Below, in pieces: positions 1-53,126 of a stretch of 53,126 nucleotides of DNA (its first letter is position 1; every line of letters begins with the position of its first letter). This stretch comes from Bradyrhizobium sp. (lineage in GTDB: Bacteria; Pseudomonadota; Alphaproteobacteria; Rhizobiales; Xanthobacteraceae). The stretch is from positions 1 to 53,126 of the forward strand of contig NZ_JAGWUA010000006.1 in assembly GCF_028868675.1 (NCBI RefSeq), read 5' to 3'. The notes beneath the pieces are model-generated. The model had not been told where the DNA came from. It made no database searches and was given only the letters and a program-made list of their open reading frames with translations. The position numbers were made by a program, and so were the translations under genes.

Positions 1-52
1 CTTCGCCGTCCGCCACGTCTATCGTGCCACGTCAGCCAATCGAAAACGGCGC

Positions 53-526
53 ATGCGCATCCGTCTCCTCATCCCGGCTCTCGTCGTGCTTCTGGCCGGA
101 TCGGTCGCCGCCCAGCACAGCCATCACGGCCACATGGACCACGGCGCTGGGGCGGCCGACACGCGCGAGTTCGTCAGCTTTCCTCCGGAACTCGTCGTGC
201 ACACCATGGCCAACATGCGCGACCACCTCCTGGCGCTCCAGGAGATCAGTGACTCCTTGGCGAACGATCAGCCGGACAAGGCCGCAAGAATCGCCGAGCA
301 GCGTCTGGGCATGAGTTCACTGCCACTGCACGGCGCCGACGAGGTCGCCGCGTTCATGCCGAAGGGCATGCAGGACGCCGGCACCACCATGCATCGCGCG
401 GCGAGCCGCTTCGCCATTGAGGCGCAAAATGTGGGCGTCACCGGCGAGCTCAAGCCCGCGCTGGGCGCGCTGGCCGAGGTCATGCGCGCCTGCGCCGGTT
501 GTCACGCCGGCTATCGGCTGAAATAG
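53..526 (+). CDS. Secreted c-type cytochrome (c556/c'-like) with His-rich N-terminus
   Basis: Signal peptide (MRIRLLIPALVVLLAGSVAA), QHSHHGHMDHG stretch after it, C-terminal CAGCH heme motif. Confidence 0.7.
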   Translation: MRIRLLIPALVVLLAGSVAAQHSHHGHMDHGAGAADTREFVSFPPELVVHTMANMRDHLLALQEISDSLANDQPDKAARIAEQRLGMSSLPLHGADEVAAFMPKGMQDAGTTMHRAASRFAIEAQNVGVTGELKPALGALAEVMRACAGCHAGYRLK

Positions 527-535
527 CCGCAACCG

Positions 536-2167
536 CTAACCGCGACGCGCGATCAGCGGTCGCCCCGGCAGCATGATCTCGAATTGCGCGCCGCCCTCCG
601 GAGCGGGCGAGGCCGAGAGCTGCCCGCCGTGCCGCTCGACGATCATGCGGCAGATCGCAAGTCCCAACCCGATGCCGTGAGACTTGGTCGTGACGAAGGC
701 ATCGAAGATGCCGGCGAGCTTCGCCGGCTCGATTCCGGGACCGGTGTCGATGACCTTGATCGCGATCCCGTCAGGCTCGCGCCGCTCGGTCTTCACTCGC
801 AGCATCCGCGGTCCATCTTCGTGCCCGGCCATTGCTTCGATCGCGTTGCGAACGAGGTTGAGGAGCACTTCCTGCAACTGTCCGGGATGCACGATGACCG
901 AAGGATCGCCGGCCGTCAGCTCGGTGCGCACCGCGATGCGGTGCTCGGCGAGTTCGCCCTGCAGTGCATCGAGCACGCCGATCACCATCGCGTTGACGTC
1001 GACCGGAATCCGCTCCTCGTCCGAGGCCCGGAACAGATCGCGGATGTTGTCGAAGATCTGGCTGGCGCGGTGCCCGTCGCTGACGATCTTGTTGAGCGCC
1101 GTGCGGGCCTTGTCGAGGTCGGGCGGCGCATGCGCGAGGAAGCGCAGCGCCGTGCTTCCGCGCATCACGATCGCCGCCAGCGGTTGCTTCACCTCGTGCG
1201 AGATCGAGGCCACCACGGCCTCCAGGTTCATCAGCTTGTTGTCGCGCTCGCGGCTCAGCATCATGTTGGTGCGCGCAAGGCGCGTATAGAGCCCGGTCGT
1301 CTCGACCAGCAGGATCACCAGCACGATGGTCGAGGTGGCGAGCGAGAGCACGCGGCTGAAATAGAAGCCGAGGCTGAAGCGGACCAGAGTCAGCGCGAGT
1401 TCGCCGACCAGCGCGCAGGCGACCACCATCAGCCACAGATCGAGAACGGAGCGCCGGCGCAGCCAGAGGGAGACGAGCGCGACCGCACAGAGCAGGAGGT
1501 CGAAGGTGGGAGCGAAACTGCCGAGCCGCGTGAGGCCCGAGGCACTCACGAACAGATGGGGCAGATACGCATCGCCCCCGATGGCGAGCCAGACCAGCGC
1601 GGTCACCGCCGCAACCGTGATCGCGACACACCAGGTGATCGCAGACTTGATCGACGCGTGGACCTTGCGCTGGCCGTCCTTCATCCACGCATAGACGGTG
1701 AGGACCGTGGGAAAGCCGGAGTGCCAGAAGATATAGAGCCATGCCGTGGTCTGCAGACCCGCGCCGAGCAGCCCCGTCGGCGAGAACGCGCCCGGAAACG
1801 TCAGCGCATGGGGCACGACGATCAGCGCGGTGAAGAGATATCCCCCCGACAGCACCAGGAGCGCGCGCGAGCGCGAGATCGAGAATTGCGCGAACAGCAG
1901 GATCGCGGTGACGAGGTCGGTGACGAGGATGGTCGCGTTGAGAAAGGGAATGAAGGCCGCGAATTGCGGCAGCGGCGTCGCCGCGATCGGCGCCACACAG
2001 GCGACCGCCGCCGCGAGGAGAGCAACCGCGCCGAGCGCGATGCGCTTCTCGAGCGCGGTCGGCTCCAGATCGATCAGTTCGACGCTGGCGCCGGACCTTT
2101 CGTCGAGCGTGACCGGACCGACCTCGGATTCGCCGCTCGCGTGCTTGGGGTCGGCGCGGCCCGGCAT
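536..2167 (-). CDS. Sensor histidine kinase with multi-TM MASE4-like N-terminal domain
   Basis: SHEVKQPLAAI H-box, NLVRNAIEAM N-box, DTGPGIEP and GLGLAICRMIVERHGG ATPase motifs; multi-TM N-terminus. Confidence 0.9.
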   Translation of the reverse strand: MPGRADPKHASGESEVGPVTLDERSGASVELIDLEPTALEKRIALGAVALLAAAVACVAPIAATPLPQFAAFIPFLNATILVTDLVTAILLFAQFSISRSRALLVLSGGYLFTALIVVPHALTFPGAFSPTGLLGAGLQTTAWLYIFWHSGFPTVLTVYAWMKDGQRKVHASIKSAITWCVAITVAAVTALVWLAIGGDAYLPHLFVSASGLTRLGSFAPTFDLLLCAVALVSLWLRRRSVLDLWLMVVACALVGELALTLVRFSLGFYFSRVLSLATSTIVLVILLVETTGLYTRLARTNMMLSRERDNKLMNLEAVVASISHEVKQPLAAIVMRGSTALRFLAHAPPDLDKARTALNKIVSDGHRASQIFDNIRDLFRASDEERIPVDVNAMVIGVLDALQGELAEHRIAVRTELTAGDPSVIVHPGQLQEVLLNLVRNAIEAMAGHEDGPRMLRVKTERREPDGIAIKVIDTGPGIEPAKLAGIFDAFVTTKSHGIGLGLAICRMIVERHGGQLSASPAPEGGAQFEIMLPGRPLIARRG

Positions 2168-2173
2168 GCCTGC

Positions 2174-2758
2174 CTACGCGCCGCGGGAGAGCCAGAGGCG
2201 GACGAGATCCGGCAATCCCCTTGCGTTCGTCTTTTCCATGATGTGGGCGCGATGGAATTCCACGGTGCGCGGGCTGATGCCGAGGCGCACGGCGATCTCC
2301 TTATTGGACTCGCCGGCCACCACATGCTCGAACACCTCGATCTCCCGTGCCGTCAGCTTCTGGAGGCCGTGGCGCGCTTCGCCGTCTTCCGCTCCAGCGC
2401 CGTTCGCACCGGGGCGCAGCGCCGTCTCGACCGCGTCGAGCAGCGTGTCGGCGTCGAAAGGCTTTTCCAGGAAGTCGGCGGCGCCGGCCTTCATCGCCGC
2501 CACGGCCATCCTGACGTCGCCGTGCCCCGTGATCAGGATCAGCGGCAGCGCGGACCCGGCGGAGCGCAGGTGGCGCAACAGCGTGAGCCCGTCCATGCCC
2601 GGCATCCGCACGTCGCTGACGATGCAGCCGGGCTCCAGACCGGGGCCCCGCGCCAGCAGGTCCTCCGCCTTCGGGTAGGCGCGAACGGTGTACCCGGCCT
2701 CCTCCAGGAGTTCGACCAGCGATTCCCGCATCGGCCGGTCGTCCTCCACGACATGCAC
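2174..2758 (-). CDS. FixJ/NarL-type response regulator (REC + LuxR HTH)
   Basis: VHVVEDDRPMRESL...VSDVRMPGMDGL...LITGHGDV...FLEKPFD; C-terminal LTAREIEVFEHVVAGESNKEIAVRLGISPRTVEFHRAHIMEK. The ORF track extends to 2836 with a TTG; GTG at 2758 fits the REC domain start better. Confidence 0.9.
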   Translation of the reverse strand: MHVVEDDRPMRESLVELLEEAGYTVRAYPKAEDLLARGPGLEPGCIVSDVRMPGMDGLTLLRHLRSAGSALPLILITGHGDVRMAVAAMKAGAADFLEKPFDADTLLDAVETALRPGANGAGAEDGEARHGLQKLTAREIEVFEHVVAGESNKEIAVRLGISPRTVEFHRAHIMEKTNARGLPDLVRLWLSRGA

Positions 2759-2822
2759 GCACCCGGGCAAAGCGCCGTCCCCCTGCGAATCGACGCAGCA
2801 TACCGCCTCATCTCCCCCGGGC

Positions 2823-2836
2823 TTGATCGAGATCAA
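2823..2836 (-). promoter_or_regulatory. FNR/FixK-type box TTGATCGAGATCAA
   Basis: Perfect TTGAT-N4-ATCAA dyad about 65 bp upstream of the likely RR start; a TATGCT -10-like hexamer (minus strand, 2802-2797) lies about 30 bp from the box centre, as expected for a class II FNR/FixK promoter. Confidence 0.7.
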
Positions 2837-3208
2837 TTATCCAAGCCGAAGCTCGGAATTCGGCAGCCGGACCCCCGTAAATCTACTAGCTGGGGATCGC
2901 CCGAGTTACCCAGGGACGGCACCCGACGTAGGGATTTGATGGCAGAATTGCCGACTTGCCTGGACCGGCGGCGCCGAGCCCGTGCTGTCATTTCGGGCCA
3001 TATGTTGCTTTCCGGCGCAGTCTCCCAAGTGACTGCCAACAAGAAGACTGTTCGATCGCACGACCTTGCCGGGCGCATTGAAGAGCCGAAGCGAAATATC
3101 CCCCCGGTGTTCGCTTCAGACGATACGGCGCGCGGTGCCGCCACCGCGCGTCGACTTCTTCCGAGGCCGTGGCAGCTGCTCGAACCCGCGACACCATAGG
3201 ACACGAAG

Positions 3209-4156
3209 ATGCCCGCCCGCTGGCTGAAGCCATCGCGAATCCTGAGCACCGAGCACTACTACGATGCCGACGCATACCGCGCCCATGAGGTCCTCGGCGG
3301 CGGCACCTCGACTGCGCTGCGGCCGCGCGAGTTTTGCGTATCGCGCGCCATTCTCCCGCTTCAGGACGGCATCTTCGTGCTGCAGCGCTCCTTCGCCCGG
3401 CATCTCGAAGCGGATCTCGGAACCGATCAGGGTGTCGGCCTGTTCATTCCCATCGCGTTCCACTGCAACATCAACGGCCACGATGCCGATAATTCGACCA
3501 TCGGGCTGATGCGCGGCCGGACTCCGGCCAAGGTGATCGAGCAGCATCCGAACACGTATCTGATGCTGCGCTTCAACTCCGACATGCGCCATCGCGGCTG
3601 GCTCGACGACGACGAGGCGCTGCACCTCGTCCGGGCCCCGACCGAAAGCATCCAGAGCCTGCGCGCAGCGATCCTGGACATGTTCAGCCTGGCCTCGGCA
3701 TGCGACGACCCACGGCAGTTCGAGACGCTCAACCGGCCGATCCAGGAAAGGTTCGTCGCCGCCCTCGACGACGCCCTGGTCCCCGACGGCGCGCACCGGG
3801 CGCGCCCCGGATCCTACGACAGGCACCGCCGGCTGGTCGACCGGCTGGACGAGCAGGTGACGCTACTCGGCGGCACGCCGCTCTACAGCGAGGATCTCGC
3901 GCAGGCGCTCGGCGTTTCCGTCCGCACGCTGCAATCGGCGACGCGGACCGTCCACGGCGTCAGCCTGCATCACTATCTCCGGCTCAAGCGACTGTGGTCG
4001 GCGCGCAAGCAACTCACCACCGGGAGCACGGGCCTCACCGTCAAGGCCGCCGCGCTCGGCAACGGCTTCTGCCACATGGGCGACTTCTCGAAGGACTACA
4101 GATCGGCGTTCGGGGAGATGCCTTCGGAGACGCTGGCGCGAGGCCGGCATCTCTAG
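3209..4156 (+). CDS. AraC family transcriptional regulator
   Basis: C-terminal AraC HTH: YSEDLAQALGVSVRTLQSATRTVHGVSLHHYLRLKRLWSARKQL...GFCHMGDFSKDYRSAFGEMPSETL. Confidence 0.85.
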   Translation: MPARWLKPSRILSTEHYYDADAYRAHEVLGGGTSTALRPREFCVSRAILPLQDGIFVLQRSFARHLEADLGTDQGVGLFIPIAFHCNINGHDADNSTIGLMRGRTPAKVIEQHPNTYLMLRFNSDMRHRGWLDDDEALHLVRAPTESIQSLRAAILDMFSLASACDDPRQFETLNRPIQERFVAALDDALVPDGAHRARPGSYDRHRRLVDRLDEQVTLLGGTPLYSEDLAQALGVSVRTLQSATRTVHGVSLHHYLRLKRLWSARKQLTTGSTGLTVKAAALGNGFCHMGDFSKDYRSAFGEMPSETLARGRHL

Positions 4157-4284
4157 CCCCCGCGCCTACCCTCCATTCGGTTGTTGCGCTTCCAGATCAG
4201 ACGTCATACCTCTGCCGAAGCCCGTCGCGGCCCACCCGCGGCTTGCGTCACCGACGCCAGCCGCCGCGTGGAAAGGAATTGGCG

Positions 4285-5232
4285 GTGGACGCAACCGAAC
4301 TCTCCGTCGTGAATCGCCTGGAAAACCGGCTCGGGCGGCTGCATGCACGACAGCGGCTGGGCATCGAGGCCGACCACGAGGCGCAAATCTTCGGCCAGGG
4401 CCTCAACTTCTTCCACATCGAGAACTGGTATTCGGTTCACTCCGTCATCCGCACCGCCTTCAGGTTCTCCGGCCTCTATCGGCGCGGACTGAAGAACGCG
4501 GCCGACGTGCAGGTCAGAACCACCGACCTCGCGTTCGCGGCCCTACCAAAAGCCTTCGACGGCTTCACCCTGCTGCACATCAGCGACCTGCATGTCGACA
4601 TGAACGCGCCGGCGATGCGGCGCCTGGCGGAGCTGTTGCCTGCGCTCGCCTACGACGTCTGCGTGCTCACCGGCGACTTCCGCGGCGCGACCTACGGACC
4701 GTTCGACGCCGCGCTCGACGGCATGAAGGCAATCTGCGCGCTGCTGACGTCGTCGGTCTACGGCGTGCTCGGCAATCACGACACGATTCGGCTGGTCCCC
4801 GGCCTGGAAGATCTCGGCGTCCGCATGCTGCTGAACGAATGCACGGCGCTGACGCGGGGCGATGAGCGCATTCATCTCTGCGGCATCGACGACGCGCATT
4901 TCTATCGCGTCGACAACATCGAGAAGGCCGCGGCCGACATTCCGCCGGAGAGCTTCACCATCCTGTTGTCGCACACGCCGGAGATCTACCGCCATGCCGC
5001 GCATGCCGGCTTCGACCTCCTGCTCAGCGGCCACACCCATGGCGGCCAGATCTGCCTGCCGGGCCCGGTCCCGATCACGCTGGACTCGGCGCTGCCGCGG
5101 CGGTTCGGATCGGGGCTGTGGCGATATCACGACATGGTCGGATACACCTCGGTCGGCGTCGGATCCTCGGTGGTGCCGATCCGCCTCAACTGTCCGCCCG
5201 AGATCGCGCTGCACCGGCTGCATTGCGCCTGA
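4285..5232 (+). CDS. Metallophosphoesterase
   Basis: LLHISDLHVDM, LTGDFRG, GVLGNHD, LLLSGHTHGGQICLPG motifs; GTG start in frame with the ORF 3700..5232. Confidence 0.85.
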   Translation: MDATELSVVNRLENRLGRLHARQRLGIEADHEAQIFGQGLNFFHIENWYSVHSVIRTAFRFSGLYRRGLKNAADVQVRTTDLAFAALPKAFDGFTLLHISDLHVDMNAPAMRRLAELLPALAYDVCVLTGDFRGATYGPFDAALDGMKAICALLTSSVYGVLGNHDTIRLVPGLEDLGVRMLLNECTALTRGDERIHLCGIDDAHFYRVDNIEKAAADIPPESFTILLSHTPEIYRHAAHAGFDLLLSGHTHGGQICLPGPVPITLDSALPRRFGSGLWRYHDMVGYTSVGVGSSVVPIRLNCPPEIALHRLHCA

Positions 5233-5236
5233 GGCC

Positions 5237-5740
5237 TCAATAGGGCCGGTCGCGAATGTGCATCCAGAACAACAGGCGCGAGGCCAGGATCTCGCCGACG
5301 AGGAAGATGCCGACCGCCACGGCGACATCGATCGCCGTCAACGACAGGTCCCGCCAGCACAACAGCGCCGGGATCAGCGATTCCGGAATTTGATCGAGAC
5401 CGGTGGCGCGGCTGCTCAGCGCAAAGCCGAGCCGGCGCTTGATGAAGCTCGACAGCAGGTCTCCGGCCATCGCGCCGGCGCCGATCGCAAACCCCGTGCC
5501 GGGCGTCAGACCAAGCAGCGGCGCCGCAAGGCTTGCCGCCGCAACCGCGGACACGAAGCCGCGCAGCGTCTTGGAAGCGCCGAACAGCGGTCGACCGTCG
5601 ACAAAGGTCGCGCCGCCATCGAGCGGCCGGGCCAGACGCTCGCCCAGCAGACGCTTGGCAATCACCGGCATGCCGTTGGCCACCGCGAGGAGCACGAGCA
5701 GCTTGAGGATGACGGCGGTCTGCATGCCAGGCAGGTCCAT
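5237..5740 (-). CDS. CDP-archaeol synthase-like (CarS/DUF46) membrane protein
   Basis: RPLDGGATFVDGRPLFGASKTLRGFVSAVAA...GAMAGDLLSSFIKRRLGFALSSRATGLDQIPESLIPAL resembles the CarS-like family. Confidence 0.75.
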   Translation of the reverse strand: MDLPGMQTAVILKLLVLLAVANGMPVIAKRLLGERLARPLDGGATFVDGRPLFGASKTLRGFVSAVAAASLAAPLLGLTPGTGFAIGAGAMAGDLLSSFIKRRLGFALSSRATGLDQIPESLIPALLCWRDLSLTAIDVAVAVGIFLVGEILASRLLFWMHIRDRPY

Positions 5741-5780
5741 TCTTCGTTGGACCCGTCTAGTAACATAACCCGCCGCGAGG

Positions 5781-6596
5781 TCAGCCCCTGCCTTGCTTCA
5801 GGCCAAGCTCGCCGCGCGGGTGCCGACCGGCACGCTGCGGAATGAGAAACAGGCACGCAATGATGAAGATCGCGATCGCCGCAGATGCCAACGGACGACT
5901 CCAGGCCAGGCCGCCCTGGCCGACGGGTTTGTCGAGGAAATCGCCGACGGTCGCGCCCAGCGGGCGAGTCAGGATGAACGCCGCCCAGAACAGGGCGACC
6001 CGCGACGCATTGGTCCAGGCATAGAGCCCCGCGACCACCGCCAGCGCGGCCAGGAAGATGAGCGCGCCGCCGCGATAGCCAATGTCGCCGGTATCCGCGA
6101 TCCAGTCGCCGAGCGCCGTGCCCAGCGTTTGCGAGAATGTGATCGCGGTCCAGTAGTAGGCCTCGACCCTCGGCGTGTTGACGGTATCGACCGCAATGGT
6201 TCCCTCAGTTGCGTACCAGAGGGCCAGGATCGTCATCAGGCAGATCAGCAGCAGCGTCGATCCGCCGGCATATCCGACGCCCAGAGAGCGGTCGGCGAAA
6301 TCGGCCATCGTCGTCCCGAAGGTGGTCGAAGCCACGATGGTCGCCCAGTAGAGGGCCGGGTGGAATGTGCGGGCGGCGATCTGGACGGCGACGAGCGCGA
6401 TCAGCGCAACCAGGAACAGGCCCGTGCCGGCCAGATAACCCCAGTTCAACGTCATCGTGACCGTGTCGCCGCCGGTTTCTCCCAACGTGGTGGCAGCGAT
6501 CTTGATGACCCAGAAGCCGAGGGACACCTCCGGCACCTTGGTGGCGTACCGGTCGTCATGGCCGTCCATGCGGGAATCCCCCTTCGCAAGAGGCAA
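5781..6596 (-). CDS. COG4705-like integral membrane protein
   Basis: Repeated motifs KIAATTLGETGGDTVTMTL, TIVASTTFGTTMADFADR, TFSQTLGTALGDWIADT, LTRPLGATVGDFLDKP, each followed by TM helices. Confidence 0.7.
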   Translation of the reverse strand: MPLAKGDSRMDGHDDRYATKVPEVSLGFWVIKIAATTLGETGGDTVTMTLNWGYLAGTGLFLVALIALVAVQIAARTFHPALYWATIVASTTFGTTMADFADRSLGVGYAGGSTLLLICLMTILALWYATEGTIAVDTVNTPRVEAYYWTAITFSQTLGTALGDWIADTGDIGYRGGALIFLAALAVVAGLYAWTNASRVALFWAAFILTRPLGATVGDFLDKPVGQGGLAWSRPLASAAIAIFIIACLFLIPQRAGRHPRGELGLKQGRG

Positions 6597-6815
6597 CCGG
6601 TCTCAACCGCTGTCCAGGTCGGGAGTTCGCTCACGCCGCTCAACAACGCGTGTACGAGCCTGGGGCACGAGCTCCGTACCGCGTCTGCCTGGAAGGGGAC
6701 TCCCGCCGTGATCTCGGCTTTGCGGGTGCGTCAATGACGCTTGTCGCTCTCCGCCTTGCCAGCCGGGCCGATACCGTCAACATTGACCGCGAGAAACCAG
6801 CCGGGAGAACCAGGG

Positions 6816-7712
6816 ATGCCAAGCTTTTCGACGCTGACGATCGAGCCGGACCCCGCCGCGCCGCGCGTGGCCCGCCTGCTCCTGAACCGGCCGGAGCGGC
6901 TCAACGCGATCAACGACCAGACGCCGCGCGAGATCCGCGCCGCCGTGGAATGGGCTGAGAAGAACGACGACATCCACGTCATCATCGTCGAGGGCGCGGG
7001 CAAGGGCTTTTGCGGCGGCTACGATCTCGTCGGCTATGCCGAGAGCACCGCCGACCGGCCCTGCCAGCAGGAGAGCTTCCCCTGGGATCCGCTCGTCGAC
7101 TACGCCGCGATGAAGCGCAACACCGAGGACTTCATGAGCCTGTGGCGCTGCCCGAAGCCGACGATCGCCCGCATCCACGGCCACGCGGTCGCCGGCGGCA
7201 GCGACATCGCGCTGTGCTGCGATCTCATCGTGATGGCCGACGATGCCCGCATCGGCTACATGCCGACGCGGGTGTGGGGATGCCCGACCACGGCGATGTG
7301 GACGTTTCGCCTCGGCCCGACGCGCGCCAAGCAGCTGATGTTCACCGGCGACGTGATCGACGGCCGCACCGCGGCCGACTGGGGACTTGCGAACCTCGCG
7401 GTGCCCGCGAGCGAGCTCGACGCCGCCACCATGAAGCTCGCGCAGCGCATCGCCGGCGTGCCCAGGAGCCACCTCGCGATGCACAAGATGGTCGTCAACC
7501 AGGTGATGCTGACCATGGGGCTGGAACAGACCCAGATGCTGGCGACCGTGTTCGACGGCATCTCGCGCCACAATCCGGAAGGGCTGTGGTTCCGCCGCTA
7601 TGCGCAGCACCACGGTTTCAAGGCGGCGGTCGAATGGCGCGACAGCGGCCGGCCGATTCCCGAGGGCGACGAGGCACGCGCCGAGATCCGCCGCCTCGAC
7701 GGCGCATCCTGA
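6816..7712 (+). CDS. Crotonase / enoyl-CoA hydratase family protein
   Basis: [44 protein letters not shown]; start at [12 protein letters not shown] chosen within the longer ORF. Confidence 0.88.
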
Positions 7713-7918
7713 AAGGGCACCGCGACGATGGAGGCCGCAACCGCGGCCGGCGGTAACGGAAGGCTCCGGGACCGGCGGGCCATCCGTATATCTACTGACT
7801 CGAAATTTAACTTGGATTGAAGGCGCGGGCCATAGGTCTCACGGGGACGAGGACTCATCGACCGAAGATGATCGGAGATGACGTTCCCGGTTGAGCCGAT
7901 GTCCGCGATTTCACAAGG

Positions 7919-9643
7919 ATGATTTCACGAGGATTGACAATGTCGTTTGCAATGCTGCGCCGGTTCAACATGACCATCAGCCGGAAACTCTATGCACTCA
8001 TTGCCCTCTGTTTCGCGGGTCTTCTGGGAATTGCGACCCTCGATTCGCGCGAGCTGGCGTCGAGCCTGAAGCAACAGAAGCAGATCGAGTTGCAGCATCT
8101 CGCGGACCTTGCCCTCAGCATCGTCAAGGAGGAATACGCAGCCTCCCAGAAGGGCGACATCGCGGTCGCCGACGCGCAGAAGCGGGCGCAGGAGCGGGTC
8201 AAGGCGCTTCGCTACGGCAACAACGACTATTTCGTCATCCAGAACATCGACGGCGTGGTGCTGATGCATCCGGTCGCGCCGCAGCAGGTCGGCCGGGACG
8301 TGACCGCGATCAAGGACGCGAACGGGAAAGCCTTCCTGGCCGAAGTGACGAATCAGGTGAAGCAGAAGGGCAGCGGCTTCGTCGACTTCTACTGGCCGCG
8401 GCCGGGATCCGACAAGCCGCAGCCGAAGCTCTCCTACATGGTCGGGTTCACGCCGTGGAATTGGGGCATCATGGACGGCGTCTATGTGGACGACCTGGAC
8501 GCCCAGGTCTGGGCCTCGGCGCAGCGCTCCATGATCGTGGCCGGGCTGGTGCTGGTGCTGACGCTCGCGGTGTCGATGCTCGTCGCCCGGGGCATCACCA
8601 AGCCGCTGCAGCGCATGACGGGTGCGATGAAGGAGCTCGCGGGCGGCAAGCTCGATGTCGAAGTGCCCGGCATCGGCCGGCGCGACGAGGTCGGCGAGAT
8701 GGCCGAGGCCGTCGAGGTCTTCAAGAGCAATGCGGTCGCCCGCCAGGGTCTCGAGGCCGAGCGGAAGGAGGCGGAAAGCCGTGCGACCGCCCGGCGCAGG
8801 GCGGACATGCACAAGGTGGCCGACGACTTCGAAGCCGCGATCGGCGGAATCGTCGAGGCGGTGTCTTCGGCCTCGTCTCAGCTCGAGCTGTCGGCCGGCA
8901 CGCTCACCTCCACCGCCGAACGCGCGAAGGAGGTCACGACCGCCGTGGCCGCAGCATCCGAGGAAGCCTCGACCAACGTGCAGTCGGTGGCCTCGGCTAC
9001 GGAAGAAATGGCATCATCGGTCAACGAGATCAGCCGCCAGGTGCAGGAATCGGCGCGGATGGCGAACGAGGCGGTCGACCAGGCCCGGACCACCAACGAT
9101 CGCGTCAGCGAACTGTCGAAGGCCGCCGCCCGCATCGGCGACGTGGTCGAATTGATCAACACCATCGCCGGGCAGACCAATCTCCTGGCGCTGAACGCCA
9201 CCATCGAGGCGGCCCGCGCCGGCGAAGCCGGCCGCGGCTTCGCCGTGGTGGCGTCCGAGGTCAAGGCGCTCGCGGAGCAGACCGCCAAGGCGACCGGCGA
9301 GATCGGCCAGCAGATCACCGGCATTCAGTCCGCAACCCAGGACTCCGTGAACGCCATCAAGGAAATCAGCGGCACCATCGAAAAGCTGTCCGAGATCTCC
9401 GCGGTGATCGCCGCGGCGGTGGAGGAACAGGGGGCGGCGACGCAGGAAATTTCCCGCAACGTGCAGCAGGCAGCCCACGGCACCACCCTCGTCTCGTCCA
9501 ACATCGCCGACGTGCAGCGCGGCGCCGGCGAGACCGGCTCCGCCTCGGCGCAGGTGCTATCGGCCGCACAATCGCTGTCCGGCGACAGCAATCGCCTCAA
9601 GCTCGAAGTCGGCAAGTTCCTGGGTACGGTTCGCACCGCCTAG
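7919..9643 (+). CDS. Methyl-accepting chemotaxis protein with sCache_2-like sensor domain
   Basis: Cache-like YFVIQNIDGVVLMHP; HAMP region; signalling hairpin INTIAGQTNLLALNATIEAARAGEAGRGFAVVASEVKALAEQTAKAT. Confidence 0.93.
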   Translation: MISRGLTMSFAMLRRFNMTISRKLYALIALCFAGLLGIATLDSRELASSLKQQKQIELQHLADLALSIVKEEYAASQKGDIAVADAQKRAQERVKALRYGNNDYFVIQNIDGVVLMHPVAPQQVGRDVTAIKDANGKAFLAEVTNQVKQKGSGFVDFYWPRPGSDKPQPKLSYMVGFTPWNWGIMDGVYVDDLDAQVWASAQRSMIVAGLVLVLTLAVSMLVARGITKPLQRMTGAMKELAGGKLDVEVPGIGRRDEVGEMAEAVEVFKSNAVARQGLEAERKEAESRATARRRADMHKVADDFEAAIGGIVEAVSSASSQLELSAGTLTSTAERAKEVTTAVAAASEEASTNVQSVASATEEMASSVNEISRQVQESARMANEAVDQARTTNDRVSELSKAAARIGDVVELINTIAGQTNLLALNATIEAARAGEAGRGFAVVASEVKALAEQTAKATGEIGQQITGIQSATQDSVNAIKEISGTIEKLSEISAVIAAAVEEQGAATQEISRNVQQAAHGTTLVSSNIADVQRGAGETGSASAQVLSAAQSLSGDSNRLKLEVGKFLGTVRTA

Positions 9644-9668
9644 TCCAGGGCCGGATACGCGCGGACCG

Positions 9669-11057
9669 CTACTCCGCAGCCTCTCGCACGTGACGCGCGG
9701 TCGGCGTGCGCATGGTGACGAGCTCTTCCGCGGCCGTCGGATGCAGCGCGATGGTCGCGTCGAAGTCGGCCTTGGTCGCCTTCATCTTCACGGCGATCGC
9801 GACCGCCTGGACGATCTCGGCGGCAGCGTCGCCGACGATGTGGCAGCCGAGCACGCGGTCGGAGGCGCCGTCGACCACGAGCTTCATCAGCACGCTTGTG
9901 TCGCGCCCCGACATCGTCGCCTTGATGGGGCGGAACGTCGCCTTGTAGACGTCGACGCGGCTGAACTGCGCCCGCGCCTGCGTCTCGGTCAGACCGACGG
10001 TGCCGACCTCCGGCTGCGAGAACACCGCGGTCGGGATGTCGGCGTGATCGACCCTGACCTCGCGCTTGCCGAACACGGTGTCGGCGAAGGCGTGGCCCTC
10101 GCGGATCGCGACCGGGGTGAGGTTGAAGCGATGGGTAACGTCGCCGATCGCGTAGATGCTGTCGACCGAGCTCTTCGAGAATCCGTCGACCGCGATGCCG
10201 CCGTTCTTCGGATTGATGGCGACACCCGCCTTCTCCAGACCGAGATTGGCGACGTTGGGATGGCGGCCGATCGCGAACATCACCTGGTCGGAGGCGACGC
10301 TGGAGCCGTTCGACAGATGCGTGGTGAATTCATCGCCATGACGCTCGACGCGGTCCACCGTGCAGCCGGTCAGAACCGTGATGCCGTTCTTCTCCATCTC
10401 GTCGCGGACATGGGCGCGGACGTCGTCGTCGAAGCCGCGCAGGATGTTGTCGCCGCGATAGATCACGGTGACGTCCGAGCCGAAGCCGGCGAAGATGCCG
10501 GCGAACTCCAGCGCGATGTAGCCGCCGCCCTGGATCACGATGCGCCGCGGCAGCCTTTCCAGGTGAAACGCCTCGTTCGACGAGATCACGTGCTCGATGC
10601 CGGGGATCGCGGCGCCGTGGTTGGGCGCACCGCCGGTCGCGATCAGGATGTATCCGGCCCTGACCGTCTGCCCGTCCTTGACGAGGCGCACGGTGTGGGC
10701 GTCCTCGATCACCGCGCGGCTCTTGAGGATGCGCGCGCCGGACTTTTCGACATTGGCGGTGTAGGCCGCCTCCAGTCGCGCGATCTCCTTGTCCTTGTTG
10801 GCGACCAGCGTCGGCCAGTCGAAGGTCGCCGACGGGATCGTCCAGCCGAAACCCACAGCGTCCTCGATCTCGTGGCGGACATGCGAGCCGATCACGAACA
10901 GCTTCTTCGGGACGCAGCCGCGGATCACGCAAGTACCGCCCATGCGGTACTCTTCCGCGATCATCACGCGCGCGCCGTGGCCGGCCGCGATGCGGGCGGC
11001 GCGCACGCCGCCCGAGCCGCCGCCGATGACGAAGAGGTCGACGTCGAATTCAGCCAT
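9669..11057 (-). CDS. gor: Glutathione-disulfide reductase
   Basis: GGGSGGVRAARIAAGHGARVMIAEEYRMGGTCVIRGCVPKKL redox-active CxxxxC; C-terminal HPTAAEELVTMRTP. Confidence 0.95.
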   Translation of the reverse strand: MAEFDVDLFVIGGGSGGVRAARIAAGHGARVMIAEEYRMGGTCVIRGCVPKKLFVIGSHVRHEIEDAVGFGWTIPSATFDWPTLVANKDKEIARLEAAYTANVEKSGARILKSRAVIEDAHTVRLVKDGQTVRAGYILIATGGAPNHGAAIPGIEHVISSNEAFHLERLPRRIVIQGGGYIALEFAGIFAGFGSDVTVIYRGDNILRGFDDDVRAHVRDEMEKNGITVLTGCTVDRVERHGDEFTTHLSNGSSVASDQVMFAIGRHPNVANLGLEKAGVAINPKNGGIAVDGFSKSSVDSIYAIGDVTHRFNLTPVAIREGHAFADTVFGKREVRVDHADIPTAVFSQPEVGTVGLTETQARAQFSRVDVYKATFRPIKATMSGRDTSVLMKLVVDGASDRVLGCHIVGDAAAEIVQAVAIAVKMKATKADFDATIALHPTAAEELVTMRTPTARHVREAAE

Positions 11058-11097
11058 GCTCCACCTCGACCTCTCGCGCGGCGTCGGACCGTGTTCG

Positions 11098-11610
11098 TCA
11101 GATTTCCTTGCCGCGCTTGCGCATCTCTGCGCGGAAGGCGCCCATCACGGTCTCGGTGAAGTTCTGCGCCCAAGAATTGAGGTACTGCATGCTGAGCCCG
11201 ATGGCCTTGGGCTCGTTGTTGATCAGCTTCTGGCCGAGCGGCGACTTGTAGAAGGTCACGAGATCCTTGAGCTCCTGCTCGGTGAACTCGCTGGCATAGA
11301 CCTGGGCCATGCCCTCGCCGATCTCGCTTTCACGGCCGGAGAGCTGCTTCGCGACGATCGGCGCGACCTCGTTCAGATCCTTCTGGTAGTTGAGGTTCTG
11401 CTGGATCAGCGTGACCTTGGTCTTCTCCACCATGCCCGGCACGGCGTTGGCGTACATCGCGCTGGCGTTCTTCAGCGTCAGGATCTCCTTGGCCGCCGCG
11501 ATCGCCGCCGGAGACGGCTTCGGAGGCTGCTGCGCGGCCGCAGGCAGGGCGCCGAGAACCAGTCCCAGCGCGAGGCCGGCGGCGGGCAACATCTTCAATA
11601 CGCTCTTCAT
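11098..11610 (-). CDS. DUF2059 domain-containing secreted protein
   Basis: Signal peptide; YASEFTEQELKDLVTFYKSPLGQKLI typical of DUF2059. Confidence 0.85.
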   Translation of the reverse strand: MKSVLKMLPAAGLALGLVLGALPAAAQQPPKPSPAAIAAAKEILTLKNASAMYANAVPGMVEKTKVTLIQQNLNYQKDLNEVAPIVAKQLSGRESEIGEGMAQVYASEFTEQELKDLVTFYKSPLGQKLINNEPKAIGLSMQYLNSWAQNFTETVMGAFRAEMRKRGKEI

Positions 11611-11630
11611 TCCTAGTCTCCTTTGGCGGC

Positions 11631-12329
11631 TCACCGCCGTTCAACCACGCGGATTCCCTCGCCCCCCGCCAGAACGGCCGAGCTGGCCAAGCCGATGAAC
11701 AGCCCGTGCTCAACCACGCCGGGGATCGCACCGAGCGCCCTGGCGAGCCGCGCGGGATCCTCGATCCGGCCGAGATGGGCATCGGCGATCCAGTGGCCCC
11801 CGTCGGTGACGAAAACGTGGCCGTCCCTGGACTTGCGGAGCGCCATTTGCCCGGAAACGCCGCATTCTGCAAATGCCTTGTCCATCGCCCGCCGGGTCGC
11901 GCCGAGCCCGAAGGGGATCACCTCCACCGGCAGCGGAAAGCGGCCGAGGGTTGCGACCCATTTGGTGTCGTCGGCGATCACGATCATGCGATCGGACGCC
12001 GCCGCCACGATCTTCTCGCGCAGCAGCGCGCCGCCCCCACCCTTGATGAGGTTGAGCGCGGGATCGATCTCGTCGGCGCCGTCGACGGTGAGATCCAGGC
12101 GGTCAATCTCGTCCAGCGTGGTCAGCGGCACACCGCAGCGCGCGGCGTCCGCGCGGGTCGCCTCCGAGGTCGGCACCCCGATCACCTTCAGCCCGGCGCG
12201 CACGCGCTCGCCCAGGAGCTCGACGAAATGCCTGGCGGTCGAGCCGGTACCGAGCCCGAGCTGCATGCCGTCGCGCACCTCTTCCAGGGCGCGCGCCGCG
12301 GCCTGTCGCTTCAACTGGTCCATGTTCAC
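11631..12329 (-). CDS. rpiA: Ribose-5-phosphate isomerase A
   Basis: [51 protein letters not shown]. Confidence 0.95.
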
Positions 12330-12470
12330 GTTGAACTCGTCCTCAATATCCCGCCGGATGACGTGTCAGGCGGCCTGTCTAGCCTCGATTTGCCGCCGGG
12401 AACAGGCCCATAAGCCGATCTTATGGCGCCTCCGCTTGCGCAAGCGCGGCCGGCCCGATAGCGCTTGGTC

Positions 12471-13145
12471 ATGACATCTGCCCACACGATCGTGTTCGAT
12501 CTGGACGGCACGCTGGTCGATACCGCGCCCGACCTGATCAATGCCCTCAACCACGTCCTGGACCGCGAGGGCCTGCCGCCCGTGCCGCTGCAATCGGCCC
12601 GCAACATGATCGGCGCCGGCGCCCGCAAGCTGATCGAGCGCGGGCTGGAGGCCGAGGGCCGCGTCGCCGGGATCGAGGACATCGCCCGGATGACCGCGGA
12701 TTTCATCGATTATTATGCCGAGCACATCGCCGACGAATCCCGCCCCTTCGAAGGGCTCGAAACGGCGCTCGACCGTCTGGCGGCCCGCGGTCATCAGTTC
12801 GCGGTCTGCACCAACAAGCTGGAATGGCTGTCCAAGCGCCTGCTCGACCGGCTCGACCTGAGCCGCCGGTTTGCCGCGATCTGCGGCGCCGACACGTTCG
12901 GCGTGCAGAAGCCGGACCCGGCCATCCTGCGCGAGACGGTCGCCCGCGCCGGCGGGCAATTGGCCACCAGCATCATGGTCGGGGATGCCGGAACCGACGT
13001 CGGCGTCGCCCGCCGGGCCGGCGTTCCCGTCATCGGAGTCGGCTTCGGCTATACGGACGTCCCGATCGCCGAGCTCAGGCCGGACCGCCTGATCCACCAT
13101 ATGCGGGACCTGCCGGACGCCGTGAGCAGCCTGACGGCGGCTTGA
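12471..13145 (+). CDS. gph: Phosphoglycolate phosphatase (HAD family)
   Basis: IVFDLDGTLVDTAPDL, FAVCTNKLEWLSKRLLDRL, VGDAGTDVGVARRAGVPVIGVGFGYTD. Confidence 0.9.
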   Translation: MTSAHTIVFDLDGTLVDTAPDLINALNHVLDREGLPPVPLQSARNMIGAGARKLIERGLEAEGRVAGIEDIARMTADFIDYYAEHIADESRPFEGLETALDRLAARGHQFAVCTNKLEWLSKRLLDRLDLSRRFAAICGADTFGVQKPDPAILRETVARAGGQLATSIMVGDAGTDVGVARRAGVPVIGVGFGYTDVPIAELRPDRLIHHMRDLPDAVSSLTAA

Positions 13146-13195
13146 ACCTTCTTGCAACATATTGACGTTGCAGTGAATCTCACTTCCTCACTGCG

Positions 13196-13211
13196 TTAAC
13201 CATCAATTAAC
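13196..13211 (+). promoter_or_regulatory. Canonical CtrA box TTAACCATCAATTAAC (TTAA-N7-TTAAC)
   Basis: Exact match to the alphaproteobacterial CtrA consensus, upstream of the lipoprotein CDS; a GANTC (GAATC) site lies at 13175-13179. Confidence 0.7.
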
Positions 13212-13303
13212 TATGTGACCCCGGCTGATTGCGCGGCCGGACCTTCACACCTATGGTCAACCCCCTGGGATTGTGGCAGTTCGCCGCAGTAAGGTGGATG
13301 ATC

Positions 13304-13795
13304 ATGCGTCGTGTGATCGCGATTGCCGTTGCGGGAATGAGTCTGGCGGGGTGTTCCTCGGTTTCGTGGGACATGTTCAAGTCGACGCCGCCCACCGTCC
13401 AGATCCAGCTCGATTCCACGCCGCCGGGCGCTGAGGCCCACACGTCGCTCGGGCCGGGCTGCAAGACCCCCTGCTCGGTCACGGTGCCGCTGCCCGATGC
13501 GTCGTTCTCGGTCAGCTACACCCTCGCCAAGCACCTGCCGGCCACGGTTCCGGTGAACGTGCTGAGGCACCCCGGCGACTTCACGACCCCGGCGAGCGTC
13601 ACCACCGATCCGAACCCGGTGTTCGCGGAACTGCAGCCGGCGCCGCCGCCGAAGCCGGTGAAGAAGCCGCATCGTCCGAAGAGGCCGAAACCGGCGGCGG
13701 CCGCCCCGGCGGCCTCGCCGTTCCCCGACCCCAACGCGGCTCCGCCGCCGCCGGCCGCGGGTCCCGCACCCGCAGCCCCCACACCCAAGCGCTGA
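13304..13795 (+). CDS. Lipoprotein, PEGA-like N-terminal part with Pro/Ala-rich C-terminus
   Basis: Lipobox MRRVIAIAVAGMSLAGC; VQIQLDSTPPGAEAHTSLGPGCKTPCSVTVP; low-complexity Pro/Lys tail. Confidence 0.75.
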   Translation: MRRVIAIAVAGMSLAGCSSVSWDMFKSTPPTVQIQLDSTPPGAEAHTSLGPGCKTPCSVTVPLPDASFSVSYTLAKHLPATVPVNVLRHPGDFTTPASVTTDPNPVFAELQPAPPPKPVKKPHRPKRPKPAAAAPAASPFPDPNAAPPPPAAGPAPAAPTPKR

Positions 13796-13898
13796 CGGTG
13801 CGGCGCACGATTGTCCGCCCCGCGAGGGATGCTTAGATTGCCTTTCACGCGTTCTTGCCGCACAGAGTGCGGTGATTGCCAGTGACAAGGCCTGCTGA

Positions 13899-14921
13899 AT
13901 GAACGGATCCCTCTCCCCGCCGTCCAGTCCGATGATCGACCCGTTCGGCCGGACCATCACCTATCTGCGGGTGTCGGTCACCGACCGCTGCGATCTGCGC
14001 TGCTTCTACTGCATGTCGGAAGACATGACGTTCCTGCCCAAGGCGGACCTGTTGACGCTCGAGGAACTCGACCGGCTCTGCTCGGCCTTCATCGCCAAGG
14101 GCGTGAAGAAGCTGCGCCTGACCGGCGGCGAGCCTCTGGTCCGCCGCAACGTGATGTCGCTGGTGCGCTCGCTGTCGCGCCATCTGGCGAGCGGCGCACT
14201 CGGCGAATTGACGCTGACGACCAACGGCACGCAGCTGTCGCGCCACGCCGCCGAACTCGCCGACTGCGGCGTCCGGCGCATCAACGTCTCGCTCGACACG
14301 CTCGATCCGCAAAAATTTCGCGACATCACCCGCTGGGGCGAACTCGACAAGGTCCTGGAGGGCATCGAGGCCGCACGGGCGGCGGGGCTTGCCGTGAAGA
14401 TCAATGCGGTGGCGCTCAAGGGCCTCAACGAGGACGAACTCCCGTCGCTGATGCGGTGGGCCCATGGCAAGGGCATGGCGCTGACGCTGATCGAGGTGAT
14501 GCCGATGGGCGAGGTCGGCACCGGCCGCCTCGACCAGTACGTGCCGCTGTCGCTGATCCGCGCCCGGCTCGCCCAGCAGTTCACCTTGACCGACCTCGAG
14601 GAGACCACCGGCGGACCGGCGCGCTATGCCAGCGTCGGCGAAACCGGCGGCAAGCTCGGCTTCATCACGCCGATGACCCATAATTTCTGCGAGTCCTGCA
14701 ACCGGGTGCGCATCACCTGCACGGGAACGCTGCACACCTGCCTCGGCCACGAGGATGCCTCCGATTTGCGCAAACCCCTGCGCGCATCGGCGGACGATGC
14801 GCTACTTTCGGCTGCGATCGATCGCGCCATCGGGCTGAAGCCGAAGGGGCACGACTTCATCATCGACCGCAGGCACAACCGCCCGAGCGTCAGCCGGCAC
14901 ATGAGCGTGACCGGGGGCTGA
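13899..14921 (+). CDS. moaA: GTP 3',8-cyclase MoaA
   Basis: Radical SAM motif [25 protein letters not shown]-terminal [21 protein letters not shown] and near-terminal GG. Confidence 0.96.
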
Positions 14922-15209
14922 CTCGCGCGACGCGGCCGCCAACTAAGCTGCTGACGCCGCGTCAATTTGTCCATTTTCCGATTGACGGCGCCGCAGCCCG
15001 CTGAAATGGTGCATCCGCCTTTGCATGCACGGCAACATAAGCCGGCGCGCCCCGATGGTCGCGTTCAAGACGGCAAGGCGCGAGGGGAGGAGAGTCGCTG
15101 CAATCGCTTCGGACAACGAGCCGCAAGGGTCGCGTGCATCACGTGCGCCGGCCGGGCGATGCGCGCAAACGCGCCCCAACGAACCACGGTCGCGGCGGAG
15201 AACAATAAG

Positions 15210-15749
15210 ATGCGTCCATTGCTGGCGGTGAGCAACGCCATCGATCTCCTCAACGAGAAGATCGGCTACGTCTGCAATCTGCTCGTGCTGCTGGCGTGCC
15301 TGGTCAGTGCGGCCAACGCCATGATCCGCTATGCCTTCAGCTACTCGTCCAACGGCTGGCTCGAGCTGCAATGGTACATGTTCGCAATCCTCGTGATGTT
15401 CGGCTCCTCCTACACCTTCAAGCGCAACGAGCATGTGCGCGTCGAAATCTTCTACCTGATGCTGTCCGAGCGCGGGCAGCTCTGGCTCGACCTGATCGGC
15501 ACCCTGTTCTTCCTGATTCCCGCCTGCCTGCTGCTTTCCTATCTGTCGTGGCCGTTCTTCATGCAGTCCTATGACGTCGGCGAAATGAGCGGCAACGCCG
15601 GCGGCCTGGTTCGCTGGCCGATCAAGTTCGTCATCCCCGCAGGGTTCGTGATGCTGGCGCTGCAGGGCCTCTCCGAAGTGATCAAGCGTATCGCGGCTCT
15701 CAACGGCTATGTGACGATCGACGCCAAGTACGAGAGGCCGACGCAATGA
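15210..15749 (+). CDS. TRAP transporter small permease (DctQ family)
   Basis: NLLVLLACLVSAANAMIRYAF...LELQWYMFAILVMFGSSYTFKRNEHVRVEIFY; overlaps the large permease start. Confidence 0.9.
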   Translation: MRPLLAVSNAIDLLNEKIGYVCNLLVLLACLVSAANAMIRYAFSYSSNGWLELQWYMFAILVMFGSSYTFKRNEHVRVEIFYLMLSERGQLWLDLIGTLFFLIPACLLLSYLSWPFFMQSYDVGEMSGNAGGLVRWPIKFVIPAGFVMLALQGLSEVIKRIAALNGYVTIDAKYERPTQ

Positions 15750-17347
15750 TTACGCTGGAAATGATGCCGCCGCTGATGTTCGGCGGCCTGGTTCTGGCGA
15801 TGCTGATCGGCTATCCCGTCGCCTTCACTCTGGCGGCGCTCGGCCTGTCGTTCGGCTTCCTCGCCATCGACCTCGGATTCTTCGACCTCAACTTCCTGCA
15901 GGCCATTCCGGGCCGCGTGTTCGGCAGCGTGCTCGCCAACGAGCTCCTGCTCGCCATTCCCTTCTTCACCTTCATGGGATCGGTGCTGGAACGCTGCGGA
16001 CTTGCGGAGGACATGCTCGATTCCATGGGCCAGTTGTTCGGCCCGATCCGCGGCGGCCTCGGCTACTCCGTCATCATCGTCGGTTTCATCCTCGGCGCGA
16101 TCACCGGCACGGTCGCCGCCCAGGTCATCGCCATGGCGCTGATCTCGATGCCGGTGATGATCCGCTACGGCTACAACATCCGCTACATCACCGGCGTGCT
16201 GGCCGCCTCCGGCACCATCACCCAACTCGTGCCCCCCTCGCTCGTCCTGATCGTGCTCGCCGACCAACTCGGCAAGTCGGTCGGCGACATGTATCTCGGC
16301 GCCTGGGGCCCCTCGATCTTCCAGATCGTGCTGTTCGCCAGCTACACCTTCGTGCTCGGCATCATCAAGCCGCACCACGTGCCCGCCGTTCCGAAGGAGG
16401 CGCGCACACTGACCGGCTGGCCGCTGTGGAAGAAGTGCCTGATGGGCATCATTCCCTCCGCGGTCCTGATCTTCGTCGTGCTCGGCACCATGATGCTCGG
16501 GCTCGCGACCCCGACCGAAGCCGGCGCGATGGGCGCAGTCGGCGCGATCGTGCTCGCGGCGATCCATCACAAGGACTTCTCGACGACCGGTCAAAAAATT
16601 CTGATCGCCGGCATCATCGCGGCGGGTATCGGCGTGATCGTCGCCATGCTCTACAGCGAGAACATCGTCTTCAAGATCGCGTTCGCGATCACCTATCTCG
16701 CGGTGACGTGGATCTGCATCGAGGCGGCGCGCATCCCGGACCTCCGCGACCTGATCAAGCAGGGCTACGAGACGACCATGCGCATCACCTGCATGGTCAC
16801 CTTCATCCTGATCGGCTCGACCTGCTTCTCGATCGTGTTCCTCGGCTGCAACGGCGGCGTCTGGCTCGAGCACCTGCTCACGTCGCTGCCCGGCGGCGCC
16901 TGGGGCTTCCTGATCTTCATCAACATCTTCATCTTCTTCGTCGCGTTCTTCCTCGACTTCTTCGAGATCGCCTTCATCATCCTGCCGATGATCGCGCCGA
17001 TCGCGCAGAAGGTGCTGGCTCCCGTCGTCGGCCCGGACGCTGCCCTGATCTGGTTCGGCGTGATGCTCTGCGTGAACATGCAGACCTCGTTCCTGCATCC
17101 GCCGTTCGGCTTCGCGCTGTTCTATCTCCGCGGCGTGGCGCCGCGCTCGGTGAAGAGCTCCGACATCTATTGGGGCGCGGTCCCCTGGATCGGACTGCAG
17201 ATGATCATGGTGCTGCTCGTGATCGCCATCCCCTCCGTGGTCACGGGCCTGCTCGACAAGCCGCTCAACGTCGACCTCGACAAGGTCAAGATCGAGGTGC
17301 CGCAGATCGAGCTGCCGCCGCTCGACCTCGGGCCGCCCAAGCAGTAG
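15746..17347 (+). CDS. TRAP transporter large permease (DctM family)
   Basis: Many TM helices, AIPFFTFMGSVLERCGLAEDML, ATPTEAGAMGAVGAIVLA, PLUS DctM-like C-terminus. Confidence 0.93.
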   Translation: MITLEMMPPLMFGGLVLAMLIGYPVAFTLAALGLSFGFLAIDLGFFDLNFLQAIPGRVFGSVLANELLLAIPFFTFMGSVLERCGLAEDMLDSMGQLFGPIRGGLGYSVIIVGFILGAITGTVAAQVIAMALISMPVMIRYGYNIRYITGVLAASGTITQLVPPSLVLIVLADQLGKSVGDMYLGAWGPSIFQIVLFASYTFVLGIIKPHHVPAVPKEARTLTGWPLWKKCLMGIIPSAVLIFVVLGTMMLGLATPTEAGAMGAVGAIVLAAIHHKDFSTTGQKILIAGIIAAGIGVIVAMLYSENIVFKIAFAITYLAVTWICIEAARIPDLRDLIKQGYETTMRITCMVTFILIGSTCFSIVFLGCNGGVWLEHLLTSLPGGAWGFLIFINIFIFFVAFFLDFFEIAFIILPMIAPIAQKVLAPVVGPDAALIWFGVMLCVNMQTSFLHPPFGFALFYLRGVAPRSVKSSDIYWGAVPWIGLQMIMVLLVIAIPSVVTGLLDKPLNVDLDKVKIEVPQIELPPLDLGPPKQ

Positions 17348-17367
17348 CGGCGAGCGCACACACACAG

Positions 17368-17406
17368 AAAACCCCGGAGCGGATGCCGCTTCCGGGGTTC
17401 TGCTTT
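17368..17406. terminator. Bidirectional Rho-independent terminator between convergent TRAP genes
   Basis: AACCCCGGAGCGG-atg-CCGCTTCCGGGGTT hairpin in the convergent intergenic gap. Confidence 0.7.
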
Positions 17407-17441
17407 GCCGCGCAGCCGCGGTTGCGATCAGCCCTTCCCGC

Positions 17442-18530
<1,089 letters not shown>

Positions 18531-18636
18531 GTTTTCCTACCCTGTGGATTGTGACGCGAAAAACCTTCTTGGCGAGGCTTGGCGTCAAGCATGGAACATC
18601 CGGTTCCCGATTGCCATATGGCCCGGGGCTGCGGAC

Positions 18637-18669
18637 ATAAAAAAACCCGGCCTCGCGAGAGGCCGGGCT
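18637..18669 (-). terminator. Rho-independent terminator of the second TRAP receptor gene
   Basis: Perfect CCCGGCCTC-GCGA-GAGGCCGGG stem-loop followed on the minus strand by a T-tract (AAAAAAA on plus, 18639-18645). Confidence 0.85.
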
Positions 18670-18698
18670 TTCCGATCTTAGACTTTAGGCTGACGCGA

Positions 18699-19991
<1,293 letters not shown>

Positions 19992-21143
19992 TCAAGCCGC
20001 GGAAATCACGCCCTTGAGCTGGTCGCGGACGCGGCCGGCGATGGCGCGGTAGATCGCCGCATGGGGCCCGTCCGGCTCGCTTTCGACCACCGGGTTTCCG
20101 GCGTCGGACGTGCTGCGAATCGCCATGTGCAGGGGGATCTCGCCCAGGAACGGTACCCCGAGCCGCTCGGCCTCGTGCCGGGCGCCGCCATGGCCGAAGA
20201 TGTCCGACCGGGTGCCGCAATTCGGGCACTGGAAGTAGCTCATGTTCTCGACGATGCCGAGCACCGGCACGTTCACCTTCTGGAACATGGCAAGGCCCCG
20301 CCGCGCGTCGATCAGGGACAGATCCTGCGGGGTCGAGATGATGACAGCGCCCTTCAGCGGCACGTTCTGCGCCAGCGTGAGCTGCGCGTCGCCCGTGCCC
20401 GGCGGCATGTCCACGACCAGCACGTCGAGCTTGCCCCAGTCGACGTCGCGCAGCATCTGCGTCACCGCCGACATCACCATCGGACCGCGCCAGATCATCG
20501 CGGTCTCCTCCTCCACGAGGAAGCCGATCGACATGATGGCGAGGCCGAAGCGCTTCAACGGAATCATCTTTCGCTCGCTGTTCAGCTCGGGCTTGTCGCG
20601 CAGGCCCGTCAGCCGCGGCACCGAGGGACCGTAGATGTCGGCATCCAGAAGCCCGACCTTCAGTCCGAGATCGCGCAGGCCGAGCGCCAGGTTGAGCGCG
20701 GTGGTCGACTTGCCGACACCGCCCTTGCCGGAGGCGACCGCGATGATGGCGGCAACGCCGGGAAGCTCCGCCTGCCGCGCCATCGGCGAGGCGCCGCCAT
20801 GCGGCGGCCGATGGGCCGCGGCCGGCTTGACCCCGCCGCCACTGCCGGCGGGAGCCGCACCCGGCTTGCGCTCGGCGGTCAGCGCCACCATGGCCGTGCT
20901 CACGCCGGGAATGGCGCGCACCGCAGCCTCGGCCGCGGCGCGGACGCTTTCCCACGCCCGCGCCTCGGTGGCATCGACGTTGATCGAGAAGAACACCTTG
21001 CCGTCGTTGACGGTGACCGCACTCAGCACGTTGGCGTTGCTGAGTGCGACCCCGCGCGGGGACTTGACCTTGGCAAGGGTGTCGAGAACCTGTTGTTGTG
21101 TCACACTCAAAGCGCATCTCCTGAAGATTTCGATGCGACCCAT
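19992..21143 (-). CDS. Mrp/ApbC-family iron-sulfur cluster carrier ATPase
   Basis: IIAVASGKGGVGKSTTALNLALGLRDLG Walker A; NMSYFQCPNCGTRSDIFGHGGA CxxC. Confidence 0.94.
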   Translation of the reverse strand: MGRIEIFRRCALSVTQQQVLDTLAKVKSPRGVALSNANVLSAVTVNDGKVFFSINVDATEARAWESVRAAAEAAVRAIPGVSTAMVALTAERKPGAAPAGSGGGVKPAAAHRPPHGGASPMARQAELPGVAAIIAVASGKGGVGKSTTALNLALGLRDLGLKVGLLDADIYGPSVPRLTGLRDKPELNSERKMIPLKRFGLAIMSIGFLVEEETAMIWRGPMVMSAVTQMLRDVDWGKLDVLVVDMPPGTGDAQLTLAQNVPLKGAVIISTPQDLSLIDARRGLAMFQKVNVPVLGIVENMSYFQCPNCGTRSDIFGHGGARHEAERLGVPFLGEIPLHMAIRSTSDAGNPVVESEPDGPHAAIYRAIAGRVRDQLKGVISAA

Positions 21144-21164
21144 AGAGCGGAAACGCGCAAAAGG

Positions 21165-21608
21165 CTACCGTCTCGCCATATCGTCCGCCATCTCGGCCGG
21201 CGCCGCCCCCTTTTCCTGGGCCGCATCATAATTCAGCTCGATCATCACCCCGTTGGGGTCGTTGACGAAGATCTGCCAGAGCGCGCCGCCGGGCACCTGG
21301 CGCGCCTCATACGTCATGCCCCTGGACTTCAGCCGCTGCGCCATGCCGTCGAAACCGCTGCTGACGAAGGCGACGTGATGGACAACGCCGGAATCCGGCT
21401 TTTGCGCCTCGTCGGTTCCGGAAATGTCGACGAGATGCACCACCGCCTTGCCCTCGCTGTACATCCAGGCCCCCGGGAACGCAAAGTTCGGCCGGGCGCC
21501 CTTCTCGAGCCCCAGCACATCCTCATAGAAGCGAACCGTCTCGGCCAGTTTCCGGGTCCTGATGTTGAAATGATCCAGGACGCCCACGCTCACTCCCATG
21601 CTCCTCAC
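21165..21608 (-). CDS. VOC family (glyoxalase-like) protein
   Basis: LDHFNIRTRKLAETVRFYEDVLGLEKG...HHVAFVSSGFDGMAQRLKSRG...FVNDPNGVMIELNY. Confidence 0.85.
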   Translation of the reverse strand: MRSMGVSVGVLDHFNIRTRKLAETVRFYEDVLGLEKGARPNFAFPGAWMYSEGKAVVHLVDISGTDEAQKPDSGVVHHVAFVSSGFDGMAQRLKSRGMTYEARQVPGGALWQIFVNDPNGVMIELNYDAAQEKGAAPAEMADDMARR

Positions 21609-21792
21609 TCCCTTTTTTGTGTCTTGTCCCGCGATCCTAGCATACGGGGCGGCGAAACGAAGCCGTTGCCCTCGCTGCGGCAGGGGTTATGGTGCGCCTC
21701 CGGTCCGCTTCCAGGGCGGAACCGAAGCAATACGGCCGGAGTCCCCAATCCGGCGCGCAGCAAGAACCCAAGGCACAGACAAGGTTACACAC

Positions 21793-22662
21793 ATGGCTAA
21801 AGTCGCTTTCCTCGGTCTCGGCGTGATGGGCTTCCCGATGGCCGGACACCTCGTGAAGAAGGGCGGCCACGAGGTCACCGTCTACAACCGCACCGCGGCG
21901 AAGGCGAAGGAATGGGCGGACAAGTTCGGCAGCAAGACCGCCGCGACGCCGAAAGCTGCGGCCGAAGGCCAGGATTTCGTGATGTGCTGCGTCGGCAACG
22001 ACAATGACCTCCGCACGGTGACGACCGGTCCCGACGGCGCCTTCTCCGGCATGAAGAAGGGCGCGACCTTCGTCGACCACACCACGGCCTCCGCCGAGAT
22101 CGCGCGCGAACTCGACGCCACGGCCGCCAAGGCCGGCTTCAAATTCGTCGATGCGCCGGTGTCCGGCGGACAGGCCGGCGCCGAGAACGGCGTGCTGACG
22201 GTGATGTGCGGAGGCGCCGAGGACGCCTATGCGGCGGCAGAGCCGGTGATCGCGGCCTATGCGCGGATGTGCAAGCGGCTCGGACCCGCCGGATCCGGCC
22301 AGCTCACCAAGATGGTCAACCAGATCTGCATCGCCGGCCTCGTGCAGGGCCTTTCCGAGGGCATCCACTTCGCCAAGAAATCCGGCCTCGACGTCCAGTC
22401 CGTCATCGACACCATCTCCAAGGGCGCGGCGCAGTCCTGGCAGATGGAGAACCGCTACAAGACCATGAACGACAGCAAGTACGATTTCGGCTTCGCCGTC
22501 GAATGGATGCGCAAGGACCTCTCGATCTGCATCGCGGAAGCGCGGCGCAACGGCGCCAACCTGCCGGTCACCGCGCTGGTCGACCAGTTCTATTCCGAGG
22601 TCGAGAAGATGGGCGGCAAGCGCTGGGACACTTCGAGCCTGCTGGCGCGGCTGGAACGCTGA
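21793..22662 (+). CDS. NAD(P)-dependent oxidoreductase, 3-hydroxyisobutyrate dehydrogenase family
   Basis: VAFLGLGVMGFPMAGHLVKKGGHEVTVYNRT; FVDAPVSGGQAGAENGVLTVMCGG. Confidence 0.92.
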   Translation: MAKVAFLGLGVMGFPMAGHLVKKGGHEVTVYNRTAAKAKEWADKFGSKTAATPKAAAEGQDFVMCCVGNDNDLRTVTTGPDGAFSGMKKGATFVDHTTASAEIARELDATAAKAGFKFVDAPVSGGQAGAENGVLTVMCGGAEDAYAAAEPVIAAYARMCKRLGPAGSGQLTKMVNQICIAGLVQGLSEGIHFAKKSGLDVQSVIDTISKGAAQSWQMENRYKTMNDSKYDFGFAVEWMRKDLSICIAEARRNGANLPVTALVDQFYSEVEKMGGKRWDTSSLLARLER

Positions 22663-22671
22663 CGGGGCAAG

Positions 22672-23898
22672 CTACTTTTCCAGCAGTCCGAGCCTGCCCG
22701 CCAGCCATTTCGTGGTCGGCGCCTGGATCAGGATCGTCATCAGGACCGCGATGAAGGTGACCGACGCGATGATGTGCGCGCCGGGCGCCTTCATCCCGAT
22801 CAACAGGCCGGCGAGCGCCGCCGGAATGACGCCGGTCTCGCGCGTCCAGGACATGAACAGCATTTCGTTGAAGCTCCATTTCGCGCGACGGTCGGGCGCC
22901 GCGCAGAGGAAGACCGTCAACGGCCGCGCCACCAGCATGAAGACGGCCACCACGGCGGCGCCGCCCCACACATGCTGCCCCATCAGCGCGAAGTCGACCT
23001 GGGCGCCGAGCAGGATGAAGATGAACACGCGCATGATGAACGCGGTGGTCGCCACGTACTCGTCGAGCTTCTGCGCCTCCCCCGCCTCCATCGCGAAGCC
23101 GAAGGCATCCTTGTTGCCGAGCACGATGCCGAACACGAAGACCGCCATGAACCCGCTGGCATGGAAGCCGTCGGCGGCGAAATAGGCGCCGATCACGGCA
23201 ACCAGGGTGATGACCGGCGCGTATTCGGCGAGGAACGCCCATCGCTCATGCGCGATCAGGAGCGCAGCCAGATATCCGAGCGCCAGGCCGCCGAGGATGC
23301 CGACGACCGACTGCCAGAGCAGATCGACGAGCGACGAGGTCAGCGAGAAGCTGCCGCCTCCGGTCGCCGCCGCCAGAATGCCGAAGGTGATGATCGCGCC
23401 CATGGCGTCGTTGAAGGCGGACTCGCTCATCACCGTCTGCGCCACGCGGTCGCGAATTCTCACCTGGCGGAAGATCGGGACCAGCGTCGCCGGATCCGTC
23501 GACGCGATGGTGGCGCCGAGCAGCAGCGCCACCATCACGGGAACGCCGAGAATGAAATGGGCGGCAAGTCCGGTCAGCGCGGCCGTGATCGCGACGCCGA
23601 CGGTGGCGATCACGACGATGGTGATCCAGGTCTGCTTCAGCACCTCGAGCCGCAGGGAAGCGCCGCCGTCGAACAGGATGTAGCTTGCGCCGAACAGCAG
23701 GATGATCTGGTTGAGGGCCGAATCCGCCTTGATGTCGACGAGCCCGAGCGCGGCCGGTCCCACCGCCATGCCGACGACGAGAAACACCGCGACGTCAGGC
23801 ACCCGGATCTTCTGGGCGACGAATGCGGTCAGGATTCCGATGGCCAGGATCAGTCCGCTCGAAAGCAGCGTCTCCTTCGCAAGCTCGATCGCGCTCAC
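22672..23898 (-). CDS. Cation:proton antiporter (NhaP/CPA1-like)
   Basis: Multi-TM; ATIASTDPATLVPIFRQVRIRDRVAQTVMSESAFNDAMGAI; GTG start (VSAIELAKETLLSSG) chosen. Confidence 0.88.
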   Translation of the reverse strand: MSAIELAKETLLSSGLILAIGILTAFVAQKIRVPDVAVFLVVGMAVGPAALGLVDIKADSALNQIILLFGASYILFDGGASLRLEVLKQTWITIVVIATVGVAITAALTGLAAHFILGVPVMVALLLGATIASTDPATLVPIFRQVRIRDRVAQTVMSESAFNDAMGAIITFGILAAATGGGSFSLTSSLVDLLWQSVVGILGGLALGYLAALLIAHERWAFLAEYAPVITLVAVIGAYFAADGFHASGFMAVFVFGIVLGNKDAFGFAMEAGEAQKLDEYVATTAFIMRVFIFILLGAQVDFALMGQHVWGGAAVVAVFMLVARPLTVFLCAAPDRRAKWSFNEMLFMSWTRETGVIPAALAGLLIGMKAPGAHIIASVTFIAVLMTILIQAPTTKWLAGRLGLLEK

Positions 23899-24066
23899 CC
23901 CTTCGGCTTCCTTCCCCGAACGACGGACATCGGCGCGCCTCGTCCTCTGCATCGGTTCGCGCCCCCGAACGATGCTGCCTGAGGGGTCTCGAAATGACAA
24001 GGCGACATCGGATCCCAGACCGGAGCTCAAGCCGCGGCTTTTCCGACCCGGCCTGATCGGCTCCGC

Positions 24067-24082
24067 TTAACCCGGCGTTAAC
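24067..24082 (+). promoter_or_regulatory. Canonical CtrA box TTAACCCGGCGTTAAC
   Basis: Exact TTAA-N7-TTAAC upstream of the PleC/DivJ-like histidine kinase. Confidence 0.7.
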
Positions 24083-24096
24083 GTAATTCTTTAGCT

Positions 24097-24118
24097 CCTT
24101 AAGGCAGCTCTTAAGGAT
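24097..24118. promoter_or_regulatory. Perfect inverted repeat TCCTTAAG-GCAGCT-CTTAAGGA
   Basis: 8-bp perfect arms with 6-bp spacer between the CtrA box and the kinase start. Confidence 0.5.
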
Positions 24119-24182
24119 TTATTGCCACAGATAGACAATGCAGAAGGCCCGCGTTCCGCGCGGGCAGGATTTGTGTTGTTCG

Positions 24183-25778
24183 ATGAGTAACCCCGCTGAA
24201 AAGCCAGAGGTCGTGCAGGTTCCGGCCGTGCCGCTGCCTGTGCCATCGGCGAGCCATCGCCGGGCCGCGGCGAAGCGGGTGCGCGAGGCGCGCGACAAGT
24301 TAACGTCGACGAGCGGAACGCGGCCTGCCTTCGACAGCGAGCTGCTGCGGCAACATGCCCAGACACGTCTGTCGGCATCCTATGTCGTGCTGCTGCTGGT
24401 GGTCGCGACCGGGCTGCTGTTCGGCTTCTGGATGCAGCCGATCCCCGCCGCGGCCTGGACCTGCGGCATGCTCTGCATCCACGCCGCGACGATCAACAGC
24501 TGCCGCCGCTTCCTCGCGGAAGCCGCCTCCCCCGCCGCGACGCGCAAGTGGCGCACGCGCTTCGTCATGCTCGACCTGCTCTACGGCCTGTGCTGGATGG
24601 CGATCCTGATCCATCCCGCGCTCGACATGGTCACGGAAACGCTGATGATGTTCCTAATGCTGCTGGTGATCGCAGTGTCGAGCATGGTCGCGGCCAACCT
24701 GCCGATCGCGGCGCTCGCCGCAACCGCACCGGTCGCGGTGGCGATGGCGCTGAGTTTTGCCGTGACCGGCGCGCTCGACAACTACATCCTGGCGGCGCTG
24801 GCGCTTGCCGCCGAGGGCTATTTCGTGCTGCTGGCGCACCGGCTGCACCAGACCACGTTCGCGACGCTGGAAGCGCGCGCGGAAAAGGACGCGCTGATCG
24901 GCGAGCTCGAGCAGGCCAAGGCGATTTCCGACGAGGCCCGCCACCGCGCCGAGGCCGCCAACGTCGCGAAATCGCGCTTCCTCGCCCAGATGAGCCACGA
25001 GCTGCGCACGCCGCTGAACGCGATCCTCGGCTTCTCCGAGGTGATGAAGAGCGAGATCTTCGGCGCGCATGCCGTGCCGGTCTACAAGGAATATTCCGCC
25101 GACATCCACAATTCCGGCGTGCACCTGCTCAACCTCATCAACGAGATCCTCGACCTGTCGCGGATCGAGGCCGGTCGCTACGAATTGAACGAGGAAGCGG
25201 TCTCGCTGGTCGGCGTGGTCGCCGACTGCCATCATCTGATGAAGCTGCGCGCCTCCAACCGCGGCATCACCATCCACGAGGTCTACGAGCACGCGATGCC
25301 GCGGCTGTGGGCCGACGAGCGCGCGATCCGGCAGGTCGTGCTCAATCTGCTCTCCAACTCCATCAAGTTCACCCCGCAGGGCGGCGATATCTGGCTCAAG
25401 GTCGGCTGGACCGCCTCGGGCGGGCAATATCTCAGCGTCAAGGACACCGGCTCGGGAATCCCGGAGCACGAGATCCCGATCGTGCTGGCCTCCTTCGGGC
25501 AGGGCTCGAACTCGATCAAGTCGGCCGAACAGGGCGCCGGTCTCGGCCTGCCCATCGCAAAAAACCTGATCGACCTGCACGGCGGCACCTTTACGCTGAA
25601 ATCGAAGCTGCGCATCGGCACCGAGGTGATCGTCACCTTCCCGCCGGAGCGCGTGATGTCGGCGCTGGCGCCGATGGCCGATGACGCGCCGCCGCTGCAG
25701 CCGGAACCCATCGACGTCGCCGACGACAAGCGGCGGCCCCGGCACAAGCCGATCATGAGCGCGGGCACGGGTTCCTGA
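24183..25778 (+). CDS. Membrane sensor histidine kinase, PleC/DivJ/PdhS-like
   Basis: SHELRTPLNAILGFSEVMKSEIFGAH...YKEYSADIHNSGVHLLNLINEILDLSRIEAGRYEL; NLLSNSIKFTPQGG; DTGSGIPEHEIP; GAGLGLPIAKNLIDLHGG. Confidence 0.9.
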   Translation: MSNPAEKPEVVQVPAVPLPVPSASHRRAAAKRVREARDKLTSTSGTRPAFDSELLRQHAQTRLSASYVVLLLVVATGLLFGFWMQPIPAAAWTCGMLCIHAATINSCRRFLAEAASPAATRKWRTRFVMLDLLYGLCWMAILIHPALDMVTETLMMFLMLLVIAVSSMVAANLPIAALAATAPVAVAMALSFAVTGALDNYILAALALAAEGYFVLLAHRLHQTTFATLEARAEKDALIGELEQAKAISDEARHRAEAANVAKSRFLAQMSHELRTPLNAILGFSEVMKSEIFGAHAVPVYKEYSADIHNSGVHLLNLINEILDLSRIEAGRYELNEEAVSLVGVVADCHHLMKLRASNRGITIHEVYEHAMPRLWADERAIRQVVLNLLSNSIKFTPQGGDIWLKVGWTASGGQYLSVKDTGSGIPEHEIPIVLASFGQGSNSIKSAEQGAGLGLPIAKNLIDLHGGTFTLKSKLRIGTEVIVTFPPERVMSALAPMADDAPPLQPEPIDVADDKRRPRHKPIMSAGTGS

Positions 25779-25819
25779 CATGCTTGCAGAAAAGCCCGAT
25801 CGTCCTTCACCATGTCCGG

Positions 25820-26023
25820 ATGAGCAAAGACACCCCGTGCATCGACGTCTGCCAGATCGACCCCAAGAGCGGCCTGTGCTTCGGCTGCGGCCGCACGCTG
25901 CCCGAGATCGCGCGCTGGCCCTCCATGACGAGCGCGGAACGTCGCGCCGTGATGGCAGAGCTGGCCGCGCGCATGGCGGATGCCGGACTGTCGCCCGTTG
26001 CGGCGCGGCAGGATCCGGCCTGA
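25820..26023 (+). CDS. DUF1289 domain-containing small Cys protein
   Basis: DTPCIDVCQIDPKSGLCFGCGRTLPEIARWPSMTSAERRAVM, typical CxxxC...CxGCxRT. Confidence 0.85.
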   Translation: MSKDTPCIDVCQIDPKSGLCFGCGRTLPEIARWPSMTSAERRAVMAELAARMADAGLSPVAARQDPA

Positions 26024-26045
26024 CGCAGGCTGCGGGAGGCGTGCG

Positions 26046-26558
26046 ATGAGCCGTCTCGCCCTGGTGCTGATCCTGCTGATCGCGACCGCCGGCGCGGTGG
26101 TCGCCTACAAGGACCCCGAACAGGTCGCGCGCGCCAGCGACACCGTCTCCGACCTGTTGCGCCATCGCGCGAGCGCCAAGGCGCGCGCGGTCGAGATCCA
26201 GCGCGGCCGCGGCGGCGAGTTCTCGCTGCAGGCCAGGATCAACGGCGTGAGAGCGCCGATGGTGGTCGACACCGGCGCGACCTCGGTGGTGCTCACCTAC
26301 GAGACCGCGAAGGCCGCCGGCCTGCCGCTGGAGCTGCTCGCCTATGACGTCGACGTGGAGACCGCCGGCGGCCGCACCAAGGCGGCCAGGCTGACGCTCG
26401 ACCGTCTCGCGATCGGCTCGCTGGTCGAACGCTCGGTGCCGGCGCTGGTGGTGCCGCACGGCACGATGAAGACCAATCTGCTCGGCATGAGCTTCCTCGA
26501 TCGCCTCGAGCGCTGGGAAGTCCGCGCCGACCGGCTGATGCTGCACGGCTATCCGTAA
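26046..26558 (+). CDS. Retropepsin-like (clan AA) aspartic protease, TIGR02281-type
   Basis: INGVRAPMVVDTGATSVVLTYETAKAAGL; LLGMSFLDRLERWEVRADRLML. Confidence 0.85.
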   Translation: MSRLALVLILLIATAGAVVAYKDPEQVARASDTVSDLLRHRASAKARAVEIQRGRGGEFSLQARINGVRAPMVVDTGATSVVLTYETAKAAGLPLELLAYDVDVETAGGRTKAARLTLDRLAIGSLVERSVPALVVPHGTMKTNLLGMSFLDRLERWEVRADRLMLHGYP

Positions 26559-26563
26559 AACCC

Positions 26564-27553
<990 letters not shown>

Positions 27554-27976
27554 GTTGATTTTGCAGACTTTCCCGCGGGGCGATGCTGGGGCTGAGCTCT
27601 CGGGCCTGATCTATAGCCTATCCGCCCATTGTCAAACAGGCGGCGGGCCGGATTCGAAACACGCGGTTCAACCCCATGCACAGTGGGCAAGCATCTGACG
27701 CGACACGAATTTCTTTTTTGTCGAAATATGACTTGACTCGTCGGGCAAATCAGGGGCATGATGGCACATTCCACAAATCCGAATAACGACCGCGGCGCGC
27801 GATGAGTCCGCAACCGACGACGCGCTCACGCAATGGGACCGGGATGGTTTTGGCGCCTTCGCCACCGCCGACGGTACGGGTTCCATCGACAAATCGGATG
27901 ATTCGTCGCCCTCGCGAATATTGCCTTGGCAGGCCAACCCCTGTGGTTTTTTGACGAAGATCAGAGGAGATGCGCT

Positions 27977-28645
27977 TTGAGGATCCCATCCATCCTGGGC
28001 AGTGTTGTTCTGGCTGTCGCTTTGAGCGTCGGTGTCGCGCAGGCTTCCACCGTCAACGTCGCACTCTCAAGCGACGGGGCAAGCTTCGTGAGCGCAACAT
28101 CCCAGATCTTCTCCAGCAGTTCACCGTGCTGCGGCGGTTTCGTGAACGGTGGCTTGACCACGGCGCAAGACAATCTGCTGACGACGACCCCGATCCCGTG
28201 GCTTGCCAACGGCGACGAGCGCTTCATCTTCGACGATAACGACAGCGTCGCCTCTCTCATCATCAGGTTGGGCAGCATCAGCACGCTCGTCAGCTTCGGT
28301 GCCACCTTCAGCGCGACCGATCGAATTCCAGGGCTGTTCTCGGTAGCCACGTCGCTGGATGGCGTTCACTTCACGTCCGTCGGAACGTTGCTCAACCCGA
28401 ATTCATCGTTCAGCGGCGGCAATTCCACCCTCGTCACGACGGCGCCTCTCTCGGCATTGTACGTCGAATACTCTTTCGGCTCTGCTACTGGCACCAACGC
28501 GTACGGCGCCGGCGTCAGCGAAGTTTTCGCCTCTGTCGCAGGGGTCCCCGAGCCCTCGACCTGGGCAATGATGATGCTCGGCTTCTGCGGCCTCGGCTTC
28601 ATGGCGTATCGGCGGAAGAAGCAGATCGTGGCCGCACTCGCCTGA
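27977..28645 (+). CDS. PEP-CTERM sorting domain-containing secreted protein
   Basis: Signal peptide after a likely TTG start preceded by AGAGGAG; C-terminal [27 protein letters not shown]. Confidence 0.88.
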
Positions 28646-28666
28646 TGGCGGTCACCGGATATCAGC

Positions 28667-29782
28667 TCACGCCTTCGACGCGGCCGGGCGGGCGTCCGGC
28701 TGCGCCGCGCCGGCGCGGTCGACGAGCAGATCGGTCAGGCCCGCGCCCAGCCACATGCCGCCGAGCACGAGCCAGGCCGTCAGCGCGAACACGGAGGCGC
28801 CGGTGACGCCGGCGCCCACCGCGCAGCCGCCGGCGAGCATGGCGCCAAAGCCCATCAGCACCGCACCCAACAGGTAGCGGCGCATGCCGAGGCCGTCGGA
28901 AAATCCCTCGAGCTTCAGTTCGTGCGCGAGCGCCGCGGCGACGAACGAGCCGAGGAACACGCCGGGAATGATGCCGAGGTCGAAGCCGAGCCTGATCTGC
29001 GAGGAGTTGAGCACCAGCATCAGCAATTCGGCCGACGGGCCGGAAAAGGTCAGGCTCTTCAGCGTCACCGGGGCGAAGGACGACTGCGACAGCTGATAGG
29101 TGAAGAGCCAGCCGGCGACGACGGCCGCTCCCGTCGCGAGCGCCGACAGGATCAGGCGCCGCGGCAGGCGGCTGCGAAAGGCGAAGGCGAGGCCCGCGAT
29201 CAGCCACAGGCCGCCGAAGGCGAGCTTCTCCGGCGTGCCGCCGCCGAACACCGCCATGATGTCGCGCGACGGTCCGCCGTCGACCAGCCACAGATTGGTC
29301 AGCCATTCGCGCGCGGGCGACAGCAGGCCGTGCCAGGCGGCCTGCGCCGTCACCGCGAAGACGAGACCGGACAAGAGCGCGCGCAGGTTTCCGTTGGCCG
29401 ACAGCACGAGCAGCCGGCTCGCGCAGCCGCGGGCAAGGATCATGCCGCAGCCGAACATCACGCCGCCGATCATGGCGCCGGAAATGCTGCCCTGCTGCGC
29501 GAGCTGGCGCGCCTCGGAGACATCCAGCCAGCGGATCGCGACGAGCGCCTGCGTGCCGACGAGCGCCGCGGCGAAGGTCAGCAGCCAGACCGCAAGGCGC
29601 GGCCCGCCCTCGCCGCGCGAGAATTCGACCGCGGCGGCGCGCAGGCAGAACCGGCTCCTCTGGGCGAAGAAGCCGAAGAGGCCGCCGACCACGAGGCCGC
29701 CGAGCCAGGAGAGCCGGTCTTCACCCAGGAGATCGATGACCGATGTCAGCACGGCGCGCTCAGTTTTCGTCAGAGCCGGCAA
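28667..29782 (-). CDS. YeeE/YedE family sulfur-compound transporter
   Basis: FGCGMILARGCASRLLVLSANGNLRALLSGL and GFGAMLAGGCAVGAGVTGAS paired Gly/Cys motifs; multi-TM. Confidence 0.88.
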   Translation of the reverse strand: MPALTKTERAVLTSVIDLLGEDRLSWLGGLVVGGLFGFFAQRSRFCLRAAAVEFSRGEGGPRLAVWLLTFAAALVGTQALVAIRWLDVSEARQLAQQGSISGAMIGGVMFGCGMILARGCASRLLVLSANGNLRALLSGLVFAVTAQAAWHGLLSPAREWLTNLWLVDGGPSRDIMAVFGGGTPEKLAFGGLWLIAGLAFAFRSRLPRRLILSALATGAAVVAGWLFTYQLSQSSFAPVTLKSLTFSGPSAELLMLVLNSSQIRLGFDLGIIPGVFLGSFVAAALAHELKLEGFSDGLGMRRYLLGAVLMGFGAMLAGGCAVGAGVTGASVFALTAWLVLGGMWLGAGLTDLLVDRAGAAQPDARPAASKA

Positions 29783-29835
29783 GTCTAGCGACGTCGCGAT
29801 TCCGCCCCATGAGCCAGATCAAGGCCGCGCACGGC

Positions 29836-30279
29836 TCAGGGCCGCAAGTACGCAAAGCCCTGCTGCTGCAGCTCCGCAATCCGCACCACGCCGCCCTTCT
29901 CGGCCACCACGAAGCCGGGGATGAGGTCGTCGAGCTTGACGCCCTGCGCCTTCATGGTGTTGGCGCAGGCGTCGAAGCCGACGCCTTCCTGCGCCAGCTT
30001 CTGCATCGCCGCCACGGTGTGATCCTGGGCGGCGAGCGCATGGAACGCACGCAGCGCCGGGCCGTGAACGACGAGCCTGATGTCGGCCTTGCCGGGTCCG
30101 CCGACGCCATCGACGTGGTTCTGCAGATTGCCGAGCACGAAGACGACACGATCGGCATCCGCGAGGTGATAGACGACGCGCTGGCGCGCGGCCGGTTCGG
30201 CGGCCGCAGCGGCGCCGCCTGCGCCGAACGCCCCCAACAGTCCGGCAAGGCCCGCGCGAAGCATGGATCGACGCTGCAT
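29836..30279 (-). CDS. DsrE family protein with signal sequence (paralog 2)
   Basis: MQRRSMLRAGLAGLLGAFGAGGAAAAAEP leader; VVYHLADADRVVFVLGNLQNHVDGV; GVGFDACANTMKAQGV conserved Cys. Confidence 0.82.
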   Translation of the reverse strand: MQRRSMLRAGLAGLLGAFGAGGAAAAAEPAARQRVVYHLADADRVVFVLGNLQNHVDGVGGPGKADIRLVVHGPALRAFHALAAQDHTVAAMQKLAQEGVGFDACANTMKAQGVKLDDLIPGFVVAEKGGVVRIAELQQQGFAYLRP

Positions 30280-30287
30280 GTCTCCTC

Positions 30288-31190
30288 CTATCGTGTCTGC
30301 TTGATGAATTCGGCGATGCGATCGGCCGCGTCCTCGGCAAAGAGGTCGCGGAAGAAATGGTCGGCGTCCTCGATGGTGTCGAGCTGCACCCGGCCGCCGC
30401 TCGCGCCCGCGAGCTTCGCGAAGGACGTCGCCACATCAGGCACGACCGTGTCCTTCGTTCCCGCCAGCACGAGCACGGGCATCTTCAGTTGCGCCACCAG
30501 CGCCACGGTGTCCTGGCCGGGATCGGCCGCGTAGAACGAGGCAAAGGCGCGCGCCGTCACCGTGGCGTCGCGGCAGTAGATGAAACCGGGCACGGTCATC
30601 CATTCGCCGCCGCGCCCGGCCGCAACGGCCCTGGTCGCCTGCTCCAGCAACGGCTCGAGCGGCCTGCCGTAGGTTGCGGCATAGGACGCGCGAAGGCTCG
30701 CTTCGGCCGTGGCGGTGACCGGCGCAAGCAGTACGGCGGCCGCGACCGCGCCGCCGTTCGCCGCCAGATAACGCGCTACCTGGTTGCCGCCGCGCGAATG
30801 GCCGAAGGCGTAGATGCGCCGCGACAGGCCCTTTGCGTGTCGCACCCAGGCATCGATTTCGGCTGCGGCGTCATCGGTGACGTAGTCGTGGCGGGTCGCG
30901 CAGTCGTACATGCCCTTGCGGCGGTCCTGCCCGAGCGCCAGCGTGTGGGCGAGCGAGGCGATGCCGCGCTCGGCCAGCGCCTGCGCCAGCGTCCGGATCA
31001 CGTCCATGTCCTTGTGCGCCAGCGTGCCGTGGGTCATCACGACCAGCGGCGTGTCGGCCTGCATCGACGCCGGCGTGCGCAGCGTGGCGAGAACCGTGCG
31101 GCCGCCGACCGACAGCTCGATGTCCTGCTCGGCAGCGGCAGCCGTTCCGGCCAACGCGAGCAGGATCGAAAGTCCCACCAACCATCGCAT
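30288..31190 (-). CDS. Secreted alpha/beta hydrolase (dienelactone hydrolase-like)
   Basis: Signal peptide; VMTHGTLAHKD; FGHSRGGNQVARYLAANGG nucleophile elbow; VLVLAGTKDTVVP; EDADHFF. Confidence 0.85.
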   Translation of the reverse strand: MRWLVGLSILLALAGTAAAAEQDIELSVGGRTVLATLRTPASMQADTPLVVMTHGTLAHKDMDVIRTLAQALAERGIASLAHTLALGQDRRKGMYDCATRHDYVTDDAAAEIDAWVRHAKGLSRRIYAFGHSRGGNQVARYLAANGGAVAAAVLLAPVTATAEASLRASYAATYGRPLEPLLEQATRAVAAGRGGEWMTVPGFIYCRDATVTARAFASFYAADPGQDTVALVAQLKMPVLVLAGTKDTVVPDVATSFAKLAGASGGRVQLDTIEDADHFFRDLFAEDAADRIAEFIKQTR

Positions 31191-31204
31191 CAGTCGCCAT
31201 CTCC

Positions 31205-31669
31205 CTAGGGACGAACGATCGTCCAGTGCTTTTCCGCAAATTCCATCAGGGCGGCGACGCCGACCTGGGTGACGTTGACGCCCTCGATCAGCGGCGGCCG
31301 CCTGCCCTCCTTCACGCCAAGCGTCTCCAGCGTATTGCCGCAGGCGATGAAGCTCACATTGGGCATCGATTTCAGGAAATTGGTCATGCGCTCCTTCACC
31401 GGGGAGCGGTCGTCGAGCAGCATGTCGAGGCCGCCGTTGAAGGCGATCACGACGATCTCGACGTCCTCGCCCTGCCCCGAATAGTGCCGCGAGACGTTGG
31501 CCGCGACATCGAGCACGGCGCGCATCTTGGCGGGCTCGTCATCGCTGATCTGCAGCACCAGGCGGTGCGGATCGGCGGCGAAGGCCGGGATCGCGAACGC
31601 CGCGACGAGCAAGCCGGCGGCCGCACAAGCCCTAAGCAATGCGCGGCGGCTTGCCCCGCCGCGGTTCAC
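31205..31669 (-). CDS. DsrE family protein with signal sequence (paralog 1)
   Basis: GTG start overlapping soxD stop; signal peptide; HRLVLQISDDEPAKMRAVLDVAANV; VSFIACGNTLETLGV conserved Cys. Confidence 0.82.
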   Translation of the reverse strand: MNRGGASRRALLRACAAAGLLVAAFAIPAFAADPHRLVLQISDDEPAKMRAVLDVAANVSRHYSGQGEDVEIVVIAFNGGLDMLLDDRSPVKERMTNFLKSMPNVSFIACGNTLETLGVKEGRRPPLIEGVNVTQVGVAALMEFAEKHWTIVRP

Positions 31670-32367
31670 TCCACGCCCCGCGATTTCTTGTCCTTGTCTT
31701 CCGGCGTCACGTCGATGGCGGCGGCACGGGCGGTGATCTTCACCGGCGCGATGCAATTCTTCATGCAGGGATCCTTCTGCCAGAACGATTTCTCCGCGGC
31801 GGCGCGGTCGTCCATGACGAAACCCTGCTCGTTCGGCATCTTGATCGCGGCGAGATTCTTGTTGTTCAGCTCGAAATCCTGGTCGGTGATGACGTCGTTG
31901 AGATAGAGGACGTAGGCGACCAGCGCGTAATATTCGTCGACCTTGAAGGCCTCCGCGTTGCCGTAGGGCATGGCGTGGCGGACGTAGTCGAACACGGTCG
32001 AGGCATAGGGCCAGTAGGAGCCGACCGTCTTCACCGGGTTGTCGGAGGTCAGCGAGCCCTTGCCGCCGGCGAGCACGGGCCAGCGGCCGTTGCCCTCGCC
32101 GAACTCGCCGTGGCAGGATGCACAATTGTCCATGAACAGCTTTTCGCCCTGCGCGACCGTGCCCTTGCCCTCGGGCAGGCCCTGGCCGTCCGGACGCACG
32201 TCGATGTCCCAGCCGCGGATCTCCTCCGCCGTCGGGGCGCGGCCGATGTCGTAGCGCGGAGCGGACTTTGCCTCCGTTTTGGCGTCCGGCTTGCTCTGCG
32301 CCAGCGCCGGGGAGGCGATCGCGCCGGCGAGCAGCGCCGCGGCGACGAGCTTAGGCAACTTCGACAT
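31666..32367 (-). CDS. soxD: SoxD-like c-type cytochrome, sulfur dehydrogenase subunit
   Basis: Follows soxC; signal peptide; single CASCH heme motif; WPYASTVFDYVRHAMPYGNAEAFKVDEYYALVAYVLYLNDVI. Confidence 0.88.
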   Translation of the reverse strand: MSKLPKLVAAALLAGAIASPALAQSKPDAKTEAKSAPRYDIGRAPTAEEIRGWDIDVRPDGQGLPEGKGTVAQGEKLFMDNCASCHGEFGEGNGRWPVLAGGKGSLTSDNPVKTVGSYWPYASTVFDYVRHAMPYGNAEAFKVDEYYALVAYVLYLNDVITDQDFELNNKNLAAIKMPNEQGFVMDDRAAAEKSFWQKDPCMKNCIAPVKITARAAAIDVTPEDKDKKSRGVE

Positions 32368-33628
32368 TCTCGACCTCACCATTGGCCTGCACGTGCCAGG
32401 TCTGGATGCCATTGTTGTGATAGATGGAATTGACGCCGCGGATCTTGCGGAGCTCGGCCTTGCTCGGCTGCACGTAGCCGGTCTCGTCCTGCACGCGCGA
32501 TTGCAGCAGGAGCGGCTCGCCATTCCAGTCGAACTCGTAGTAGAAGCGCGCCAGCGCCTTGTCGAGCACGGGCCCGTCGAGCCGCGCCGGCCGCCAGTTG
32601 CGGCCGCCGTCGAGCGAGACGTCGACGCGCTTGACCTTGCCGTTGCCGCTCCAGGCGAGCCCCGAGATGATGGTAAAGCCCTTGCCGTGCCTGATCGGCG
32701 CCTGCGGACTCGGGCTCGTGATCACGGATTTGGCGTCCATCGCCCAGGTGAAGCGGCGCGCCTTTCCGCTCGGCAGGAGGTCGGTGTATTTCGAGGTCTC
32801 CTCGCGGGTATGCCAGGGCTGGTCGCCGACCTTGATGCGGCGCAGCCACTTGACCCAGAGATTGCCCTGCCAGCCCGGAACGACCAGCCGCATCGGATAG
32901 CCCTGCTCGGGATAGAGCGCCTCGCCGTTCATCTTGTAGGCGATGATGCAGTCGTCGAGCGCCTTCTCGATCGGCAGGCTGCGATCCATCGCGGCGGCGT
33001 CCGCGCCTTCGACCAGCAGCCACTTGCCGTTGGTCTTGACGCCGGCCTCCTCGAGCAGCGTGCGCAGCGACACGCCGGTGTACTGCACGCAATGGATCAT
33101 GCCGTGGGTGAACTGGCAGCCGTTGAGCTGGGCGCCGCGCCATTCCATGCCGGAATTGGCCGCGCACTCCATGAAGTGGATCCGGTTGACGCGCGGATAG
33201 CGCTTCAGCTCCTCCAGCGTCAGGATCAGCGGACGCTCGACCAGGCCATGGATCATCAGGCGATGGTCGGCCGGGTCGATCTCGGCGATGCCGCCGTGAT
33301 GGCGCTCGAAGCAGAGGCCGTTGGGCGTGATGATGCCTTCGAGCTCGTGCAGCGGCGTGAAGCTGACGGACGATTCGCGCGAGGCGGTCAGCCATTCGAC
33401 GTCGCGGCGGACGACGTCCTTCTCGAATTTCGAGGGCTTGCCGTAGGGCCGCACCGCGACGCCCTCGCCGAGCGCCCTGGTCCATTCCGGCACGTTGGGC
33501 GGCTGGTTCGCGGGATTGCCGCCGGCCCCCGCCGGCCTTGCCAGCATCGTCGCGGCAACGCCTGCGCCTGCGGCGAGGAAGTTGCGGCGGGACTGGCCTT
33601 GCTCGTCCATCTTCGACATCGCTCTCAC
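32351..33628 (-). CDS. soxC: SoxC, molybdopterin sulfite dehydrogenase-family subunit
   Basis: TAT leader RRNFLAAGAGVAATMLA; sulfite oxidase family HFMECAANSGMEW; VPGWQGNLWVKWLRRI. Confidence 0.93.
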   Translation of the reverse strand: MRAMSKMDEQGQSRRNFLAAGAGVAATMLARPAGAGGNPANQPPNVPEWTRALGEGVAVRPYGKPSKFEKDVVRRDVEWLTASRESSVSFTPLHELEGIITPNGLCFERHHGGIAEIDPADHRLMIHGLVERPLILTLEELKRYPRVNRIHFMECAANSGMEWRGAQLNGCQFTHGMIHCVQYTGVSLRTLLEEAGVKTNGKWLLVEGADAAAMDRSLPIEKALDDCIIAYKMNGEALYPEQGYPMRLVVPGWQGNLWVKWLRRIKVGDQPWHTREETSKYTDLLPSGKARRFTWAMDAKSVITSPSPQAPIRHGKGFTIISGLAWSGNGKVKRVDVSLDGGRNWRPARLDGPVLDKALARFYYEFDWNGEPLLLQSRVQDETGYVQPSKAELRKIRGVNSIYHNNGIQTWHVQANGEVENVEVA

Positions 33629-35316
33629 GCTCCGGTCACCTTGACGGCGCGGTTCGGCTCGAGCCGAACCGTCTTCTGCCGCGTCAAATAGTTCGCAACG
33701 ACGTCCCAGATCGGCGGCCCCTCCGTGCCCTCGTTGACGCTGGCCCAGCCGGCCACCTGGTATTCCCTGTTCGGGTCGATCGGCGCGCCGGTCCTGGCGA
33801 GCTGCATGTCGGAGATGCGGCTGCCTTGCGGCCTGGCGATGTCGATCGCGTAGGACAGCCCGCCGATCCGCACCATGTCGCCGCCCTGCTGATAGTAGGG
33901 ATCGACGTTGAAGAGGTTGTCGGCGACGTCCTCGATGATCTCCTTCAGCCGTGCGCCCGTCATGCCCATGCGGTAGACGGCCGGGTAGGTGATGGCGGTG
34001 GCGTTGGTGACGTCCTCGAAGGTGATGTCCTGGCCCGGCAGCACGCTGGTGCCCCAGCGGAAGCCCGGCGACAGCGCGATCTCGGCATCGCGCTCGGTCA
34101 GCAGCGCCTGGCAGATCAGATCGTCGAAGGTGCCGTTGAAATTGCCGCGCCGGTAGAGCAGCGAGTCGGTCTTGCCGAGCACGCGCGAGAGATCGGCAGC
34201 AAATGGCTTGCGCACCTCGGCGATCTTCGCGGCCATCTCCGCATCCGGCGTGATGATGTCGGAGAACAGCGGGATCAGCTTGTACCGGAACGCCTTGACC
34301 TCGCCGTCGCGGACGTCGAGATCGAGCCGGGACACGAATTTTCCGGACGAGCCCGACGCGATCAGCAGCGTCTTGCCGACCTTGACAGCCTCGGGCAGCG
34401 CGTCATGGGTATGGCCGGTCAGGATGACGTCGATGCCCCTGACGCGGGAGGCCAGCTTGCGGTCGACGTCAAAACCGTTGTGCGACAGCAGCACGACGAG
34501 CTGCGCGCCGCCCTTGCGCGCCTTGTCGACCTGCGCCTGGACGTCCTCCTCGCGCACGCCGAACGACCAGTTCGGGATCATCCAGCGCGGATTGGCGACC
34601 GGCGTATAGGGAAAGGCCTGACCGAGCACCGCGATCTTGACGCCGCCGCGCTCGATCGTGGTGGAGGCCTCGAACGCCGCCTCGTTCCATTCGGTGTCGC
34701 GGATGTTGAGGCCAAGGAAGGGGAAGCCGAGACCTTCGATCGCCTGCTTGACGCGCTCGGTGCCGTAGGTGAATTCCCAGTGGCCGGTCATGGCGTCGGG
34801 CTTGAGCAGGGCCATGCAGTCGATCATGTCCTGGCCGCGCGTCTTCAGCGACGACCACGAGCCCTGCCAGGTGTCGCCGCCGTCGAGCAGCGCGACCTTG
34901 TCGCCGCGCTCGGCGCGGATCGCCTTGATCACGGTGGCGGCGCGATCGAGCCCGCCGATCTTGCCGTAGGTTTTTGCCAGCGCCTCGAAATCCTCAGAGG
35001 TCAGTGCGTAGGCCGCCGACGAGCCCGGCGCGACGCCGAAGCGGGCGAGGAACTCCTTCGCGGTGACGTGCGGCGGCAGCCCCTTGGCCTCGCCGACGCC
35101 GAGATTGGTCGAGGGTTCGCGGAAATAGAGCGGCATCAGCTGGCCGTGGATGTCGGTGACATGCACCAGCGTGACGTTGCCGAGCGGCTCGAAGGCCAGC
35201 AATTCCTTCTCGCTCAGGCGCTGCTGGGCGAAGGCCCGCGACAGGCCGGCACCGGGGCCGGCCGTGAGCGCGGCGGTCGCCGCGGCAACCTGAATGAATT
35301 CACGGCGCGAGATCAT
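33625..35316 (-). CDS. soxB: SoxB thiosulfohydrolase
   Basis: LVHVTDIHGQLMPLYFREPS, LLDGGDTWQGSW, GHWEFTYG, ILTGHTHDALPE; TAT-like leader. Confidence 0.95.
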   Translation of the reverse strand: MISRREFIQVAAATAALTAGPGAGLSRAFAQQRLSEKELLAFEPLGNVTLVHVTDIHGQLMPLYFREPSTNLGVGEAKGLPPHVTAKEFLARFGVAPGSSAAYALTSEDFEALAKTYGKIGGLDRAATVIKAIRAERGDKVALLDGGDTWQGSWSSLKTRGQDMIDCMALLKPDAMTGHWEFTYGTERVKQAIEGLGFPFLGLNIRDTEWNEAAFEASTTIERGGVKIAVLGQAFPYTPVANPRWMIPNWSFGVREEDVQAQVDKARKGGAQLVVLLSHNGFDVDRKLASRVRGIDVILTGHTHDALPEAVKVGKTLLIASGSSGKFVSRLDLDVRDGEVKAFRYKLIPLFSDIITPDAEMAAKIAEVRKPFAADLSRVLGKTDSLLYRRGNFNGTFDDLICQALLTERDAEIALSPGFRWGTSVLPGQDITFEDVTNATAITYPAVYRMGMTGARLKEIIEDVADNLFNVDPYYQQGGDMVRIGGLSYAIDIARPQGSRISDMQLARTGAPIDPNREYQVAGWASVNEGTEGPPIWDVVANYLTRQKTVRLEPNRAVKVTGA

Positions 35317-35341
35317 GCGCTGCTCTCCTCAAGACCGTCGT

Positions 35342-36166
35342 TCAGTTGCGCACGGAGGGCGTCTCGACCGGCAGCCCGATGCCGCGCCAGGCGACGTAGA
35401 CCTCGAGCGCGAGGAACTCGTCCGACAGCGGCTTGTAGGGCTCGGCGCGCACGTCGAACATGCAGCCCTCGAAGCGTTCGTGCAGCGGCACCAGGCGCTG
35501 GTCGCGCAAACGGTAGGTCGGGAAGCCGTTGGTCTGGCCCTGGCTCAGGAAGTCGGCGCGCATGAACTTGCCGTTGTTGCGCTCGTGGCAGGAGGCGCAG
35601 GCGAGATCGAGCTGGCCGACCCGGGTATAGTAGATCTGCTTGCCGCGCTCGAACCACGGCGACATCGGCCCGTCGGTCTTCACCGCCACCGGCATGCCGC
35701 GCGACTGGAAGCGCACGAAGGCGGTCATGTCGGTCAGCGCCTGCGACTTGAACGCCCAGGGCTCCGCCTTCATCTTCTCGGTGCGGCAGATGTTGATGCG
35801 CTGCTCGAGATTGACCGGCTTCTTCAGCCTGTCGTCCCATTTGGGCATGGCGGCGCCGACGCCCTTCATGGTCGTCTCCGCCTCGCCGTGGCAGCTCGCG
35901 CAGGACTTGCCCTCGCTGCCCTCGACCTTCTTCCAGGCGTCGGCGGCGCGCTCCACCGCGAGGAAGCCCGGATTCTCCAGGTCGTCGTCCTGCAGCGCGC
36001 GCGTCTCCTTGCTGCGGAACTCGTAGCCGGAGATGATGGTCTTGAAGACGTGGCCGGGCGGCGCAGGAATGCCCTTGCGTTCGGCCTCCTGCGCAGAAAT
36101 GCCCGCGCCGGTCAGGACGATTGCCGCCGCGGCGACGGCGAACAGGCCAACGTAACGAGACGTCAT
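35342..36166 (-). CDS. soxA: SoxA, diheme sulfur-oxidizing cytochrome subunit
   Basis: Two CASCH motifs; FEGCMFDVRAEPY active-site Cys region. Confidence 0.94.
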   Translation of the reverse strand: MTSRYVGLFAVAAAAIVLTGAGISAQEAERKGIPAPPGHVFKTIISGYEFRSKETRALQDDDLENPGFLAVERAADAWKKVEGSEGKSCASCHGEAETTMKGVGAAMPKWDDRLKKPVNLEQRINICRTEKMKAEPWAFKSQALTDMTAFVRFQSRGMPVAVKTDGPMSPWFERGKQIYYTRVGQLDLACASCHERNNGKFMRADFLSQGQTNGFPTYRLRDQRLVPLHERFEGCMFDVRAEPYKPLSDEFLALEVYVAWRGIGLPVETPSVRN

Positions 36167-36195
36167 CCGACCACTCCCTCGAAGCCCCAGCGGCA

Positions 36196-36522
36196 TCATG
36201 CCTTGAGCGCGATCTTCTCTTCGGCCGTGATCACCGTGCCGTCATCGTCGGTCCAGGAGAACTTGAACGTTCCGGCCTCATCCACCTTCGCATTGAACTG
36301 GATGTAGGGATTGGCGGAGATCGCGGGCTCCAGCGCGCAGGCGAACAGCGGTTTGCCGTTGAACTCGCAGGCGAACTTGTTGATGATCTTGCGCGGAATG
36401 GCCTTGCCCTGCGCGTCCTTGCGCTGGCCGGATTCCATGACGTGCGAGACCAGGGTCTTGATCTGGATGACGTCGCCCTTGGCCGCTTCCTTGGGAAGCT
36501 TGATGCGCGGTTTGTCTGCCAT
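36196..36522 (-). CDS. soxZ: SoxZ thiosulfate oxidation carrier chaperone
   Basis: MADKPRIKLPKEAAKGDVIQIKTLVSHVMESGQRKD...FSWTDDDG. Confidence 0.95.
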   Translation of the reverse strand: MADKPRIKLPKEAAKGDVIQIKTLVSHVMESGQRKDAQGKAIPRKIINKFACEFNGKPLFACALEPAISANPYIQFNAKVDEAGTFKFSWTDDDGTVITAEEKIALKA

Positions 36523-36542
36523 GATGTTTCTCCTCTCGCTTC

Positions 36543-36995
36543 CTAGCCGCCGCAGCCGCCGATGGTGACCTTCACGGTCTTCTGCTCCGTGAACAGGCTG
36601 CCGTCGCTCATCTTCGCGATCGCCACCACGTTCTGGGTGGCCGCGAGCCGGATCCGGATCGAGGCCTCGGCCTTGCCCGAGAGCGGCGTGAACATCAGCG
36701 TCGCGACGCCGGCGTTCGGGTTGCCGTCGGCGAGGATCATGACCTCCTTGACGTAGGCCTGCTCCGTCATCGGGCTCTCGACGCTGAGCGACAGCGGCAC
36801 TGTGTTGCCGTTCTCCGCGATCTCCGGCAGGTCGAGCGAGATCTTGCCCTTCACCGGCGCCTTGCCGCCGGTGAATTTCTCGATCCACTTGGCGGCGTCG
36901 TTGGTGACTTGCGCATCGGCCGCCATCGGCATCAGGGTCAGCATGACGAAGCCGCCCCCGAGCGCGAATGCCTGCCGTCGATTGATGGCTTTCAT
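36543..36995 (-). CDS. soxY: SoxY sulfur carrier
   Basis: C-terminal GGCGG sulfur-binding motif; NGNTVPLSLSVESPMT; leader. Confidence 0.95.
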   Translation of the reverse strand: MKAINRRQAFALGGGFVMLTLMPMAADAQVTNDAAKWIEKFTGGKAPVKGKISLDLPEIAENGNTVPLSLSVESPMTEQAYVKEVMILADGNPNAGVATLMFTPLSGKAEASIRIRLAATQNVVAIAKMSDGSLFTEQKTVKVTIGGCGG

Positions 36996-37012
36996 TCCTG
37001 TCCTCCTCGCTG

Positions 37013-37456
37013 TCAGTTCAGCGTCTTGAGATAAGCGACGACGTCCTCGACCTGCGCGGCCGTCAGGATCGTCTTGCCGACGAATTCGGGGCGCACCCGG
37101 CTCAAGCCGTCGTTCCGGTAGAACGCGGGCATCACGGTGTCGGCGAAGATGCGCTTGGGGTCGGCGACGATGAGGCGAAGCTGCGCCTCGCTGTAGCGGC
37201 CGGCGACGCCGTCGAGCGACGGGCCGAACTCGCCGTGGAATTCCTCGGACTTCAGGCTGGTGACCTGGTGGCAGGCCAGGCAATTGCCGAGCGTGCGCGT
37301 CAGGAACACCTTCTTGCCGGCGCCCGCATTGCCGGGCGCGCCGGTCAGCGATTTCGGCAGGGAGTCGTTGACGACATCGAGCTTGATCGGCTCCTGCGCG
37401 GAGGCGGCTGCCGCCCACAGACACAATGCCAACGCGGCGACGCGCGAGCGCTGCAT
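37013..37456 (-). CDS. soxX: SoxX monoheme cytochrome
   Basis: RTLGNCLACHQVTSLKSEEFHGEFGPSLDGVAGRYSE. Confidence 0.94.
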   Translation of the reverse strand: MQRSRVAALALCLWAAAASAQEPIKLDVVNDSLPKSLTGAPGNAGAGKKVFLTRTLGNCLACHQVTSLKSEEFHGEFGPSLDGVAGRYSEAQLRLIVADPKRIFADTVMPAFYRNDGLSRVRPEFVGKTILTAAQVEDVVAYLKTLN

Positions 37457-37513
37457 GTTCCCTACCCTTCATGGCGGGGTGACGCCCGCCTTCTCGCTGA
37501 TGGACTCACGGAC

Positions 37514-37544
37514 CATCAAATTCAGTTATCATGATATGTTGATG
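37514..37544. promoter_or_regulatory. Operator-like AT-rich element upstream of soxX
   Basis: CATCAA-N19-TTGATG dyad with internal TATCATGATA palindrome; shares ATNAAATTCNGNTAT with the soxV/soxS intergenic motif. Confidence 0.5.
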
Positions 37545-37584
37545 TAAAAGGCGGCGTCAAGCGAAATTCGCGAACCGCTGTCAC

Positions 37585-38190
37585 CTAGCCGCTGGTGGCG
37601 AGGAATTCCCGGAACGAGCCGCGCTCATAGGCGCGCTCGCGCACGAAGCGGAACATCGCCAGGAAATGCTGCGGCTTGAGATAGCCGGGCGCGCGGGTAA
37701 CCTCCCGCGCCATCGGCTCTTTCGCCTCGATGCCGGCAGCCTGCGGCGGAAAGAACTGGAACGTCGGGGTGAAGCGGATTCCGTACTTCTGGGCGAGGTC
37801 CTTCTCCGACAATTCCTGCTTGTCGAAATCCGTAACCTTGCGGGAGCCGATCAGGTTGAGCTGCAGCACCTCGAAATTGTCGCGGATGTAGCTCGCGATC
37901 GCTTCGTCGGCAAAGTTCACCAGATGGGTCTCGCGGCAATAGGGGCAGCCGCGCAGCTCCCACATGATGACGAGGCGCTTGCCGCTCGCGGCCGCGCTCT
38001 CCAGATCCTCGCGCAAGTCGAGAAAACTCTGCAGGAACCAGGGTTCGTGGTAGAGGCCGTCCTCGCCGGGCGCAGGCTCGGCACGCGCTTCGCCGCCCGC
38101 TGCGACGACCGCAGCCCCCGACGTGAGCGCGAGGAAGCCGCGACGCGAGAACAGCGGGGCATGCATTCGAGAAGCTTGCGTGTCGGTCAT
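37585..38190 (-). CDS. soxW: SoxW-like periplasmic thioredoxin
   Basis: TAT-like SRRGFLALTSGA; VIMWELRGCPYCRETHLVNF; RFTPTFQFFPP. Confidence 0.85.
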   Translation of the reverse strand: MTDTQASRMHAPLFSRRGFLALTSGAAVVAAGGEARAEPAPGEDGLYHEPWFLQSFLDLREDLESAAASGKRLVIMWELRGCPYCRETHLVNFADEAIASYIRDNFEVLQLNLIGSRKVTDFDKQELSEKDLAQKYGIRFTPTFQFFPPQAAGIEAKEPMAREVTRAPGYLKPQHFLAMFRFVRERAYERGSFREFLATSG

Positions 38191-38210
38191 TTGATGATGA
38201 TATTCAAATG
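38188..38210. promoter_or_regulatory. Operator-like dyad CATTTGA-N9-TCAAATG between soxW and the 38237 gene
   Basis: Perfect 7-bp arms in the divergent intergenic region, overlapping the putative soxW start codon. Confidence 0.5.
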
Positions 38211-38236
38211 CTCGAATGTGACAAGGATTTCCCATC

Positions 38237-38959
38237 TTGCGCTGCATCATCGCTCTGCTGGCATGGCTCGTCGCAACGGGAGCCGGCCTCGGCGCCGAGG
38301 CCGGAAAGCCCGTTGATTTCCCGTCCGCCGTCCAGTCGGTCATGGCCAATCTGCGCACGGCGGCAAGCTACGCCCGCACCGGCAACATCGCGCTCGCCCA
38401 GATGGAGACCGAGGAGGCGCAGACCGCGTGGCAGGCGCTGCAAGACGGCGCAACTGCCGCTCCCCTGCCCCCTTACGCGCCGGCGGCGCTGCAGGATTTT
38501 CTCGCCAGGGGCCGCGCGCAGCTCAAGGGCATAAATGACGCGCTCGGCGGCGGCGACAACGTCGCGGCGGGCCGCGACCTCTTCGCGGTCCGCAAATCGT
38601 TCCATGATCTCCGGCGCAAATCGGGACTCTACGATCTCGGCGACTGCGTCTTCGAGATCGCGCCCGCGATGGAGAGGCTGCGCGCGGCTGCGACGGGCTT
38701 TGGCGAGCAGCCGGCCGGCGCACGCGCCGAAGACACCGTTTCCGCCGCCGCCGCGTTTCGCGACCGGCTGCAGCGCTGCAACGATTGGGCGAGCGCCGAG
38801 ATCTCCGCGCAGCCCGAATTCCGCCGGCTGATCGACGGCGCGACCGCCAGCGCAGGCGAGATCGCGCATGCGGCGATGGCCGGCGACGCCCCGCTGGTAC
38901 ATCGCTATCTGATCGAGCTGCAGTCCTACGCGCAGTTGCTCGACTTCCGCTTCGGCTAG
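38237..38959 (+). CDS. Secreted helical protein of unknown function in the sox locus
   Basis: Signal peptide MRCIIALLAWLVATGAGLGAEA; predicted alpha-helical, two internal Cys, no CxxCH. Confidence 0.75.
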   Translation: MRCIIALLAWLVATGAGLGAEAGKPVDFPSAVQSVMANLRTAASYARTGNIALAQMETEEAQTAWQALQDGATAAPLPPYAPAALQDFLARGRAQLKGINDALGGGDNVAAGRDLFAVRKSFHDLRRKSGLYDLGDCVFEIAPAMERLRAAATGFGEQPAGARAEDTVSAAAAFRDRLQRCNDWASAEISAQPEFRRLIDGATASAGEIAHAAMAGDAPLVHRYLIELQSYAQLLDFRFG

Positions 38960-38961
38960 CA

Positions 38962-39693
38962 TCAGCCGATGCTGGTCAGTCCGGGGAGGCGCTCCAGCAG
39001 CCACTGCGAGACTGACGGCATCAGGCCGGCGAGGAACGCCAGCCCGGTCGCGACCAGGAACGCGCCCATGGTCTTCTCGACGAGGCCGAGATGCCGACGC
39101 GCCCGGCCAAGCATCGCGACGAAACGGCCGGTGAAGGCGGCCGCGATCAGGAAGGGAATGCCGGTGCCGGCCGAATAGGCCAGCAGCAAGAGCGCGCCCC
39201 GGCCCGCCGTGTCTTCGGATCCCGCCATCAACAGCACCGCGGCGAGGATGGGGCCCGCGCAGGGCGTCCAGCCGAACGCGAAGGCGAGCCCCATGACGAA
39301 GGCGCCCGCCAGCCCCGCCGGCCGGTTCTCGACCTGCACGGTTGCGCTCCGGTAGAGCAGCGGAATCCGGATCAGGCCGAGAAAGTGCAGGCCCATGACG
39401 ATGATCAGGACGCCCGCGACCGTGCCGAGCGCCGACAGATGCGCGGTGATGAAGCGGCCCGCCAGCGATGCGGTCGTGCCGAGCGCGACGAAGACGAGCG
39501 AGAAGCCGGCGACGAAGGCCAGCGCCGCGACCAGCACGCGCGGCCGCAGCTCCGGCCGGTCGGCCGACAGCTCCGTGACCGAAACGCCGGCCATGTAGCA
39601 GAGGAAAGGCGGCACCAGGGGCAGGATGCAGGGCGAGAGAAAGGACAACAGACCGGCGACGAAGGCCGCCCCGAGCGTGACGTCCAGACCCAT
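38962..39693 (-). CDS. soxV: CcdA/SoxV-like thiol:disulfide transmembrane protein
   Basis: FVAGLLSFLSPCILPLVPPFLCYMAGVSV and AFGWTPCAGPILAAVL, typical CcdA Cys motifs. Confidence 0.9.
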   Translation of the reverse strand: MGLDVTLGAAFVAGLLSFLSPCILPLVPPFLCYMAGVSVTELSADRPELRPRVLVAALAFVAGFSLVFVALGTTASLAGRFITAHLSALGTVAGVLIIVMGLHFLGLIRIPLLYRSATVQVENRPAGLAGAFVMGLAFAFGWTPCAGPILAAVLLMAGSEDTAGRGALLLLAYSAGTGIPFLIAAAFTGRFVAMLGRARRHLGLVEKTMGAFLVATGLAFLAGLMPSVSQWLLERLPGLTSIG

Positions 39694-39713
39694 TCCCGCG
39701 CCCTCATCCCTAG

Positions 39714-39737
39714 CACATATCCGAATTTAATGATATA
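39714..39737. promoter_or_regulatory. Operator-like AT-rich element in the divergent soxV/soxS intergenic region
   Basis: CACATATCCGAATTTAATGATATA; its reverse complement contains ATTAAATTCGGATAT, similar to ATCAAATTCAGTTAT upstream of soxX. Confidence 0.5.
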
Positions 39738-39781
39738 AAGAGGTCGAGAAGTCCAGAAGGAAGTCCACCAGAAGCCTTGCC

Positions 39782-40156
39782 GTGATGACCCGGTTCACCA
39801 TCCATCTCGCCGCTGCCGCGATTTTCGCGCTGCTCGCAACGACCGCTTCCGCCGCCGAGCTCGTGATGTTCGAGCGCGCCGGCTGCGTCTGGTGCGCGCG
39901 TTTCGACGCCGAGGTCGCGCCGATCTACGGCAAGACCGACGAGAGCCAGGCCGCGCCGTTGCGCCGTGTCGATTTGGGCCGCCCCCTGCCCGCCGACCTC
40001 GCCGGAATCGATCCGGGCGCCTTCACACCGACGTTCGTCGTGCTAGACGACGGACGCGAGATCGGGCGTATTCGCGGCTATCCGGGGGACGCCTTCTTCT
40101 TCGGCCTCCTGGGCCGGATCCTGACCAACGCGGGACCGGCGTCCGGCCGGTCGTGA
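39782..40156 (+). CDS. soxS: SoxS-like periplasmic thioredoxin-fold protein
   Basis: Signal peptide; LVMFERAGCVWCARFDAEVAPIY; FTPTFVVLDDGREIGRIRGYPGDAFF. Confidence 0.85.
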   Translation: MMTRFTIHLAAAAIFALLATTASAAELVMFERAGCVWCARFDAEVAPIYGKTDESQAAPLRRVDLGRPLPADLAGIDPGAFTPTFVVLDDGREIGRIRGYPGDAFFFGLLGRILTNAGPASGRS

Positions 40157-40175
40157 CCACAGGGATTGCAGAGCA

Positions 40176-40526
40176 ATGTCACTGCCGAAACTGAAAGAGA
40201 TCGAAGGCTCCGCCGAGCTCGAGCAGATGATCGAGAAGGCGCGCGAGGCCAGCGACATGCTGAAGGCGCTCTCGCACGAATCGCGCCTGCTGCTGCTCTG
40301 CATCCTCGCCGAGGGCGAGAAGTCGGTGACCGAGCTCGAGCAGTTCCTGGGCGAACGGCAGTCGACGGTCTCGCAGCAGCTCGCGCGGCTGCGGCTCGAT
40401 CGCCTCGTCACGACGCGCCGCGACGGCAAGGCGATCTATTACAGCCTCGCCAACGAAGAGGTGCGCAAGATCCTGACCGCCATCTACGACGTGTTCTGCG
40501 AGCCGGTCCGTCGCCGCCGCAGGTGA
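40176..40526 (+). CDS. soxR: SoxR-like ArsR-family transcriptional regulator
   Basis: LKALSHESRLLLLCILAEGEKSVTELEQFLGERQSTVSQQLARLRLDRLVTTRRDGKAIYYSL; adjacent to soxS. Confidence 0.88.
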   Translation: MSLPKLKEIEGSAELEQMIEKAREASDMLKALSHESRLLLLCILAEGEKSVTELEQFLGERQSTVSQQLARLRLDRLVTTRRDGKAIYYSLANEEVRKILTAIYDVFCEPVRRRRR

Positions 40527-40599
40527 GGCTGCGGCACTGGATTTTCGCGCCGCGCCGGCGCACATTGCCCGCCAGACGGAACGAGCCCATCCGGGAGGA

Positions 40600-41673
40600 A
40601 TGCTGAGTCCTTCGACCATCGCGTTTGCGTGCGGGCTTACCGCCGGCGCCCTGCTCGGCGTCGCCGGCCGGGCCGGCCGATTCTGCACGCTTGCGATGCT
40701 CGAGGATGCGTTCTTCGGATCGGACTTTCGCCGCCTGAAATCCTTCGCACTGGCCGCGGCGGTGGCGCTGCTGGCAACGCAGGCGCTGGCCCGGTTCGGC
40801 ATCGTCGACCTGTCGCGGTCGATCTATCTGACGCCGTCGATCGGGCTCGGCGGCGCCGTCGTCGGCGGGCTGATGTTCGGCGTCGGCATGGCGCTGGTGG
40901 GCACCTGCGGCTTCGGCACGCTGGTGCGCATCGGCGGCGGAGACTTGCGCGCGATCGTCGTCTTCCTCGTGCTCGGTATCTCGGCGCTGGCGACCATGCG
41001 CGGCATCACCGGAATGCTGCGCGTGCTGCTGATCGAGCCGCTGTCGCTGCGGCTGCCCGAAGGCACCAACCAGACGCTGACGTCGCTGCTCGGCCCCGGT
41101 TTCGGCGCGGCCCTCGCCATCTCCATCGCCGCCGCACTGGCGTGGTGGGCGCTCGCCGACGGCAAGCTGATCCGCTCGCCGAGGCTGTTCGCCTCCGGCC
41201 TTGCGGTCGGCGCGGCGATCGCGTTCGGCTGGTTCGCCACCGGCTGGCTTGCGGACGACGAGTTCGATCCGGTCCGCGTCTCGTCGCTGAGCTTCGTCGC
41301 CCCGCTCGGCGACGCCATCCTCTATATCGCCACCTTCTCCGGCGCGCGGCTGAATTTCGGCATCGGCTCGGTCGCCGGCGTCGTTGCCGGCTCGCTTGCC
41401 TCAGCCATGCTCGCACGCGGCTTCCGCTGGGAGGCCTGCGACGACGCGCGCGAACTGAAGCGCCACATGACCGGTGCGCTGCTGATGGGCATCGGCGGCA
41501 TCATGTCGATGGGATGCACCATCGGACAGGGTCTGTCCGCGTTCTCCACCCTCGCGGTGTCGGCCCCGATCGCGATGCTCTCGATCGCCTGCGGCGCGCG
41601 GCTCGGCCTCGAATTCACCATGACCGGCGAATGGCTGCCGGCCGTGCGCCGGCTGTTCGGGGCTTCGACGTAG
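40600..41673 (+). CDS. YeeE/YedE family transporter, SoxT-like
   Basis: GVGMALVGTCGFGTLVRIGGGDLRAIVVF; GIGGIMSMGCTIGQGLSAFSTLA; downstream of soxSR. Confidence 0.87.
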   Translation: MLSPSTIAFACGLTAGALLGVAGRAGRFCTLAMLEDAFFGSDFRRLKSFALAAAVALLATQALARFGIVDLSRSIYLTPSIGLGGAVVGGLMFGVGMALVGTCGFGTLVRIGGGDLRAIVVFLVLGISALATMRGITGMLRVLLIEPLSLRLPEGTNQTLTSLLGPGFGAALAISIAAALAWWALADGKLIRSPRLFASGLAVGAAIAFGWFATGWLADDEFDPVRVSSLSFVAPLGDAILYIATFSGARLNFGIGSVAGVVAGSLASAMLARGFRWEACDDARELKRHMTGALLMGIGGIMSMGCTIGQGLSAFSTLAVSAPIAMLSIACGARLGLEFTMTGEWLPAVRRLFGAST

Positions 41674-41696
41674 CATGGCCACTCAGCACTTATTGC

Positions 41697-41785
41697 AGGG
41701 TGGGCAAAGCGAAAGCGTGCCCACCATCTTGCTTCAACGCTCGCAGAAGAGGTGGGCACGGCGCGTTCGCGCCTTTGCCCACCCT
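41697..41785. repeat. Nested inverted repeat (REP/palindrome-like) between convergent genes
   Basis: AGGGTGGGCAAAG ... CTTTGCCCACCCT outer arms plus inner GTGCCCACC ... GGTGGGCAC arms. Confidence 0.75.
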
Positions 41786-41802
41786 ACGCTGTCACTCGAC
41801 CA

Positions 41803-43323
41803 CTATTCCCACGACCAGGCCGAAAAATCGTTCTCGAACTGCGGGACCTGCTGCCAGACGCCCTTCAGCTTCTTGTTGGCGATGGTGATCCATTGCGGCT
41901 GGAACAGGAAGCCCGCCACCGCGTCGGTCGCCAGCATCTTCTGGGCCTCGCCGAGCAGCTTCGCGCGGCCGGCCTCGTCGGGCGTCGACATGATCTTCTT
42001 GTAGAGATCGTTGAACGCGGGCGACTGGTAGCCGAGATAGTAGTCCGGCTCGGTCAGCTTCACGAGGTCGAACGGTTCGACATGGGAGACGATGGTGAGA
42101 TCGTAATTGTGCGGGCCGTTGGGCGCGAAGACCTGCGACAGCCATTGCGCCCATTCGACGTTCTCGATCTTGGCGACGATACCGACCTTGGCGAGCTGGG
42201 CCGCGAGAATCTCGCCGCCCTGCCGTGCGTAGGGCGGCGGCGGCAGCTTCAGCGACAATTCGAGCGGCGTGGTGACGCCGGCTTCCGCCAGGAGTTTCTT
42301 GGCCTTCTCGGGATCGTAGGGGTTGATGCCGGTGGTGTCGACATAGCCGAGCGAGCCCGGGGTATAGAAGCTGCCGATCGGCGTGCCGAAGCCGTCGACG
42401 GCGCCGTCGATCATCGCCTTGCGGTCGATCGCGGCCAGGATCGCGCGACGCACCCGCACGTCGTCGAGCGGCTTCCTCTTCTCGTTGATGCCGACGATGG
42501 TCTTGGCCTTGGAGCCGCCGATCAGCACGGCAAAGCGCGCATCCGCCTTGAACTGAGCGAGGCTGCGGGCGGCCGTGACGCGCGGAAACGCATCGACGTC
42601 GCCCGACAGCAGCGCCGCGACCTGCGCGGCCGGATCGGAGATGAAGCGGATCGTCACCTTGGAGAGCTTGATCGCGGAGGCGTTGCGGTAGTCGGCCCAC
42701 TTGTTCAGCGTGATCGAGGAGCCCTTGGCCCAGGCGCCGAGCTGATACGGGCCGGTGCCGATGGGCTGGGTGGCGTCGGTCGGCGCGCTCTTCGGCTCGA
42801 CGATCGACGCGCTCGCCTGCCCCATCAGGAACGGGAAGTTCGGCTCGGAATATTTCAGCGCAATGACGACGGTGTCGGCGTCCGGCGTCGCGATCGACTC
42901 GAAGCTCTGGAACAGGCTCTTGTCCTTGTTGGTCGAGGTCGCCACCGCGTTGCGCTCGAACGAGAATTTTACCGCGGCGGAATTGAAGGGCTCGCCGTTC
43001 TGGAATTTCACGCCCTTGCGCAGCTTGAACGTATAGGTCTTCAGGTCGGGCGCCGCCGTCCAGCTCTCGGCCAGCAAGGGCGAGACCGTGCCGTCCTCGT
43101 TGATCTTGGTGAGCGTCTCGTAGATGTTGTAGAGCGTGACTTCCGCAATCGCTGCGGCGGCCGCCACGGTCGGATCGAGCCCCGGCGGCTCCAGCGTCAT
43201 GCCCATGACGACGCTGTCCTTCTTGCCCTGCGCCAGCGCCGGAAGCGGCGCCGACGCAAAGGCGGCGGCGACCGCGATGATGATGAGTTTCTTGAACATG
43301 CGCATTTCTCCCCGGCCATTCAC
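41803..43323 (-). CDS. ABC transporter substrate-binding protein, family 5 (peptide/nickel type)
   Basis: Signal peptide; TYTFKLRKGVKFQNGEPFNSAAVKFSFER; VNKWADYRN-like segment; VRRAILAAIDRKAMIDG. Confidence 0.92.
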   Translation of the reverse strand: MNGRGEMRMFKKLIIIAVAAAFASAPLPALAQGKKDSVVMGMTLEPPGLDPTVAAAAAIAEVTLYNIYETLTKINEDGTVSPLLAESWTAAPDLKTYTFKLRKGVKFQNGEPFNSAAVKFSFERNAVATSTNKDKSLFQSFESIATPDADTVVIALKYSEPNFPFLMGQASASIVEPKSAPTDATQPIGTGPYQLGAWAKGSSITLNKWADYRNASAIKLSKVTIRFISDPAAQVAALLSGDVDAFPRVTAARSLAQFKADARFAVLIGGSKAKTIVGINEKRKPLDDVRVRRAILAAIDRKAMIDGAVDGFGTPIGSFYTPGSLGYVDTTGINPYDPEKAKKLLAEAGVTTPLELSLKLPPPPYARQGGEILAAQLAKVGIVAKIENVEWAQWLSQVFAPNGPHNYDLTIVSHVEPFDLVKLTEPDYYLGYQSPAFNDLYKKIMSTPDEAGRAKLLGEAQKMLATDAVAGFLFQPQWITIANKKLKGVWQQVPQFENDFSAWSWE

Positions 43324-43355
43324 GTTGTCAGTCTAGGCCAATCCGACACGAGACG

Positions 43356-44366
43356 CTAACCGCCCTCCGCCGACGAGGCGGGCTGCGACATCACCGCCTC
43401 CACCTTGTGGCAGGCGGCGAGATGGGTCTCGCCGACCCTGCGTAGCTCAGGCGCAGCTTCGCGGCAATGCTGGTCGGTCAGGGGACAGCGCGATGCATAG
43501 GGGCAGCCGGTCGCGGCGGCCGATTGCGAGGCGATCGGCTGGGCTCCCCGGCGGCGGCGCACCCCGCCCGGCCGGGCGCGCGGCACCGCCTCCAGCAGCG
43601 CGCGCGTATAGGGATGGGCGCAGCGCTCGAACAGATCCTCGGGCCGCCCCTGCTCGACGATCTGCCCGAGGTACATCACCGCGACCTCGTCGCAGAGATA
43701 ATCCACCACCGCGAGATCGTGGCTGATCAGGATGTAGCTCAGGCCGAACTGCTCCTGCAGGTCCTGCATCAGGTTCAAGACCTGCGCCTGCACGGAGACG
43801 TCGAGCGCGGACACCGGCTCGTCGGCCACGATCAGCCTGGGCTGGGTGATGAGCGCGCGGGCGATCGCGACGCGCTGGCGCTGGCCGCCGGAGAATTCGT
43901 GCGGATACTTGTCCATGTCGGTGTCGCGCAAGCCGACCTGCCGCAGCACGGCGGCGACACGCGTGCGCAGCGTGGCGCGGTCGATATGCTCGAGCGCGGT
44001 GAGCGGCTCGGCGACGATGCGCGCGATGGTCTGGCGCGGATCGAGCGAGCCGTAGGGGTCCTGGAACACCATCTGGAAATCGCGCCGGGCGCGGCGCAAC
44101 TCGGCCGCGTCGATCCGGTTGAGATCGCGACCGAGAAGCGACACCGACCCCGACGTCGGCCGCTCCAGCGCCATCACGAGGCGCGCAAAAGTCGATTTGC
44201 CCGAGCCGGATTCGCCGACCACGCCGAGGCTCTTGCCCGCCTCGATCCGGACGCTGACGCCGTTGAGCGCGCGCACCTCGCCCGCGGAGCGGAACAGGCT
44301 CTCGCGCGGCAGCCGATAGCGCTGCGCGAGATCGGTCACCTCCAGAATCGGCTGCTCGGGTGTCAT
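43356..44366 (-). CDS. Oligopeptide/dipeptide ABC transporter ATP-binding protein (DppF/OppF-like)
   Basis: [54 protein letters not shown]-terminal oligo_HPY. Confidence 0.93.
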   Translation of the reverse strand: MTPEQPILEVTDLAQRYRLPRESLFRSAGEVRALNGVSVRIEAGKSLGVVGESGSGKSTFARLVMALERPTSGSVSLLGRDLNRIDAAELRRARRDFQMVFQDPYGSLDPRQTIARIVAEPLTALEHIDRATLRTRVAAVLRQVGLRDTDMDKYPHEFSGGQRQRVAIARALITQPRLIVADEPVSALDVSVQAQVLNLMQDLQEQFGLSYILISHDLAVVDYLCDEVAVMYLGQIVEQGRPEDLFERCAHPYTRALLEAVPRARPGGVRRRRGAQPIASQSAAATGCPYASRCPLTDQHCREAAPELRRVGETHLAACHKVEAVMSQPASSAEGG

Positions 44367-45358
44367 GCCGGAACGCTTCCTTCCGCCATCGAGACATCGG
44401 TGCGGATGCAGCGAACCCCGTGCCCGGAACCGACCTCGACCAGCGGGGGAAGCGCAGCGCGGCAACGCTCCTCGACCAGTGGGCAGCGGTCGGCAAAGAC
44501 GCAGCCATGAGGCAGATCCGCCAACTCCGGCACGGTGCCGGCGATCGTCTTCAGCCGCGTGCCCTTGCGCGCGCCGAGCCGCGGCCGGGCGCGGAACAGG
44601 CCCTGGGTGTAGGGATGGCCCATGCGCCGGAACACCTCATCGCTGGGCCCGCTCTCCACCACCGTGCCGCCATACATCACCATCATGCGCCGGACGTTCT
44701 CGGCGATGACGCCGAGATCGTGCGAGATCAGGATCATCGACATGCCGCGCTCCGCGACGAGATCGGCGATGAGGTCGAGGATCTGGCCCTGAATGGTGAC
44801 GTCGAGCGCGGTGGTCGGCTCGTCGGCGATCAGGAGGTCCGGCTCGCAGGCGAGCGCCATGGCGATGGTGATGCGCTGGCGCTGGCCGCCGGAGAACTGG
44901 TGCGGATAGGCGTCGACCCGCCGCGCCGCGTCGGGAAGCCCGACGCGGTCGAGCAACGCGATGGCCTCGCGCCGCGCCTCTCCCGCCGAGCGGTCCTTGT
45001 GCCGCCGCAGCGGCTCGGCGACCTGGTGTCCGATGGTGTGCATCGGATTGAGCGCGGTCATCGGCTCCTGGAAGATCATGCTGATGCGATTGCCGCGCAG
45101 CCTGCAATAGTCGGCATCGGGCAGGGTGACGAGTTCGCGGCCGTCGAGCCGGACGCTGCCGCTGACGACGGCGCTGTCCGGCAAGAGGCCCATCAGGGCG
45201 AGCGCGGTGACCGACTTGCCGCAGCCGGATTCGCCGACCAGCCCCAACGTCTCGCCGCGCTTCAACGCAAAGCTGACGCCGCGCACGGCCTGCGCGGGGC
45301 CGCGGCTGGTGTTGAGTCGGACGCCGAGGTTTTCGACCTCGATCAGGGGCGCGCTCAT
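44363..45358 (-). CDS. Oligopeptide/dipeptide ABC transporter ATP-binding protein (DppD/OppD-like)
   Basis: [56 protein letters not shown]. Confidence 0.93.
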
Positions 45359-45360
45359 GC

Positions 45361-46257
45361 TCACCGCTCCCGCGCCAATCGGGGATCGAGCAGGTCGCGC
45401 AATCCGTCGCCGAGCAGGTTGAGGCCGAGCACGGCGATTGCGATCGCCACGCCCGGATAGACCGCGAGCATCGGCGACTGGAACAGCAGCGTCTGCGCGT
45501 CGTTCAGCATGCGGCCCCAGGAGGGCTGCGGCGGCTGGGTTCCGAGCCCGAGATAGGACAGCGCCGCCTCCGCCAGGATCGCGAGCGCGAACTGGATCGT
45601 CGCCTGCACGATCAGGACCGACAGGACGTTCGGCAACACGTGCTCGATGGTGATGCGGAAGCCGCCCTTCCCCGCCGCTCGCGCGGCCAGTACGAACTCC
45701 CGCGCCCAGATCGCGTTCGCCGAGCCGCGCGTGACGCGGACGAAGATCGGGATCTGGAAGATGCCGATGGCGGTGATCGAGGTCACCATGCCCGGGCCGA
45801 CGACGGCGGCGAGCATGATCGCGGACAGCACGGCGGGAAAGGCGAAGGTGAAATCCGTCAGCCGCATGATGATCTCTTCGGTCCAGCCTCTTCGCGCAGC
45901 CGCGATCAGCCCGAGGCAGACGCCGAAGGTCAGCCCGATGCCGACCGCGATGATACCGACCAGGATGGTCGAGCGCGCGCCGACCAGGAGCAGCGAGACG
46001 ATGTCGCGGCCGAAGGCGTCGGTGCCGAGCCAGTGCGACGTCGACGGTGGCTTCAGTTTGGCGGCGATGTCGATCTCGTAGGCCGACCAGGGAGTCCAGA
46101 CCAGCGACAGCAGCGCCGAACCGATCACCAAAAGCACGAGCGCGCCGCCGAGCACGAAACTGCGATGGCGCAACGCGCGCGGCCAGAAGCTGGTCGCGGG
46201 CCGCGACGGCGGCGCGATCGCCGGTCCCCCGACGGCTGCGGTCAAGGGATCGCTCAC
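45361..46257 (-). CDS. ABC transporter permease (DppC/OppC-like)
   Basis: HWLGTDAFGRDIVSLLLVGARSTILVGI; EFVLAARAAGKGGFRITIEHVLPNVLSVLIVQ; GTG start. Confidence 0.92.
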   Translation of the reverse strand: MSDPLTAAVGGPAIAPPSRPATSFWPRALRHRSFVLGGALVLLVIGSALLSLVWTPWSAYEIDIAAKLKPPSTSHWLGTDAFGRDIVSLLLVGARSTILVGIIAVGIGLTFGVCLGLIAAARRGWTEEIIMRLTDFTFAFPAVLSAIMLAAVVGPGMVTSITAIGIFQIPIFVRVTRGSANAIWAREFVLAARAAGKGGFRITIEHVLPNVLSVLIVQATIQFALAILAEAALSYLGLGTQPPQPSWGRMLNDAQTLLFQSPMLAVYPGVAIAIAVLGLNLLGDGLRDLLDPRLARER

Positions 46258-47204
46258 AGGTCGTGGACCTTGATGCGGGGATCGATGAAGGCATAGAGCA
46301 CGTCGACCGCGAAGTTGACGACCACCACCATGGCCGCGAGCAGCATCACGCAGTTGCGGACCACGATCAGGTCGCGGTTGGCGATCGACTGGAAGATCAG
46401 CCGGCCGAGGCCCGGCAGATAGAACACGTTCTCGATCACGATGGTGCCGGCGAGCAGGTTGGCGAATTGCAGGCCCATCACCGTCATGACAGGGATCATC
46501 GCGTTGCGCAGCACGTGGCTCCAGAGCACCTCGCGCTTGCCGAGCCCCTTGGCGCGCGCGGTGCGGACAAAATCCTCGCGCAGCACCTCCAGCACCGCCG
46601 AGCGGGTGACGCGGGCTAGGATCGCGGCCTGCACCACCGCGAGTGAGATCGCCGGCAGCAGCAGCGACCTGACGCCCGCCCAGATGCCGTCGTCCCAGCC
46701 GGCGAAGCCGCCCGCCGACAGCCATTGCAGCTTCACCGAGAACAGCAGGATCAGGAGAATGGCGAACCAGAAGTTCGGCAGCGCAATGCCGATTTGAGTC
46801 AGCGACATCACGCCGACGTCGCCGAGCCGGTTGTGATTGGCGGCGGTGTAGATGCCGGCGGCGAGCGCCAGCACCACCGTGATGAGCATCGACATGATCG
46901 CGAGCGGAATGGTCAGCACCAGCCGCTCCGCGATGAGGCCGGCGACCGGCGTGCCGTAGACATAGGAGCTGCCGAGATCGCCGACCGCCATGCCCTTGAG
47001 CCACAGCATGTAGCGATAGGTCAGCGGCTGGTCGAGCCCGAGCTTGACGGTGAGTGCGCGCACGGCGTCCGGCGAGGCGTCGGCGCCCATCAGCATCTGC
47101 GCCGCGTTGCCGGGCAAGGCATCGAGCACGAGGAAAATGATCAGGGACGCGCCGACCAGCGTCGCCGCCAGGGTCAAAAGCCTCCGCAGGAGGAACACGC
47201 TCAT
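46254..47204 (-). CDS. ABC transporter permease (DppB/OppB-like)
   Basis: MSVFLLRRLLTLAATLVGASLIIFLVLDALPGN; DFVRTARAKGLGKREVLWSHVLRNAMIPV. Confidence 0.92.
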   Translation of the reverse strand: MSVFLLRRLLTLAATLVGASLIIFLVLDALPGNAAQMLMGADASPDAVRALTVKLGLDQPLTYRYMLWLKGMAVGDLGSSYVYGTPVAGLIAERLVLTIPLAIMSMLITVVLALAAGIYTAANHNRLGDVGVMSLTQIGIALPNFWFAILLILLFSVKLQWLSAGGFAGWDDGIWAGVRSLLLPAISLAVVQAAILARVTRSAVLEVLREDFVRTARAKGLGKREVLWSHVLRNAMIPVMTVMGLQFANLLAGTIVIENVFYLPGLGRLIFQSIANRDLIVVRNCVMLLAAMVVVVNFAVDVLYAFIDPRIKVHDL

Positions 47205-47316
47205 GCCGTGCGCTCTGGCTCGGATTCGGCCTCGTATTGATCGTTGGACCGACCTCGCGGCACGATCAACACGTCCCGCGTCCCGACGCAAGCCCCCTGC
47301 CGCACGCCTCCGCTCC

Positions 47317-48738
47317 TCATGCCGGCCGACGGGACAACAGATCGCAGGACGACTCGAACAGCGCGCTCACCCGCAACAGCTCCGCATCGGCACGGAAGCG
47401 GCCGACGAGTTGCAGCCCGATCGGCAATCCGTCGCGGCCGAAGCCGCAGGGCAGGCTGATGGCGGGATGGCCGGTCATGTTGAACGGCATGGTCCAGGGA
47501 AACCAGTGCGGCCGGACGCTGTCGTAGTTCCGGCCGTCGATCTCGATGCTGCCGAAGAGGTCCTGGTCGATCGGCAGCGCGGTCCGCGTCAGGGTCGGCA
47601 TGGCCAGGAGGTTGCCGCGCGCGAGCAGCGCCTGCACGCGGCGGAACAGCGCCGTGCGGTCGAACATCGCCTGCTGGTAGTCGACGCCCGTCACCCTGGT
47701 CGCGAGCGCGATCTGCCTGACGAAGGTCTCGCTCAGCTCGTCCCTATGCTCCGCGACCAGCTTCTCGAAGCGCGTGCGCCAGACGGTGTGGTTGATGGCG
47801 CGCCAGATCGGCTCGACGTCAAGACCCTCGCCGGAAAATTCCTCCAGCTCAGCGCCAAGGCCCGCCAGCCGGTCGAGGCTCGCCCTGAAGGCGCCGGCCA
47901 CGTCGGCGGAGACCGGCCGTCCCGGCGGCGACAGGCAGTAGAGGATGGTCTGCCCGCGCAGATCGCCGCGCGGCGCGGCGGCTTCGACGAAATCCGGTAC
48001 GGGAACGCCGATCGACCAGGGGTCGGAGGCATCCTCGCCGGCGAGCGCCTGCATCATCAGCGCGGTATCGGCAACGTTGCGCGTCGTCGGCGTCACATAG
48101 GTCTGGTTGCCGAAGGCGTCCTGCACCTGGCTGTGCGGGATGACGCCGTTGCTCTGCTTCAACCCGACGACGCCGTTGCAGGCGGCGGGGATTCGCGTCG
48201 AACCGCCGCCGTCGGTCGCGATCGCCAGAGGCGCGATGCCGCTTGCCACCGCCACCGCCGCCCCGCCGCTGGAGCCGCCGGAGGACCGCGTCGCGTCCCA
48301 GGCGTTGCGGGTGCGGCCGAACAGCGGCGAGTCGGTTAGGCACTTGCTGCCGAATTCGGGCGTGGTGGTCTTGCCGATCAGGATCGCGCCCTGCGCGCGC
48401 AGGCGGGCGACCGCCACGGCGTCCTGGTCCGGCACATTGTCCTTGTAGGGAACCGCGCCGAAGGTCGTCTTGATGCCTTTCGTGTTGACGATGTCCTTGA
48501 CGGTGACGGGAATGCCGTGCAGCAGGCCGAGCGGCTCGCCGGCCATCATTTTCCGCTCGGCGGATTGCGCCGCGGCCATGGCCTCGTCGCCGCACAGCGT
48601 GATGAAGCAGTTCAATTTCGGCTGCAGCGCCTCGGCCCGCGCGAGCACGGCGCGCGTCACCTCGACCGGCGACACCTCCTTGCGGACGATGCGGCCACGC
48701 AGTTCAACGGCCGTGAGAAGACAGGGATCGTCGCTCAT
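47317..48738 (-). CDS. Amidase (amidase signature family)
   Basis: GIPVTVKDIVNTKGIKTTFG; TRSSGGSSGGAAVAVASGIAPLAIATDGGGSTRIPA; M at 48738 chosen, 48801 possible. Confidence 0.93.
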   Translation of the reverse strand: MSDDPCLLTAVELRGRIVRKEVSPVEVTRAVLARAEALQPKLNCFITLCGDEAMAAAQSAERKMMAGEPLGLLHGIPVTVKDIVNTKGIKTTFGAVPYKDNVPDQDAVAVARLRAQGAILIGKTTTPEFGSKCLTDSPLFGRTRNAWDATRSSGGSSGGAAVAVASGIAPLAIATDGGGSTRIPAACNGVVGLKQSNGVIPHSQVQDAFGNQTYVTPTTRNVADTALMMQALAGEDASDPWSIGVPVPDFVEAAAPRGDLRGQTILYCLSPPGRPVSADVAGAFRASLDRLAGLGAELEEFSGEGLDVEPIWRAINHTVWRTRFEKLVAEHRDELSETFVRQIALATRVTGVDYQQAMFDRTALFRRVQALLARGNLLAMPTLTRTALPIDQDLFGSIEIDGRNYDSVRPHWFPWTMPFNMTGHPAISLPCGFGRDGLPIGLQLVGRFRADAELLRVSALFESSCDLLSRRPA

Positions 48739-48850
48739 TTCGGGAACCGGCTCGCCATCGACGCTACGCGCAGCCTGCCAGCGCGCCGACGGCCTGTCCA
48801 TTTCCGCAGACGCATGGCCGCAGTCGCCGCCGGCATCGTTTGCGACCCCG

Positions 48851-50023
48851 TCACAGCAGTTTTCGCTGTGCCAGGTTTTTCATCAGCGCGCCGATGCCGA
48901 AGGTCCAGGGTTCGCATTCATCGCTGGAACGCACGCGGTTGACCAGCCGGCCGAGCTGCGGCGCCGAGATCGTGACGACGTCGTCGCGCTTGTGGGTAAA
49001 GCCCTGTCCCTTCGTATCGCGGTCCTCGACCGGCGCGAACATGGTGCCGAGGAACAGCACGAAGCCGTCGGGATATTGGTGCACGGGCCCGATGGTCTGC
49101 TCGACCAGATCGGTCGGGTCGCGGCTGATCCGGCCGATCGAGGAATGGCCGTTGAGGACGAAACCGTCCGGCCCCTTCACGTTGAGGCTGATCTCCATCC
49201 TGCGCGCGTGCTCGAGCGTGAAGCCGTCGTCGAACAGGCGCAGCAGCGGGCCGATGGCGCAGGAGGCGTTGTTGTCCTTGGCCTTCGAAAGAAGCAGCGC
49301 CGAGCGCCCTTCGAAGTCGCGCAGGTTGACGTCGTTGCCGAGCGCGGCCCCGACGATCCGGCCGCGACTGGAGACGAACAGCACGAGCTCCGGCTCCGGA
49401 TTGTTCCAGGTCGATTTCGGATGCAGGCCGGCATCCATGCCGGTGCCGACCGAGGACAGCACCGGCGCCTTGGTGAAGACCTCGGCGTCGGGGCCGATAC
49501 CGACCTCGAGATACTGGCTCCAGGCCTGCTGCTCGATCAGCACCTGCTTCAGCCGCATCGCCTCCGCCGAGCCGGGCTTCAGCCGCGACAGATCGTCGCC
49601 GACGAGGCGCGTGACCTCCTTCCGGATCGTTTCCGCGGAAGCCGGATTGCCGCGCGCGCGCTCCTCGATCACGCGTTCCAGCATGGAGACGGCAAAGGTC
49701 ACGCCGGCGGCCTTCAACGCCTGCAGGTCGACGGGTGCGAGCAGCCAGGGCCTTTGCCGGTCGCGGCGATCGGGCGGCGTGTTGGCCGCGATTGCCTCGA
49801 GATCGCCGATCCGCTCGCCCTTGGTCGCGCGCAAGGCCTGCGCCGGATTCTCCTCCTCGCAGAGCGCGCTGACGGTCGGGAAACGGCCGCTGACGTCGAA
49901 CACGCCGTCACCGCGCACCGCGACCACGGCGGGGCCCTGCACCTGCGGCAGCCAGACCCGCCCCGCCAGCGTGCCCGCCGTTCCGTCCGCGGGCAGAACC
50001 TCCCTCGCCGTCAGTGTCGTCAT
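48851..50023 (-). CDS. Fumarylacetoacetate hydrolase family protein
   Basis: GPDAEVFTKAPVLSSVGTGMDAGLHPKSTWNNPEPELVLFVSSRGRIVGAALGNDVNLRDFEGRSAL. Confidence 0.85.
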   Translation of the reverse strand: MTTLTAREVLPADGTAGTLAGRVWLPQVQGPAVVAVRGDGVFDVSGRFPTVSALCEEENPAQALRATKGERIGDLEAIAANTPPDRRDRQRPWLLAPVDLQALKAAGVTFAVSMLERVIEERARGNPASAETIRKEVTRLVGDDLSRLKPGSAEAMRLKQVLIEQQAWSQYLEVGIGPDAEVFTKAPVLSSVGTGMDAGLHPKSTWNNPEPELVLFVSSRGRIVGAALGNDVNLRDFEGRSALLLSKAKDNNASCAIGPLLRLFDDGFTLEHARRMEISLNVKGPDGFVLNGHSSIGRISRDPTDLVEQTIGPVHQYPDGFVLFLGTMFAPVEDRDTKGQGFTHKRDDVVTISAPQLGRLVNRVRSSDECEPWTFGIGALMKNLAQRKLL

Positions 50024-50121
50024 GGCCGTCTCTCCATTTCATTGCGCCGGTCGGTGTCGACCCTAGCACATGGCTTTGATGGGTGAAGCCGGGGCCGATC
50101 GCAAGCGGCAACAGCGGCGAA

Positions 50122-50838
50122 CTACAGCGCCAGGTAACGGCGGCGGATCGCCTCGTTGGCCTTCAGCTCGTCGATTCCGGCGGCGTACACGATCTGGCCC
50201 TTGTCGATCACGGTGGCGTGGCTCGCCAGGCCCAGGCAAAAGTGCATGTTCTGCTCGGCGATCAGCACGGTCGATCCGATGCTGCGCAGCTGCCGCAAGA
50301 GTTCCCCGATCCGCTGCACGATGATCGGCGCGAGCCCTTCGCTCGGCTCGTCCAGCAGCAATAGCGCGGGATTGCCCATCAGCGTTCGCGCGATCGCCAG
50401 CATCTGCTGCTCGCCGCCGGAGAGGCGCCCCGCGATACGCTGGCGCAGCGGCTCGAGCAGCGGAAAGACGTCGTAGATGCGCCTGATCGACCATTCGTCC
50501 TGGCCGTCGGGTCCCTTCTTTTGCCCGATCACCAGATTGTCCTCCACCGTGTGCTCGGGGAAGATCTGCCGGTCCTCGGGCACGAAGCCGAGACCCGCGC
50601 GCGCGATCGCATGCGGCTTCCAGCCGGAGATGACAGCGCCGCGCAGGCTGACGGTGCCGCGCTTCGGCGGCGCCAGCCCCATGATCGCCTTCAGCGTGGT
50701 CGACTTGCCGGCGCCATTGCGGCCCAAGAGCGCCATGGTCTCGCCCTGCCGCACCGACAGCGCGACGCCAAACAGGATCTGGCTCGTGCCGTAGTAGACG
50801 TCGAGGTCGGCGACCTCGATGATCGGCTGCGTGCTCAT
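50122..50838 (-). CDS. livF: Branched-chain amino acid-type ABC transporter ATP-binding protein (LivF)
   Basis: LLGRNGAGKSTTLKAIMGL; RLSGGEQQMLAIARTLMGNPALLLLDEPSEGLAP. Confidence 0.92.
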   Translation of the reverse strand: MSTQPIIEVADLDVYYGTSQILFGVALSVRQGETMALLGRNGAGKSTTLKAIMGLAPPKRGTVSLRGAVISGWKPHAIARAGLGFVPEDRQIFPEHTVEDNLVIGQKKGPDGQDEWSIRRIYDVFPLLEPLRQRIAGRLSGGEQQMLAIARTLMGNPALLLLDEPSEGLAPIIVQRIGELLRQLRSIGSTVLIAEQNMHFCLGLASHATVIDKGQIVYAAGIDELKANEAIRRRYLAL

Positions 50839-51587
50839 GCCGCCCCCGCATGCTCGGTGCCGAGATAGGCATCGATCACGGCGGAGTTGTTGCGTATCTC
50901 CTCCGGCGTGCCGGTTGCGAGAATGCGGCCGTAGCACAGCACGACGATCTTGGGCGCGATCTTGAACACGATGTCCATGTCGTGCTCGATGAAGACGACG
51001 GTGATCTTCTGCGTTTCCCAAAGCTCGCGCACCTTGTCGATCATGCGCCAGCGCTCCTCCGGGCCCATGCCGGCGGTGGGCTCGTCGAGCAGCAGCACTT
51101 TTGGCTCGAGCACCAGCGCGAGCGCGATGTCGAGCAGCTTCTGGTCGCCATGCGACAGCGTCGCCGCCGTGCGGTCGCGCTTGGCGGACAGGCCGAGCAG
51201 CTCCATCACATGCTCGGCATGGCCGCGGGTCTCGGCCAGCGGAAAGCGCCGGTGCAGGACAGACGCCTTGCGCTGGTCGGCGGCGACCGCCGCCAGCATG
51301 GTCTCCTGCACCGTCAGCGAGGGAAAGATGCTCGCGACCTGGAAGGCGCGGCCGATGCCGTGGCGCACGATCTCCGGCGGCGAGCGGCCGGCAAGATCGA
51401 CGCCGTCGAGCAGCACCGCGCCCGCATCCGGGGTCAGCGCGCCGGTGATCAGGTTGAAGAAGGTGCTCTTGCCCGCTCCGTTGGGGCCGATCACCGCCGT
51501 GAGCGAGCCGTCGGAGAACGCCAGCGACACGTCATTGGTCGCCTTCACCCCGCCGAAGGATTTCTGGAGGTTGCGGATCTCGAGCAT
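50835..51587 (-). CDS. livG: Branched-chain amino acid-type ABC transporter ATP-binding protein (LivG)
   Basis: VIGPNGAGKSTFFNLITGALTPDAGAVLLDGVDL; LSHGDQKLLDIALALVLEPKVLLLDEPTAGM. Confidence 0.92.
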   Translation of the reverse strand: MLEIRNLQKSFGGVKATNDVSLAFSDGSLTAVIGPNGAGKSTFFNLITGALTPDAGAVLLDGVDLAGRSPPEIVRHGIGRAFQVASIFPSLTVQETMLAAVAADQRKASVLHRRFPLAETRGHAEHVMELLGLSAKRDRTAATLSHGDQKLLDIALALVLEPKVLLLDEPTAGMGPEERWRMIDKVRELWETQKITVVFIEHDMDIVFKIAPKIVVLCYGRILATGTPEEIRNNSAVIDAYLGTEHAGAA

Positions 51588-51589
51588 GG

Positions 51590-52615
51590 CTAGTCCCGCC
51601 CCTCGCCCGCGTCACGCCGGTGCGCGACCCATTCGACGGCGAAGTCCAGCAGTCCCTTGCGCAGGCCCAGCGCGAAGAACAGGATCACGACGCCGAGCAC
51701 GATGCCGTGGTACTCGGTGAACCGCGTCACGGTGTCGTTGAGCAGCAGCAGCAGCACGGTGCCGACCATCGGCCCCAGGAAGGTCGAGACGCCACCGAGC
51801 ATGTTGATGAAGATGGCCTCGCCCGAGATCGTCCAGTAGGCGAACTCGGGGTATGCGCCGGACACGAACAACGCCATCACCATGCCGCCCATCGACGCGA
51901 ACAGCGCCGCCAATACGAAGATCGTGAGCTTGGCGCGCCAGACGTCGATGCCGAGGAAGCTCGCGCGCCCCGCATTGTCGCGGATCATGCGCAGCGTATA
52001 GCCGAACGGCGACTGCGCGATCTGGCGCATCGCGAGCAGGCCGAGGACCAGCAGCGCGCAGGCCGCGACGTAGAGATGGATGTGGTTGGACAGGTCGATG
52101 CCGAGGAAGGCGGGGCGCGGAATGCCGCCGCGCAGGCCCTGGTCGCCGCCGGTGAACGACGCCCAGGACAGGATGGTCGAGTGGATCAGCATCTGGAAGG
52201 CGAGCGTGACGAAGGCGAAATAGATATCCTTCAGCCGCACGCAGATCGCGCCGATGACCGTTGCGATCACCGCGGTGATGGCCAGCGTCGTCACGAAGGC
52301 GACCGGAATGGGCACGGCGAGCCGCTGCATGATCAGCCCGAAACCGTAGGCGCCGAGGCCGAAGAACATGCCGTGGCCGAACGAGGTCAAGCCGGTATAG
52401 CCGACCAGCAGGTTGAGCGAGGTCGCAAACAGGCCGTAGGCCGAGCAGCGGATGACGAAATCGAGCAGCGCCTTGCTGCCGGTGAACAGCGGCAGGCTCG
52501 CCAGCACGACGAAGGCGAGCAGTGCGACCAGAACGTCGAGATAGCGCGCACCCCATGCCCGCGCCGCGCCCGTGGGCGCCAGTGCTCCGGCGCGTCCGGC
52601 CTGAAGCTCGGTCAT
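51590..52615 (-). CDS. livM: Branched-chain amino acid-type ABC transporter permease (LivM)
   Basis: TSLNLLVGYTGLTSFGHGMFFGLGAYGFGLI; LGIDVWRAKLTIFVLAALFASMGGMVMAL. Confidence 0.92.
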   Translation of the reverse strand: MTELQAGRAGALAPTGAARAWGARYLDVLVALLAFVVLASLPLFTGSKALLDFVIRCSAYGLFATSLNLLVGYTGLTSFGHGMFFGLGAYGFGLIMQRLAVPIPVAFVTTLAITAVIATVIGAICVRLKDIYFAFVTLAFQMLIHSTILSWASFTGGDQGLRGGIPRPAFLGIDLSNHIHLYVAACALLVLGLLAMRQIAQSPFGYTLRMIRDNAGRASFLGIDVWRAKLTIFVLAALFASMGGMVMALFVSGAYPEFAYWTISGEAIFINMLGGVSTFLGPMVGTVLLLLLNDTVTRFTEYHGIVLGVVILFFALGLRKGLLDFAVEWVAHRRDAGEGRD

Positions 52616-53126
52616 GCCACCTCCTTGCCGAACAGGCCGGAGGGCCGCAAGACCAGCACGACCACCATGAAGAGATACATCAGGCCTTCGGTGAACAGGG
52701 GAAATCCGAGCGAGCCGAAGGATCTGATCAGGCCGAGCAAGAGCGCACCGATCAGCGCGCCGAGGATCGAGCCCATGCCTCCGATCACGGTGACGATGAA
52801 GGATTCGATCAGCACCGAAAATCCCATGCCGGGGGTGAGCGAACGCACGGGTGCGGCGAGCGCGCCGGCCAGTCCCGCGAGCATGCCGCCGAGCGCGAAC
52901 ACGCCGCCGTAGATCAGGCCGGTGTCGACGCCGAGCGCCGAGACCATGCCGGGATTCTGGGCGGCGGCGCGGATCACCTTGCCGATCCGCGTACGCGACA
53001 AACCGATGCCGAGCACGACGGCGGCCGCCAGCGCGACGCCGATCAGCAGCAGGTAGTAAGGCGGCACCACGCCGCCGGCGATGAACAACGGCGCCACCTG
53101 GAACGCGGTCGGCATGCCCATCGACC
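52612..53126 (-). CDS. livH: Branched-chain amino acid-type ABC transporter permease (LivH), 5' truncated by window end
   Basis: RTRIGKVIRAAAQNPGMVSALGVDTGLIYGGVFALGGMLAGLAGALAAP; VTVIGGMGSILGALIGALLLGL; reads to the window edge. Confidence 0.9.
   Translation of the reverse strand, partial: SMGMPTAFQVAPLFIAGGVVPPYYLLLIGVALAAAVVLGIGLSRTRIGKVIRAAAQNPGMVSALGVDTGLIYGGVFALGGMLAGLAGALAAPVRSLTPGMGFSVLIESFIVTVIGGMGSILGALIGALLLGLIRSFGSLGFPLFTEGLMYLFMVVVLVLRPSGLFGKEVA

What the first reader, a model, noticed from the sequence alone, without database searches (positions are those of the whole stretch)
28667..32367. Sox operon tail: secreted DsrE-like, alpha/beta hydrolase, secreted DsrE-like, YeeE/YedE
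Seen: soxX to soxD continue with essentially no gaps into DsrE-1 (GTGA overlap with soxD), an exported hydrolase (14 nt gap), DsrE-2 (8 nt gap) and a YeeE/YedE gene (about 53 nt gap), all on the minus strand. Both DsrE-like proteins keep a Cys at an equivalent place (FIACGNTL / FDACANTM) and have export signals, whereas classical DsrEFH and TusBCD are cytoplasmic. Inference: a periplasmic persulfide or sulfane-sulfur handling module co-expressed with SoxXYZABCD. The hydrolase has no known role in thiosulfate oxidation and might act on an organosulfur or thioester substrate.
Basis: partly seen in the sequence, partly recalled or inferred. Interest (0 to 1): 0.6.

Follow-up and report, generated by a model that had tools for sequence, protein, structure and literature searches.

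The report
Exported sulfur-carrier and hydrolase sox genes
Behind the genes that let this soil bacterium burn thiosulfate sit two exported sulfur-carrier-like proteins, an exported esterase-like enzyme and a sulfur permease; relatives of these genes recur in thiosulfate-oxidation gene clusters of many other bacteria, which makes them likely but unstudied helpers of that pathway.

Summary
On the minus strand soxXYZABCD runs straight on into an exported DsrE-like gene (4-nt GTGA overlap with soxD), an exported alpha/beta hydrolase (14 nt), a second exported DsrE-like gene (8 nt) and a YeeE/SoxT-type permease (53 nt). The order is conserved in 31 Bradyrhizobium-type loci. Elsewhere the hydrolase sits in sox clusters of at least six other lineages in about nine arrangements; in its tree one clade of 58 rows is sox-linked in 57, an orphan clade is not. 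Exported DsrE genes are also tied to sox: 14 of 37 SoxB genomes against 3 of 334 others, and 21 tandem DsrE pairs in the window's family all lie within about 7 kb of soxB. New here: both DsrE leaders are Tat-like in nearly all Bradyrhizobium orthologs; the hydrolase leader is Sec-like, its triad and two cysteines are invariant, and its fold is nearest feruloyl esterases and lipases. Most likely: periplasmic sulfane-sulfur relay accessories of Sox plus an esterase of unknown substrate. Function is inferred, not shown. A DsrE gene in Sulfitobacter sox clusters is on record (PMC11034169); I found no paper on the hydrolase.

The parts
31666..32367 (-). soxD, c-type cytochrome subunit of SoxCD; last canonical sox gene; ATG start, ends in GTGA shared with the next gene
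   Evidence: translation, Pfam cytochrome c, position after SoxC
31205..31669 (-). DsrE1: exported MTH1491-type DsrE-like protein, 154 aa, Tat-like leader (SRRALLR), invariant Cys110 (Cys109 in P0001 numbering, without the start residue)
30288..31190 (-). alpha/beta hydrolase, 300 aa, Sec-type leader, Ser132-Asp247-His278 triad and Cys97/Cys206 invariant in all 63 named relatives
29836..30279 (-). DsrE2: exported DsrE-like protein, 147 aa, Tat-like leader (QRRSMLR), invariant Cys105
28667..29782 (-). YeeE/YedE (SoxT-like) permease, 371 aa, three cysteines (46, 120, 320) that align with the head copy; alternative GTG start at 29752
32351..33628 (-). soxC
   Evidence: NCBIfam TIGR04555 over cut-off
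33625..35316 (-). soxB
   Evidence: NCBIfam TIGR04486 over cut-off
35342..36199 (-). soxA
   Evidence: NCBIfam TIGR04484 over cut-off
36196..36540 (-). soxZ
   Evidence: NCBIfam TIGR04490 over cut-off
36543..37022 (-). soxY (Tat-type leader, C-terminal GGCGG); stretch as used, exact start not settled
   Evidence: NCBIfam TIGR04488 over cut-off
37013..37456 (-). soxX
   Evidence: NCBIfam TIGR04485 over cut-off
40176..40526 (+). SoxR-like ArsR-family repressor, divergent
   Evidence: NCBIfam HTH_metalloreg over cut-off, BigR below cut-off; synteny
40600..41673 (+). head copy of YeeE/SoxT next to soxR
   Evidence: Pfam Sulf_transp

Best explanation
The tail of this sox operon encodes periplasmic accessories of thiosulfate oxidation. 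DsrE1 and DsrE2 are small single-cysteine DsrE-fold proteins, probably exported folded by Tat, that carry sulfane sulfur as a cysteine persulfide or thiosulfonate on the periplasmic side. They would take it from, or give it to, the SoxYZ carrier (keeping SoxYZ in its sulfane-primed form) and could pass surplus to the SoxT-like YeeE permease for import or signalling. The hydrolase is a secreted serine esterase/thioesterase that serves the same Sox system; the most likely chemistry is hydrolysis of an acyl (thio)ester that would otherwise block or feed the sulfur carriers. Shown here: gene order, export-type leaders, fold, conserved cysteine and triad, and recurrent linkage to sox. Inferred: sulfur carriage, partners and direction of transfer, and everything about the hydrolase substrate.
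For: Operon-like spacing with a conserved 4-nt overlap soxD/DsrE1 in Bradyrhizobium loci. Whole order conserved in 31 named loci. Core sox genes on 53 of 63 named hydrolase loci, including about 22 of the 32 loci outside the Bradyrhizobium group. Tree: clade of 58 with 57 sox-linked, support 99/93, plus separate sox links in Methylocystaceae (L088) and one further family (L113, L146, L150). SoxB+ genomes carry DsrE1 relatives 14/37 vs 3/334, p=4e-13, and the hydrolase 6/37 vs 4/321, p=1e-4. 21 tandem DsrE pairs in the family, all within about 7 kb of soxB; those read have signal-peptide-like leaders. Tat-like leaders in 25/25 DsrE2 orthologs and in all but one of the Nitrobacteraceae DsrE1 listed. 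DsrE fold with TM 0.91 to MTH1491. DsrE3A of Metallosphaera carries thiosulfate on cysteine (PMC4175335); the working Sox carrier is a SoxYZ-S-sulfane adduct (PMC5336275); YeeE-type SoxT proteins import sulfur or signal to SoxR (PMC11582611).
Against: Purified Sox proteins alone carry out full thiosulfate oxidation (stated in PMC5336275), so none of these is required for the core reaction. In the window's family about 66 of 150 genomes hold a close SoxB but only 3 hold the hydrolase, so it is optional. A few Bradyrhizobium strains have a damaged or missing tail gene. Many hydrolase-bearing sox loci hold no DsrE gene. DsrE1 falls under the Pfam cut-off and similarity to TusD is not significant. 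The closest solved structures of the hydrolase act on carboxyl esters, not sulfur compounds.
Confidence: 0.5

Rival explanations
1. The DsrE pair and the tail YeeE form a sensing or supply line: sulfane sulfur made by Sox in the periplasm is handed to YeeE and imported in small amounts to inactivate SoxR or to feed assimilation, while bulk oxidation stays with SoxCD.
For: Complete SoxCD systems need no mass import and their SoxT is proposed to signal to SoxR (PMC11582611). In other family members a tandem DsrE pair lies between two YeeE genes next to soxR (L152, L153). Three cysteines kept in the tail YeeE.
Against: In this locus the head YeeE, not the tail one, sits beside soxR; whether the tail protein is SoxT1 or SoxT2 was not tested.
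Confidence: 0.25
2. The hydrolase supplies substrate: it cleaves an organosulfur ester or thioester in the periplasm and the released thiol or sulfur is oxidised by Sox.
For: Exported serine esterase with intact triad, recurrent in sox loci.
Against: No sulfur-specific homolog among its solved relatives; no transporter or lyase for an organosulfur compound was recognised beside it in the loci read.
Confidence: 0.15
3. Passengers: the tail genes are lineage baggage of Bradyrhizobium sox operons with no function in sulfur oxidation.
For: Scattered losses and frameshifts in some strains; hydrolase absent from most sox-bearing relatives in the family.
Against: Independent linkage to sox in many families and arrangements; strict conservation of active-site residues.
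Confidence: 0.1

Closest known systems
MTH1491 / ST0148-type DsrE-fold proteins (PDB 1l1s, 2pd2)
   Same: Fold (TM 0.91 and 0.83 by target), cysteine motif before NT/NS, and a C-terminal stretch ending in 'YxRP' or similar
   Different: The archaeal proteins start without a leader in the solved chains; here a Tat-like leader is added and the genes sit in a sox operon; 1l1s is recorded as of unknown function
DsrEFH / TusBCD sulfurtransferases
   Same: DsrE-type fold (DsrH 2hy5_C, TM 0.74 by target); single conserved cysteine
   Different: Only two DsrE-type genes, exported, no DsrC/TusE partner in the operon; sequence similarity to TusD not significant
DsrE3A-TusA thiosulfate carriers of Metallosphaera (PMC4175335)
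   Same: DsrE-like protein tied to thiosulfate metabolism; a precedent for thiosulfonate on a DsrE cysteine
   Different: Cytoplasmic, paired with TusA, no Sox system
SoxT1A/SoxT1B of Hyphomicrobium denitrificans (PMC11582611)
   Same: YeeE-type permease in a sox region; two copies per locus; three conserved cysteines
   Different: There partnered with a DsbA-like protein or SoxS/TusA; here the tail copy follows exported DsrE proteins and a hydrolase; SoxT1/SoxT2 clade not tested
YTD cluster (YeeE, TusA, DsrE-like; PMC13047784)
   Same: YeeE plus DsrE-like gene side by side
   Different: YTD is described with TusA and DsrF/H-like partners; here no TusA, and the DsrE proteins carry export leaders
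DsrE ORF between soxB and soxC in Sulfitobacter (PMC11034169)
   Same: DsrE family gene inside a sox cluster
   Different: Only an annotation remark in that paper; no export, pairing or hydrolase described there
Feruloyl/cinnamoyl esterases and monoacylglycerol lipases
   Same: Fold and serine-hydrolase triad
   Different: About 20% identity; sox-linked; two further invariant cysteines
SoxG/SoxH-type metallohydrolases of sox clusters
   Same: Accessory hydrolases in sox clusters; a SoxH-related gene neighbours the hydrolase in L063, L071, L072, L074
   Different: Metallo-beta-lactamase fold; here a serine alpha/beta hydrolase

Membership tests
DsrE/DsrF-like family (PF02635) | score over the Pfam gathering cut-off | tested here: inconclusive
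   DsrE2 32.1 bits (met), DsrE1 16.9 bits (not met) against 22.7
DsrE/DsrF-like family (PF02635) | DsrE fold | tested here: met
   AlphaFold model of DsrE1 pLDDT 91 matches 1l1s TM 0.91, 2pd2 0.83, DsrH 0.74; DsrE2 by sequence only
DsrE/DsrF-like family (PF02635) | conserved sulfur-carrying cysteine | tested here: inconclusive
   Cysteine invariant in the intact relatives aligned; it aligns with MTH1491, but alignment with the TusD Cys is not significant
DsrEFH / TusBCD complex | three DsrE-fold subunits encoded together, cytoplasmic | tested here: not met
   two DsrE-type genes, both with export-type leaders
SoxT (YeeE-type) permeases | full-length YeeE with three conserved cysteines | tested here: met
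   371 aa, Pfam Sulf_transp 166.8 bits, Cys46/120/320 align with head copy Cys29/103/306
SoxT (YeeE-type) permeases | placement in the SoxT1 or SoxT2 clade | not tested
   reference sequences of H. denitrificans and Paracoccus were not at hand
YTD cluster | YeeE with TusA and DsrE-like genes | tested here: not met
   all four tail genes assigned, none is TusA
alpha/beta-hydrolase serine esterases | fold and Ser-Asp-His triad | tested here: met
   Pfam, model pLDDT 89 and Foldseek, S132/D247/H278 in 63 of 63
alpha/beta-hydrolase serine esterases | esterase or thioesterase activity | not testable with these tools
   needs an enzyme assay
Tat-exported proteins | twin-arginine leader | tested here: inconclusive
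   RRxhh pattern in 25 of 25 DsrE2 and nearly all Bradyrhizobium-type DsrE1; no trained predictor was available, and DsrE1 relatives elsewhere look Sec-type

The most novel reading that the evidence does not exclude
Sox systems of Alphaproteobacteria commonly include an unrecognised periplasmic sulfane-sulfur relay built from paired exported DsrE proteins, in some lineages joined by a dedicated serine hydrolase that acts on carrier-bound or acyl-thiol intermediates, a step missing from the current Sox model.
Probability: 0.3. Interest if true: 0.75.

Novelty: new variant of a known kind. Interest (0 to 1): 0.5.

Why it matters
Open questions in the Sox pathway are how SoxYZ is primed with and kept loaded with sulfane sulfur, and how sulfur reaches SoxT permeases and SoxR. 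DsrE proteins placed in the periplasm next to sox genes are natural candidates, and the Bradyrhizobium operon gives a genetically tractable place to test them. The hydrolase would be a new accessory of thiosulfate oxidation with no sulfur-related precedent found here.

Tried and rejected
Rfam scan of the window gave nothing. NCBIfam gives no name for either DsrE or for the hydrolase above cut-off. Literature searches for the hydrolase in sox clusters and for periplasmic DsrE found no description; papers on B. diazoefficiens and Starkeya sox loci do not discuss these genes in the passages read. Aligning DsrE1 with E. coli TusD to prove equivalence of the cysteine failed to reach significance. 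The profile comparison was discarded because the first alignment already held DsrE2 rows; one search replaces it. The idea that the hydrolase family is sox-only was rejected: an orphan clade in marine Rhodospirillales and others has no sox nearby. The idea that DsrE and hydrolase always go together was rejected. An ORF-based count of complete Bradyrhizobium loci (17) is an artefact of ORF overlap filtering; tblastn is the better count.
Full report
What is there. The window belongs to a 5.04-Mb assembly whose nearest hydrolase relatives are Bradyrhizobium. On the minus strand lies a complete sox operon: soxX, soxY, soxZ, soxA, soxB and soxC pass NCBIfam equivalog cut-offs, followed by soxD. A divergent SoxR-like repressor, SoxS-like protein and a first YeeE permease lie upstream. 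No minus-strand terminator-like site interrupts the tail. These are operon-like features; co-transcription itself was not measured.

The proteins. DsrE2 is a clear Pfam DsrE member; DsrE1 is below the cut-off, but both match MTH1491 by sequence, match each other, and the AlphaFold model of DsrE1 (pLDDT 91) matches 1l1s at TM 0.91 and DsrH at 0.74. One cysteine is invariant in the intact relatives aligned. Its equivalence to the TusD/DsrE active cysteine is plausible but not established. The hydrolase is a serine alpha/beta hydrolase (model pLDDT 89) closest in fold to feruloyl/cinnamoyl esterases, lipases and monoacylglycerol lipases. Ser132, Asp247, His278, Cys97 and Cys206 are identical in all 63 named relatives; the motif HGTLAHKD was part of the search pattern, so its invariance is partly by construction, whereas Ser132, Cys206, Asp247 and His278 lie outside both patterns.

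Export. A leader scan shows an RRxhh twin-arginine-like pattern in 25 of 25 DsrE2 orthologs and in all but one of the listed Nitrobacteraceae-type DsrE1 orthologs, while the hydrolase leaders look Sec-type. DsrE1 relatives in other groups have ordinary hydrophobic leaders. No trained predictor was available, so export is predicted and not proven.

Synteny. A scan of named genomes with a hydrolase alignment returned 63 loci. In 31 Bradyrhizobium-type loci the order soxXYZABCD-DsrE1-hydrolase-DsrE2-YeeE is kept; DsrE2 is missing in one and YeeE in another, and a few genes look frameshifted or truncated. Outside that group the hydrolase sits in sox clusters with different neighbours: soxA-hydrolase-DsrE1 (L083, L093, and G107), soxD-soxW-hydrolase-SoxH-like (L063, L071, L072, L074), soxD with or without SoxF, then hydrolase, SoxH-like, soxW and YeeE (Kiloniellaceae, Pelagibius), soxXA-hydrolase-soxF-soxR-soxT (Neomegalonema), soxB-soxV-YeeE-(soxR)-hydrolase without soxCD (L070, L075, L076), a Methylocystaceae arrangement with an exported DsrE and a rhodanese (L088), a soxV/soxW arrangement (L113, L146, L150) and soxD-hydrolase (L145). 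A maximum-likelihood tree of 82 hydrolases has a clade of 58 rows of which 57 are sox-linked (support 99/93); L088 and the L113/L146/L150 group are sox links outside it; an orphan clade is unlinked. Rearranged neighbourhoods in different families argue for a functional link and against simple shared descent of one operon.

Frequencies. In samples of the class, 37 genomes other than the window's carry SoxB; 14 of them also carry a DsrE1 relative, against 3 of about 334 without SoxB, and 6 carry the hydrolase against 4 of about 321. In four of the six the hydrolase lies within about 10 kb of soxB. The samples differ by a few genomes and related genomes are not independent, so the p-values are guides only. 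In the window's family 53 of 90 genomes with SoxB carry a DsrE1 relative against 6 of 60 without. Of 96 DsrE hits 61 lie within 12 kb of a soxB, and all 21 tandem DsrE pairs do, most of them under 430 bp away and the rest at 6-7 kb. The pairs read out have signal-peptide-like leaders. By contrast the hydrolase was found in only 3 of 150 genomes of the family, although about 66 hold a close SoxB. Exported DsrE is therefore a common sox accessory and the hydrolase a rarer one.

How it most likely works. Current work places a SoxYZ-S-sulfane adduct as the working carrier (PMC5336275), shows a DsrE3A protein carrying thiosulfate on cysteine (PMC4175335), and shows YeeE-type SoxT proteins importing sulfur or signalling to SoxR (PMC11582611). 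Putting these together, exported DsrE proteins beside soxCD are best read as sulfane-sulfur carriers on the periplasmic side, either priming or unloading SoxYZ, or presenting sulfur to the permease. The direction is not known. The hydrolase is best read as a secreted esterase/thioesterase in the service of Sox; its substrate is unknown and this is the weakest link. Because purified Sox proteins suffice for thiosulfate oxidation in vitro (stated in PMC5336275), these genes should tune efficiency, substrate range, repair or signalling, and not the core reaction.

Novelty. The parts belong to known families. A DsrE ORF in Sulfitobacter sox clusters is on record (PMC11034169), and B. diazoefficiens sox locus I is described as soxTRSVWXYZABCD with SoxR repression (PMC5748708) without discussion of the tail genes in the text read. 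The pairing and Tat-like export of the DsrE proteins and the sox-linked serine hydrolase appear undescribed in the library searched, which lacks most subscription papers. I rate it a new variant of a known kind.

Noticed in passing
G000 contigs C193:2-1444 and C261:11749-12099 (loci L028, L131): The same genome holds a second, diverged sox set: a SoxB-like gene of 51% identity and, on another contig, an exported DsrE gene next to a SoxB-like fragment.
   Followed up: partly
L151-L154; family survey: Tandem pairs of exported DsrE genes lie directly behind soxB in the second sox locus, or between two YeeE genes next to soxR, in many members of the family.
   Followed up: partly
window 38237-38959 (+): A 240-aa ORF with a signal-peptide-like start on the plus strand between soxV and soxW has no Pfam match yet is found in all Bradyrhizobium-type sox loci whose contig reaches that far.
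   Followed up: no
window 27926-28645 (+): The plus-strand gene just past the operon end has a PEP-CTERM-like C terminus ([26 protein letters not shown]).
   Followed up: no
L042, L040, L043, L048, L049, L053: Some Bradyrhizobium assemblies have a split, truncated or missing tail gene (DsrE1, hydrolase, DsrE2 or YeeE), so the tail may be dispensable or some are sequencing errors.
   Followed up: no
L084 9857-11222: In Neptuniibacter (Gammaproteobacteria) the hydrolase is followed within a few bases by an exported thioredoxin-like protein, with no sox gene on the locus.
   Followed up: no
L083, L093, L121: In the soxA-hydrolase-DsrE1 arrangement DsrE1 is followed by a CusB/HlyD-type efflux gene and (in L083) an RND pump, hinting at a metal-linked island.
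   Followed up: no
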